Below, in pieces: positions 1-64,000 of a DNA stretch of 64,000 nucleotides (the stretch's first letter is position 1; every line of letters begins with the position of its first letter). The translations under genes were made by a program, and so were the position numbers. Below the pieces are notes generated by a model that searched no databases, was not told where the DNA came from, and worked only from the letters and a program-made list of their open reading frames with translations. The stretch covers positions 45,437 through 109,436 of the forward strand of contig JAVKOQ010000179.1 in NCBI GenBank assembly GCA_031835245.1. Direction: 5' to 3'. Origin of the DNA: Balamuthia mandrillaris. Its lineage: Eukaryota; Discosea; Longamoebia; Balamuthiidae.

Positions 1-279
<279 letters not shown>

Positions 280-310
280 TTTTCTTTTGAACACGTGCGA
301 AGAGGTTTAC

Positions 311-1605
311 CTCATCATCTTTGGATTTGTTCCTTGTAAGACCAACCAGCGGTTGACTTGACCGCAACAAACACGACGAACTGGATGGATGTTTCCAAAC
401 ACATGTTGGTATTCGTCCTGACAGGAGAAAAAACAGTTAGTAGGATCGAGATACAAAGAATAGAGAAAGAAATAACCATGGCTTCGTTTCTTGGCAACTG
501 CAACAAGAGTTTCGTCAGGAATTGAGGCTGGCACCACCAACACGGAAGGGTACGTAGGGGCGATCACATACTGCTTATTCACGCTGGTCAGCCTCCAAAA
601 TCGCGAGGAGGTCAGACCCAACCGCTTGTACTCCTCTTTGGCGTTATAGATGGTCCACCCGTTGAACTTGGAGATATAACTGGGCGTATAGTGGAAGCAA
701 AAGAGGGAGGATGCACGCGCAGGAAAGACCGCAGCGAGGAGGTTCTCGTAAAAGGATTGGAACTGATTTTGCCCACCTCCGGATTTGGTGGGGTGAGTGT
801 TAAAGTGGAAACGTTCATGTCGTATGTCCTTGCAGATGAGTTCAATACAGAGGGAGGATAATGGATCTTCCTTGTCTTTCTTCTTCTTGATTCTTTGGAT
901 TGTGGTCAATGGAATGAATGCTTGCTGTATGAAAGTAGAGAATGAGAGCAAGGACAACAGAAGTGCAGAGAGAGAGGGAGGGAGAGGGAGAGGGAGAGAG
1001 AGGGAGAGAGAGGGGGCGCGCGAAGTTTTGAAGTAATAGAAAAGACAACACAACAAAACAAAACAACCGTTTAACGAAATTACCTGCGGTACGGTGGAGG
1101 GCTGATCCGCAATGACCACCAGCTGAAAGTTGGTCAGAAAGAGGGTATAGAAGGCCAGCGACATCGACGCTCGCTTGGAGTTCCTCCTACTGGAGCGTGG
1201 GGCAGCGCCACCCCCTTGTTCTTGCTGCTGCTGTTGCGATGGCGGTTTGGCGCGAGTGGAGGTCCACCGCACGTCCTGAAAGTAGCCCTGGATCTGTTCT
1301 CCCGGCAGCAAATACGACTTGCAGCGAGTCTTTTTTTTTTTCGTCAAGAGATTCTTTTTGTAAAAAGAAAAAGAAAAGAAGAAAACGAAAAAGCAAAAAA
1401 GAAGAGAGAGAGAGAGAGAGAGAGAAATGATGGAAGGAAAGAAACGAACGACTGGGTCGGATAACTCTCGAATGGTGAGCGCAGCTCCGAACGAGCTGCT
1501 GCTGCTGCTGCGTGACCTGCCGTCCGTTGCCCTTTCACGCTCTTCCTCCGAGTGAGAGGCCGAAGAGGAGGACCCCTTGCGAGCTGCCTTCTGCCTGCCC
1601 TCCAT
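311..1605 (-). CDS. Myotubularin-family phosphoinositide phosphatase, N-terminal part (partial)
   Basis: Myotubularins remove the 3-phosphate of PI3P and PI(3,5)P2 on endosomes, or regulate active partners when catalytically dead. Only the N-terminal part is in the window; the gene continues past the left edge, so the catalytic CX5R loop cannot be checked. Exons on the minus strand: 1605 to about 1456, 1329-1084, 924-477, 417-311. Exons 2-4 join in phase; the exon 1 donor is uncertain. Seen: a basic, Ser-rich start; a GRAM-type region with LPGEQIQ and a Gln-rich insert; FNGWTIYNAKEEYKRLG; WRLTSVNKQY; TYPSVLVVPASIPDE; then, across the last junction, GRIPTCVWKHP and SSQPLVG. These correspond to the PH-GRAM and entry to the phosphatase domain of the family. 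The start faces the WD40 gene's ATG across 261 bases. Family call is firm; subfamily (active versus pseudo-phosphatase) is open. Confidence 0.85.
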
Positions 1606-1866
1606 TCCCGTCGGCTCGACCCGGTTTGTTTTTTTTTTTTCTTTCTTCACTTTTTTTTTTTTAATCGTTTTTTTTTTGTTTTGGAGAAGAAACCTTTTCA
1701 CCTTTTTAGGTAATAAAACCTTTTTAAGGCATAAAGGCTGCACTAAAACTGCACGATTATTGTAGAATATGAGCACGATAATAATTCCTTGCACAGATGG
1801 TGCTGTGTTTCTGTACGATTTGTGCAAAAGGAACGTGTAGCACAGAAAAAAGAGTAGCAAGAAACG
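1606..1866. promoter_or_regulatory. Shared divergent promoter gap, myotubularin / WD40 gene
   Basis: This 261-base gap separates two head-to-head start codons. It contains long T runs on its left half (1628-1680) and no clear TATA box on either side. Nothing else is recognisable. The layout suggests a bidirectional promoter, which is an inference from spacing only. Confidence 0.45.
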
Positions 1867-2103
1867 ATGGAAGAGCTGTTGGCTGGGTACGGCCAAGAGG
1901 GAGAAGAGAATGAAAGAGAGGAGGAGGAGGCAGACCGACCGGCTGAAGAAGGTCCTCCCCGTGACGCAACAACAACGCCCTCCCCAGCCGCAAAGAGAGG
2001 CCTCGCTTCCCAGCAGATGATCAAGTCGACAGGCGCCACCACGGCCCCTCCCGTTCGGCCCTACGTCTCCAAACGACAACGCCTCTCTACTCCTTCTTCT
2101 TCT

Positions 2104-2138
<35 letters not shown>

Positions 2139-3832
2139 TTCTTCTGCTTCTGCTTATTCTTCGTCTGGCCCCTCCTCCTCTTCTTCTGCTCTCTCGGTTG
2201 ACGTGAGTGTGGAAGCACTTCCCATAAGGCTTCGACGGCTGGTCGGCTCTTGTGCTTCTTCTTCTTCTGAGGAGGAGCAATGGAGGAGGAAGAAGAGGGC
2301 GCAGCATCGCACGAAACTGCCCAACAAGACCTCTCCTTCGCTCTTGTTGCGCCAACATGGTGCCGCCGTGAACGTCTTACGCTGGTCCAACCTGAATGGT
2401 TTGTGGGTTCTTTCTTTCTTTCTTTCTTTCTTCCTTCCTTCCTTTCTTGTAGTTTCTTTCTTTCTTTTCGTTTCTTTCTTTCTTCCTTTCTTTCTTGTCG
2501 TTCCTTTCTTTCTTTCTCATTTTTACGTTCTTTTCATCCCCTACAAAACAACAAACAAACAAAGGAGGGTATTTGGCCTCTGCATCCATGGATGGCACGG
2601 TGCGTTTATGGGATGTCTTTCGAGCCAACAAAGCGGAGCAGCGCCCATGCAAGAGCGTTGTTATAGCCAGCCATGAAGCTGGCGTGAGGGACATTCAATG
2701 GAGTCATGATAATAGCCATATGTTATCGGGTGGCTTCGACAAACATGTTTTACTGACGGACGTGCAGACAGGCCAGCTTGTTCAGGTTTGTGTCTGTTGT
2801 TCTGTTTCGCTGTGTCGAGTGTCTACGAACTTCTCTCTCCTTCTCTCTCTCTCTCCTTTCTTTCTTCGTTCACTTACATTACTTCTCTCTCTCACACACA
2901 TTAGACTATCAAACATGAGGAATTTATCACAGGTTGTTATCATTTCTTAATCACCCTTCTTTTGTTCTTCTTCATCCTTGCTTACTTCTTTCCATTTCTC
3001 TCAGCATTACGTTACCATCCATCAACGGATGAGAGCAACCTGTTCCTGTGCGGAGGTGCCAAGTCAGGACTCTTTTGTTGGGATCTGCGAACCACCAAGA
3101 TGGCCATTCGCTATAAAGGCATTGTGGGCCAGGTTCAGAGCCTGGAGTTCATCAAAGAAGGTGAGCAGTTCGTGTCCAGTGCTGACGTGCTCAAACGCAA
3201 CTCCGCTGATAAGGGCATCATGGTTTGGGATTTCAAAGCTGTATGTCTTCTCTTCTTTCTTCGCCTTCCCTTTTTGTTCTCTTTCTCCTATCATTTCTTA
3301 CGTTTACATTATAAGGGAGTGGTGATCTCCAATCAAGTCTATCAAGAAGTGTATACATGCCCATGGCTGCGAGCTCATCCAGATGGGGCGAGCTTCATTG
3401 CTCAATCCAACGCTGGGTACATCACCATCTTCTCCACTCAACCGCCATTTAAGCTCAACAAAAGAAAGGTAACAAAAACGTTTAAAGAAATTGAATAACA
3501 GAAAGAGAAAAAGAAGAGCGGGGAGGAGAGTGAGCGAGTGCGAGAGAATGAAGCGATCTGACTATTTCACAAAAAAGCGCTTTGAAGGTCATCAAGTAGC
3601 AGGTTATCGGATCACCTGTGACATAAGCCCAGATGGAATGTTGGTTGCATCGGGATCGACAGATGGCAAAGTTTATTTCTACGATTGGAAGTCATCTGCT
3701 TTAGTGAAGGTCTTGGCGCAGCCATTCAGCAACACTGCCAACACGGTATGTACTGGCGTTGTCTTTCACCCTTTGTTGCCACGCTGCCTGGCTGCATCTG
3801 GTTGGAATGGTTCCATCTCCATTTTCGAGTAA
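1867..3832 (+). CDS. WD40-repeat protein, WDR25/PRP17(CDC40)-like
   Basis: Exons 1867-2398, 2565-2785, 2905-2932, 3005-3240, 3316-3468 and 3578-3832 join in phase to 474 codons plus stop; one exon is only 28 bases. The first ~175 residues are acidic and Ser-rich, including a Ser run encoded by TCT repeats, and have no recognisable fold. From residue ~170 there are WD40 blades: GYLASASMDGTVRLWD, HDNSHMLSGGFDKHV, FLCGGAKSGLFCWDLR, FVSSADVL...IMVWDF, and a last blade MLVASGSTDGKVYFYDW followed by a C-terminal blade ending in SISIFE. The closing RRFEGHQVAGYRITCDISPDG-like stretch fits WDR25 and the splicing factor PRP17 family. PRP17 acts in the second step of pre-mRNA splicing; WDR25 function is poorly known. 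A spliceosomal role would suit so intron-rich a genome, but that is inference. Intron 1 carries a CTTT tract. Confidence 0.85.
2399..2564 (+). repeat. CTTT-type tract filling intron 1 of the WD40 gene
   Basis: The first half of intron 1 is made of CTTT and CCTT repeats with the interruptions TTGTAGTTTC and TTGTCGTTCC. The interruption TTGTCG is shared with the tract at 1-279, about 2.1 kb away, which points to a common origin or repeated templating. The intron ends in a short A/C-rich stretch before its AG at 2563-2564. Confidence 0.85.
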
Positions 3833-4370
3833 AGGAAGAGAAAATAACGACGAGGAGAAAAGAACAACAAAAAAAAACCCAGAGAGTTCATCAAACGACT
3901 GAAATGACGGAGCATTTATTTATTGGGGGTATGTTCTCTCATCTCGGTCTGTCTCTCTTCTCTTTATCTCTCTTTCTTACTCTTCTCTTCGTTGTCAGCT
4001 CTTCACAGTTGTCTTCTACACAGGTAGCCAGTGATAGATTCTATCACTGATAGAAGAGAGAAGCGGAACAGCAACGGAATGGGAGACGATGAGAGTGAGA
4101 AGCAATCATGTAGGCACATTAATCCCGGTGAGTTCAACGAGAGATACTCCTCCATCCTCACCAGGCCTTCACACACATATCGGAGCGAGAGGCGGCGATG
4201 CCATGGAGGAAAGCGAAAGAGGCGATCGAACCACACAAAACAAAGGGAAAAAAAAAAAACGTGATCGCTGTAGATATGAGAGAGGATAAGAGCGAGGATA
4301 AGAGCGAAATCGCAGCGGACAGGAGCGTAGATAAGAGAGCGGATAAGAAAGAAATCGGAGATCTTTGGTG

Positions 4371-4378
4371 TGACGTCA
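4371..4378. promoter_or_regulatory. CRE-like palindrome TGACGTCA
   Basis: This perfect 8-base bZIP (CREB/ATF-type) consensus lies 371 bases upstream of the lyase ATG in the context GGTGTGACGTCA. The same GGTGTGACGTCA occurs at 60250-60261 between WAPL and VWA8. It is a consensus match only; no factor is shown. Confidence 0.5.
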
Positions 4379-4714
4379 CCTTTACAGAGATCGGCTGACA
4401 TCATCCCGAGATCTGGCGCAATTCTCCGCGGAAGAAGCGAATAACAAGAGCATTGTAACAAGGCAAAAAGTGTCCGAAACCCGCCTTGAAAGTGGTTCGT
4501 TATCGCGTCCCTTCATCTCCATGGGGTGTCGACAGACATTAATCCACGAAGAAGAAAGATAAAGGGGGTTTCATTTTTGCTGCGTTTCCGTTCGTCCTCC
4601 AACTTCCTGCCCAACTATAACGTGACACGGTTTGAACCTCGCTTTCTTTCTTTCTTTCTTTTTTGTCTTTTTTTTTTGAATTCCAAACAAATCCCGTTTC
4701 TCATCCCTTTCCAT

Positions 4715-4722
4715 TATAAAAG
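4715..4722 (+). promoter_or_regulatory. TATA box of the sphingosine-1-phosphate lyase gene
   Basis: TATAAAAG lies 34 bases before the ATG at 4749. If initiation occurs the usual 25-30 bases downstream, the 5' leader would be only a few bases long. The match is clean and stands in an otherwise T-rich stretch. Confidence 0.6.
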
Positions 4723-4748
4723 GCGGTTCCAAGCAGACTCATCCGACC

Positions 4749-6629
4749 ATGTCTGACTTGATCGCACGTCCCTACACCCAACTCACCCAACTGGTGGAGG
4801 CCAGGCCGTGGCTGCGCACCATCCGCAACGTGGTGTTCTACGTGGTGGTTCTTCGCCTCGGCCTCAGCTTCTTCTGGCGGCTGTACGACTGCGGCCCGCG
4901 CCGCCTGCTCAGGGACCTCAAGAAGTACCTCCTCCTCACCTTCTTCACGCAGGTCAAACGGTTGCCCCTCATCAAAGGGACCATCCAGGGAGAGATCTCA
5001 AAGAACATGGACCAGGTGCGGAAGAGCCTCATCCCGCAGCTGCCGGAGGGCCTGCCGGTCTATAACGAGCTGCCCAAGGAGGGGCTCACCCCTGAGGAGA
5101 TCGAGGAGCAGCTCAGCATTATGAAGGGCATGGGCAAGCACCACTGGCAGGAGGGCAAGATTTCCGGCGCGGTTCGTTTATTGTTTTTATCTCTCTGCTT
5201 ATTCTTATTCTTCTTGCTTCTTGTCGTTGTTGTCTTGTCTTGTTTTGGTTCTTGTTGTTCTTCTTTCTTCTTTCTTCTTTCTTCTTTCTTCGTTCTTCCG
5301 CTTCTTTTCTTATATCCTGTTCCACCCGGCATGACTTTGCACATGTAGGTATACCACGGCGGAGAGGACATCACAAAGATCTCAGTACGAGCCTACGAGA
5401 TGTTCACATGGAGTAACCCACTGCACCCGGACGTCTTCCCTGGTGTGCGCAAGATGGAGGCAGAGGTGATCGCCATGGTCGTCAAGATGTTCAACGGCAG
5501 CGAGGAGGCCTGCGGCACCACCACCAGCGGCGGCACGGAGAGCATCCTCATGGCCTGCCGCGCCTATAGGGAGTGGGGTAAGGCCGTAAAGGGCATCACC
5601 AAGCCGGAGATCGTGGTCCCTTCCTCCGTGCACTGCGCCTTTGACAAGGCCTGCGACTACTTTGGCATCAAGCTCGTTCACGTACCCGTCTCCAAGAAGA
5701 CATGGAGTGCCGACATCGAGGCCATGCGTCGTGCCATCACCTCTAACACGGTGGCTCTTGTGGGCTCTGCCCCAAGCTTCCCTCACGGCACCATGGACGA
5801 CATTCAAGGGCTGGCCGCTCTAGCCCGGAGATACAATGTGGGACTGCATGTAGACAGCTGCCTGGGAGGCTTCTTGGTGCCTTTCATGGCCAAAGCGGGC
5901 TACCCTCTGCGTCCCTTTGACTTTAGAGTGCCCGGCGTGACCTCTATCTCCTGCGACACCCACAAGTACGGCTTTGCTCCCAAGGGCTCCTCCGTCATTC
6001 TCTACCGCAATAAGGAGCTGAGGAGCTTCCAGTACTTTGTGGCTCCCGACTGGCCAGGAGGCATCTACGCCTCCCCGACCATCGCCGGCAGCAGGCCCGG
6101 AGCCTTGATCGCCGCCTGCTGGGCCACCATGATGTCCGTCGGAGAAGAGGGCTACGTGCGTGCCACTAGGGAGGTCATTGCCAACACCAGAAAGATTGCC
6201 ACCGGCATCAAGAGCATTCCCGGCTTGAAGCTCCTTGGGGAGCCGCTGGTAAGCGTGGTGGCCTTCACCTCGGACCACTTTGACATCTACAGGTTGGGAG
6301 AGGAGATGAACCACAGAGGGTGGAATCTCAACAACCTGCAGTACCCTTCCAGCATTCACCTCTGCTTGACACCCGCCAACATGCATCGAGCGGATGACTT
6401 TGTGGCGGACCTTCAGAGCATTGCTGCTGAGCTCATGAAGAACCCTGCTGCGAGCAAGGCGCAAGGCGCTGGTGCTATCTATGGCATGTCACAGGCTGTG
6501 CCCGACCGTTCCATCATCGACCAAATTGCCCGAGGGTACATTGACGTTCTTTTTGAAAGCACGGCCTCCTCTGCTGGTTCCTCTTCTGCTGAAGACAGCA
6601 ACACTTCTAGAAAGGAGAGCAACAACTAA
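4749..6629 (+). CDS. SGPL1: Sphingosine-1-phosphate lyase
   Basis: PLP enzyme of the ER that cleaves sphingosine-1-phosphate to hexadecenal and phosphoethanolamine, the exit step of sphingolipid breakdown. Two exons, 4749-5171 and 5349-6629, join in phase to 566 residues, the same size as animal SGPL1 (about 568). A membrane segment lies at residues ~25-48 (VVFYVVVLRLGLSFFW), as expected for the ER-anchored enzyme. The PLP-decarboxylase fold follows, with TTSGGTESILMACRAYR, DSCLGGFLVPFM and the Schiff-base lysine in CDTHKYGFAPKG at about residue 347. The C-terminus is Ser-rich (SSAGSSSAEDS). The start is supported by the TATA box 34 bases upstream and the hydrophobic N-terminus. It is tail to tail with the VWA-eEF1A gene, 95 bases apart. 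The coding sequence is GC-richer than the surroundings, suggesting high expression. Confidence 0.97.
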
Positions 6630-6724
6630 AAACGCAAACTTTACAGACTTTGGTTCAATCTTTTTGTTCTTTCTTACATGTGCGTTTCGTTCCATTATCC
6701 TTCACGTTTTGTTATTTCTTCAAG

Positions 6725-9700
6725 CTATCGTCTTCCTCCTCTTTTGCCACGGGTAGCAGTGGCTTGCGAGAAGTAAGACTTGCCAGTGGCCAACCGTCCT
6801 TTTCCAGCGGCAGCTCTGCCCTTCCGTCCAAGCCCCGTTCCTCCTTTCTCCTCCTCCACGATCTCCTTCACAACACCAACCACCGCGGTCTGTCCTTGGT
6901 CCCTCATGAGGAAGCGTCCCAAGGGAGCCAGCTCCTGGAAGGTCTCCAAACAAACCGCTCGCCCTCCCTTTGGTCGCATGAGGCAGATGGCGGCCTCTCC
7001 CGTGCGAACCTTTTGGGGCTTCTCCTCCACCACTTTGCCAGTCCTCTTGTCCAGCTTTTGCAGCAGCTCCTCCACTCGGCAGGGAAAGGAGGCGGTGTGG
7101 CAGTAGAGTTGAGGGCAGAAGCCAGCGCTGATGCCGTTGCTGTGGTTGAGGACGAGGATCTGAGCGATGAAGGCCTTGACGGCACGAACGGGTCGGTCGT
7201 TGGCATGGCAGGCCACCAACCCTCGGTAGACGTGCTCCTTGTAGGGCTCAGGACAGTTCTTGACCTTGAAGCCGATGAGGTCGCCCGGCAGCACCTCCGC
7301 TCGGTCCGTGTGATGGATCTGAATGCTGGTCGTCTGGGCGGTCAAGCCCTCGGGCATCAGCATTAAGGTGTCGTTCTGACGAAGGACACCGCTGGCCACA
7401 CGACCGATGGCCACCGTTCCAACACCCGTCACCTTGAAGGATTGGAGAATGGGGATGCGAAGCGGTTTGTCCACCGGACGAACGGGGAGGGAAAGGTTGT
7501 CCAGGGCCTCCACCAAGGTCGTGCCCTTGGCGCCGGTCATGCCGTTGGTCCAACCCTCGTACCAAGGCATGTTCTCGGAGGGATAGATGAGGTTGTCGCC
7601 GTGGTAGCCGCTGATAGGGATGAAGACCGTTCTCTTGTCCTGGACGCCTACCTGTCGGAGGAGGCGCTGGACCTCACCTACAATCTCCTCGAAGCGCTTC
7701 TGAGCGTAGCCGACCGTGTCCATCTTGTTGACCGCCACGATGAAGTTCCTGACTCCCATGGTGTAGGCCACGAGGGCCTCCTCTCTAGTCATGCCCCCTC
7801 TGGCTATGCCAGCCTCGAACTCCCCATCGGTAGCACTGATGACCAAGATGGCCACGTCCGCCATGGAGGCGCCCACCGTCATGTTCTTAATGAAAGAGCG
7901 ATGGCCGGGAGCATCCAGGAGATCCACGTCATAGTTAGGCGTCTCCACGCTCCAACAGCTGACCTCGATGGTTACGCCGAGCTCGCGCTCAGTGCGGAGC
8001 TTGTCCATGACCCAGGCGTACTTGGACATGGTGTTCTTTCCGGCGGCTCTCGCGTCCCTCTCGTACTTCTCCACTATTCTCTTGTCCACAAAGCCCAACT
8101 CGGTGATGAGATGGCCAGAGGTGGTCGACTTGCCAGAGTCCACGTTGCCGATGATGACCACGGAGATGCGAGGCTTTCCGGTGACGCTTCTTGCTATTTG
8201 CTTGGCCACTGTGTAATGCTCGTCCAAGAGACGAGCGACCTCGGGGCGTGGAGGCACGAATGCTGCGTACGCTTTGTTGCGCCACTCTTTGGCTGCATTG
8301 TACTCTGCCAATTGAGTCTGGTTATAGAACAACGGGTCAGTCGATGTGAACAGACAGAAACAAGAAAAAAGCAAAGGAAGAAGAAGAAAAAAGAAAAGAT
8401 AAAGATAAAGAAGAGAACGTACAGTATTAAGCGTTTCAATGAGCTGATTTGTAGGATCCAACAAAGCACGCACCACGTCGTAATCCAGTCTAAACAGGCC
8501 ATAGCCATTGGAGGGACGTCCCTTCCAATGCCACAGCTTAAACACCGGCAACATCAGTTGCTTCCAGAACCTCTGCCAAAGGACGCGCCCGTCCTCTTTG
8601 TTCTTAAGGTCCAAGGTATGACCTTTGCCGGTCATCGTGTCCCTCACAAAGAGATTGTTGTTGCTGAGGTTGACCTGCAAGGTGCAGTGCTGCTCCGTCT
8701 CTTCATCCACCCAGGAGAGCAACGTGTGAGCAAAAGGCTCCTTGTGTTGGCGAAGCGGCTCCAAGCGAGTGATAACATGCTGCTCGAACTCGTTGGGAGA
8801 GCGAAAGGCTGCAAAGCTCTCTTTCAGTTTATCGATGGGATAGGTGGCGATGCAATGCCACACGAAGAACTGCCTTTGGAGGGTCCTCCAGCAGAAGGAT
8901 GCAGGGAAGGCCAGGCGCGTCTTCCTTTGTACCAGTTCGAAGAAGGTGGAGACGAGGAAAGGGAGCATGCCCTCTTTGGAGAGGAAGAGCAGGACTCGGG
9001 ATTGTTGTTCTTCCTCCGAGACATCATCATCGTTGAGCAACACCAACTGGCCCAACTCCTGCGCAATACGAAGTGCATCTTCTGGAATCTCTGCTTTGTT
9101 TTCTTCCTCCTCTTCTTCCTCCTCTTCTCCCCCTTCTTTCTTCTTTTCTGCTTCATCAGAAGAAGCAGCAGAAGATGAAGCAGCAGAAGAGGATGGTGAT
9201 GTTAGCTTGACCAAGTTACGCACCAACTGCCTCAACCACTTGCGAAGCACCATCTGCTCCGCCAACAGCTTCTCCGACAACCCCCTTTGCTGCGGGGGAG
9301 CAGCTGCTCCCTTCTTTACCTCCACTTTGCCCAACAACAGCTTGCAGGACCTGTAAAGACTGACCCTCTGGAGGGCCTCCAGCTTGGCCGCTGCCGGGAA
9401 CTCTCCATCGAGCAAGGCGTAGGCAAAGGCCTTGACCGGCATGTACTTTCCAGGAGAGTCGGCCTGTTTGAGGACGCTCCTGCCGTTCACAAGTTTCAGG
9501 ACAAGTCCCATGGCGTCGTGGTACTTGGGCAGGGTCTTGGGGTTATCTATCCAGCAGGCCAAGGTGGCCAGGATCTCGGCCATGCGGCTGACGTCCATGC
9601 CTGTGGGTGGCCTCTTCTTCATGTGCATCAGCAGGAAGCCGATGTAGAGGTTGCCCGTCTCCGTGAGAGGAGCCATCGGCGTGCCGGTCACGAACTCGCT

Positions 9701-12700
9701 CAGCAGGCCGGGGAGCAGGTTGGAGAGAACCAGGTTGGAGAGAGGCTCGGGGGCGATGGGCAGGGCAAAGTTAGCCGAGGAGAAGGTGCCTGGCACGCGA
9801 ACCAAGCTGTTCCCTTCCTTCTCTCCTTCTTTGTCGGCCAACCGCCAGAACAAACGAAAGTAGGCAAAGGAGGTGGCGTCCGAGCCTCCCTCCACAACAT
9901 GCATCATCTCCTTGGAGTTATAGATGAGGCCGGCAGACTGGTTAGGAGCAATGGTGTAGAGGAAGGCCGGCAGCGTGCTGTTCTCCTGGATAAGCTCCAG
10001 CATGGTGGAGAAGGAGAGGGGGTCGCAAAGCCGCTTGCAAGTCTCAGAGACGTCCTTGGAGAGCGCCACGACGGTGTGCCTGGCCACCACTCGCTCGGCA
10101 GGATAGATCTCTCCCAAGGTGAGGAGGCCGCTTCGCTCTCTCATCTCGGAGAGAGCGGTTCTGCCTCCGCCGACCAAACGATAGCGAACGCAAGAGAGGA
10201 GCTCTTCTGGGTTATTCTTGTTGTGGGTGATAACTTCCTCCACAAGCTCTGCCTTGGGGAAGAGCTTGCCCTTCTCCATCTCTTCCTTCAACAACCTCTG
10301 CAAGAGGGCAGCACGAGCCTCCGCCACGTCCTTGCCTTCCATGATGAGCAATGTGAGTGTGGTCTTGGGAGGTTCCTTTCCTTCCTCCTCTTCCTCCTCA
10401 TCCTCATCGCAAGCCAACAGGCAGACGCGATGAAGGAGGTCTCTGGCCCATGCTCCCCTCTGTGCTATCAGCCGCTCCACCTGTCGGTCCAGGGTGGACT
10501 GGGTGACAAAGCCATGGCCCAGCTGCACCTTCATGCTCTCCAACCCCGCCGCGATGGCCATCTGCTCCTTCGGGTTGAAGAACTCGGACTGCTTGGCCTG
10601 CGTCTTGTCGTAAGAGCCAGCCTCCGTGCGCAAGTACTGAGCCAACATTCTCTCGAGGGCTTTGGCCTGGGTGTCCACGCTCTCCAAGACCTTCTCCAGG
10701 AATGAGCGGAGGGCCACCTTGTTGCGAATGTGTTGAGCGAGGCTGATGATAGCCTCCATTCTTTGCTGCTTGAGCTGCTCCAAACGTTGGCTGGAGCGCT
10801 CCATGCCGCTGGGGCTGATGTCCTGGCCTATGGCAGAGAGGAGGCTCTCCAGTTGGGGCTCGAGGCTGAGAATCTTGGCCACGTGCGTGCTGACCTCTTC
10901 GGAAAGAACGCTGCTCTCGTGGCTCCTTAACCAATACTCTTTCCTCTTTCCTCCTTTGCCACAACGAAGAACAATGCCAGTCTTCTCTTCTGAAGAAGAA
11001 GCAGCGGAAGAAGGAGGAGCAACGATCTCTTCCATGAGGAATGACCAAGGAAGATGTCCTCTGGCGAAGAGAATGCCTTCCTTGGAGACAGCTGCCGGCA
11101 CGACGTGCTCGTTGCCCGTGCGAAGACCGTTGATGGTTAGCATGGTGTTGGTGCCGGAGGCCATCGCCGCCATCTCCCCTTTCAGTCTCTCGATGTCAGC
11201 CACCGCGTGAAAGTGTCCGTTGGAGGCCTCTCTCAAGGCCTTCAACAGCAGGGGATGAGCCTCACCAAAGTGGCAGACGTGAAACTCGAGGGAGCAGCCA
11301 CCACGGCGATCGCTGCTGTCCTCTTCGCTCTCATCCTGCAAGCGCTTGCAAGCTGTCTCCAAGTCGCCCACCATCTTCCTTTGGTACTCGGTCAGACCGG
11401 TGTGTGGGTCTTCCACGTTGAAGTAGTTGAACTTGGGGTCTGCCCTGTTGGAGGGAATGCGCAGCACTTGTTGCTTCGTGAGCGTGCTCTGCAGGTTGCT
11501 GGCGTTCTTGTTGATGGCGGAGTGGTCCAAGCAACGCGTCTCCTCGCCATCGGTCAAGAACCAGACCACCAGGTTGGAGATACGGTCTCGGCTCCTGAGC
11601 TCCTCCATTTGCTGAGCGATGGCAGCCAAGGCCGCCTCGATGTTGGTCCCTCCCGTCGCCACAAACACGCTCTCATTCGTCTTCTCTCTCAACATTCTCT
11701 CCATCTCCTCATCCTCCACAAACTCTTCTCCGCCCTCCATGTCGTCATCGTCCTCGTTCTCCTCTTCCTCTTCCTCTCCGCCTCCTTCCTTCTGCTTTTC
11801 TCCTTCTTTCTTGCCGTTCTTCTTGGAGGCATAAAACATGTCGGGAGTGAAGGTGATGGGGCGAGAGACGACGTTGTTCCAAACGAGGAGGGTCACCGGG
11901 ACGCCGTTCTTTAAAGCGGCCATGAAGAAGGGCGGGATGAGGTCTCTTGCCTTCTTGATGCTGCTATGAGGATGGTCGTTGGACTTGGGAGGGAGGTAGA
12001 TGCCCTTCTCATCGTGGTTCATCGAGGCACTGATGTCAAGACAGAAGATCACATGCGAGCTTCCTCCCTCCTCAGTGTTGCTTCTCAAGACCATTTGTTG
12101 TTCTTTCATCGAAGAGGAAGCATCGTCGGTCAACAGGTCGACAGTGGAGAAGAAATGGAGCTTCTTATCGGCCACCATCGGCACGAACAACAGCTGAGCC
12201 TGCTCGCACCACACCTGGTGCATGCGGGTGAACTGCTTGTGCCGCTCCATCTCCATCTCCGCCGTGTCTCTCTGCTTGAGCAGCGCTCTCTCTTGCTGCT
12301 GTTTACGCTCGGCCACGAGCTCGTTTGGGAGGAGCTTCGTCAGGGCCTCTGTCACGGCACGAAAGAGCTGTCGCTGACGGGCGACAACCGAGTCGTCGCC
12401 GCCGCCGAGGAGAATGTCCTCCAGGGTGTCAAACTGGCGGTCGCTCTCCTCCAAGTCCAAGAGTTGGGCGAGGGAGGTCACCCCCAGGGCGTTGCGGAGG
12501 GTGTCAAAGAGGCCCTCCACCTCCTCGCGGGTGGCGTCCGGCATGGAAAGGAGGTGCGCTTCGTTGGAAGGGAAGAGGACGGGCAGGAGTCGAGCCGTAT
12601 CAGTCTCCTTCGTGAGACTCGCCTCCTTCTCTTTCTCTTTTTCGGTTACATTGGTGGTTGTTGTGGTTGCGGTCTTCTTGGTTGCTCCTGTAGTGCTTGC

Positions 12701-12937
12701 CAGCAAACGAGAGGTCAAAGAGGCCAGCTCGGTTGACTCGAGAAAGCCGATGGCCACCAGACGAGCCAGCAGCGGAGCCGCTTTGGCCAGCGGTAACGCC
12801 AAGACCGGAGCGAGGAGAGCTTCCTTCTGATCGTTATAGAAAGGACCCAAGCCGTCCTTCAGGAGTAGCAACGCTTTGGCCTGTTCTTCCAGGGGTTCGA
12901 GGGCGACACTGGCCTCTGGTTCCTGTGTCCCCTCCAT
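6725..12937 (-). CDS. Fusion protein: von Willebrand A domain, long middle region, eEF1A-like GTPase
   Basis: Two exons on the minus strand, 12937-8423 and 8317-6725, give 2035 residues. Residues ~290-560 form a VWA domain: the MIDAS motif DISAS at 301-305, TGGTN, and FLTDGEET, interrupted by an acidic insert. Residues ~600-1500 are largely helical with acidic/Ser-rich stretches and match nothing I can name. From ~1555 to the end lies a full-length translation GTPase resembling eEF1A: GNVDSGKST (~1562), ERELGVTIEV, DAPGHRSF (~1640), VNKMD (~1702), domain 2/3 sequence, and a basic Gly/Arg tail. It departs from canonical eEF1A at GHVD (H to N), at RGITI (R to L) and at GHRD (D to S), so it is a divergent paralogue, not the housekeeping copy. 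The catalytic His of DAPGH is kept. The intron is a multiple of three and stop-free, so unspliced message stays open. Function unknown; a GTPase tied to a metal-dependent adhesion module is unusual. Confidence 0.88.
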   Translation of the reverse strand: MEGTQEPEASVALEPLEEQAKALLLLKDGLGPFYNDQKEALLAPVLALPLAKAAPLLARLVAIGFLESTELASLTSRLLASTTGATKKTATTTTTNVTEKEKEKEASLTKETDTARLLPVLFPSNEAHLLSMPDATREEVEGLFDTLRNALGVTSLAQLLDLEESDRQFDTLEDILLGGGDDSVVARQRQLFRAVTEALTKLLPNELVAERKQQQERALLKQRDTAEMEMERHKQFTRMHQVWCEQAQLLFVPMVADKKLHFFSTVDLLTDDASSSMKEQQMVLRSNTEEGGSSHVIFCLDISASMNHDEKGIYLPPKSNDHPHSSIKKARDLIPPFFMAALKNGVPVTLLVWNNVVSRPITFTPDMFYASKKNGKKEGEKQKEGGGEEEEEENEDDDDMEGGEEFVEDEEMERMLREKTNESVFVATGGTNIEAALAAIAQQMEELRSRDRISNLVVWFLTDGEETRCLDHSAINKNASNLQSTLTKQQVLRIPSNRADPKFNYFNVEDPHTGLTEYQRKMVGDLETACKRLQDESEEDSSDRRGGCSLEFHVCHFGEAHPLLLKALREASNGHFHAVADIERLKGEMAAMASGTNTMLTINGLRTGNEHVVPAAVSKEGILFARGHLPWSFLMEEIVAPPSSAASSSEEKTGIVLRCGKGGKRKEYWLRSHESSVLSEEVSTHVAKILSLEPQLESLLSAIGQDISPSGMERSSQRLEQLKQQRMEAIISLAQHIRNKVALRSFLEKVLESVDTQAKALERMLAQYLRTEAGSYDKTQAKQSEFFNPKEQMAIAAGLESMKVQLGHGFVTQSTLDRQVERLIAQRGAWARDLLHRVCLLACDEDEEEEEEGKEPPKTTLTLLIMEGKDVAEARAALLQRLLKEEMEKGKLFPKAELVEEVITHNKNNPEELLSCVRYRLVGGGRTALSEMRERSGLLTLGEIYPAERVVARHTVVALSKDVSETCKRLCDPLSFSTMLELIQENSTLPAFLYTIAPNQSAGLIYNSKEMMHVVEGGSDATSFAYFRLFWRLADKEGEKEGNSLVRVPGTFSSANFALPIAPEPLSNLVLSNLLPGLLSEFVTGTPMAPLTETGNLYIGFLLMHMKKRPPTGMDVSRMAEILATLACWIDNPKTLPKYHDAMGLVLKLVNGRSVLKQADSPGKYMPVKAFAYALLDGEFPAAAKLEALQRVSLYRSCKLLLGKVEVKKGAAAPPQQRGLSEKLLAEQMVLRKWLRQLVRNLVKLTSPSSSAASSSAASSDEAEKKKEGGEEEEEEEEENKAEIPEDALRIAQELGQLVLLNDDDVSEEEQQSRVLLFLSKEGMLPFLVSTFFELVQRKTRLAFPASFCWRTLQRQFFVWHCIATYPIDKLKESFAAFRSPNEFEQHVITRLEPLRQHKEPFAHTLLSWVDEETEQHCTLQVNLSNNNLFVRDTMTGKGHTLDLKNKEDGRVLWQRFWKQLMLPVFKLWHWKGRPSNGYGLFRLDYDVVRALLDPTNQLIETLNTVRSLLYLYLFFFLLLPLLFSCFCLFTSTDPLFYNQTQLAEYNAAKEWRNKAYAAFVPPRPEVARLLDEHYTVAKQIARSVTGKPRISVVIIGNVDSGKSTTSGHLITELGFVDKRIVEKYERDARAAGKNTMSKYAWVMDKLRTERELGVTIEVSCWSVETPNYDVDLLDAPGHRSFIKNMTVGASMADVAILVISATDGEFEAGIARGGMTREEALVAYTMGVRNFIVAVNKMDTVGYAQKRFEEIVGEVQRLLRQVGVQDKRTVFIPISGYHGDNLIYPSENMPWYEGWTNGMTGAKGTTLVEALDNLSLPVRPVDKPLRIPILQSFKVTGVGTVAIGRVASGVLRQNDTLMLMPEGLTAQTTSIQIHHTDRAEVLPGDLIGFKVKNCPEPYKEHVYRGLVACHANDRPVRAVKAFIAQILVLNHSNGISAGFCPQLYCHTASFPCRVEELLQKLDKRTGKVVEEKPQKVRTGEAAICLMRPKGGRAVCLETFQELAPLGRFLMRDQGQTAVVGVVKEIVEEEKGGTGLGRKGRAAAGKGRLATGKSYFSQATATRGKRGGRR
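8318..8422 (-). other. 105-base stop-free intron, a multiple of three, in the VWA-eEF1A gene
   Basis: Donor GTACGT and acceptor CAG bound 105 bases that read through in frame without a stop, encoding about 35 mostly Leu/Phe residues. Splicing restores LNT-TQLAEYNAAK; retention would insert a membrane-like segment just before the GTPase. Sequence alone cannot tell whether retention occurs. Confidence 0.75.
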
Positions 12938-13105
12938 TCTGCCAAGTTAGTTACGTTAGTTTGCTTAACTTTGGTGCAACTGGTCTCTCTTGCATTGCAT
13001 TTTTTTCTTTTATTTTATTGACTTTTTCATTTAGGTGAAACTTTTTTTTTTTTTTTGTTGCGCACACAAAAAAAATAAGTGTGTTTTTTTTTTTGACATT
13101 CTGGA

Positions 13106-14336
13106 AAATTTCTCGTAATGAAGAGAACATTTATCGATAATTAGACCTGGGAAGGGAGCGAAGGTTTATTTGCTGGACACTGGTCGTTATATATCAAGTT
13201 GAATGAGCCAAAGGGAAAGAAACATAAAATCAACGTTTACAACACGAACAATGAGGGCAAAGCATGAAGAATGAAACTCTAAAGAGTGACGCCAAGCGGT
13301 ATGTAAGCAGTTGAAAACTCTAAGACGCCGAATCGCCCTCTCCACTTTCCACACGTTCTGCTCCCAACAGCCGGTTAAACACTTGAGCCAACTCGCCCAA
13401 GCTTTGTCCTCGCTCTCTCTTGATGGGAGTTAAAAAAACTCGGCTCGCCCCGGTAAGCAAGGTCGCCTAAAAGGCTCTCACGAACAGAAAGGTAATTGAG
13501 AACGCCTTGACGAGCGATTTTGAGGTCATGCACTGAACCTGGAAAAGGGCCGTTGACCCAGGAAAAGAGCTCCGTTGCCAAGTCCCACACAAGTTCATAT
13601 TTGACTGTGTGCTGCTTTTTTTTTTGCCAGAATAAATGTACGTTGAGTGTTGGCATTCATAGAACGCTGAACAGGACACTCTGTAGTGTCTATGATGCCT
13701 GTGACTAAAGGTTGGTGGAGAACTTGGCCGTGACACTGATCAAAGTGCTTTACAAGCAAAAAAAAAAAAAGGAAAAAAAGGAAAAAAGAACAAGAAAAAA
13801 GATTAGCGCAAGGAAAGAAGAATGACAGTAAAGAGAAAAAGAAAAGAAAGAAAAAAATGGAGAAACAAGAAGAAGTACAACAACAAAAAGAAAGAGCAAA
13901 AGTGAAAAAGAGAAAGGGAGAGGAGAGGAGAGGAGGGAAGCAATAAAAGACCTTAAACGTGGTTCCAATAATGCTTCAACGACATGACGGACCCAAAATC
14001 GAAAAGTTTTGGGAGTACAACGGCAAAAAGTGCAACCCACGTCCTCAGTGGGATACACTTTCAAGAAGTAAAGCGTCCAAAGCAAGTATTTGCAAGTAAA
14101 TGGTCGCTCAAATTGACATCCTTGCACAATACACATTAACACAACCGTTGTTTCATACTTTAAAGTTCGTCATAGTTTGTTGCTTGTTCTTTCAAACTTC
14201 AAACTTCAATCTGACGGATACCTGACGGAAACACAGTGCGAACCCTTAAGATCTCGATCCTCTCCAAACGAAATTTAATTCAATTTGTCCAATTATCAAT
14301 CAATCGATCTGCAACGATCTTCATTCTACGAAATTT
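13106..14336. mobile_element. Decayed DDE-type DNA transposon with imperfect terminal inverted repeats
   Basis: The 1.23-kb segment is bounded by AAATTTCTCGTAATGAAGAG (13106-13125) and, in inverted orientation, a copy reading AAATTTCGTAGAATGAAGAT (14317-14336 on the complement). They align with two small gaps and one terminal mismatch. Between them lies a transposase pseudogene on the minus strand. I could not see a clear target-site duplication. The ends are therefore tentative, but the transposase remnant itself is secure. Confidence 0.6.
13187..14142 (-). pseudogene. Transposase pseudogene, DDE_Tnp_4 (Harbinger/IS5-like) type
   Basis: Read on the minus strand, the region holds a DDE transposase in broken frames. 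Order: HTH part with FLKVYPTEDVGCTF and RFWVRHVVEALL; after a probable intron (about 13760-13950), first Asp in TGIIDTTECPVQR; SGKKK/QHTVKYELVWDL; second Asp in NGPFPGSVHDLKIA; GDLAYRGEP; TPIKRERGQSLGELAQ; and the Glu in KVERAIRRLRVF. Frames shift at least three times: between VQR and the SGKKK motif or within the A10 run (13616-13625), at the seven-A/T run near 13434, and near 13361. Motifs stay recognisable across shifts, so decay is recent or the copy was silenced not long ago. All neighbouring genes are intact, which argues against poor sequence quality as the sole cause. It can only act if complemented in trans. Confidence 0.8.
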
Positions 14337-14513
14337 CTATACTTGAAAAAGCGGAAAGAAGAAAGTAAAAAAAGATGAGCAAGTCTTCTAGCGTTACCAC
14401 GGTGGCTATAGTTCTTTTTGAAGGTTTTTTTTTTGTTTGTTTGCAAACGGTGAGACCATAAAATATTTTACAAAACACATACACACACACGCACACACGC
14501 ACATACACACACA
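14143..14513. other. Gap between transposase remnant and SANT/Myb gene, with CA repeat
   Basis: The 371 bases include the right inverted repeat of the transposon (to 14336), a T run near 14426-14440 and a CA/CACG-rich tract (about 14474-14513) that abuts the ATG of the SANT/Myb gene. No TATA box or further gene is seen. Confidence 0.5.
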
Positions 14514-15419
14514 ATGAGTAGCGGAAGAGGCAAGACATGGACCGCAGAGGAACTAAAAGTTGTAAGTGACGCCTTCAAAAGCTTCAACGGAGACTGGGAA
14601 AAAGCATGTCCCATGTTGACGAAGGACTTTGGCAAATCTCGATCTGTGGCCGCCATTCATAGGAAATGGAAAGACCTATCGAGTGCAAAGCAGATGAAGT
14701 CAACAAAAAAAGGTAATGGTAGTTGCTCTTAGCCTTTGAAGGGCTCTGCTAACTTTTGTTTACAAGCACCCCCACCCTCTACCTCTGTGATTAATGACCT
14801 TTTTGCGTTGAGAAACAATACAAGGCGAACTGCTGAGCCTTTCTTAGATCAGGAGGCAGAAGAAGCAATGGGCTTTTCTGAAGAGGAGAAAGAGGAAGAA
14901 GAAGAAGAGGAAGAAGAAGAACTGCCTGCGCCACAATACCCAAATGTGGCTGTACAACAACCAAACAACACGCAGCACAGTTCGCCAACACAAAGGCTCA
15001 AGCGCAAACGCCTTTCTTCTTCATCACCACTACCACACCAACTCACTCCATCACCACAACAAGACATCTGGTTTTGGCGTGCTCAGACAACTGATGCTGT
15101 GGTCCTGGTTCTGCGAAATCTTCCAGGCTACCGGGCGGAAGTAAAACGAGATGAGACTGACCAAAACAAAATATGGGTGATCATCAAAAGGCTTCCATTG
15201 TTGGAAGTTGAACTGCAGGCCATATTTTCTGCTATGCAACTGCGAGGTGTTGGGCAAGATGCATGGCGGTCAGCTAACCAAGCCAAGACCTTTAAATTTC
15301 CACTTACATTTTCAAATAGGTTAGAATGGTCATCTACATGGCATATGATAGAGAAAGGAGGCTTTTATTTTTGGACCATTCCCTTTCAACTTGACAACAA
15401 TAGATTTTTATATTTGTAG
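14514..15419 (+). CDS. SANT/Myb-like domain protein, function unknown
   Basis: Exons 14514-14712 and 14767-15419 join in phase to 283 residues. Residues ~8-58 resemble one SANT/Myb repeat with spaced aromatic residues: KTWTAEELKVVSDAF, FNGDWEKACPML, VAAIHRKWKDLSS. An acidic run of Glu, a Ser/Pro-rich stretch with KRKRLSSSSP (possible nuclear signal), and a C-terminal part with DIWFWRAQTTDAVVLVLRNL and WHMIEKGGFYFW follow. I recognise no domain in the last ~110 residues. PIF/Harbinger transposons typically encode a transposase and a Myb/SANT-like partner, and here a DDE transposase remnant lies head to head 371 bases away; the gene may therefore be a surviving or domesticated transposon protein. 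An ordinary host DNA-binding protein is equally possible. Reading frame and splice sites are clean. Confidence 0.6.
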
Positions 15420-15519
15420 ACATTTGTTTGAATGGCCACTGGTCACTAACTGTCAACATCCAGAACGATAAAAAGAGAAGCAGAAAAAATGCCTGTACAG
15501 AAGGAAACGAAAGCAGGAG

Positions 15520-15522
<3 letters not shown>

Positions 15523-15561
<39 letters not shown>
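15523..15561. repeat. GA dinucleotide repeat
   Basis: About 19 GA units lie in the 194-base gap between the convergent ends of the SANT/Myb gene and the C2-SNARE gene. No other structure is visible in the gap. Confidence 0.9.
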
Positions 15562-15562
<1 letters not shown>

Positions 15563-15613
15563 AGTTTTGGGGAGAATCCAATGGGTTGAAGGTTCGCTGC
15601 ACTGCGTTCCTTC

Positions 15614-16491
15614 TCAACTTCCCACTTGTTTTCGGATCTTACGATTCGTTCGCTCCATCCTCTCATTGTTTTGACGAGAACTATCGCGAACTTTGTCCAA
15701 CCTGCACAAAAGAAGGAAAGATATTAGTTTCTTTTGTCGTTTTCGTTCTCATCTTTTTTTAACTTACCTAATATTATGATCCTGGAGCTCGCCCCTTATT
15801 TCCAAAGCCATCTCTCCGAGGTCTGACACAAGGTCTCCCAAACGGTCCAGCGCGCTGTCCGTGTCCTTGATCTTCTGCTGCTTCTCCTCTGACAGCATGC
15901 TAAAGTCTGGCTGATATTCCCTGTGATCCTCCTCGCCGCGATCCCTTGATCGGCCGTGTTGCTTCCTCTGCCGGCGGCGTTCCTCCCTCTCGGCCAATGC
16001 CTTGTCCTTGGACTCCGCCTTGCGCAGCTTATCAATCTCCCGGTCGGCCTTGCGATTGTTGTCCTTGGCTCTTCCGGAGGAAGTCACATGGTTAGCATAG
16101 TAGCCGGCCACGCTCTCGATACCACGCATGTGGCGGTCAGCCTTGTCCTGCAGGTGGGAGATATCGTCGAGGTCGCCCTGGATGCTGCGCAGCTGCTTGC
16201 CTTGGTGATCCAGTTTCTCCATCGTCTCTGCGCCTATTCTTTTGGTGTTCTCTGCCACTCGCTATATGTATCATACAGATGAAGAGAAAGAAAAGCAAGG
16301 TAAGACTTGGATAAAAACAAAAGGCAATAAAGAAAGCTGACAATGTGGGACGTACCAGGGCGCGTTGAACACTATCATAGGTATCATCAACCACATCTTC
16401 TGCTTCTTCAATACTGTTTTGTTGTTTGAATGAACTCTGAGAAGGAGTAAAGAAAAAAAGAAAGGAAGAAAGAGAGGGAGAGGGAGAGGGA

Positions 16492-16528
<37 letters not shown>

Positions 16529-17104
16529 TACAGAGTACAAGAAGACGTACACTTTCTGAGTTTGTTTAGCCTTTTCAGACATACGACCGCCCGATGTCCC
16601 TGCCTCCAACTCGGCAGGCTGGTTCTTGACAGGCGTCCCCTTGGGCAGCACCAAGCCCACCTTCAGCTCCACATTGCCCTGGATCTTGTCCTTCTTGTTG
16701 CCCCTCTCCCCGCCCAGCTTGTACCTCCTGGGCTGGGCGTACTCGAAGCTGGTGTTGGCCAGGTCGGCCAGGGCGAGCCTCACCTCCCCAAAAAACGTTT
16801 GGCTTTTCCTCTTCTTGTGGCCGTTCTCGTCGTAGATCTGGATAAAGACCTCTGTCAGCCTCTTCTGATCCGCCCGCGCTATGGGGAACTCAAAGGTCTC
16901 ATCCCATTTGGGGCGGGAGGTGCGGTGCATGACCTTGGTGGTCCGCTCCACGCCGTTGTAGATGACCACGGCAAAGACGTCGCCCCCCATCTTGGTCTTG
17001 GGGTCGCGCTTGGGGACGTGGGCGTGGTAGACGGTCACCTTGAGGGCCATGTAGTCAGGATCCCCTGGGACGGGCTCTGGATCGACTTTCTTTTTCTTGA
17101 ACAT
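15614..17104 (-). CDS. C2 domain fused to a SNAP-25-type Qbc-SNARE
   Basis: Exons on the minus strand 17104-16553, 16436-16356, 16261-15768 and 15701-15614 join in phase to 404 residues. Residues ~18-150 form a C2 domain (ALKVTVYHAHVPKRD, WDETFEFPIA, IQIYDENG, FFGEVRLALADL), which in other proteins binds membranes, often with calcium. Residues ~190-270 read as a Qb-SNARE helix (VAENTKRIGAETMEKLDHQ, GKQLRSIQGDLDDI), then a basic linker, then a Qc helix at ~335-404 (ALDRLGDLVSDLGEMALEI, LDKVRDSSRQNNERMERTN). There is no transmembrane anchor and no Cys cluster for palmitoylation like that of SNAP-25, so the C2 domain may do the membrane targeting. In the Qc helix the zero-layer Gln is replaced by His (about residue 373, GELQDHNIRLD). 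The exact position of the first splice is ambiguous by two bases without changing length. Likely role: a target SNARE in vesicle fusion. Confidence 0.82.
16462..16526. repeat. GA/GGA-rich microsatellite in intron 1 of the C2-SNARE gene
   Basis: The intron carries GGGAGA units followed by about 14 GA units on the plus strand, that is CT on the sense strand of the gene, close to the donor. It follows the general pattern of sense-strand CT tracts seen in many introns of the window. Confidence 0.9.
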
Positions 17105-17368
17105 TTTTGTTTGTTTTTGGGAGGAGAGATCAAATCAAAAATCAAATCAATAATAGCGCTGCTGTCTCCCTCACTCCCTCTGTGGTGGTTAGGGGTAAGA
17201 AGGAGGAGAAGGAGGAGAAGGAGGGGATGGATGCTGGTTTGTTCTGCTACGTTGTTTGCTGCTGTGCTGCCTCCTTTTTCACTTCTACTTTTTTTTTTTG
17301 GAGGAGAAAAAAAAAAGGTGAGGAATCGTGACGGTCCTTAAAAAAACCTTATGCCTAGGGTTGCTGCC
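17105..17368. other. Upstream gap of the C2-SNARE gene
   Basis: The 264 bases contain GGAGAA repeats (17202-17224), T and A runs, and no clear promoter element. A second transcription unit may start on the plus strand just to the right. I see nothing further. Confidence 0.4.
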
Positions 17369-17717
17369 ATGCCCGATGCTTTTGCAGGAAAACATGGGAG
17401 AGAATCCAGAGGAACAAGCAAGGTCAGGTCGTACGCCCAAGGCAGCATGCCTCCCATGGATGGGATGGTACGGGACCCCCCAACCAAAGGAGCGCTGTCC
17501 AACGATTTGGCGCTGACTTCCTCATGACCTCTGCCATGTTGTGAACATTCTCCCGACCGAGTTCCGTCAGCAACATGGTGTGGGCACTACTTTTTTTCCG
17601 AATGTTGTGTGGCGTGATGCCATCTGAAGCAAACCACGTTTTTTTTTTAAAAAAAAAACAAAAAACAGCAGTCAACAAAAATGTAGTGACCAACAAGAAG
17701 CGAAAAATAAAAAGTAG
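17369..17717. other. Unresolved region; possible 5' exon and possible recombinase fragment
   Basis: On the plus strand an ATG at 17369 opens a 52-codon frame (MPDAFAGKHGRES...) ending at a TGA near 17525; a donor inside it could join it to the exon at 17718, but I could not fix one. On the minus strand, 17470-17635 reads GITPHNIRKKSSAHTM followed by LLTELGRENVHNMAEVMRK, which recalls the HxxR segment and following helix of tyrosine recombinases with the usual LGH replaced. No start, stop or upstream catalytic residues support a working gene. Treat both readings as weak. Confidence 0.25.
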
Positions 17718-18279
17718 CAGCAGCAGCAAGAGAAGAAGAGGAACCTCTCCAGTCTGGAGCCTTTGAGGTGCAATGGACGTGCGTATTCGTGTTTCCTAAG
17801 CCTGGCTACTCATTTCCTGGCACCATCCTTATCTTTTTTATTTTTTTTCGTATTTCCAGGAGCATGCTTACCAAGAAGGCGCGAACAACCACGTCGCTTC
17901 CGAAGAAGAGGAAGCACCTACGCTAGCCACTCTCCCTGAGCTTCTTCTCACGGCCAACCAGGATCTGAGGACCGCCAATGGAAAGCTGATGAACCTCGTT
18001 ACGCAACAAACCGCCATCATCGACTTCCTCACGCAGCAACTCTACTGGGCAAACTGCATCATCTACACCAAAGTGTCCCACCAGTCCCATCCCCAGCGAC
18101 AAGAGGGTGATGCAACAACCACAACGCCGCCCTACTCCTTTGCTCATCGCAACCTTCATGTGCAAGACGCTGCATCACCATCCTCGTGTCCCGAGGAGGA
18201 AGCACTGGCAGCGGAGCTTCTAGCCTTGGAAGCCCGCGTTGGAAAGACAAGGAACAGCAATCAAGCGCAACAGCACTAA
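17718..18279 (+). CDS. Hypothetical protein, C-terminal exons
   Basis: Exons about 17718-17767 and 17860-18279 join in phase (GAG|GAG) and end at a stop at 18277-18279; the N-terminal exon is not resolved. The visible ~156 residues start with an acidic stretch (AREEEEPLQSG), then TLPELLLTANQDLRTANGKL and QQTAIIDFLTQQLYWANCII, a likely amphipathic or coiled-coil helix, and end with EEEALAAELLALEARV. No family is recognised. The helix-rich tail is reminiscent of DNA-binding proteins that dimerise through their C-termini, but that is only an impression. It converges on the deubiquitinase gene, whose stop is 55 bases away. Confidence 0.45.
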
Positions 18280-18334
18280 CGAAGAGACAAGAGAGAAACG
18301 GTAATAATAAAACGATACCTGTTTGTTTGTTTGT

Positions 18335-19093
18335 TCAAGATAAGACATGAAGAAGGAAAGCCACCAACTGCGTGAGATGTTCCAAAGCAGAGGCCATTGG
18401 CTGTGGAACTTCCGATAGAGCCTTCAGCTTCTGCCGTAAGCCATCCCTATTGCCGCCTTGCACAAGGTACGTCTTACCCCCTTCCATTGTACATATCACC
18501 TCTAATGCTCTCAACGTCTGTTGTCGTAGCAGAACAAAGTTAAAAAAAGAAAGAAAGAAAGAAAGCGAAGGAAGAAACAAGAACAAAGAGAAGAAGATAA
18601 CGTACGTGTAAAACAGGAGTAGAGGATGGACTTTCTCCGCCAGCAGCACGCAGATGCTCCTCGATTGCCTCCTCCGCAGCTTCCACCAAAGAGTCCACCA
18701 AATACTCTCCCTTAGCATCCAACGAAGAAGTCGGCTCTCCTTCAGAGTTTAGTGCCATCACTGCAGCAAATACCTTCTTCACAAATTGATAACACGGCTC
18801 ATCCTCCAAAGGAGAAGTGGCTTTGGGGGAGGAGAAAGTGGAAGTAGAAGAAGAAGAATCAGGAGAAGGAAGAAGGACGCGCAAGAGATAGTCCTGAAGG
18901 CGGTGAGGGTTGAGGTTGGAGCGTAGGCTTTCGGCTACCAATGGTCCTTTGCTGCCGTCCCAGGCTTCCTCCATGTGGGCAAACAATTTAGGGAGATTTC
19001 CGGTCAAGTGCACTGTTGACAACAAGAGCAACACTCCTGATAGATTTGTGCCAAACAAAAAAAAATGAGTGTCTCCCCACGTACATGAACAAA

Positions 19094-19144
<51 letters not shown>

Positions 19145-22100
19145 AAAGGCAAACCCAAAGAAGCAGAGGTAGAGGCCAAGATACTATCGTCCTTGAAGCA
19201 CTGTAGAGCCCTAGAGAACATGGCAGAGGCAAAAGTGAAGTAGACAGGTTTGCGGTGGGTAGGTCGACGCGAGGAGCTGTTGTCCTGGAGGCTGGTCAGG
19301 TCCATGAAGAGGTTCTTCAGCAGCTGCTCCAGGCAGTGGTTGCTCCGGTCCATACGCACCACCACCTCCAACAGCCTATAGCACTCCAAGAGGACGTCTC
19401 CCTCCTCTTTGTACGTGTCCGCAATCGTTAACAATGTTGTTACGAAACTGGTCTGTTATGGTGATTTAAAAAAAGATAGAAAAGTTTAAAAAACGAAATA
19501 AAAGAGAGAAAGGAGAAGAGAAACGTGCGGTACCTTTCCTTCCCAAGCTTCAGAGATGGCAAGGGCGCGTTGCAAGCGCTCATCATCAGGTTCAGGCTCT
19601 TGGGCCATCCATGAGCTCGCTTTGAACATAACCTTGAGGGCGGTGATGATGTCCTGAGGTGTGACAGGATCTTCCCTCTTCAGCGCAGATGATGCTGATG
19701 TGGCAGCTGTAGTTGGTGGACGGCTATTCAAATGCAAAAACTGCAACAAAACAAAACAAAATGAAGAGTTAGCATGAACAACGCACAAGCAGGTCGGATT
19801 CTTGAGAGATAAGACGTAATACGTACTCTTGCCAATTGCTGCAAGCCCTGGTTCTCACAAAATACTACAAAATCGGGCTCAGAGGCCAATAATACATCAT
19901 AGTACCTTTTTTTGTGAATAAGAAAAGCACAGTGTCAGAGGGAAGTAATGGAAAAGAAAAAAAAAGAAAAGGGAAGAAGAGAAAGCAAAGAATGAAACGT
20001 AAAGAAAGATACCTCAACATGTTGCGGTGGTTGGTAAGCAATTTGTTGGCTTTGAGAACAACGGGCAAGCGACGAAGTCTATACTCTGGAATGTTTTCCG
20101 CAATGACCTTGATGCCAGCAAAGATGTGATCCGAGGTGCGCGGATAGACATTGGTGTTGACATAGATCTGTGAGGTAGCCCAATCGAGGTTGGTGTGGAA
20201 GGCCCACGTCTGCATAAAGGCTTCACTGCGAACACAACACAGGTAGAGGATGCGATAGAAGGTGGGGAGAGCTTCCTCGTTGTAGGCGATCATCTTCTCG
20301 TTTGGACTGATACCGGCAAAGAAATCAAAGAGACGAGTGGGCAGCGTTGGGCTGGAGGTGATGCGGTCCACTGTTCTCTCATCAAGTTCAAGCATCTTCA
20401 GCCAGTACTCCATCATATGCTATTTTTGTGACATTTGGTGAAGTCAGTGAACAAAGTGCAAGACAGAGGGGAACAAGAAAGGAAAACAAATATTACCAAT
20501 TTGTTTAGATCACACTCAGTGCGAGGACCATCAATGGTTTCGAAGAGCTGAACAAAGGCATCAAAGTGACTAGCGAACTGAAAGAAGAACAGGGATAAGA
20601 AAGCAAATATGAGCATAAAGCAAACAAGTTGAGGGGATGAAGAAAGTAAACGAACCACTGCAGCATACGGCGGCGAGCGCGCACACCACTTGAGCAGCTT
20701 AAAGTAGTTCGTCAGCTTCCAATAAGTAGTAGGAAAGTTCTCTGGTGACTTTCCAGTGATGAGTGTACTCTCCCCACGAACATGTCTCCTTGCCGTCAGT
20801 AACAACGACAGTAAGTACTGATAGACAGCCAGCAAATGAGAATCAGCGTCGGGGGTCAGCTCGGGCAAGATCTCTCTGTTGGGGTTCTTGGGGTCGACCC
20901 GAATGGCAGCCTCTGGCACCAATCCCATGACCAAAGACTCCGCAGCCTCCCTCGTGAGATCAGAGCTGTTGGCCATCAACCAGGATTCTACCCAAGAGCC
21001 TTTGTTGCGGAACATCCAATCCCTAGCGAGAGCATTGTGCGGCACGAGGTCGGCCAGGTACTTGACTGCGTAATAGGTGGCCGTCTTGTACTTAAGATTG
21101 TTCTTGATGACCACGAGCAGGGAAGTAAGAGCTTGATCCACACGTGCACCCTGCAGAGAGTCCTCCAGGGCCAAGAGAGGGGTCAGCACATCGAAGTACG
21201 GCTGGAAACGGTCATAATCCACCGAGTCCAATCCTTTGGTGATGATCTCCAGGACATCGTGAGACAACTCCTCGTTCTCCCAACAGATATGCACCAGCAC
21301 TTGAGCGAGCTCCTTTGAGTTGATGCCATCCAACAAGATCTTGGACAGGAAAGGCTTAGAGTAGAGCAGTTCTTTATCGGTGGTGGGTAGCTGAAGAGGA
21401 GCGGCCAGGGTGAGCGAGGGAGGAGTGCCTTTGTCCAGAGGGGCGTCCGTCTCACAAGCCCGTATCAGCTCGCTGAAGAGACTGACCATGAACTCCAACT
21501 TGGGAGGATTGCGTTTCTCTCCCATTTTTGCCCTCTTCTTTTTCTTCTTCTTGGAGCGCTATTCATTGAAAAGAACAGAAAAAATCGGTCAGAAGGACAG
21601 ACAATAAACTAGAAATGAAGAGGAAGCATACTTTGGCAAGAGGAGAATCTTCCCCGAGATAAAAGTCTATCAAATACGCTATGACGCCTTGGTCCAACAA
21701 CAGCTTCTTCTCGTTGGTTCCCAATTGGGCAAAGTCTCGCAACACCATGAAGTAATGCGCAAAGTTCTTCCAGTGCCTTTCTTTGCCCTCCAACTGCAGG
21801 CAAGAAACATAAATTGTAAGTGACTAAGACAAGCTTTGGTTAAAAGAAAAAAAGTGGCGCGTGTACCAAGGCCAAATAATTTTGGAGGAACCGAACAATA
21901 AGACAAGAGGGTCTAGTTTCGGGTTCTGAGTGCTCCACCTTTGGACCTTTCTCTTCGGAGCTCAACTGCAAAGCGAAGACAGAAAATGTTTGGTTTAGCG
22001 AAGATCTTCCACACAAAGAAGAGAAGAAAGGAAAGGAAACTGGTAATACCTCCATTTGTGTTTCTTCTGCTGCAGGAAGCACATCTACCTCTTCGTAGCG

Positions 22101-25100
22101 TTCACCTTCAAAAGGGCGCAAACAATCCAGAATGCTGACGACCAAACGCGCAAACGGATAGCGCCCATCGGCCGCATTGCACGAAAACAGTATTTGTTCC
22201 AGCCAGGAAGTGTCCTTGATACCCTTCTCTTCGACAAACCACCGACATGCAGGAAGGTACTTCTCTAACAGCGGCCGCAGCTGATGTACATAGAGATGAA
22301 TGCAACCCTTCTCCTTGGCGTGGACTAACGTCTCCGCGATGAAGCTAAATGCCAGCTCAATAGCTCTCATTGTAGGATGAGTAAGATCCCACGAACTGTG
22401 ATAATCTGCTCAAGCAAATAAAGGCTATGAGATTCACAAACAAACAGAGAACCACAAACATAAAACAAAGGATACGAACCGGTGACTGAAGGACCAGCTT
22501 CAAGTTTCACAATGTCCCACAAGAACTCAAAGTAATCCACATCAAAGAGGTGCTTATCCACAAAGAAATCCATGTTCTCCTTCCAAACAGTCTCATAGAT
22601 CCTGGAAGGAACATTGCCCGCTGCTTCATCCCTGCTCAATCTCACGGGTGGCTTCAATGGCTCCACTCGTTGGTAGAACAGCATGTAGGCGTTGTAGGGC
22701 TTGGCTCTCATCCTGGAGACATGTTTTCCTTGAATGGAGTCCCATTCCTGCACAGACTCCTCGCCACCAAAGGCGCATGCAGCGATTTCGCTTTCGTTGA
22801 AGGGATCCACGAGGGTATCGTTGAACTGGAACCATTGCAGGCCCTTACTCTCATCTATGGGTTGACGTTCTCGAATAAACGAGTAGTAGTGGCCAAAATC
22901 AGCAGTTCCTGTATGAACCAGTATGCCAGCTAGTTCGTACTCATAATAGGAAGCTGGTCTTTCTTCCGTTCCTATGAAAGGTGATAAACAAAAAATAAAT
23001 AAAAGAATAAGAAGGAAAGAAGGAAAGAGATGTGCAAACCTTCTGGAAGGGCAGTTCCCTCCTTTTTCGCCAACCCTTCTAAGGTATACGGTTCCATGTT
23101 AAGCCGCATGGGGAATTGACAAAACTCGTTGAGCTTCACGCGCTTCATCGCTTCGAGGTCAAACTCAAAACGCTTCAAGTGGATGATGAGGTTGTCGGGT
23201 AAGTTCTTTATGCAACACCGCTTGAGTGCATCCACTTTGTCATTACATTGTCCACAGAGGTACTTGTTATCCCCCTCCAGGATGTCCCCCTGTACATAGA
23301 GCTCCAGACTCTCCGCAATGTCCTTCTTATTTTTGATGTCCAAGCTCAAGGTGAAGAAGGTCTCGAAGCGTTCGGAAACATGGTTACAGTCTTTAGAGAT
23401 CAGCTGGTTGCAGATTGTGCCTCCAAAGACTTCATTCAACATTTTGTCCTGTTTTTTTTTTCGACAACTAAATAAATCTTTTCCTTGATTGGAGAAAAAG
23501 GAGCAAAAAAAAAAATACCTTTTGCTGTGCTTTGGCTATGTTTTCCAAGCGATCCAAAAGCATGTTCATGAACTCTTCCGCGTCTTGCTGTTGAAGCACG
23601 TTCATAGGTTGACCCTCCCAATCCTTGTATGTCTCACAAAAAGGTCGAGTGTCGTAGTATCTCTTCTCGCTCTCTTGCAAGCTGCCAAAGATAGTCTGAA
23701 ATTGGATCAACATGCTTTCTCGCTCCAGTTCCTCCAATGTCTTCTTCTTTTCCTTCTGTTTGCCTTCCTCTTCCATTGGTTCTTCGCCACCCGCCGTAGC
23801 CTCCTTTTCTTTTTCTCCAACTTCTCCTTCCTTTTGTTTTTCCAATTCTTGCTGCATTGCGGTATCTTGCAGCTGGAAGATTCCATGTCTGAAGTCTGGA
23901 ACCATGAAGAACTGTTGAAGAAGGGAGTTCATGTAACAGGTAGCTCCCAAGTTCTTCAGGCCTACATAACCACACTCAGCTTTCTCAAAGGCCGATGGTA
24001 AGTACTTCCACATGGAGCGCTTGTCGCCACTATGATGTTGGGTCTTGAGCAACGCCACCAGGGCCGCAAAGTTGGTGGGGCAATCCTTTGCCAACTCTGT
24101 CAACAGTTTGAAGGCGGCTAAACGGCTCTCGGAAGTCTTGCATTTTGGTGGAGAGCGAGGGCCATGGTTTTCGATGGTAGGGATTGCAAACAGGCAATTG
24201 TGGAAGACCTCATCCATGATTCTAGCCCTAAAATACATACGAAGAAAATACAGTGAGTAATCTGAACGAAAAGAAGAAAAAGTACAAGAACCAGGAGATG
24301 TAGTAGCGGTTATTGTTGATCGGACAACCAAATGCATGTCACGATCAACAGATATGCAGCTACCATTGTTTAAAAAATATGGATATTGCTCTAGCACCTT
24401 ATTAATTCAAAGGTGGGAACTGTGTCTATACCAAAAAGTATAGACCGACACCCGCCTTCGCAGTACAGATGCGATAGAAGAGATCGATGAAGAGAAGAGA
24501 AGAGAACGATGAAGAGAACGGCACGAAGAGAGGAGACACAAACCCTGAGGTAGGTCCTATCTTCTGCTTGAGCTCAACGCTAAAGCTGACCAGGGTGCAA
24601 AGTAGGTTCATCACGCCAACAAGTACGTGATCAACAGTCTCCACGCGTCGCTGTTTGTCAATTACTGTTAGCAAGATAAAAAGAGGAGGAAAAAAAAAAC
24701 AATACCTGTTCGAACGTAGGATGCTCCTTAAGGATTTGGACGAGCTTCGCAACAAGCTCATCAAACTTGGAAATATCACCTCCCGCAGTTCCTCTGCAAG
24801 AATCTGCCACCAGCTTATTCAGCAGCACAAAGTATTGCTCCAAAGTGGTCAGCTGGGGTTGCTTCGACGCCAACTCCGGAAGCAACACCAACGACCGAGA
24901 GAGGAAATAGGCGTGAGCCAAATCGGCGTTGCTACATGTAGCTGTGTCGCATAACCGACAGATAAAGGCCAACACGGTCTTCCTTATGTCAGGATTGTTA
25001 GTGTTAACGAGCACTGTGGAGAACCATTCCTCCGTGGAGGAATGATTCAAGAGGCACTTCAAAAGCGTATCCGGATGAGAAACGCAACATGCCTCCGCCA

Positions 25101-28100
25101 AGGCGAGGCACCGTTTTACAATCTCCGCGTCTAAAGCATCTGGCTCCCGTGCGCTTTGCTCGGGAGCGGGCTCGTTCATGGCGGCCGCGTGACCACTGAG
25201 CTGGAGCAGCTTTTCGATCAACAGCGGCGTATCTACATTGCTTTCAACCAAATTTGCTCGTAGCGTTCGCAGTGGCTCTCCGCCTTCTTCCTTACTTGGT
25301 TGTTCCTCTGTTCACAAAGGTGATATGAAAATAAACCATAATAAATATCAATAGCGTATTGCAAACTTTTTAGGAATGAAGCAAGAATAGAGGACTGTAC
25401 CAATTACAAAAAAGTTGATGACTTTCATCAATAACGACAAGACGTGCTTGCGTTTGCTTCCGTGAGAGACTTGCAAGAGGTCGTTTCTGGTTGCCACGTG
25501 GAACAAATGCCGAAGTCCTCCCTTATGAAGAAAATTGTCACACCACAACCGCTTCGCCTTTGTTTCTTCCTACAATGAGAGAACACATTACAATCAGAAC
25601 CAAAAAAAAAGTTGTCGTTCTGAAAGATACACATTTCCATATACATACCTCCGTTTCTCTGTGTGCAGGTTCCATCTTAAGCTCCACAATCTGAAGCGAA
25701 TAAAGCAACTTAAATGTTGACAGAGGGTCCAAGAGGTCATCCCACTTGGGCTGTGGCTGAGCGCCATCTTGGAAGGTCTCTATGGCGTGTAAAACGTTGC
25801 TGTTGGTGGGCAAGCTCATTAACAGCTCCCACACCATCATTCCAATGTCGGAAGCATTGTCGATGTTCAACAAACCAAAAAGAAGTTCGAAGTATTCTTG
25901 CTTTGACAAGATTGTGCTGGGTAATGCGTTTTTGTCCGTCTGTTTTTGTTTGGCGGAAACCGTTTTAAATAAATGAAGCTCCGACAGAAACAAAATGGGG
26001 AAAATGTACCTTCCCAGAAGAAGCAGAAGTTGCTTTGGCCTGCTTGGCAGCTGTGTTTGTCCGCCAAATCACATGAATCATTTGTTGGTCCACGAAGCGA
26101 GAAGCTTGCAGCGTATCCGAGTCGTTCTTTAGCTCTTTGCCAGCGGTGATAATTCGCACATCTTCGACTTTCTTTCCGTTGTCCTTGGCAAGCTTCTCTC
26201 TGAGCATACCCACGGTGTCGTGGCTGTTCATTTCAAAGCTCGTTTTCTCATTCTGGGCTAAGATGGAACAAGTGATACGCAAGGGGACGCCTTTGCCAGT
26301 GGCGGCATGGCCAGTTTCGGTACCCTCTAAATCTGCGAGGAAGGTTTTGAGCAAAAGCAGGCAACGCCTAATGCGGCGGATGGATTGCTCGTCAAGTTTC
26401 TTGGAAGCGGCCTCAGAGAGATGAGACATGCAAGTGTCCAAGTACTTCTCACGATACTCCACCAGACGAGGCGCCAGCTCCAAAGAAACCGTTTTGTGAA
26501 GGCGGTTGAGAAAGGTAATGGCTTTGCTGCCAACCTCCTCGTCCTGCGCTTCCAGCGCCACTCGCCACATGTTGTCCAAGCCCATCAGATCAAAGGAGAG
26601 CACGCAATAGTCTTTCTGTGGAGTTTCCTCGAAGGACTTGTTCTTCCAGTTCATGTAACGGAAGTAGAATTCAAACAGGCCAAATCCTTTGACAGAGAGG
26701 GCGGAGAAGTCCAAGGAAGGTATTTTTTTCGTAAAAATATACTCCGTAGTTTCGTCGGATAGAAGAGGAAACGCCTTTTTTTCGAAAAAAAAAATAATTA
26801 AAGCAAAATTAGAAATGTTAGAGGGGGGTGCTTCGAAACAAAAAGGGGTACCCTTCTATTTCTGGCAGTTTCCAACCACCCAAAAGCGAGATCCCGCTCG
26901 TCCGATGTCAGTGCTTCCGTTATAAGTGAGGACCAAAACTCATCTGCCCTCTCAGTGGAGAGTGTCAAAGGGGAGTTGCCCAAAATGTAATCCAAAAACT
27001 GCAGCCGCTCTGAGATTTGAAGCCGATGAGGATGACAGCCAACCAAGTTTTGTTCGTTTAGGTCGTGGGGAGTGTCCATAAATCTTTGCGCTGTTGCCTT
27101 GGCTTTCGTTTTGTAGTCCACCAGGTCAGCAAAGAACAAGGAACACAGCTGCAGGTTATCATCCAGCCAGGAAATAACGTGAGAACGGGTGTCCACCTCC
27201 TTCTCCGTCGATTTCTCATAGTGAGTTTCTATTAGAACAACATAAAATGAGAGGTAAGGATCACCAGTGGTACAAGAGAGAAGGAGAGTACCAATTATTT
27301 TCTGTAGCAATTGAAGAGATTGAGGGACAGAAGTTTGCTGTTGTAGATTGTTGACACAGCGTTCCATGTAATTTTGCCGTATAAGGAAGCAGTTGGGCCA
27401 CTGTAGAAAATGCTCAAGGAAGAGATGTGCTTGATTTACAGCAAATGGACTAGCATTTGATCCATCCTGAATGATATCCCACATGATATCCATTCCGTAC
27501 CATTTCTTTTCTGGCTCCTGATTTGGTTAAATGGGGATCAGCAACACAAAGCAAAAAAAAAAAAAGAATGCAAGGAAGAGGAATAGCTACCGTTAAACGA
27601 AGGTTGATACCGCGTATGGAGACAGCACGGATTAGATCAAAGGCATGTGAATCGTAGAGATCCAAAGGCAATGTCGTTATCTTCTCGAACAGATAGTCAA
27701 GATTGTCCAGGGGTAACACCGGTACCAACTCCCCGAGAGTGGTAAAGATGATGTGCCTCGTGGACTCGTGCTTGCCAATAGTTGCGCCATAAATCATGTC
27801 AATATGGCTCGGGTGGAGTTGTTCCTTCCTGGCAAAAAACATTGGGATGCTTATGCACCGGCGCAGCAGCTCGGGATGCGGGCTACGCACGTAAAGCTCT
27901 TCCAAAATTTGTTTCGACAACAACCATTGCAGCATGTACCTATGCACAAAAAGAGACAAGGAACAAGAAAATAAAGGTTAGTTAAAAGGAGAAAACCAGG
28001 AAAAGAAAGAGATTTTTTGTACTCGCTATCAAGCCATGGACTTAACCGGGGCAATCGAGGAGAAGGAGCTGGGCCGTAGGCACCAACATGAAGCCGACCA

Positions 28101-28893
28101 GCATGATATTCTTCTTTTTTAATTATAACATCTAGATATCGCTTGATATCATTAAGACCACACATTCTCTTTTCCAAGTAAGGAGACATAAACAGCTTGT
28201 AGCTAAACGCAACAGATGTCAGCGATTCGATGGAATGAAACATTGACAAAATAACGAGAAGAAAAGATGTTTACCTGATAGCAAGATCGAATTTGTCAAC
28301 GAGAGTGGTGGCATCCTCAGGGTTAAGCTGCCGCAAAAGCACGTTCATAGCGGTATTGATACTGGTAATCGTTTTTCTGCTCTCTCCCTTCAACTCTTCG
28401 TCCGTCATTGAAAGAATGTAGTTGAACACAATACCTCTCAACTGATCTATCAATTCCATAGCAATCGGGACTTTAAGAAAGTCGCAGGCCTACACAAAAG
28501 GAGGTTAGTTGAAAACGACAGGGTGTGAGAGAAAGAATGTATACATTCACATAAGAATAAGAAAGGATAAAACATACTCTACGAATAATTTTTACAATCC
28601 ACTTCAGAGCGTCTAATCGAAGTTTTGGTGTTTGTTTTAGTCGGTCAATAAGCCTCTGGAAGCCATTTTTCCTCCCAAAGTATTGGAGCATCTCAAGCAG
28701 ATACTTCGATTCCCAACGAGCATACTGAGAGAGAGAAATCAGTATTTCAGTGGTGCCCTTTTTGAAGCAACAAAGATACACACCTTGGGATGCACGAAAG
28801 ATTGTTTCGCTCCTTCGTCCTCTGAGTCTTCAGATGATTCCTCTTCAGAGTTTTCTACCATATCCTCCTGCTCAACACAATCGCATTAGTCAA

Positions 28894-28925
<32 letters not shown>

Positions 28926-29590
28926 GAGGAGGAAGGGCAAAAAGAGGAATTAATAAGCCACTAACCTCACTATCCAGTTTAACACCGAATTTTAAATAAA
29001 AGTTCTTTTGTGTGGGGGAAAATAAGCGACCAACGGTCTTGAGGAGTTCCACAGATGGATCATCAAGAGTAAGAAGGGCCACTTTTAAGACATGTCTAAA
29101 GAATCGTGCCACTTTGTCCGGCAAATCTTCTTCAACATAATCCCTATATTCACAATGGATGAGTCATCCGTGGCCAGTTGAAGCAAAAAAGAAAAACATA
29201 TGATCAAGCATGAAACGGTGGTTATCCACTTACCCTCTCTTTAATAGCGTAAGTACAGCTTTGGGCAGTATTTGAGTTAAGACAAACTGTTTGCTGTCCA
29301 GTGGAAACGTTTCATCTTCGATAGCATCCAACCAGTCCTCTATCATGTCCATAGTGTCCGGGGCTTTGGCATCTGGACGAAATAAATAAACCAAACAAGA
29401 GAAAAAAAAGAAAAGAAACAAGCCTAAAATGAGAAGAACTTCAATAAGTCAAAGTGAGAACGGAGTTACCTTTCTTTAAGTTCCCCTCCAGGAAACGCGC
29501 TTCCTTTTTGACATCATCGAGAGAGGGACGGTTTGCAACGACCGCCTCAACACCATTCGAGGCTTCTCCTCCACTCACTCCGTTGCTCAT
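18335..29590 (-). CDS. Very large ubiquitin-specific protease, USP34/USP9X/USP24 class
   Basis: Twenty-nine minus-strand exons join in phase to 2911 residues: 29590-29470, 29372-29234, 29143-28966, 28867-28784, 28724-28578, 28489-28275, 28202-28023, 27939-27591, 27517-27292, 27228-26852, 26774-26010, 25939-25649, 25569-25401, 25307-24706, 24650-24544, 24227-23519, 23448-23040, 22971-22480, 22405-22050, 21965-21867, 21793-21632, 21558-20656, 20577-20497, 20419-20013, 19905-19827, 19740-19534, 19452-19185, 19036-18606, 18517-18335. Helical-repeat arms flank the catalytic core, as in the USP9X/24/34 group. A ubiquitin-like fold lies at ~840-915. The USP domain has its Cys in NLGATCYMNSLLQQ (~1414), QQQDAEEF, a CGQC half of the zinc knuckle, and the His in GTADFGHYYSFIRE (~1717). 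RPFCETY and EGDNKYLCGQC point to USP34 most. It should remove ubiquitin chains. An open frame upstream (29591-30184) suggests a longer N-terminus. Confidence 0.93.
19098..19142. repeat. GA repeat in an intron of the USP34-like gene
   Basis: About 22 GA units lie in the intron between exons 19452-19185 and 19036-18606. On the sense strand this is a CT tract. Confidence 0.9.
28889..28922. repeat. GA repeat in intron 3 of the USP34-like gene
   Basis: About 16 GA units on the plus strand, CT on the sense strand, lie upstream of the acceptor of exon 28867-28784. Confidence 0.9.
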
Positions 29591-30184
29591 TTTGGTGGTG
29601 TGTGTGTGTTCGTCGGGTGGTAGTGTAACAAAAGCTGGGCGAACAACAGGCGGGGAAGAGAGAGGCGATGAAAAGTAATTGGCTGCTAAAGATCCAAAAC
29701 TTTCTTCTTCCTGGTCTTCTTCTTCCTCCTCCTCTTCTTCCTCAGAGGTTGTGTGTGTTTGGGAAGCAACTAGTGAAGCAACAAAAGGCAGAGAAGAAGG
29801 TAACGAGATGGTCTCTGGAGTATGTCCCTCGCTTTCTTCTTCCTGCTCCTCCTCTTCTTCTTCTTCTTCTTCAGAGGGAGAAACTTTGTCTGTTTCCTCT
29901 GGGCTTAGTTGTCTCCTTTGCTTTTTCTGTTGTTGCTGCTCGTCGCTGACGTTGGGCTCACCGCTGGGAGGAACCGCAACAAGACCGTGCTTTCTCTTGT
30001 TATCAGACGTTGTACAAGCGAGAGACGAGTCCCTTATTGGTGCTGCTCCTGCCGCTTCTCCTCGTTCTTGCTCCTCACAAGCAGACCTGGCAAAAGGCTT
30101 TGGGTCTTGAATGGTTCCTCTTTGTTTTTTTGTGTTGATTTTTGTGGTTATTGTTTTTTTTCCCCTTTCTCTCTCGTGCCCTCG
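29591..30184 (-). CDS. Probable coding N-terminal extension of the USP34-like protein (exon without ATG)
   Basis: Upstream of the first Met at 29590 the same frame stays open for 198 codons with no ATG and no stop. It ends exactly where a TAG at 30185-30187 overlaps a good acceptor (TCTTTTCTAG|CGA). The translation looks like protein: DPKPFARSACEEQERGE, SDNKRKHGLVAVPPSGE, a Gln/Lys/Arg cluster EQQQQKKQRRQLSPEE, and two related acidic blocks of the form SEEEEEEEEDQEEES. The likely reading is that an upstream exon supplies the true start and Met at 29590 is internal; a candidate ATG lies at 30524. If so the protein exceeds 3100 residues and begins with an acidic, disordered tail. The upstream exon is not resolved. 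Confidence 0.55.
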
Positions 30185-30187
30185 CTA

Positions 30188-31085
30188 GAAAAGAGAAGCC
30201 AAGCAAAGGGAGGAGAAGCGCGAAGAAGCGCGAAGAAGCGCGAAGAAGCGCGAAGAAGCAAGAGGGAAAGAGAGAACGAATAAAAAGTGTCTCAGTGAAA
30301 AGTGGGATATTAAGAGAAAATAAATAAATAAAAGATGAAGGCGGAAGGAGGATTGGCGTTTTGGGGAGGGAGAGAGAGGGAGAGGGAGAGGGAGAGAGAG
30401 AGAGAGAGAGAAAAACGAACCTCTCCGACCGAACGCCCGAGCGCACTGTTTCTGGAGGCGAAGAAAAGACAAAGGCGAGCAAAAAAAAAAATAAAACAAA
30501 AAAAAAGCTGGCGGCGCGCCGCATGCGTAGGTTAGCGAACAGCAGGGAAACCCCAAAAAACAGAAAATAGCAATAAAATGCGCACAACAAAAAAAAGAAA
30601 ATCGGGAGAGTGTTTATAAAAAAAGGGGGGGAAGAGGGGGATTGATTATGATGGAATCCACCACCAATCCAAAAAAAATAATAAATAAAATAAATATTTC
30701 TCTGCACAACACTAAAGAATAAGATCTGTGCGTCCTAGGCAAGCGACAAACAAAACCAAGAGGAAAAAAAGGGGGGATGGGAGATGCGGGAAGACAGACA
30801 GAGAGAGAGAGAGAGAGGGAGAGAGCCCACGTACCTCAAAGGGTGTGCTTTAAGTTTTTTTTTTTTGCGTTCCTTTTATTTTTTTCTTTTTCTTTTTCTT
30901 TTTCTTATTTTTTTTTTGGGTTATTTAAAGTTTTTTTCCTTAAATTTTTAAACTTGTCCATTTAAGGTTCTATTAATGAATTAGCTGAAAATTTTCCATG
31001 AAATAGATGCCGAAATTTCCTGGCCAACCAATCTGGGCACATCATTTGAGGTAGTGGAGGAGGAAAACCTAAACTCCGAATAGCT
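30188..31085. other. Low-complexity gap between the USP34-like gene and TRMT2A
   Basis: These ~900 bases carry a tandem array of four 10-base units GAAGCGCGAA (about 30214-30256), a GA tract (30365-30411), several A and T runs, a GC-rich patch with GGCGCGCC (30512-30519), and a second GA stretch (30797-30816). The missing first exon and promoter of the USP34-like gene should lie here. No other gene is supported; the reading frames present are products of repeat composition. Confidence 0.5.
30214..30256. repeat. Four tandem copies of a 10-base unit GAAGCGCGAA
   Basis: The unit GAAGCGCGAA is repeated about four times with no visible mismatch. It lies just upstream of the putative acceptor at 30185 of the USP34-like gene. 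Identical copies suggest recent expansion. Confidence 0.85.
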
Positions 31086-32733
31086 TTAACTCCGTTCGAA
31101 GAGCACGACCAGCTCGCAGTGGGTGGTGTGGGGGAACATGTCCACGGCAATGGCACGAACGGGTTTGAATGGCTCGCCGCTCAGCGTCTTTGAGGGAGCG
31201 CGACAAAGGCTTTGTGAAGGAGAGCATTACACACGTGCACTTGAATGGGAAAGAAAGCAAGCAATGCAGAATGAAGAATCGTTCTACGTACATGCCGACA
31301 TTTTCAAGCAATGAGCGCTGGCTGCAAGAGACATAGACCAACCGTTTGAGGAAAGAGGCTTTGCGGATGGCTCTGAGCACAGCCGGATCTATTAAAACAA
31401 CAATCCATGAATGAATGAATCTCCAAAAAAAAAAAAAAACAACCAAATGAAATGAAGAAGACAAGACGTACGCAGACCGCCTCGAGGTGGATCACTAGCA
31501 ATCAGCAGGTAGGAGAAAGTGAATGAGTAGGACTCAGAGTGAGATGAGAGAGAGGGAAGAGAGGGAAGAGAGGGAAGAGAGAGAAGAGAGAGCCAGCATA
31601 CACAATTCCGACGCATTTCTCCACATTTTGTTCCAACACACTCGGCAATACATCTTCCGCTTTGCCCAGCACAAACCGAGCGTTGGTTATGCCATTGATC
31701 TCTGCATTGAGCTCGCAGTCCTTAACCGCCGATTCTACCATCTCGATGCCAACCACATCCTTCACGTGCCGAGCCATGGTCAGGCCGATGGTGCCAGTGC
31801 CGCAGCAAATGTCAAAGACGGTGGTCTCGGCATCAGCTTCACACCACTCCGCGATAATCGTGTAAAGGACTTCTGCTCCTTTGGTGTTCACCTGGAAAAA
31901 GGATGCTGGCGAAATGCGGAATCTATGTTTTGTGTTTGTGGTAGAGTCAATGCAAACAAACAAATGTAAGGGGATAGAGACGAAAGAGAGGGAAAGGAAG
32001 AGATAATATTGTACTTTAGACCACACACTGTTTCATAAATATATTTCTCGCCCCAAAGATGTTCTACGGGAAGGTCGTGAGGAGCTGTATGACGCCAAAA
32101 GGAGATAATAGTAAGCCATACAGATTTTGATAACAAAAACAAAATCAGTTTTGCATGAACGGATGTTATTACCTCGATTGGATATACCATCATACTCTTG
32201 AAAGTATAGAGAAGCTAAATGAAGCGTATCTGTCTTATGAGCTGCAAAGTGCTCGGTGAATTGTTGCTTCACTTTTGCAACTTCCTCCTTCTCAACGTCC
32301 GCCGTTCGTACTTGGAGCACTGCCATTACTATCAGTTTTTAGGTTAGTTTTGTTACTCCTAAGTATTTCACTCGTATTCATTCTTACCTTCTCCAGATTG
32401 GCAAGTCCTGAACAAAAGCACAGTGTGAGTAAGCATGAGAAACCTGGAGAAGAGAGAAGAGAGAGAAGAGAGAGGAGCAAGAAGAGAAGAGAGGAGAGAA
32501 GAAAGAGGGAAAGAGAAAGAGAAATGGCAAAAGCCAATATAGGAGATACTCACCTAATTTCAAGTTGTCGCCAAAACCCTGCATGGTCAATTTTATTGAA
32601 AGCGGGCAGGTTTGTAGATTCAATAAACTGTTGAATGATATTGCGGGTAAGCTTTGCATCTGAAGGGACATTCGCACATTCGGCTGGGTCCTTTAAGATT
32701 TCAAGCAAACATTATTAGGTATGGGGAGAGAGA

Positions 32734-32775
<42 letters not shown>

Positions 32776-33716
32776 GGCAACGCAGGTGATATTTTGCTCA
32801 GTTTTGCCAAGAGAAAAGCCAACACATATCTTGCCTTTCAAGTCCACGCCGATTGTGAAGCTAACTTTGTTTCGATAGCCTTCCCTTACAGGCGCTTCTT
32901 TTAGATCCACCAAGTCGCAAGCAGGCCTACCTCCACGCCTTTGTTTGTGTGCGTGTTTAAAGAAAGAACCAACTTCAAAGAAAAAACGAAAGAAAGAAAC
33001 GAGATGAGAAAACATACTGCTTGACCCACTCGGGTACGTTGTATTTACTTTCTTTGCGGACACGCTGAGTGATTTGCTTCAGAGTTTTTATCATTTCTTG
33101 CCGCTTCTGTTTAAGTTGTTCTTCATAGGCCAATCTGATGGAACGGGAACACATACCAAAGAATATAAACATCAATAAAAGCACCAAAGAGAGTAGCAAA
33201 AACAACGAAATAAGCAGAAAAAGAAATGAAAAGAAATGAGAATGGAAACATACTTCCAAAGAGGAGTCACAACATCGTTGATGTGATCAGGAATAGCTGC
33301 TTCTTGCTGCGCTTCATCACCATCGGTTTTCCTCTTCTTTCTTGCGTCTCCTCTTCCTCCGCCTCGTTTCGCTTTCTCTGCTCCTTCTTCATGCACTGAA
33401 GAATCAGCGCGTTCCTTTTGTTTGCCTTTTCCTTCTGCCTCTTCTCCTTCCGCTCCATCTTCTTCTTCTCGGTCTCTCTTTATGCCTTTTGGTTCTGACA
33501 TCTTTGCCACTAACGTGTTCTTCTTGATCTTCTGTCCGTGCAACACCTGAATAGCCTTTTCACAGCTTTCTTTATCCTACAGTTTACATAACAACAACAA
33601 CAAATGAGGAGGATCCAAAAGAACAAAAACCTAAGAAATACAAGAAAGAAACTACAGAGAGAGAGAGAGAGAGAGAGAGAAGAAACTACAGAGGGAGAGA
33701 GAAAGGAGCAAGAGAG

Positions 33717-33757
<41 letters not shown>

Positions 33758-34143
33758 TGACAAAAAATAAACGACAAGAAGGAAAAAGAAACCTTAAAAG
33801 AAACGTAGCCATGGATCAAGCCATGGACTTTCTTGGCTTTGACGAAAGGCAGCGACAAAGAGGTCAGCAACGCTCTCCATTTCTTCACCGGATAAAACTT
33901 TGGAAACCCGGTGACAAAGACTTTGGGATCTCCCTCAACATCGTGCCGAGAGGAGGAGGAGGCCGAGGCGGAGACCGGCGAGTTCTCCGCAGTTGTTGCG
34001 CATTCCATGTCTTGTGGCACGTCCTTCGCCGAAGCTCCTTCCTCGGCTGCTGTTGTTGTCCCGCTGCTGGTTTGTTGCCCCTCCTCCTGGACCACAGTGG
34101 CCGGCTGCTGTGGTGTCTCCTGCTCCGCTGTTGGTCCTTCCAT
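31086..34143 (-). CDS. TRMT2A: tRNA (uracil-5-)-methyltransferase, TRMT2A type
   Basis: SAM-dependent enzyme making 5-methyluridine at position 54 of cytosolic tRNA. Twelve minus-strand exons (34143-33793, 33576-33254, 33134-33018, 32938-32776, 32690-32554, 32407-32388, 32328-32173, 32084-32015, 31922-31602, 31494-31472, 31388-31292, 31209-31086) join in phase to 633 residues, close to human TRMT2A (625); two exons are only 20 and 23 bases. An RRM-like segment lies at ~75-145 ([20 protein letters not shown]), then a basic, Glu-rich linker. The methyltransferase has [13 protein letters not shown], the SAM site [24 protein letters not shown], and the catalytic Cys in YVSCSQ at about residue 582; the end [19 protein letters not shown] is typical. 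The enzyme appears intact. CT-rich tracts on the sense strand fill several introns. Confidence 0.95.
32728..32772. repeat. GA repeat in a TRMT2A intron
   Basis: A GA tract of about 20 units (CT on the sense strand) starts directly after the donor GTACTCTC of exon 32938-32776. Confidence 0.9.
33656..33752. repeat. Two GA tracts in TRMT2A intron 1
   Basis: Two GA blocks (about 33656-33681 and 33720-33752) are separated by GGGAGAGAG-type sequence; sense strand CT. Confidence 0.9.
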
Positions 34144-34241
34144 CTTTCTTTAAAATTATTTTTTTCTACCAAATCTTCACGTCGTCACGGAATTTGTCAA
34201 AAGCCTCAATTGTCAAGAAATGCTGGTCAATAGGTGCTCGT

Positions 34242-34571
34242 TTATTCTTTGTGGTTGGTTGAGGGTTCAAAAAATAAGACTTGGTTGTTAAAGCATCCAT
34301 TCCCATGCGCATTACCGCTTTGCATTACACTTCTTACTCCTTTGTGCAAGTTGCTTTGTCCAGCCAGATGGTCAGCTAAACATTCCCACTCACTGGCGAG
34401 AGCCACAGAGATTCTTTCTACCGGCATCGCTGAAGACAAGAAAAGGACGAAAGGAAGACAAAAGAGAAGTTGATTACCAAAGTGAGGGTTTTGTTTGTTT
34501 GTTTGTTTTTTTGTTTGTTTGGAGCGGCGTTTCAGAAGCCTTGCGTTGTGGAGGTTGACATCCACCGCCAT
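34242..34571 (-). CDS. Small hypothetical protein
   Basis: A minus-strand frame from ATG 34571 splits into 34571-34478 and 34429-34242 by a 48-base intron (GTAATC...TTCAG) and joins in phase to 93 residues. The first exon is basic (RLLKRRSKQTKKQTNKQ), partly encoded by an AAAC repeat. The second has SVALASEWECLADHLAGQ, which resembles one helix of a death-domain-like fold, though too short to be one. No homologue is recognised. It sits between TRMT2A and the two-pass membrane protein on the same strand. It may instead be the 3' part of a longer transcript or not coding. Confidence 0.35.
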   Translation of the reverse strand: MAVDVNLHNARLLKRRSKQTKKQTNKQNPHFGNQLLFCLPFVLFLSSAMPVERISVALASEWECLADHLAGQSNLHKGVRSVMQSGNAHGNGCFNNQVLFFEPSTNHKE

Positions 34572-34660
34572 GCTCTTACATTCAGCTCCGGTGCAATGAA
34601 GAGCAACTCAATGACTCTCCTGTTTTTATGTATCCTCTCGCTATGGGCTTTATTTTGTGT

Positions 34661-35392
34661 TCAGTTCGCTCGTGGCAGGGTGGAAGTGGCGTCCAAAGAT
34701 GAAACCGTATTCACATCCGTTGTCATCGCGGGCAGGGTGGTCGAAGTGCCAGTAAGACTACGCCGCTTTGGTACCGGAGAGGGAGAAGTCGCACCCATCT
34801 CCTCCATTTCTATGTCTCCCATCCCAGCAGCAACAGAAGATGGAGAAGAAGAAGAAGCAGACACGGTTGAGGGTGATAGCTGATGGTGAAGTTGGTGTGG
34901 ATGTTGTGGATCGGCGCTCAATGACCTGTTCCTGGGCCGCTTCTCCCGCCCCTTGACCTCCAACATCCTCGGCGCAATGACCGAGACCTGCTTCAAAAAC
35001 TTGAGAATGTCCTCCCTGGCGTGGAACTTTGTTTCCTCGGCCAGCCCCGAGAGGTGGTTCTGCAGGAGGACCACCTTCTTGCCGGAGCGCAGAGTGATAT
35101 AGAGGTCGTAGGCGTCCCCTCCCTGGGAGTCGTGCAGCTCATCGATGGTCACGTCCTGGATCTCGTGCAGCCAGTGCTCCACCACGTGGATGCCGTTCAG
35201 CCCGATGCTCTTCTCGTAGAACTTGCCGGTGGTGGCATCAAAGATGAAGCGCTTCAGTCTGGCTCTCCAGACGGCGATGGCCCCGCACACCAAAAACACC
35301 AGGCTCACGTTCCAATACAACCTGAAACTGGTTGAAAGCAAAAATAGACCTTTTGTTGCACACGTTTGAGAGTTGATCGAGAAGGGAGCGAG

Positions 35393-35427
<35 letters not shown>

Positions 35428-35688
35428 CAAACCAGCAGCCATGGAGGTGAGTCCAAAAACACCCAAGGGAAGCCAACTGAGCCATGGGTTGTTTTTGATG
35501 ACAAATCTGCGTTCCATGAAAAGGTACGCATCGGGCACGAGGCTATCAGCCTCGCCTCCATTTTCGGCTGCTCCCCCTCCACGCCGCCGTTGTCTGTTTC
35601 GTGTTCTGCTGCCCCTTGACGACGTGCCACCAGCAACCCCAGAGACCGCTCCTCCCAAGTAACCCACCAGGCGTGAAAGCACCTCCAT
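34661..35688 (-). CDS. Two-pass membrane protein with a PH-like/Ycf4-like cytosolic domain, function unknown
   Basis: Exons 35688-35433 and 35349-34661 on the minus strand join in phase to 314 residues. After a basic Arg-rich stretch (RTRNRQRRRGGG) come two hydrophobic segments: NPWLSWLPLGVFGLTSMAAG (~66-85) and LYWNVSLVFLVCGAIAVW (~95-112). The cytosolic part has KRFIFDATTGKFYEKS, HEIQDVTIDELHD and DLYITLRSGKKVVLLQNH, a beta-strand pattern like small membrane-anchored PH-type domains. A Ser/Thr/Pro-rich tail ends with TSTLPRAN. I do not recognise the family. Two TGTCGACA palindromes lie 45-80 bases upstream of the start. The intron is almost pure CT on the sense strand, so the acceptor was chosen by phase (AAAAG at 35350-35351); the alternative at CAACCAG does not keep frame. 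Confidence 0.6.
35395..35424. repeat. GA repeat in the intron of the two-pass membrane protein gene
   Basis: About 14 GA units (CT on the sense strand) just downstream of the donor at 35432. Confidence 0.9.
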
Positions 35689-35732
35689 CTTCCTTTTGTT
35701 TATTTTTTTTTGTGCTGTAACCTCAATTTCCG

Positions 35733-35771
35733 TGTCGACATGAAAAGGTGTAAACATCATGTCGACATGAT
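35733..35771. promoter_or_regulatory. Two TGTCGACA palindromes upstream of the two-pass membrane protein gene
   Basis: TGTCGACA occurs at 35733-35740 and again at 35760-35767, the latter inside a perfect 16-base palindrome ATCATGTCGACATGAT (35756-35771). They lie 45-83 bases before the ATG at 35688 (minus strand). Similar elements recur in other intergenic gaps of the window. Confidence 0.55.
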
Positions 35772-35977
35772 TTATTTCCACGTAGCAAAAGAAAGAGCGG
35801 AGCTTTAGGCGATGGAGGCTAAGACGGAGGCGATCTCTTTGGGGTCGGCTGGGTGGCACGCGAGAACGGATGGTCTTTTGGAATCCTGATCGCCGCGCGA
35901 CTGGGGGATCTGGTGCATGAGAAGAGGGGGAGTGAGTGCTTGTGCTTGCCAAAGTTACACTCATGCCGCAGAGAGAC

Positions 35978-38399
35978 CTACCCTGAAGTAAACTGTCGGG
36001 ATAGATTGGCGGGTTCGCCCGTGATATCAATGGTTAGCCATGCATATTCTTCTTTCTTCTCTCTTCTATTTTCTTTCTCAAGAAAACTCGCTTCGCACTT
36101 CTCTCATTCTCTTTTCTTTCCCTCTACTCTGCTTCTCTTGTTCTCTCTCGCTCTTTCTCTTGCTTTCTTTTTTTCGTTGACTCACCTTTGTAACGATCCC
36201 ACACCTGTTTGAAACAAAGCATATAGAAAAGTTTTGGTTTACAGAAAGCAAACAAGAAACGCATTCCACAAAAGCATACCTTTCTCGTTGCCAACTCTTG
36301 CTTCTGCTCTGGTGTATATTGGATAAAGTCTGACGCCTGTAGGGAAGCAGTTGTCTGTCATATCTTCTATAAGGGCGAAAGAAAGAAGCTTCAAAAAAAA
36401 AGAGGAGAGAAACCGTGACACCCAAGAACTGTTCAGCAACATCCCCAAAGAGCAGCAAATGGTTCACCGACGCAGAGTAGTCTATTGCCTCTATCCCTAC
36501 TTTGCTGCAATTGCAACGAGTCTCGCTCTCTCTCTTCCTCTCTTCTCTCTCTCTCTCTCTCTCAATCATACTTACAAAGAATAAACAGGTTGCTCGTCTG
36601 GTTTACGACACTGACAAGAGCAAAGCAATCGCATTTTAAGTGCACGAGTTGGGGATGAAAACAAGAAGATACGTTACCGTCAAGCCCGTGCAACGCATTT
36701 CCTCTCCGATCTTTCGATGACAAGTGGGACAGCTTAGATAGACAGCGTTCTCCAAATGAACCTTGGTCACCGTCACGAAAGTGAAACCTGCACATTCCTC
36801 CTCCATTCCTAGGATTTGCGAACAATTGTAATAGTCGTGGATCTCGTCTATCGAAACTGAAATACCATTGGGTAAGTTTGTCCTCTTCTTTGTTTGTGTG
36901 TTCCTTTCTTTCTAGCCTGAATGAGTTTCAAAAGTTACGTACTTTGTTTACGCTGTGAGCTCGACGAAGAGGATCGTTGCGAGCTGAATGACAGATCTCT
37001 GAAGGTGTGCATGTTCGCTCTGGCCCAAGCCTTTAACATATGCGCTTCCCTTATATCAGGACTGAGAAACTGGTCAAACTGTATTACAGAATATCGGATA
37101 GCAACTTCTACTTACTCTTCTATCACACTGCTCTGGAAGGAGAACGATGCGGATAACTGTTTCAAGTTATGCGCTGTTAGCAAAGCGACGGACACTATTA
37201 TTCTTGAGCAGAACGCACCTTTTCTTGGTACGTATCAATGACTACATTCTGCCAAAAAACTGGTTGTAAGTATTGTAACACGTTAGTATTACAGAGAAAC
37301 AGCTGGAGTGTTGGCTATAACTTACCGACATCTCCTCTTGCAAGATTCGCCACTGATGAGATTCCTTCAGCCCCCCAGCTGCAAAACGAATCCAGTTCAA
37401 CGGTTTTATTAGAGTGTACATAGCTGAGTATGGAGGAGGTTCGTACACTGTAAGGCAGAAGAACTCGCAAGTTTTGTCAAAGAGATAGATGTTTTGCTTC
37501 AGGCAACGCTTTCCGGCCTTGGAGATGAAACTATTAGCAGGCTCGACCTACAAAATCAGGTAAACTTTTTCTTAAACATTCACTCTTTGAAGTTAAATCA
37601 ACCAAACGCTTTCACTTACCTTTCCCACAACAGTTAACAAGTTAACACTCCCAGAAATGAAATGACCAACGTCTTTGAGTTCAACAAAGTTCGTCCTAAG
37701 GGGCTGGCGCATATTGACCTGAAAGTCGCCGGTGTGCTTGCGGATTGAAGCAGTTCTACGATCCACGTGAAGCTCCAAGTCTGAGGTACAGCCCATTCCA
37801 TAGTTGACCGACTTGGGCTGCGAGAGGGAACGAAATGCGTAATGTTAGTCCTTTTTTTCTTCTGCTGCTGCTGCTGCTGCTTCTTCTTCTTCTTCTCATT
37901 TGTTCTTCAACTTTCTTGTAGTGACGTTGTTGTTGTACCTTGATAGAGGCGCCATCGACTTCGACCGTATCTCCTACCTGTTTTGTACAACAAAAATAAT
38001 ATCAGGGACGCGCATACCCCAACGGCGATGGCGAGCAGTTTCACATACGTTTAGCATCTGGTAGTAGTGAGAGGCATCTTTCCAGCACGTAACTATCCAT
38101 CCTTCTTTAGTTTGAAATGTCCTTTCTTAAAAAACTGAAAAATATTTACTGACCTTGAATGGTATCAGTGCTGTCTCTCAGCACGAAAGAATACACCGAC
38201 TTCACTTGCTCTCCTATTTTTGTTTTCAAAGATGAAAGTCATGATGCTACCGAAGAGCAAGCAGAGGCAGAAGAAGAACGAAGTAGAAGCAGCTCCTACG
38301 TTTCTTGTCATTCCATTCTCGCAGTTGGCCTCTCCTTTCCACTACACCGATGACCACTACATCATGCAACACTGGGGACAACTCGTTGATGCTGCTCAT
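35978..38399 (-). CDS. MEIOB: MEIOB-like OB-fold single-strand DNA-binding protein (RPA1-related)
   Basis: MEIOB binds ssDNA during meiotic recombination and is related to the large RPA subunit. Sixteen minus-strand exons (38399-38300, 38213-38154, 38104-38049, 37977-37939, 37817-37620, 37547-37447, 37378-37326, 37259-37215, 37132-37116, 37078-36943, 36856-36678, 36610-36576, 36504-36414, 36354-36280, 36204-36186, 36048-35978) join in phase to 424 residues; the 17- and 19-base exons are the least sure. The start (VLHDVVVIGVVERRG, SVYSFVLRDS) lacks the RPA1 N-terminal domain, as in MEIOB. OB folds follow: LNVGDTVEVDG, QNIYLFDKTCEFFCLTVWG, SPDIREAHML. A zinc ribbon CPTCHRK...MRCTGLTC then leads to AIDYSASVNHLLLFGDVAEQ. 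The last exon (EYAWLTIDITGE) has a purine-rich acceptor. The order of segments and the short N-terminus favour MEIOB over RPA1. Confidence 0.78.
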
Positions 38400-38825
38400 A
38401 CACACACAAAAAAGGCAACGAATAAGAACAAAGAAACATGCACAGACGCCATCCAGAAGAGCAATGGTTCATTCCTCACCTGCACACAGCCCTCCTGCCG
38501 TACTTTCTCATCAGTTCATCATGACGTGCTACCTGAGCTGCTGCACACATCCTCGAACGTTGCTGCCACTTTGTTTTTTTTTCTGTGTTTTTGCTCGCTA
38601 CGTTCTTTCTTCTTCTCCTCTCCCCCCGCTTTCGTTTTTGCTCTGTTGACAAAAGACAAAAATAAAGAATGGTGCTACATTTTTTGTACAGAAAAAATCC
38701 CAGTTAAATGTCGCCACATGACGACGTGATTAAATGTCATGTCGTCGTGAATAAACAATTATGGTCAAATTTTTGATTTTTTATTGGTCGTTGTTCAAAG
38801 ATCAAACCATTGATCAACAAACAAG
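38400..38825. other. Divergent gap between the MEIOB-like gene and the MerT-HMA gene
   Basis: The gap holds T-rich sequence (38570-38590), CT-rich sequence and a paired motif at about 38715-38752: ATGACGACGTGATTAAA followed by TGTCATGTCGTCGTGAATAA. A similar ACGTCGTCACG lies at 34178-34188 upstream of TRMT2A. The plus-strand frames here are not supported as genes: they have repetitive composition and overlap the MEIOB-like exon 1. Confidence 0.45.
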
Positions 38826-39711
38826 ATGGCGGTTGGGAAGCCGTATGGGGTGGCGGTGGTTGGTGGCTTGTTGGCCTCGAGTTGCTGCGTGGTGCAGCTC
38901 CTGCTCAACGCGCTTTCCTTTGGGTGCGCGGGCTTCAACACGGTGCTGGAACCCTACCGCCCTGTGCTCTTCTGGTTGGCCATGGGCGGCCTTGGTGCTG
39001 GCTTCATCTTTGATATTCTCCTTCCTTGTTGTGGCCTCTCTTCGTCATCCTCTTGTTCCGCCAAAGGTTGGTTTCTCCTCCCTTCTCTACTTCTTCCTCC
39101 TTTTTAAAACACTCCTCTTTGTCCAAGCCTCTTCACCCAAGACCACTGCCGCCACAAAATGTGAAGCAACAGGCAACAAGAGAGCTCCAGCCTTTCGCCG
39201 CTTCTTTTTGATGGCCACGCTTGTTCTCTTGTTGTCCTACTCTCCAGAGCTCCTAGACGCTCTTCACAGACACCCAACCTCTCCTTTGGCTCCCCTGCTG
39301 CGCCACACCTCTCTGGCCTGGACATCAGCCACCACCAAGACCTGCAGTGATGCACGCATGCTGGACGAGAGTGAACCCAAGACCAGAATCTTCATCGAGG
39401 TGGAGGGCATGCATTGCAGTGCCTGCGTGGCCAAGGCCAGGTCCGTCCTGCATGACCTCAACCTCTGCGCTCGTGTGTTGTTGGATAGGGCTGGGTCTGG
39501 CAACATCACGGTGCATGCAGAGGATGCAGAGGAGGTGTTCTCGGATGAGCGGATCGTGAGCGCCTTTGAGCGTGGCACACATTTTCACGTGAAGGTATTG
39601 CGGAGGGAGGCGCTGAGGAGCGCGATCCCATTGTCTGGTGATGGCTCGCACGCTACCGAAGGCAGCTTCTACTGGCTTGTCTCTTCCCTTGCCTCCCTTG
39701 TTTCTCGGTGA
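38826..39711 (+). CDS. MerT-like membrane transport domain fused to a heavy-metal-associated (HMA/MerP-like) domain
   Basis: Exons 38826-39066 and 39128-39711 join in phase to 274 residues. The N-terminus carries the signature of the bacterial mercuric transporter MerT: a Gly-rich first helix with the vicinal cysteines LLASSCCVVQLLLN (Cys20/21), then LEPYRPVLFWLAMGGLG. A third hydrophobic segment is at ~107-120 (FLMATLVLLLSYSP). A C-terminal HMA ferredoxin-like fold follows with FIEVEGMHCSACVAKA (Cys177, Cys180) and DLNLCARVLLDR. In bacteria MerP passes Hg(II) to MerT, and natural MerTP fusions are known. Here the gene has an intron and sits among eukaryotic genes, so it is a resident nuclear gene, possibly of ancient bacterial origin. 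Substrate could be mercury, copper or another soft metal. The stop is followed by a T/C-rich gap. Confidence 0.75.
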
Positions 39712-40149
39712 TCATTGCCCGCATTCTTCGTTGTTCAGTCTCATTCGTGTATGTATGCCTGCACTTCATTGAAGGAGCCAATCCAGACTATTTGCATTTA
39801 CCGCCAATGTACTGCTGCCCATTCCCCCTCTTTCTCTACCTTTCCCTTTCTTCGTCAGTGTTTTCGTTGCTCCACCAAGGGAGGAGAGGGGAGGGAGGTA
39901 CGTGATTTCTTGCAAACACCTTGCCCTTGCCTTTTGTGCTTTCTTCCTTTCTCTGGTTCAAAGGATTAACCGCGTCGACCTGAATAAACACCTTATTCTT
40001 TCTTCTTTCTCCTCTTTAAGGTGGGTCCGGCTGCATCGTGATGAGAGACGTCCTTCGGGTCGTTACACCTTCCTCCTTCTGCTTTGTGCTACGAGCGTCC
40101 CGAGGGAACCAACAGGAAAAAAAACGGACAGTCACTTCCGGAGTGAGGC
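39712..40149. other. Gap upstream of the mitochondrial carrier gene
   Basis: The 438 bases hold the 3' region of the MerT-HMA gene and the promoter of the carrier gene. I see no TATA box, tRNA or further gene; CT-rich stretches are scattered through it. Confidence 0.4.
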
Positions 40150-41515
40150 ATGCCCAACCGTCCCATGTCTTCTGCCGCTTCTTCGTCTTCTTCCAAGTCG
40201 ACGGCCTTCAGGCATTGGCTGGAGGTAACGGGGATAGGCTTCGTGGCCGGAGCTGCCGGTCAGTACACCGTCTATCCTTACGACACCATCAAGACGCGGC
40301 TGCAGAACCAGAACAAGACTCTCGGCACGCTCTACAAACACAGTCTGGACTGCTTGTTGAAGGTCGGTCGCGACTTGTTTTTTGTTTTCTCATTGCGGTG
40401 GCTTGAAGCTTCTCCTTACTCCGGCTGTGATGAACGCTGCAGATCGTTAAAACAGAAGGCATACTTGGTCTTTACAAAGGCGTTTCTGTGGTTGCTCTTA
40501 TGACCAGGTTTCTTTCTTTTCTCTCTCCCTTTTTTTTCGGTCTGTTTTTGCCTTTCATCCTGAAACGCCTCACACACACGCTTTGACACAGTCCAGAGAA
40601 AGCATTAAAGCTGGGAGTGAATGACTTTTGTCGCTCCAAACTGGCACGTCCTGATGGTACGGTTAGCTACCGCAATGACCTCCTGGCAGGCGGCACCGCC
40701 GGCGGCGTCCAACTGCTCCTCACCTGTCCAATGGAGATAGTCAAGATAAGACTTCAAATGTTGGGTCAACAACAACAGCCGAGTTCTCCTGCTTCGGTAT
40801 CAGCCTTGGGAAGAGCAAGTGGGCCACTGACGGTGATCAGGGAGCTGGGGGTGAGAGGATTGTACAAAGGCTCCATGGCGACGTGGTTGAGGGATATCCC
40901 ATTCTCCATGATCTACTTTCCATTGTATCATAGAATGAAGAGCTATCTCAAGAGAACAAGAGGCAAAGTTGGACCTTTGGAGTTGTTTGTTGCTGGAACT
41001 TCTTGTGGTTAGTTTCTTTTCCTCTTCTTTCCTCCTCCTCCTCCTCCTCTCTGTTGTTCTTTTCTTTCTGTGTCTTCTGTCTTAACTGTCGCCAAACATA
41101 AAACCAAAAGGGTGCTTGGCTGCTGCGTTGGTTACACCAGCTGATGTTATCAAGACTAGAATACAAACGGACAAGACAGGGCGATACCACGGCACTCTGG
41201 ATTGCATCTACCAAACTTCTAGAGAAGGCTTCAGTGCCTTTTGGAAAGGTTCGTTCTGCTTTCTTCTGTTCTACACTTCTCTTTTTCCCTTCCTCATTAG
41301 CTTTCTTGCGAACAGGAACTATACCGAGGTTGTTTACACGAGGACCACAGTTTGGTGTAACGCTTCTGACCTACGAAGCGCTCCAAAAGCTCTTCCTAGG
41401 CAGCGTGCAGAGCGACCATTCTCTATCTTCCTCTACTTCTTCCCACGGCCACTCTCTTGCATCCCCCTCTCCAACACCCTCTCCGCTTTCTCCCAGCACA
41501 TCTGCTTCATCCTGA
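40150..41515 (+). CDS. Mitochondrial carrier family (SLC25) protein
   Basis: Exons 40150-40362, 40443-40507, 40592-41007, 41111-41248 and 41316-41515 join in phase to 343 residues. All three carrier repeats are present with the PxD/ExxK/R signature: [18 protein letters not shown] and TPADVIKTR, each followed by a G-rich turn such as [24 protein letters not shown] and GFSAFWKG. This is the fold of inner-membrane exchangers. The [15 protein letters not shown] segment resembles the glutamate and aspartate/glutamate carriers (SLC25A18/22/12/13), but the substrate cannot be assigned safely. The N-terminus is Ser-rich and the C-terminus ends in a long Ser/Pro tail absent from animal carriers. It converges on the SH3 scaffold gene, 169 bases away. 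Confidence 0.93.
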
Positions 41516-41684
41516 CAACCACATGAACGGGATTAAACACGAAAGAATGCTCGAAAGAAAAAAAAGAGTTTGTTGCAAGAGTGATACATGTGGCAAAACG
41601 AAGCAAGGAAGAGGAAAAACGGAGGAAGAACAAAGAATACAAGAAAAAAAAACAAAAACAAAAAAGAAGGGAAAAGCCTACGCT

Positions 41685-44671
41685 TTACTTGCCGCCTTTC
41701 TTCTTGCTAAACAAACCAAACTTCTTTTTCTTGCCATCGGCACCAGCAGCATCTCCCTGCGGGCCTCTCAAGCTGTTCTCGGATGAAGACTGTGCCATCG
41801 CCGTTGCTGGTTGAATCATTTGCGCTCTGACATTGGGTGAACTTATGTTTCTGGAAGGAACGCCTCCTGCCGAAAGACCTCCATCACCAACACCTCCACC
41901 AGCACCGCCGCCGCCGAGTGTTGGGTGAGGAGCGCCAAAACCTTGAAAGTTTAAGGCCTTGCTTCGGTCCGTGATGGTTGTTCCTCCTCCAACCTTCATA
42001 GAAGCGCTTGGAATGGGAGCCCCCAAGGAGAAACGACTCTGAGCGGAAGGTCGAGGCGGAGGAGCCGCACGACCGCTTATGGTTTGAGCATTGGAGGCAT
42101 TGTTGTTGGTGTTGGAAGCGGCACCTCCGCCGAAACCCATGTGACGGGCTCCAGCGGGAGGAGATGGTTGGAGAGGAGATTGCTGAGGAGGATGCGGTTG
42201 AGGAGGTTGTTGTTGAGGAACAGGTTTTGTATAGTTGGATGGAAAGTAACTGGACATGAAAGAATAGGGTACGATGAGTACATAACAGAAAAACGAAACG
42301 AAAACGAGCTAAGGTTATGTACCCAAGGGTGCCATTGAGCTCTCCAGTCCACCATCCGCTGTCGTTCTTCCTTTTGACAGTGATAACATCGCCCGCATTG
42401 AAGGCGAGGATGTTCTTGGTGGCATCTCCTGCAAAATTATGTAAACAGGTGACTTGCTCCAACACCGTTACCATTACGCTCTCTCCTCTTGGTCTTGGAG
42501 GTTGAGCAGGTGCTCTCGGCTCTTCTTGTTGGTGGGAGTGTTGTTGTTGAGCAACTCCATTAGTACCTGCTGCTGGAGCAGCAGCAGGAGAAGGAGGAGC
42601 GAACTGAGCACTCTTGGGTTGAATGCGAACGTTAAGATTTGGAGCAGAGCCACGTCTGTTGAATGCAGGTCCTGCTCCTTGCGGTTGAGGTTGTTGTTGC
42701 GGTGCAGCTTGTTGCTGTTGTTGTCGGAATGAAGATTGTTCGCCGGTGGTTTCTCTTCGCGGCTAATAGATAAGAGCTATTAGCAGGCTGAACGGCTGAA
42801 AAGCAGAAAGGGAGAGTACCGAAGGAAGCGTTCCAACTTGTCCGGATTGTCTGTTAGAAGATGGACGAGGAAGCATCGGTGGTCTCCCATCCCCAGCAGC
42901 TCCAGGTCCCTGATGAGGAACCGGTCGTGGAGGCGGTGTGGCAGCACCACCAAAAGCAACACCTCCATTCATCGGCGGCGATGGACGAGCCATCGGAGAG
43001 GGAGGGATTGGTCTCCCTTGAGGAGGCACCGGTCTATTTCCCGGTTGTTGATGAGGTGGAACTGGTCGTTGCAGTGAAGTAGCACCAAACGGTGGTTGTG
43101 GTTGTGGTTGTTGTGGTTGTTGAGATTCATCTTCAGAAGGGCCAGAAGTGGGCTTGTTTCCACGAGAAGGCAACGGGGGTGGTGCGGTTCTCTTTGGGGG
43201 CAGGCGAGGTTCGTTGTTGTAAGCAGAAGGATCAGCAGATGGGGTTGGTTGAGGGTGGAATGCGATAGGAGTAGGAGCAGGAACTGCCATCGGTTGTGGC
43301 ATTGGTATCGCCGTGGGATGAATAACAGGTGCCTCTTCTTCTGCTTCTTCGTCTTCTTGTGGTTGTTCTTCTTGTGGTTGTTGTTGCTGTTGTTGAGCAA
43401 CTTGGTCACGGAAAGTGGAGCGAATTTGCAGCGGGGTCACCTCCAAAGGACTCAATTGCTTCATGTCCGGGAGAGGAGCCATTCCTGGAAGTTGCACGAC
43501 GGAAACACGCTTCAAAGCTGCAGGGTCTTTCGGAAGGTTGTTGTTGGCATAGCCAAAAGTAGGCACAGCAGAAGAAGAAGAAATGGAAGAATAAGGCCCT
43601 GAAGTTGTTGTGGAAGCTGTCTCCGCTGCAGAGGCTGCATCCGCATTCGCTTTCTTCTTCTCGGCCTTCTTCCTCTCCTTCTCTTCCTTCAATCTTCGCT
43701 CTTCCTCCTCTTTGGCCTTCTTCATCTCCATTTGTCGCTGCTCTCTTGCCTGCCGCTTCATTTCGTTGAGCTCCTGCATGGAAGGTCCTTTGGGAGCCTC
43801 CGACTCTGGCTCCGGCTGTTTGACCGGTTCTTTGGGAGCTGGAGGAGGTTTATCGATCTTCTTGATGAGCTCCGGCTTCGCTGCCGGGATTTTGAACCTG
43901 TCAAGAGGAGTCAGCTCTTCCTCTTCCTCTTGTGCTCCATTTTGTGGAGCAGCAGCGGGAGGTGGCGCAGGGGGTAAGCCGAGGTCCTCTCCGGGAGGAG
44001 GAAGAATGGAGTCGATGAGGTTGGAAAGACTGTCGAGAGCTGAGGAGCCTCGCCCTCCCCCGCCTCCTCCCCCAAAGTTTCCTCCAAAGGAAGCGGTAAA
44101 GTCTAGTTGCTGCGAGTGAGAGAAAGGAGGAGGAGAGACGTTTGGAGCTGTTTTATGTCCTTCTGGCTTATATTGTGGCTCCGTTCTATGTATTTTAAAG
44201 GAGAGAAACTGTTAGAAGAAGAAAGAAGAAGAAGCACGAGAAGAAGAAGAAGAGAACAAGAACAAGAAGAAACGAGAAAAGAGAATAAAGAGAGAGAAGA
44301 GAACAGAGAGAAGACGAAATTTAAGAAAAGAAAGAAATAATACCCGTGTTTGTCGAAGTCCCAAGAGACAGTAAAGTTCAGAGGGAAGTATCCGCTAAAG
44401 TCGTCTATTTCTCCCATAGCCCATCCTTGTGGAGCCTTTTTTATAGAAAAAGAAGGAGAAGAAACCGAGCAAATAATCCATCCATAGGTTTAAAATAGAG
44501 TGTTTGTTTTTTTAAAAAAAGCTTCCCAACAAAAAACCAGTGAGAGAGAGAGGTCAGACATACATTGGGATCGTCGAGTTGCTTGATGAAGTCGCCTTCT
44601 TGAAAGGAGAGCTGTCCGCCCATCAGGTCGCCCATAAAGTCGAACAACGCCACACGTATTTCGTCTCCCAT
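41685..44671 (-). CDS. Scaffold protein with two SH3 domains separated by a proline-rich linker
   Basis: Exons 44671-44564, 44435-44344, 44185-42820, 42762-42323 and 42249-41685 on the minus strand join in phase to 856 residues. SH3 domain 1 spans residues ~5-66 (VALFDFMGDLMGGQLSFQEG, GWAMGEIDDFSGYFP). A linker of ~550 residues follows: a charged coiled-coil-like stretch (NEMKRQAREQRQMEMKKAKE) and long Pro/Gln runs with PxxP ligands (RPVPPQGRPIPPSP). SH3 domain 2 is at ~625-680 (CLHNFAGDATKNILAFNAGD, GWWTGELNGTLGYFP), split by an intron. The C-terminus is polybasic (KKKKFGLFSKKKGGK), suited to binding acidic membranes. The PxxP motifs may bind the protein's own SH3 domains. A role in actin or endocytosis is likely by domain content, not shown. 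Confidence 0.85.
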
Positions 44672-45058
44672 TTTTTTTTGGTAATGTTACAAAAAAAAAG
44701 AGGAGAGAACCAAACAAAAAAAAAACAAAGCGATGGCCGGATACTCCTTGTTGTTGTTGTGTACTCTTCGGAATGCTTTTTGTTTTTTTCGTTGTCGAGC
44801 AAGACGAAAACACAAAGAGTCTTTTATTTCCAACAACAAGAAATCGTTAAGCAAAATAATATAATGCAATCATTTACAAATTTCCTTTTGTGGGCCATCA
44901 TTCATCAAAGTGGTCGACATTTTTTCATCGATTCAAATTTATGCGTCGACACGAACAAATAACCACGTGCGGGCAGGGGGACATGCGTTCGACTCCCGGA
45001 TTCGGACCCATTTTTTTTTGAAGAAAGCAAAAAAAAAAATGCGAATATTAGTTTTATT
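44672..45058. other. Gap with TCGACA motifs and a B-box-like element
   Basis: The 387 bases lie between the start of the SH3 scaffold gene and the end of the homeobox gene (both minus strand). GGTCGACA (44912-44919) and CGTCGACA (44944-44951) are related to the TGTCGACA motif. GCGTTCGACTCCC at about 44985-44997, followed 13 bases on by a run of T (45011-45019), resembles the 3' half of a Pol III gene (B box plus terminator), but no cloverleaf can be folded upstream of it. No protein gene is seen. Confidence 0.4.
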
Positions 45059-47083
45059 TTATTTTAAGTTGGTTTTGTGCAAAGAGCGAAGGGGTGGGAG
45101 TCTGGGTGGCCCGCCTGCGGGCTGCGTTGTGGCAGACAACGTTGTGAGCAAAGACGGGAGCGTGGAGCTCGCCATGTTCGTTTGTGGTTTTTCTGATTTG
45201 CTGTTGGCTGCTGGCGATGAGGCCGTAGAGCTGCTCGTTGTGGCTGCCGATGCAGCTACGTGAGCAAAGGGGGAAGGCAAAACGAGGGCAGAAAGAGGCA
45301 TGGACGATGATGAAGGAGACGATAGAGGGGATGAAGAAGATGTAGAAGAAGCAGAAGAAGAAGATGGAGCTCTTCCTCCTCCTGGAAGAAAGAGAGAAGG
45401 TGGCAATACTTGTGATAGAGGAGAAGCAGAAGACATGACTGTACCAGCAGCTGAACGAGACACTGAGAATGTTGGCAACAAGGCAGAGAGATGGTGCTGA
45501 AGAAGTTGGTGGTGCTTGTGGTGAGCATGAGCGTTGCTGTGCATCGTTGTCGTTGGTGTATTCAAAAGAGCAGTAGGAGAGAGCAAAGGTCGTGGCGCTA
45601 TTGCAGCAGCCATAGAAGAGGAGGAAGCAGCCGAAGGAGGAGACGAAACAGGAGAAGCAGGTACCACCATTTGTTGCTGTTTCTTCAGCTTGGCTCGTTT
45701 GTTTTGAAACCATATCTGAACGCGACGAGGCGTCATGCCTAACTGTTCCCCTATCTTTACTCTCAGCTGATAGTTTGGCATTTGCTCCTTCTCGAAGACT
45801 TTGTCCAAGACCTCTAGTTGTGCCGGAGTTGTCCTCATTCTCTTCTTCTTTGCCAAAGAAGAAGCAGAAGACGATGACGGGGAAGAAGGAGAAGCAGGCG
45901 AAGACTGTTCCTTCGATGTTTGTTGTTGCAAACTTGGTCGTGGTTTGAGACGCGGGTGTTTGGAAGTAGATGTTGCGGGAGCGGAAGGAGGAAGAAGAGG
46001 TGAAGCAGGGATGATGGTAGTTGCAGAGGAAGGGGTGAATGGAAGTGGGAATGGCAATGCCCCGCTTCCCTCCAACGAGGATGTGTCTACTTTGCTGATT
46101 TCTTGCTGCTGCTGCTGTTTTTCTTCCTCTTCTTCGCCTTCATCTTGTGATGAAGAAGCAGAAGGTGAAAATGAGGGTGATGGCGTGGATGGCACGGGAC
46201 TTTCTTCATCTTCAAGCCCATGCCGTTCTTCAGCGGTGGTCAAGGAAGGAGTGCCCGGCGGAGTTCTAACCGGAGATGAGGGTGTTTGCAGAGCCGCAAG
46301 GAACTCTGCTATCTCCATCACCTCTCTCTTGCTCCTACATTGTAAAAAACAAACAATAGGTAAGTGAAGGGGCTTTTTTAAAGCAAAAAAAAAAACAAAG
46401 AGTGTAACGAGATTTGAACCACCGCCCTCCGAGGCAATTTAGCCTCGGAATTTTCAGTGCTTTTTTTTGGGAAGAAATTCCGAGGCTTAAACTTCCGATG
46501 ATGCCGCCCCAAAAAAAAAAATGGAGGGAAAAATAAAAAGGAGGGAGAGAAAAAAGTGGATAGTGCAGCGAGGGAGAAAGGAGTGGAGAAAAAGAAAAGA
46601 ATGGAGAGAGAGAGTGCAAAAAAAAAAACGTAAAAGGAGAACAGAGGGAAAGAGAGAGAGGGAGGATAAAATAAAACCATACGCTTTGTTTTTTTTTTCT
46701 TTTAAAAAAAAACAAAACAATAAAGGGAAATGGGGGAAAGAAAGAAAGAAGAAAAAAAAAGGGGGGTACCTTGTGGTGGAGTTTTTCGTGTTCTGAGGCG
46801 AGGAGGCGCTCGGAGCGTGGTGCCTCTTTCGGGGTGGTAGGGAGGAAGGGCTCTCCTCCCTGGCGGAGCCCGTTCGCCGTCGTTTGTGGGAGGAGCCAGC
46901 TCCGGGCGGGCTGGTGGGCGCGCTCAAGAAGTTGAGCGAGGCCTTGGAGGAGAGCTCCTGCAGGGCGGCAAACATGTTGGGGTGGCGGTGGTCCTTGTTC
47001 ACCGTGGCTGGGGCGTCCTCCTCCAAAGGAAGAGAAGCCCCGCTCGTCCGACGCTTTGTCGCGCGCTTGGTGGTGTTGTGCAT
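45059..47083 (-). CDS. Homeodomain transcription factor
   Basis: Exons 47083-46770 and 46334-45059 on the minus strand join in phase (AG|G) to 529 residues. Exon 1 is basic and Ser/Pro-rich with likely nuclear signals (SHKRRRTGS, PPRKRHH). Exon 2 starts SKREVMEIAEFLAAL, followed by Ser/Pro/Glu-rich sequence. The homeodomain lies at ~266-327: KKKRMRTTPAQLEVLDKVFE, then the recognition helix PRRVQIWFQNKRAKLKK. Position 50 is Gln and position 51 Asn, as in typical TAAT-binding homeodomains. The rest is Ser/Ala/His-rich. Without exon 1 an ATG at 46318 would still give 419 residues, so the start is not fully certain. An 18-base palindrome with two inverted TAAT cores lies 91 bases upstream of the ATG, which could permit autoregulation. 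The intron carries an unusual hairpin. Confidence 0.85.
46389..46488. repeat. Hairpin-forming triple repeat GCCTCGG/CCGAGGC in the homeobox intron
   Basis: CCGAGGC (46429-46435) pairs with GCCTCGG (46442-46448), and AGCCTCGGAATTT (46441-46453) pairs perfectly over 13 bases with AAATTCCGAGGCT (46475-46487). The middle arm can thus choose either partner. On the minus strand the element is followed by GGTTCAAATCT, a B-box-like word, and a long T run. It may be the remnant of a small Pol III element or a structured intronic RNA; both are inferences. Confidence 0.5.
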
Positions 47084-47594
47084 TGTTTTTCGGTTGGTGT
47101 TGTGGTTGCTTAGTGCTGTGTGTGTGGTTTGTGAGTTTTTGCAGGAAATGATGTTTTTTTTTTTGGGATAGTTTTATTACGATCGTAATAACGCGATACT
47201 ATTTTTTGAAAAATTTAAATTGTCAGAATTTAAAAAATTGTCCATAAAAGGGCATTAAAGCCTAAATATGGGTTTTCAATAAAATAATAAAATTACGAAA
47301 TGGAAATATCGCAGAAATGATGGATTGTAAATTAGGGCATCGGGATATTTCCTATTGGCGGTTGCCATGGCTACTGATATTAAACCGAAAATCAACGAAA
47401 ACAAAAGCAAAAATTGCTATCATTTTCCTGGCTTTTGGCCATTGTGCCTCGTGCGTGTGTGTGAGGTATCGAGCGGGAAACCAGCGTACGTTTGCTCTGA
47501 CGATACATTTGGAAGTCAAACCATTATTTTTCCCCCTCGTTGATATTATTTATCGCAGAAGACTGTCTTTTGTTCCGTCTTTTTGCTTTTTTTT
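47084..47594. other. Upstream region of the homeobox gene with palindrome, X-box-like and CCAAT elements
   Basis: The 511 bases are AT-rich. A perfect 18-base palindrome TTATTACGATCGTAATAA lies at 47174-47191. At 47361-47374 GTTGCCATGGCTAC is one base away from a symmetric RFX-type X-box, with an inverted CCAAT (ATTGG, 47354-47358) next to it. No protein gene is supported. Confidence 0.5.
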
Positions 47595-48922
47595 TTAGAG
47601 GTTGAGCCACATCATATCCTGAGCAATAAGAAACCCTTTCTCTCGCACGTGCTTGGCTTCTGCGCTCTCCTCGTCGCATAGTGGGTTGGTGTGATTGAGG
47701 TGAGTGAGCAGGATCCTCTTCTCCCGGTGCTCTGCCAGCAGGAAGGGCTCAAACTGTTCGATGGAGGAGGTGACGAGAGGGTGTGGCACTTCTTTCATAT
47801 CCCTTCCATCCAATTCTGTCTCGCTGAAGAAAGTTGCATCGACCATACAGGTGCTATGAGCGGTAATGGCCTGTATAGTGGCCAACGAGAGAGAGAGACA
47901 GAGAGAGAGACAGAGAGAGAGAAGTGAGAAATTTGAGAAAAACAAAGAACAGGAACGAAAACAAACTGAAAGAAAGAAGAAAGAAGATGGAACCTCATGA
48001 AAACGTTTCCATTGAGACCATGAATCAATGTCTGGAATGTAAAGGAGGGTGTCATTGATGGACACGCCAACCGTGTCGGTGTACTCGCCTCGGTGTGGCA
48101 CTTGATAGAGCTTTACACGAAGACCTTCCCATGGGCTAAACTCATATTCAGTAGGTTCAACGGCTAGTGACGAACAAGAGTGAGAACGAAATGGGAATGA
48201 GAGAAGCACAGAAGAGAAAGACAACCCACCTTCTTCATTATCAGGAATAGGTCGAATAGGATGGAGTTGAATGTTTTTCAGTCTGTTTGAAGCAACTTAG
48301 AGAGTGAGACACACAGAGGTAAGAATAGATAGACATAAGAGACATGATAGACAAGAGAAGTAGGAAGAGAAGAGACGGAAGAAAGAGGCAGAAACCTTAC
48401 AAGCAGCTCCCATGGAGCGTTTCTCTCCAAGAACGTGCACATGGAGGGAGTGGCGTAGACAGGCAGCTCCTGCGAGGCCGCAGCCTCCCTGCCAAAGTGA
48501 ACGAGGCCGGCATAGTGCCCCATATGGGCATGCGTCAGCACCACGGCGTCATAAGGATTCCTCTTGCTTCTCCTCTCAGAAGAAGCAGCAGCAGAAGAAG
48601 AAGACAGAGAAGAGAAGAGACGGTCGGTTTGCTGTTTGATATCGGGAGAGACATCGATGAGCAAGGTCTTGCCCACACGGCTATCCAACACACAAATGGA
48701 AGGGCCTAGCCTCACTCTCTCCGGGCAAAGCCTTGCCTCGACGTCCCTCTTGTGTTGCGAGCCCATTTGCGGAAGTCCTCCATCCTTTTTATTTTTTTTT
48801 GAATGGATGAATATTTTTTTTTAAACAACAAAAAGCATAACATGAGCAGCAGGTACCTGAGCGCTTCCCAGCACCACGACACGAAGGGAGGAACCACACG
48901 ACCGAACATCTTCTTGCTTCAT
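47595..48922 (-). CDS. PqqB-like metallo-beta-lactamase-fold hydrolase
   Basis: Exons 48922-48857, 48784-48396, 48282-48230, 48163-47994 and 47870-47595 on the minus strand join in phase to 317 residues, the usual length of bacterial PqqB (~300). Seen: the opening strand RVVVLGSAQDGGLPQMG, the metal-binding motif LTHAHMGHYAGLVHFGRE, PVYATPSMCTFLERNAPWE, the region YIPDID and the late motif ILLTHLNHTNPL. These are characteristic of the PqqB branch of the superfamily rather than of RNase Z or glyoxalase II. PqqB acts in pyrroloquinoline quinone synthesis in bacteria; no other pqq gene is visible here, so the eukaryotic role may differ. The gene has four introns and looks native. A Ser/Ala insert (~60-75) is a local embellishment. 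The start has a good context and lies 258 bases from the divergent transporter gene. Confidence 0.85.
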
Positions 48923-49180
48923 TCTCTATTTTATTATTGTTAGAAGCAAAGGATTTCCATTTTGTCGACGTAAAATAGGTTTCATTTCCATGATGTGTAC
49001 CTTGGCCTCCCTCCTTTTTGTCCATCCAGATCGATACTTTTTGCACCCCTCCAAACCTGGACTTGGTCAGCCTCCAACCATTACGCTGTTGCTAAATCCT
49101 CAACACAAGAAAGGAAGACAACAAAGACAAACAAAGGCCTCCTGCTCTCTCGCTCTCCTTTTCGTCCGTTACATGTGGTA
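48923..49180. promoter_or_regulatory. Divergent promoter gap, PqqB-like / MFSD1-like genes
   Basis: The gap contains TGTCGACG at 48963-48970, one base off the recurrent TGTCGACA motif, in the context TTTTGTCGACGTAAAAT. No TATA box is clear. The layout suggests a shared promoter. Confidence 0.4.
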
Positions 49181-49866
49181 ATGAACACCCACCACCCACC
49201 CGCTGGAGTACAAAGCCTGAGCAACCCCCATCATAACAACAGCACCCAAGATCATCATCAACAACAACAACAACATAGCAGCAGCAACAACCACGTTGGA
49301 AGAAAAAATCCCCCCTCTAGGATGACGAGCTCCCCACCCCCGCTCTCCTCCTCCTCCTCCTCCTCACCGGTCGCTTCACCTCCCTCCCCTCCCGCTTTGG
49401 CACGGCTGGCCGACGTAGGAGCAGGAGGAGGAAGGAAGCGCTCCAGCAGCAGCATCACCAGCGACCATCACCGCAAGCACACCAACAAAACCAACAAGAA
49501 CTCCGTTGTCGTCTTTGAGGAGGAGGCCTTGCGGCCGCTGTTCCATGAGGGCAGCCACTCGCACGGAGGCGAGGCACAGACAACAACAACGCTCTCCCAA
49601 AGAAGAAAGTCCTTCAACAACGGTCCCAACGGCTATCGAACCTCCACCTCGCCCCCTCCGCCTGGTTCTTCTTCATCAAATACCTCAGCTGCTCCTGCTT
49701 CGACGAGCGGAGGGGGCGGGGGAGGGCCCAAGGCCTTGGTAAGTCCGCCAAGAGGACCGCGCCTTGTTGACCTTTCGTCGGAGGTAAACTTAACGCTTTT
49801 GTCATCGCTCCGCCAAAGCTTTTTCTTCTTCCCTTCTCCCCTTCTCTTTTTGTTTGCAGCCTCACC

Positions 49867-49910
<44 letters not shown>

Positions 49911-51449
49911 CTCTCCTCTTCGCTCTCTCTTTCTCTCTCGTGTGTCTCTCCTTTGTTCTCTTGCTCTCTTTTCTATTCTGTTCTGTTCTGTTCTGTTCTG
50001 TTCTGTTCTGTTCTGTTCTGTTCGATTCTCGTTCTAAATGTTTTTTCTCCGGTGTATAACAAAAAGAAGGAGAGGCAGCCGCAACCACCAGTCAAGGCCA
50101 AGGCCTCTCCATTAGTGGAGCCAAAGATGCACCGGCCCGTCACATCTGCCTCTGCTTTATCCACTTCCCTTGCTTCTCCTTCCTCTTCTTCCTCTGCGCC
50201 TTCCTCTTCCTCCTCCTCTTCCTCCTCCTCCTCTTCCTCGTCGCTATCTTCCTCTCGCAATGAGAATACAGACAACAACAATGACGACAACAACAACATG
50301 AGCTCTGACTTTGGAGGGACAAGAAAAAGAAAGAACGGACCAACGAACAACCGTTGGACACCAAGGCCCGGCTCCACCATGCATCCTGCCCGGCCGCTCT
50401 ATCGTTGGCTGGTTCTCATTTTTGCATGCCAACCCATCTTTGCTTCTTACTTTGCCGATCAAGGCATCGGTTTGTTCTGCTCCTCTCTTTATCTTCTTCT
50501 GTCCTTGTTCTCTCCTCTTCCGTCTTTACTCACATGCATTTGAACAATAGGAGCTACAGTGCCACTCTTAAGTACGTAGTTTTATTGCCCTGTTCTGGCC
50601 ATTTCTTGCTAAAGTTGCTCCATTTATTTCACACCGGTTTTAACTGTTGCTATTCTCACTCTTTCATACATTTCATTTCTCCCAGAAAAAGAGTTTGGCA
50701 TCTCAACAACGCAAATAGGAGTTCTATGGGGAGTGGCGGGATGGCCTTCTCTGTTGCTCTCCCCAGTGGCTGGTGTGATGGTGGCCAAGTATGGCACCCG
50801 AACTACCAGCTTGGTGTGTAACTTTCTCACTTTTTTGGGGAGTGTCATCTTTGCAGTAGCGCCAAACTTTTGGGTGATGGTATTGGGAAGAGCTATTTAT
50901 GGTCTTGGGCTTGATCCTTCTTATGTATGCTTCTCTTTTCTTTCCTTTTTCCTACTTCTATTGGCATTTACTTTCTCATTTCTTATACATTCTCTCTTTT
51001 CGCCTTTCCTCATTCTCTGTTTGTGAAAAAAAAAAAAGGTTATATCGGACACTATTATAGCGCGGTGGTTCTCGGAGGGACGTGGACGAACAGTATCACC
51101 CTCCTTGCCGGTGGCCTACAGCTTCCTTACTGCGATAGGTGAGTTTGGTGAGGTGCTGGGCCTCAACATTCTGCCGTTGGTGGCACTGTGGAGCCTTCGT
51201 GGCACCTTCATGCTCGGCAGCTTCACTCTCCTTCTTGGAGTGCTGTTCAACCTGTTGTACAATATAATGGACTACAAAGCAGCACCAGTGTTAGGACTGG
51301 ATGACGACGCGGAGGCAGCTGACTTTTCTCTGGCTCGGGTGGCCAAGTTTCCGCGCATCTTTTGGTTGCTATGCCTAGTCAGCTTCTTCTCTTACTCTCA
51401 AGTTTGGCCGGTGGTCGCTTTCACAACAGGTTTGCAAAACAAGAGAGAA

Positions 51450-51492
<43 letters not shown>

Positions 51493-51799
51493 ACATGAGC
51501 AGGACGGAAAAGAGGAGAAATGCTAATCTTTCGTTGTTAAGATTTTATTCACAGTGAATACGATTACTCCTTGAATGAGGCGGGTCACTTGACCAGCATC
51601 GTCTTTGCTGTGCCTCTCGTTCTCTCTCCTCTTCTGGGTTTTCTCTTGCAAAAGTTTGTGGTGTATACTTTAGTACTTTTGGTGGGTGCTCTCCTGTTGA
51701 TGGCCGGTCTCCTCATGTTTGCTTTGGGAGCCTCCAATCCCGTTTTTCCTCTGCTCGTCATTAGTCTTAGTTTCACTTTGGTATGTTTTTGCGTTATTT

Positions 51800-51837
<38 letters not shown>

Positions 51838-52384
51838 TCCCTCCCTCCCTCCCCCCCTCTCTCTCCTCTCTCTCTCTCTCTCTCTACTGTTTGCTTAACG
51901 AATCATTTGGCATAATTAAAAGATGCCATGCGGGGTATGGCCATCTATTCCATTGGTGACGCCGCCCGAGATGACCGGCACCGCTTTCGGCATTCTCACC
52001 GTCACCCAAAGCCTCTGCTTCATCGTGGTGCCAGTTCTCATCGGCCTCTTTCACGAGCATTACGGCTCCTACACCTATCCGTTCCTCTTCTTGGCGGGCA
52101 TGGCGTGCTTCGGCTTCCTGCTCAGCCTGGCGACTTTCCTCTTGGACCTCTTCTCCGACCGCAGCAACCTCTTCAACCTTCATTCCTCCTCCTCCGCCTC
52201 CTCCTCTGCTTACTTGTCTTCCTCCAAGAGAAAGAAAAACAAGATGAGGAGAAGATTGTTGGATGGGAAAGACTATGGAGAGCTGGAAGTGGAGGAGATG
52301 GATTACGAGCTGGAGGAACCGCCGGCCATCCTATCGGAGGAGCTCCTTGAGGCAGCCGAGGAACCGCCAATGGTCATGGGCTAG
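49181..52384 (+). CDS. Major facilitator superfamily transporter, MFSD1-like
   Basis: Exons 49181-49783, 50067-50469, 50551-50571, 50686-50924, 51039-51429, 51542-51780 and 51923-52384 join in phase to 785 residues; one exon is 21 bases. The first ~310 residues are a low-complexity, hydrophilic tail rich in Ser, Pro, His and Gln, far longer than in animal MFSD1. The transporter starts at ~310 (YRWLVLIFACQPIFASYF), with LWGVAGWPSLLLSPVAGVMV, ARWFSEGRGRTVSPSLPVAY, FGEVLGLNILPLVALW, DYSLNEAGHLTSIVF and a last helical pair near FLFLAGMACFGFLLS, giving about 12 helices. MFSD1 is a lysosomal dipeptide exporter in animals; a C-terminal acidic tail with EELLEAAEE could serve as a sorting signal. The family is firm, the substrate inferred. 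Introns carry CT, GA and TTCTG repeats. Confidence 0.85.
49865..49908. repeat. CT dinucleotide repeat in intron 1 of the MFSD1-like gene
   Basis: About 21 CT units on the sense strand of the gene. Confidence 0.92.
49975..50022. repeat. TTCTG pentanucleotide repeat in intron 1 of the MFSD1-like gene
   Basis: Nine identical copies of TTCTG in tandem, with flanking imperfect copies (TTCTA, TTCGA). It lies in the 3' half of intron 1 and contributes pyrimidine-rich sequence before the acceptor at 50066. Confidence 0.95.
51454..51489. repeat. GA repeat in an intron of the MFSD1-like gene
   Basis: About 17 GA units on the sense strand, one of the few introns in the window where the purine strand is the sense strand. 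Confidence 0.9.
51803..51892. repeat. CT/CCCT tract in the last intron of the MFSD1-like gene
   Basis: Two CT blocks with intervening CCCT units, sense strand. Confidence 0.9.
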
Positions 52385-52698
52385 GTCTTATCCACCCTTC
52401 CCAAAACAAAATAAAAAAATTGTTTTTATATTTTTCATTTTAAAGAAAATAAAAATGGGCGATATGTGTACATTTTGTTCAACAAATGACAAGCATTGGT
52501 GGTCAACCTCACAATGGTGTGATGCAAAACTGGTCATGATGAGATCCTCTTGTGCACGTCAGAATATCCACTGGTCAACATGTATTCAAAAATAGCTCCG
52601 ATCGTGGTCATTTCCAGCAGGGGTGTCGACACAAAACAACAAAGGAAGGACAAAAGGAAGAAATAGCATAAAGGAACACATCAACCACCGCCTGAAGG
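52385..52698. other. Gap between the MFSD1-like gene and the carboxypeptidase gene
   Basis: The 314 bases contain AT-rich 3' flank, a short frame of 46 codons (52455-52595) that I do not accept as a gene, and TGTCGACA at 52624-52631, 68 bases before the carboxypeptidase ATG. Confidence 0.45.
52624..52631. promoter_or_regulatory. TGTCGACA palindrome upstream of the carboxypeptidase gene
   Basis: Perfect palindrome 68 bases before the ATG at 52699; see the same word at 4527, 35733, 35760 and 60194. Confidence 0.5.
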
Positions 52699-56541
<3,843 letters not shown>

Positions 56542-56616
56542 AAGGAACTATAACACCATTATAGCAAAAAGGATTTGAGTTTATCTTAGTTATATTTATA
56601 CAGTTTTCTTTATTAT

Positions 56617-58281
56617 TCATTCTTCTTCTTGCCAAGCAAACACATCCATCGCAGGAGCACAAGCATAGGCAGCATGTCGCTGATAATTGTGCATCTTCTC
56701 TTCTTCTTCCACCGTTTTCTTCGTTTCTCTTTGTTCTTCTTTTTGTTGGTACTTGGTGAACTCTTGCACGATTTCGGCCACGGAGAGAAGAACATCTTTG
56801 GAGAGGACGCCACTCTCCGATTGAAACGCCAAAAACTTGCGAAGAAAAGCGGAGAGCTCATCGAAGGAGCCGGACGGAAGGTGGCAGAGGAGCAGGTCTT
56901 TGTTGATGTCGTCCCCGCGAGCCAAACAGCCCAATAAAAGCGCGACGTAGGATGCCATCACTCTGTTCTCCACTTTCTTTAACTTTTTTTTGTTTTGTGT
57001 GGTGTGATGGCGTAAGAAACCAATAAGAAAAAGGAAAGGAAGAGGGTAATGTTAAGAAAGAAAGAAAGCAAGAAAGAAAGAACGACAAAGAAGGAAAAAA
57101 AGAAGCAAATAATACTTACAGGTTGGTCATCGTCGTCGTTAACGATGTCACAGTTTTTTTCCTTTTTCTTTCTTCGTTGGATGTAAAGGTTCACTAAGAA
57201 AGGAATCGTTTCTATTTTCTCAGTTTCGGATGTTATTTCTGGATAAAGATTTTATACTTCTGTTAGAACAAAAAAACAGAGAAGAAAGGGAAAGAGGAAG
57301 GAAGATACCAATATCACGAAATGCAGCTTTGTATTGTTGGTTTTTTTCTACAATGTTGATGAGGAGGCAGACGGTCAGCAATATCACATCGAACCGCTCG
57401 CAGGGCAGCTTCAACACCTCCAAACTCAGCAAGGAGCTTATAGTCTCCATTCCTCTGTTTCTCTATTTATGTTTAAAAAATAAAATAAAACACTAAGTAA
57501 TACAACGTGATACAAAAAGTGATTTTAAACGTACCACGATGGCTTCGCACCCCGCTTCGTTCTCATTGGAAAGATTTATAAGCACTTTGATGGCAGCTGC
57601 CAAACATGACACTTTTTGCATTGAACCAGAGCAAACAAATGAGATAAAAAGAAAAACACAAGAGAGAACCGCTAAACATACCGATGTCGTTCGGAGATGC
57701 TCCGGCAGAGATTCTTTTCTTGATGGCTCCTATTGTGGTTCAATTTTACAATTCAGTATTGCAAAAATAAAAAGAAAATAAATCAGATGAAAAAAGAAAA
57801 GAAACCTTCGCAAAGAGAAAGAGTGCGAAGAAGGGAAGGAATCATGGCAGGAGTGGTCGAAATCAGGTGTTGCTGGTTCTTAGAGGCGGTGCTGCTGTTT
57901 GTCACGTTCTCCAATAGTTGCAAATAGCTCTCTAACCGATGCAAATGCTGAGATTGTCTCGACATCTCTTTTTCCTTTCGTTTGTAGTTGTTGAGAAGAA
58001 AGAAAAGAATGAAGAATGAAGAATGAAGAATGAAGAATAATTTACCATATCTGAATTTGTGCGGCCTTCGTCCAAAGACAGAGCGGGTATAAGAGGTAAC
58101 GTTTGATCAATGAGTTTCGCCAATTGATCCAACCCATTGTAAAGTCGAATGGCCTCCTCAAAGGCCTTACATCCAGTGCGAGACAATCTGATCAATGCCT
58201 CCAAAGCTAAAAATGATGGCGTTATCTTTCCAATTGTTCTGTGGATTAGTCCACTACATATAAAATATAAAGAAGAGAATG

Positions 58282-58325
<44 letters not shown>

Positions 58326-58867
58326 AAACTTTGGAATGATGAGAAAGCGGTTTGGTGAAACGTTCTCCGATGAATAAGTTTTGGATTTTGAGCACAACGT
58401 CCTCTACGATGTGTCCAAAACTTCTTCTGCGCTGGAGAGTAGGAGCTCCTTTTATGTTCTTTTGCCGTTGGCGAGAAGGAGAAGGAGTTGAAGAAGCAGC
58501 AGCATAAGAAGAAAGAAGATTCAAGAGGGATAGAATGCACTTTTCGGTGATGTAGTTTGAGTTGAGTGAGTCTTTAAAAACGAAATAAATAATCGCCGCT
58601 GATGCAATGGCCAAACCCTGTTGTGCCAAAAAAAAAAATAATAATAATAATAATAATTCAATCAATCTGTTATTTGAAAAGCGAAAAGAGCGAGAGCGAG
58701 AGTACGTCATCGAGCAAAATGTTATCTTCCAGCAAAGCAAATATATTGGGAAAGAGGCCATGTGCTCGTAATAGATGTCCTGCTTCGGGATTCATGCACA
58801 ACTTGGCAAGTTCGAATGTGCTTTTTCACAACATAAGTCTCAATGCTGTCTTTTCGTTCGTGTAAAA

Positions 58868-58908
<41 letters not shown>

Positions 58909-59975
58909 GTACCTGCCTCGACGGACAGCAAGAGGTTGGTGAGCGCTTACTCCATCCAGCAAATACTCCAATTCATCCTTTGGTGCGAGAGCAACAGAGA
59001 GAGAGAGAGAGAGAGAGAGAGAACATACAAGGCTGAAGTTAGAAAGACGAAGCACAGCAGCACAATCACACAAAGTAATATGGGAGAGGCCAAACAAACC
59101 AAAATAGAAGCTTGCTCTCCAGATTGTTCTAGTTCGAAGCTCGACTTTAAGCTATCTTCGTGTTCTTCGTCTTTACTTCCTCGCCCGCTTCCCCGTCTAC
59201 CACCACTAACCAACTTTGCACTCTGCTTTTTTGGGTTCGTCTTCTTTGGCGTTGCTTTCTTTGTCGTATTCTTCTTCTCGTTTTTGCTTTCTCTTTCACC
59301 CTTATTTTTACAACTGGCTAAAGTTGGAACAAGCTCCACTTCTTCCTTTGTCTGTGAGGTCACTGGCGTCCCGTCCTCCTCTTTGTCGTCTTTCTCTTCC
59401 TCGCTGTTCAGTTCCAAAGTGATGACTTTCGAAAGAGTGGAAGAAGAAGAATACGATGAAGAAGAAGAAGAATACGATGAAGAAGAAGAAGAAGAAGAAG
59501 AAGAATCGAAGAGCTTCCTTCTCTTGCGAACAGCGGTGAGAGGGACGTTCACATCTGCCGAGCGACCAATCGGTTTACTCTTCGTTGTCGTGGTGGGTGA
59601 GGGAGAAGAAGAGGGAGAAGGAGTATCACCACCAAGCCCAGAAGGAGCGCTCACGCTTCTTCGCATGGCGACACTCCGTTTTCTCTTTTTGTTGTTGTTG
59701 TTGTTGTGGATGACCCGTTCTTTGCTTGAAGTAGTGGCAGAAGAGAAATAGGGAGAAGGTTCTTCTCCCAATGGAAGCGACGAGGAGGAAGCGCAACCAG
59801 CCATCGACGCCATCCATGAGGTAGAGGCGGAAGAAGTGACAAAAGGAGAAGCGGCAGCGGTAGCAGAAGCTGAAGAAGAGGAAGCAGAGGTGGGAGAAAG
59901 GAGAGAAAGGTTGCGAGAGTGTTGGGAGATGTTCCTTCTCCGAGCGTACGTCCGTACCGGCTCTTCTTCCATCAT
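56617..59975 (-). CDS. WAPL: WAPL (wings apart-like) cohesin release factor
   Basis: WAPL, with PDS5, opens the cohesin ring and removes it from chromatin. Eleven minus-strand exons (59975-59100, 58977-58913, 58820-58706, 58617-58330, 58225-58046, 57965-57806, 57729-57682, 57611-57535, 57462-57309, 57238-57120, 56982-56617) join in phase to 815 residues. The first ~290 residues are disordered, with Ser runs and basic clusters; no FGF motif of the animal protein is obvious. The WAPL helical domain fills ~290-790: DELEYLLDGVSAH, TFELAKLCMNPEAGHLLRAH, ITPSFLALEALIRLSRTG, LRLYNGLDQL-like helices, SYLQLLENVTNSS, AIKVLINLSNENEAGCEAI, LPCERFDVILLTVCLLINIV, and the ending VMASYVALLLGCLARGD. The acceptor at 58226-58227 was chosen because it alone keeps phase. 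The start faces VWA8 across 393 bases. Confidence 0.9.
58284..58321. repeat. GA repeat in a WAPL intron
   Basis: About 19 GA units (CT on the sense strand) immediately downstream of the donor at 58329. Confidence 0.9.
58869..58904. repeat. GA repeat in WAPL intron 2
   Basis: About 17 GA units, sense strand CT, a few bases after the donor of exon 58977-58913. Confidence 0.9.
58995..59022. repeat. GA repeat in WAPL intron 1
   Basis: About 14 GA units (CT on the sense strand) before the acceptor of exon 58977-58913. Confidence 0.9.
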
Positions 59976-60368
59976 GTGTTTTTGACCAAAAGTTATTTTT
60001 TTTAAAAAAAAAAAGTGAAAGTGTGATCGATTAGAGAGATTGTGACTCTCTTTCAAATGTCCTTGGCTGCTACTCTTTTTTATTTTATTTTGCTTCGCAA
60101 AAAAGAAAAAGAAAAAATGATTTTCTTTCATCTTCCTTTCTTTTCTATTTCCCGCCAAAATCGCCATCCCTTCCCTTTTATTTGTGGACACTTTGTCGAC
60201 ATGAAAATACAAACGTCGGCATAAAATAAGGATGCGTTTTTTAAAGGAAGGTGTGACGTCATTCCTCCGCGGGGATTTTAACTAAGAATCCTGAACAATT
60301 GCTGCTTTTTTTGTGCACAATCAAAGGACAACAAGAACTACTGGCAAGCAAGAGAGAGAGATCAAGCG
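59976..60368. promoter_or_regulatory. Divergent promoter gap, WAPL / VWA8, with TGTCGACA and CRE
   Basis: The 393 bases include A/T runs near the WAPL start, TGTCGACA at 60194-60201 in the context TTTGTCGACATGAAAAT, and a CRE-like TGACGTCA at 60254-60261 in the context GGTGTGACGTCA, shared with the lyase upstream region. No TATA box is evident. The two motifs together make this the best candidate bidirectional promoter of the window. Confidence 0.5.
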
Positions 60369-63300
60369 ATGAGGGCTGCGCAACCCTCCTCCGCTCCGCC
60401 GGGCAGACACGTTGCGGCGGCACGCCGCGCCGACGCCATCCTTCACTCCCTTTGTCCCGAACCTCAACATCCAGGCCGCGCCGCACTTTTGTCCATCGCT
60501 TTCGCTTCTGGCCACCACGAGGAAGCACAGGAGGAGGAGGAGGAGGAGGAGGGTTGGTGGTTGTTGGAACGAGCCGCCACGGTGACGATCGGCAATGTGA
60601 CGCTGCCGTTGAAGGCCCCGCCCAAGCAGCCGGAGCTGGTGCCCTGGCGCGTTGCCCCTGCCGGCTCGCCCATTGCGGACGATACCTCCCAAGAAGTGTT
60701 GGGCCATCTTCGGTGGATGCTTCAAAAGGACCAGCTGCAACAAGACATGTTCCTCATTGGGTATTTTTGCTTTTTCTTTAATTCTTTTTCGTTTTTGTTT
60801 TTTATTTTTTTGGTCTTTTTTCTTTTTCTTTTTTTTCTTTTTCTTTCGGTTTTCCATTGTTGAAAAAAATGTTTCATTTTTTTGTTGGTTGTGTGTAATA
60901 GCCCACCAGGACCTTCTCGCCGATGGCTGGCCTTTCGCTACTGTGAATGTACATTCATTCCCTCTTTCTTCGTTCTTGCTTTCGTGCTTTCCTTCTGTTG
61001 TGTTATCGTTCTTTCTGCTTTCTTCCTCCTGCTTTCCTTCATGCTTCTTCCTGTTCACATTGGTTCAAAAACAAAGTAACAAGAAGAGAAGCAGAGTATG
61101 TGGCTCTCTCTCCGGATACCACCGAAAGCGATCTCAAACAACGAAAAGAAATCATCGCAGGGACGGTTCACCACATAAATCAACCTCCCGTTGTTGCTGC
61201 CATTGAAGGCCGTATCCTTGTGTTAGAAGGTCTCTCATTTATCTTTGAAATTCTTTTACGTTTTGTTGCTTATCTGGTGCTCTCAATTGGGTGCATGGAT
61301 GACGAAAGAAAGGCATGGAAAAGTGTGAGCGAAATGTGCTTCCTGTCCTTAACAATCTGCTAGAGGTTCGCTTCTTTACTTTTTGTTTTCCTTCTTTCTC
61401 TATTTCTCTTTCTCTTTCGTCGTTTCTCTTTCGTCGTTTCTCCTCCTTAGTTTTTGACAATCTTTATTTGAAGAATCGAGAAATGACTTTAGAAGATGGA
61501 AGGATGCTTGTACCAAGTAAACGTTACGACGATATCAAACAAACTCATTCTCCAGAGCAGTTTGCTGCTTTGCGTCTTGTTCGTGTTCATCCCGACTTCC
61601 GTGTGATCGCTCTTGGGTTACCTGTATGCCTTTTCTTCATCTTTCTCCTCCCTTCTACTCAGCAAAACAACTGAACAAAAGAAAAAATAAGGTTCCACGT
61701 TTTGCGGGAAACAGTTTAGATCCGCCTCTTCGTTCCCGTTTTCAGGCGAGAGAGGTTTCCTCGTTTACGGTTGGCACTCAGTTTGCAGCATTATCTGCAT
61801 GCGCGCCAGAGCTTCCACCACTTTTGCTTCGCAATCTTTTGAGCTTATCTGAAGCTATGCGCGCTATGGAGGCTGGAGGTATAGTTCTTCTTCTGCCTTC
61901 TTCTCATATTTCTGTCCGCTTTCTCGTTTTTTTTAACCTTCGTGTTTCATTTGTTCGATCTGCATGCAGACCTTATGCCAAACATGCCGTACTTTTCCGA
62001 TACGATGATGCTGTCTTGCGTCAATGGGTTAGTCAAGTTTCCGTATCTTTGGACAAACGACCACAATGACAACAGAAGGAACGCGCCAAATCCCTCTACG
62101 TTAGGATTATGGTCGTTGATTCATCGTCTCTTTCCTTACACGTTGCTTTGTGATGATACTGAACGGGAAAGCATTGAACTCGCTCTTCGTCGCTTTGGAG
62201 TGATTCCAGTATCCTTACCATCCTCGAATCGTCTTCTTCTTTCCTCTTCAAAAGAAAAACAAATGCAGGAACAAAACCAAGAAGAGACTGAAGCAGAAAA
62301 GAAGGACAAACCACAACAAGGACCACCTCCATTCTTTTTCGCTTGTGAAGTCCACTTAGAAAGTATCATTGTTACTCCGACGAGTTCTTCTTCACAAGCC
62401 ACTTTTACTTTCACGACAACTTCTCTTCCTTCTATCACACTAGTTGCTCCTATCGGTGCTTTCTTCAAACCTTTATCGTGTTCTTCATCTTCATCTTCTC
62501 TTTTTTCATCAACACTCTACGTTGATACTTTCTTCCATGGACGAGTATTAGAAGAAATGATGCAAGATCATGTTACAGGCAAAGATCTTTGCTTAGTTGG
62601 AGATAAAGGCATAGGCAAATCGATGCTCATCAAGTTGTTTGCTTCTATACTGGGCTATTCTGCTGCATCTTCTACAAATGAAATAGTTGAAAAAGGTCGT
62701 TTGCGAGAAGCTTCTCCTTTTTATCGGGTGATTCATTGTTTCAAGGATATGACCTCTCGTGATCTTCTTCAAAGAAGGGTGACGGATGAAAATGGAGACA
62801 CTAGTTGGCAACCTTCTCCTCTTATTCTTGCTGCTCTTCATGGTACTCTCCTCTCCCTTCTTTCATTCGCTTGTCTTGCTCGTTGTGTTTCTTTTGGTTC
62901 GTTCCGTGATTCTGACCCTATGCTCAATACCAAAAGGTGAGTTAGCAGTATTGGATGGAGTACATCGATTGCCTCGTACTACTCTTTCCATGCTTCAACG
63001 CCTTATCAGCGATCGCGAGATTTCTCTCTTTGACGGCACTCAACTGGTGCGCCAAGAGCGCTATCATCGTATGCTTTCGCTTCTCATCAAAGCGAGACGA
63101 CGACAACAGCAAAAAACGCAATCTCCTTCTGACATCAACAATGATCACTCTCTTCAAGATGAATGCATAGAAGAGTTGAAGAAAAGAAAAGTGTATCCAG
63201 TTCATCCCTCTTTTCGCGTTATCGTTACAGGAACATTTGCTCCGATCGCAAATAACAGCAACAACACATCCCACGGTAATTCGATTACAGCAACCACAAC

Positions 63301-64000
63301 AAAGTCGAGCAAACAAGGATGGATTACTTCGGAATTATTATCTCTCTTCCATTTTCATTATTTAGATTCAGGAGCTTTTCTGAAAGAGGAGAAAGAAAAG
63401 TTGCTACTCCGACTCTTTGGAACAGAGCAACAGTATTTGGTTCGCAAGCTTTTGGAGTTCGATGAAATGTTTCGCCGATCTTCGCTTCCTGGATTGCCTG
63501 CGACAGGTTTATCGCTTCGTCAACTCATTCGACTCTGCAAGCTTTCTTCTTCGGCAAACCAGCCATTGGGCACAGCAGCAGAGGAACAGCCTACGCAAGT
63601 AGCAAAGAAGATGCTAGCTTTATTACACCAAAATATTATGCGCACGATCATGGCCTACTTTTTGCCAACACAAACAAGACAAGCCATAGAACAAATGCTT
63701 GAACAATGCTCTATTCGGCCATTGCCACTTGGCGAAGACGGTACTTCTTTCTTTTTCTTCCTATCTTTTTTTCAAATCATTCTCGTTTCTGACTGAGATG
63801 TACAGAGGAGAGCCATAAGGAATACACGATAGAAGTAACAGACGACAGAGAAGGCTTTGTGCGTATAGGTGATGTATGCGTGAGAAGGCGTCAACCAACG
63901 CACCCAGGGCTTGTACCTCACGTGCTCTTCTATGATGTACCTAAACACGTTGCCATTCTCAAAGACTTGCTTCGTGACTTTGCTTTGGGCGAGCATCTGC
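60369..64000 (+). CDS. VWA8: VWA8 (von Willebrand A domain-containing protein 8), dynein-like AAA ATPase, N-terminal half
   Basis: VWA8 is a mitochondrial matrix protein with tandem AAA modules and a C-terminal VWA domain; its biochemical role is unclear. Exons 60369-60760, 60902-60948, 61077-61229, 61313-61365, 61474-61623, 61692-61878, 61970-62842, 62937-63740 and 63806 onward join in phase; about 951 residues are visible and the gene runs off the right edge, so the VWA domain is not seen. The Arg/Ala-rich start (MRAAQPSSAPPGRHVAAARR) fits a mitochondrial presequence. Module 1 has a degenerate Walker A, IGPPGPSRRW, as is usual in this family, then SPDTTESDLKQRKEI and ERNVLPVLNNLLENREM with the arginine-rich LDPPLRSRFQAR. 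Module 2 has a complete Walker A, GDKGIGKSM, and GELAVLDGVHRLP. A third begins near GDVCVRRRQP and LLRDFALGEHLL. An unusual Ser/Gln-rich insert lies at ~390-430. Confidence 0.93.

Follow-up and report, generated by a model that had tools for sequence, protein, structure and literature searches.

A VWA domain joined to an eEF1A-like GTPase with retained tRNA acceptor-end residues and a replaced aminoacyl pocket: the VEF protein of Balamuthia mandrillaris and its family

Among the points made in a survey of translational GTPases is that eEF1A has three ancient eukaryotic paralogues, eRF3, Hbs1 and EFL (PMC4342817). Departures from the usual aminoacyl pocket also have precedent: one account of SelB describes this EF-Tu-like factor as having the pocket Asp and Asn altered for a special acyl group (PMC4150793). 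Intracellular VWA proteins, for their part, include Rpn10, Ku, TFIIH p44 and ArnAB. The protein described here, VEF, instead has its VWA domain fused to a translation-type GTPase. It is encoded in the window, a 64,000-nucleotide stretch of Balamuthia mandrillaris contig JAVKOQ010000179.1 (assembly GCA_031835245.1, positions 45,437 to 109,436), as a 2035-residue product that runs from N-terminal helices through a VWA fold and a region of ~900 residues to a three-domain GTPase of the eEF1A type. HBS1, eRF3 and VEF are alike in being eEF1A paralogues with N-terminal extensions; to our knowledge, no VWA domain has been reported in HBS1 or eRF3. A first-pass annotation of this DNA knew of no described protein with the order seen in VEF, and no paper on the architecture was found among those listed from the open-licence PMC literature, judged by title and start of abstract.

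Table 1. Features of the VEF gene in the window
Feature	Position	Strand	Remark
Complete VEF gene with both exons (2035 aa), from ATG to stop	6725..12937	-	NCBI protein P0001 and second haplotype G000:C109
Exon 1, residues 1-1505	8423..12937	-	
Intron, 105 nt, GT-AG, without stop, multiple of three	8318..8422	-	
Exon 2, residues 1506-2035 and stop	6725..8317	-	
N-terminal helical part, residues 13-236	12230..12901	-	AlphaFold2 model; relatives with long N-termini start similarly
VWA domain, residues 292-593, acidic insert	11159..12064	-	
MIDAS DISAS, residues 301-305	12023..12037	-	
MIDAS Thr431 (GGTN)	11645..11647	-	Invariant in 15 sequences
MIDAS TDGEE, residues 462-466	11540..11554	-	15/15 sequences
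Middle region, residues 594-1500	8438..11158	-	31-41% identity to relatives
Strongly conserved middle-region block, residues 972-1200, many invariant polar residues	9338..10024	-	
GTPase domain with P-loop, switches, NKMD, catalytic His	7496..8173	-	
EF-Tu/eEF1A domain 2, exon-2 residues about 280-365, altered aminoacyl pocket	7223..7480	-	PF03144 match at 300-353
EF-Tu/eEF1A domain 3	6860..7192	-	PF03143, PF22594

VEF is one gene, as first annotated: the same fused gene is present in the second haplotype, and the order of N-terminus, VWA domain, middle region and eEF1A-like GTPase is conserved in relatives. The proposed intron is supported too: the NCBI protein is as long as expected after splicing, and the corresponding intron of the other haplotype, at 106 nt, breaks the frame and brings in a TGA. 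This intronic indel is the sole one between the haplotypes that breaks the frame, those in coding sequence being of 12 and 3 nt, and the two-haplotype comparison indicates that the gene is under purifying selection.

At least 14 further proteins match Balamuthia VEF. The same architecture, which the first-pass annotation had proposed looking for, is found in 13 of them (VWA part, middle region and GTPase), and the remaining one (P0044) is a fragment that stops before the GTPase. The homologue searches scored the 7,974 to 7,987 candidates that shared the most words; because one search omitted family members P0015 and P0035, the list of relatives is no proof of absence from other amoebae. A tree of the GTPases, like the residue tables considered below, was based on 13 members, excluding P0035 (truncated GTPase) and P0044; it was built with seven HBS1-like matches and 15 chosen from 80 archaeal and other loci, of which L031 (166 residues) was then dropped as too short, and it contains no eRF3, EFL or SelB sequences. 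Within this sampling the 13 complete VEF GTPases group as a single clade (100/100) that is separate from eEF1A, HBS1 and archaeal EF1A, and the six eEF1A rows lie together on one side of a branch (support 97/91) with VEF outside. A metagenome protein, P0037, was included in the tree and excluded from the residue tables. Like VEF, it combines a VWA domain and an eEF1A-like GTPase in one chain; unlike VEF, it has an endonuclease V domain and a very long branch, and profile comparison of the two aligned only the GTPase. A scan of viral_contigs for P0037 gave one pattern stretch, which was unconfirmed.

Balamuthia has separate canonical eEF1A, eRF3 (at C40) and HBS1 genes, as well as a second eEF1A paralogue with an ordinary pocket. 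The NCBI name of VEF, eRF3, is therefore misleading, and so is the database name of the Pelomyxa VEF protein, eEF1A.

The VWA fold with its intact MIDAS, annotated at the outset and retained across the family (Table 1), places this part of VEF in the VWA superfamily. Its sequence is divergent relative to the intracellular VWA proteins named above, scoring under the Pfam gathering cut-offs (PF00092, 15 vs 23.8 bits; PF13519, 17 vs 27 bits); of the Pfam matches anticipated, PF03144 and PF03143 were recovered but PF00092 was not. Among the matches listed in a Foldseek search of BFVD were giant-virus VWA proteins, with a best E of 4.4e-11 over 1007 columns, but with TM scores of 0.19-0.22. The middle region has no relative outside the family in Pfam or PDB sequences, and a PDB profile search with residues 678-1200 yielded three weak matches only (best E 0.16). 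Confidence of the AlphaFold2 model is low at residues 989-1111, and the matches listed in structure comparison of the 1-1200 model covered VWA-containing ranges, so that other parts were barely probed. Pattern scans for a prokaryotic origin of the VWA-middle part (48 genome_contigs stretches) or a viral one (19 and 41 viral_contigs stretches) gave nothing that tblastn confirmed, although each scan comprised two short patterns and is weak evidence of absence. PADLOC gave no match for exon 1 and two for exon 2 at E 0.05-0.06, and PHROGs gave one for exon 1 (E 0.04).

The GTPase is complete, as had been claimed: GTP_EFTU, D2 and D3 domains all score above cut-off and the nucleotide motifs are intact. 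The catalytic His of DxPGH, correctly noted as kept in Balamuthia, is present in 12 of 13 family members, Pelomyxa VEF having Thr in its place. The changes first singled out (GNVD, LGVTI and DAPGHRS) are not, however, the most diagnostic; these are T88D, H136E, E268 to A/V/I and loss of the pocket residue D252, each seen in 13/13. VEF shares three domains, nucleotide motifs, the catalytic His and acceptor-end tRNA residues with eEF1A (TIGR00483), but differs in its aminoacyl pocket, T88D, H136E and the VWA and ~900-residue extension, and it misses the eEF1A equivalog cut-off (482.1 vs 540.1 bits). Its best PDB sequence matches are eEF1A (481.5 bits), with eRF3 at 283.2 bits. By structure, the GTPase model is most similar to GTP-form or ribosome-engaged EF1A, the conformation of a model being weak evidence, and the EF1A-Pelota complex 3wxm is among the matches.

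What such a GTPase might carry can be approached through two residue sets: K100, N101, E293, H296 and R322 for the tRNA acceptor end, and Q251, D252, Y254 and N307 for the aminoacyl pocket (EF-Tu positions His67 and Thr239 were left unscored because eEF1A already differs there). As aligned, the VEF GTPases retain the first set and have replaced much of the second. Four of five acceptor-end residues are kept in Balamuthia VEF, which has Gln at the E293 position, and 4-5 across all 13 members, compared with 1-2 in HBS1. None of the four pocket letters is kept in Balamuthia VEF, and 0-2 in the 13 members, against 3-4 in 19 canonical sequences (eEF1A and archaeal EF1A). D252 is replaced in 13/13 (Lys or Arg in nine, Gln in Balamuthia) and kept in all 19 canonical sequences, EF-Tu and 6/7 HBS1; N307 is replaced in 12/13, the Pelomyxa protein retaining both N307 and Q251. 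Few pocket letters are also kept in HBS1 (1-2/4) and in E. coli EF-Tu, a carrier of ordinary aminoacyl-tRNA (2/4), so D252 and N307 bear most of the weight of the argument. At the 3'-end site, the L289 equivalent (N311) is kept in only 4/13. By column, VEF has lost 3/3 pocket and 0/5 acceptor positions, a small contrast (Fisher p 0.018, or 0.029 without R322, which varies within the canonical set). Set beside the SelB account, only the Asp change is parallel; the VEF Asn gives way to aliphatic residues rather than Arg, and the subfamily is different.

Our preferred reading, to which we assign a probability of about one half, is that VEF is a conserved family of eEF1A paralogues whose GTPase is of the tRNA-binding type, has either changed acyl specificity or a preference for uncharged tRNA, and is tethered by a VWA scaffold. 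From the conserved residues we infer a cargo and partners as follows. The C-terminal module in its GTP form would grip the acceptor end (5' phosphate and terminal A) much like eEF1A, while the pocket would suit some other 3' end, whether that of an uncharged tRNA or one with an unusual acyl group. On the ribosome, VEF would meet the GTPase centre, and its conserved His could there support hydrolysis; the VWA/MIDAS and middle region would bind a partner via a divalent metal, and hydrolysis on the ribosome would switch that partner. A predicted role as a GTP-dependent adaptor is plausible, and VEF may sense or regulate translation state rather than serve bulk elongation, which fits a genome with a normal eEF1A and a single VEF locus in each haplotype. 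Nothing in these analyses, which were aimed at other questions, pointed to a ubiquitin-like scaffold, another role suggested at first pass. We hold more tentatively to the fuller version, in which VEF, as a further type of factor derived from eEF1A, carries a tRNA with a non-standard 3' end to the ribosome and the VWA/MIDAS and ~900-residue region couple this to signalling or quality control in amoebae.

It is less likely that VEF acts off the ribosome, as a GTP-switched scaffold in which the eEF1A module moonlights, for instance on actin filaments of the cytoskeleton, while partners are recruited by the VWA domain. eEF1A binds actin in amoebae, and such a role would suit the size and multidomain build of VEF, its intact metal site, its pocket changes and the one member in 13 devoid of the catalytic His. 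Yet acceptor-end residues kept throughout the family, and a His kept in 12/13, would then lack explanation, and the resemblance of the model to GTP-form or ribosome-engaged EF1A argues, weakly, in the same direction. More doubtful again is that VEF assists elongation with ordinary aminoacyl-tRNA, as an auxiliary factor whose pocket changes tune affinity only and whose N-terminal parts are regulatory, despite about 48% identity to Balamuthia's own eEF1A, the kept acceptor-end residues and the precedent of EF-Tu, in which two of the four pocket letters are likewise unlike those of eEF1A. EF-Tu recognizes the alpha-amino group partly through main chain, so changes in the VEF pocket need not exclude ordinary aminoacyl-tRNA; the uniform loss of D252, the canonical and second ordinary-pocket eEF1A genes, and the missed equivalog score (482 of 540 bits) nevertheless count against this role.

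Slightly less probable still is the ribosome rescue suggested at first pass, or termination, with VEF carrying a tRNA-shaped protein of the Pelota or eRF1 kind. The large N-terminal extension, the NCBI name, the few pocket letters of HBS1 and the example of archaeal EF1A, which has these acceptor-end residues and yet partners Pelota as well (3wxm), all lend it some appeal. An HBS1-type role is nonetheless disfavoured on residue evidence: VEF keeps acceptor-end residues that HBS1 has lost, it shows neither Pro at K100 nor absence of Arg at 322, and the two form separate groups in the tree. eRF3, compared by PDB sequence score only, fares no better, and the genome holds eRF3 and HBS1 genes elsewhere; an HBS1 or eRF3 identity was rejected on these combined grounds. 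An assembly chimera or two separate genes, both raised at first pass, and a pseudogene can be dismissed, given matching flanks in both haplotypes and the same domain order in 14 proteins, six of the relatives bearing transcriptome-assembly (TRINITY) names.

At up to about 2000 residues, VEF would add another eEF1A paralogue beside eRF3, Hbs1 and EFL, one that holds a large conserved region without a match in Pfam or PDB sequences. Its kept tRNA-end contacts, combined with a rebuilt amino-acid pocket, pose a sharp question as to the cargo it carries.

The window protein, in which an N-terminus and a VWA part are joined through a middle of ~900 residues to an eEF1A-like GTPase, is one of 15 members of a family, here termed VEF, recovered when ~5.8 billion proteins were searched twice with a single sequence and once with an alignment. 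Fourteen members entered the main alignment; the fifteenth, P0044, a fragment running from within the VWA to within the middle, was aligned separately. The order VWA part, middle, GTPase holds in 14/15, with P0010 and P0035 beginning within the VWA and the P0035 GTPase also truncated. Across the VWA, the 13 relatives in the main alignment are 40-52% identical to the window protein; the figures are 31-41% for the middle and 44-52% for the GTPase. The named hosts, Balamuthia (Discosea) and Pelomyxa schiedti (Evosea), represent two Amoebozoa phyla; P0003, P0005, P0010, P0011, P0012 and P0035 are EukProt records of transcriptome style. Among the open-licence papers listed by our literature searches, we found none on the VWA-middle-GTPase architecture.

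Several members (P0005, P0008, P0010, P0016) carry a short basic-aromatic C-terminal motif, e.g. KYF[KR]. One member has an N-terminal match to an integrase H2C2 zinc-binding domain (E 2.3e-9), which precomputed domains assign to P0015; it probably reflects gene-model fusion with a retroelement. Beyond the family, P0037 (a JGI metagenome protein, 1836 aa) carries endonuclease V and VWA domains on the same chain as an eEF1A-like GTPase; it shares VWA and EF1A with VEF, but has a very long branch and, in a profile comparison, aligned with VEF in the GTPase only. Foldseek also aligns the model of residues 1-1200 over 1007 columns with a giant-virus VWA protein (Marseillevirus LCMAC202, BFVD A0A481Z006), at E 4.4e-11 and a low TM-score, versus 1.4e-4 for the best PDB match.

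Removal of the intron leaves 2035 aa, the length of the NCBI Balamuthia mandrillaris record P0001, to which the window protein is 100% identical over both searched regions. Since the intron of this haplotype has 105 nt and no stop codon, the reading frame by itself is no proof of it. A second copy, on contig C109 of the same genome, supports it: there the intron is 106 nt, and one 2-nt and one 3-nt indel break the frame and expose a TGA, while coding indels between the copies are 12 and 3 nt. Flanks agree on both sides, save for a 2.26-kb repeat found in the window only, and we therefore read C109 as the other haplotype; among the best candidates, the exon 1 part matches these two loci only. 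Between the copies dN/dS (NG86) is 0.0063/0.069 over the whole coding sequence and low in every part: codons 1-300 give 0.017/0.080, codons 301-650 0.0061/0.085, codons 651-1540 0.0049/0.055 and the remainder 0.0027/0.077. The extra upstream stretch is absent from the other haplotype, and a DNA search of the genome with 13200-15350 finds 82 matches, of which those longer than 500 bases are 83-96% identical to it, self excepted; on these grounds it is probably a repeat insertion.

Features of the VEF gene and its surroundings in the window
Feature	Position	Strand	Remark
Gene frame	ATG 12937 to stop 6725	minus	2070 codons open if unspliced
GT-AG intron	8422-8318	minus	105 nt, stop-free in window haplotype
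Stretch just upstream of gene	13143-15403		~2.26 kb; probable insertion of a mobile or dispersed repeat
Neighbouring frame	5349-6629	plus	which we take to resemble sphingosine-1-phosphate lyase

By domain and fold the window protein is of the EF1A superfamily, in which the ancient eEF1A paralogues named by PMC4342817 are eRF3, Hbs1 and EFL. In a GTPase tree of 41 rows, from which eRF3, EFL and SelB were left out, the 13 complete VEF GTPases form a single group (100/100; 100% of 200 bootstrap trees). eEF1A (97/91), HBS1 (100/99) and archaeal EF1A (72/90) each fall on one side of a branch, and the deep order among groups is unresolved. Balamuthia has its canonical eEF1A on contig C53 and a second eEF1A-like gene (~443 aa; C414, C46, C6, C195) with 66% identity to it and ordinary tRNA-binding residues, its C6 and C195 copies being without the stretch containing NKMD. 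It also has its own eRF3 (C40; 219 bits to eRF3a versus 149 to Hbs1) and HBS1 (C30; 168 bits to Hbs1l, 135 to eEF1A, 123 to eRF3), so the NCBI product name of the window protein, eRF3, is misleading. By the tests made, with eRF3 not in the tree and EFL not among the groups compared, the protein is not a member of eEF1A, HBS1 or eRF3. Fifty of the 115 columns invariant in 19 canonical sequences are also invariant in VEF. Of six signature changes (H7R/K, N9S/C, T88D, Q132M, H136E, E268A/V/I), VEF members have 5-6 and all remaining rows 0-1.

Sites were equated across E. coli EF-Tu, rabbit eEF1A and VEF from one alignment. The acceptor-end set scored was K100, N101, E293, H296 and R322, with N101 and H296 added as the equivalents of EF-Tu Asn91 and Arg274. 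VEF members keep 4-5 of the five (13/13), HBS1 1-2 (7/7), a per-sequence separation that is complete in the rows examined. PMC4329189 gives Lys90 and Arg300 as EF-Tu contacts of the 5' phosphate, and Ile231, Val237, Leu289 and Glu271 as those of the 3' end. In the terminal-A pocket, the I256 and V262 positions are Ile/Val in 13/13 VEF members and neither residue in any of 7 HBS1; N311, the Leu289 equivalent, is kept in only 4/13. Gln at E293 in the window protein counts against the reading proposed below.

In the aminoacyl pocket of EF-Tu, PMC4329189 places His67, Glu226, Asp227, Phe229, Thr239 and Asn285; we scored Q251, D252, Y254 and N307. Canonical sequences keep 3-4 of the four (19/19) and the second Balamuthia paralogue keeps 4; the count is 0-2 in VEF members, 1-2 in HBS1 and 2 in E. 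coli EF-Tu. D252 and N307 are the telling positions. D252 is common to 19/19 canonical sequences, EF-Tu and 6/7 HBS1 and is found in 0/13 VEF members (Lys/Arg 9, Gln 2, Asn 1, Glu 1), separating VEF completely from canonical EF1A in the rows examined; N307, common to 19/19 canonical sequences and EF-Tu, is kept in 1/13. SelB is similar in that its equivalent Asp and Asn are both altered, to Arg (PMC4150793). Against our reading also count the Gln at D252 in the window protein and, in the Pelomyxa member, a Thr replacing the catalytic His and two retained pocket letters. The contrast between pocket and acceptor columns carries modest statistical weight (Fisher p 0.018; 0.029 without R322). The pocket letters of EF-Tu and HBS1 weigh against, the terminal-A pocket and D252 for, in approximate balance, and thus leave the odds of the reading unaltered.

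Any cargo, ribosome contact, partner or pathway of VEF is inferred. The simplest reading of the sequences is that the VEF GTPase would still handle tRNA ends, in contrast to HBS1, with a 3'-end pocket that may have been re-specified, in contrast to eEF1A, and that it would do so tethered to a putative metal-dependent interaction module.
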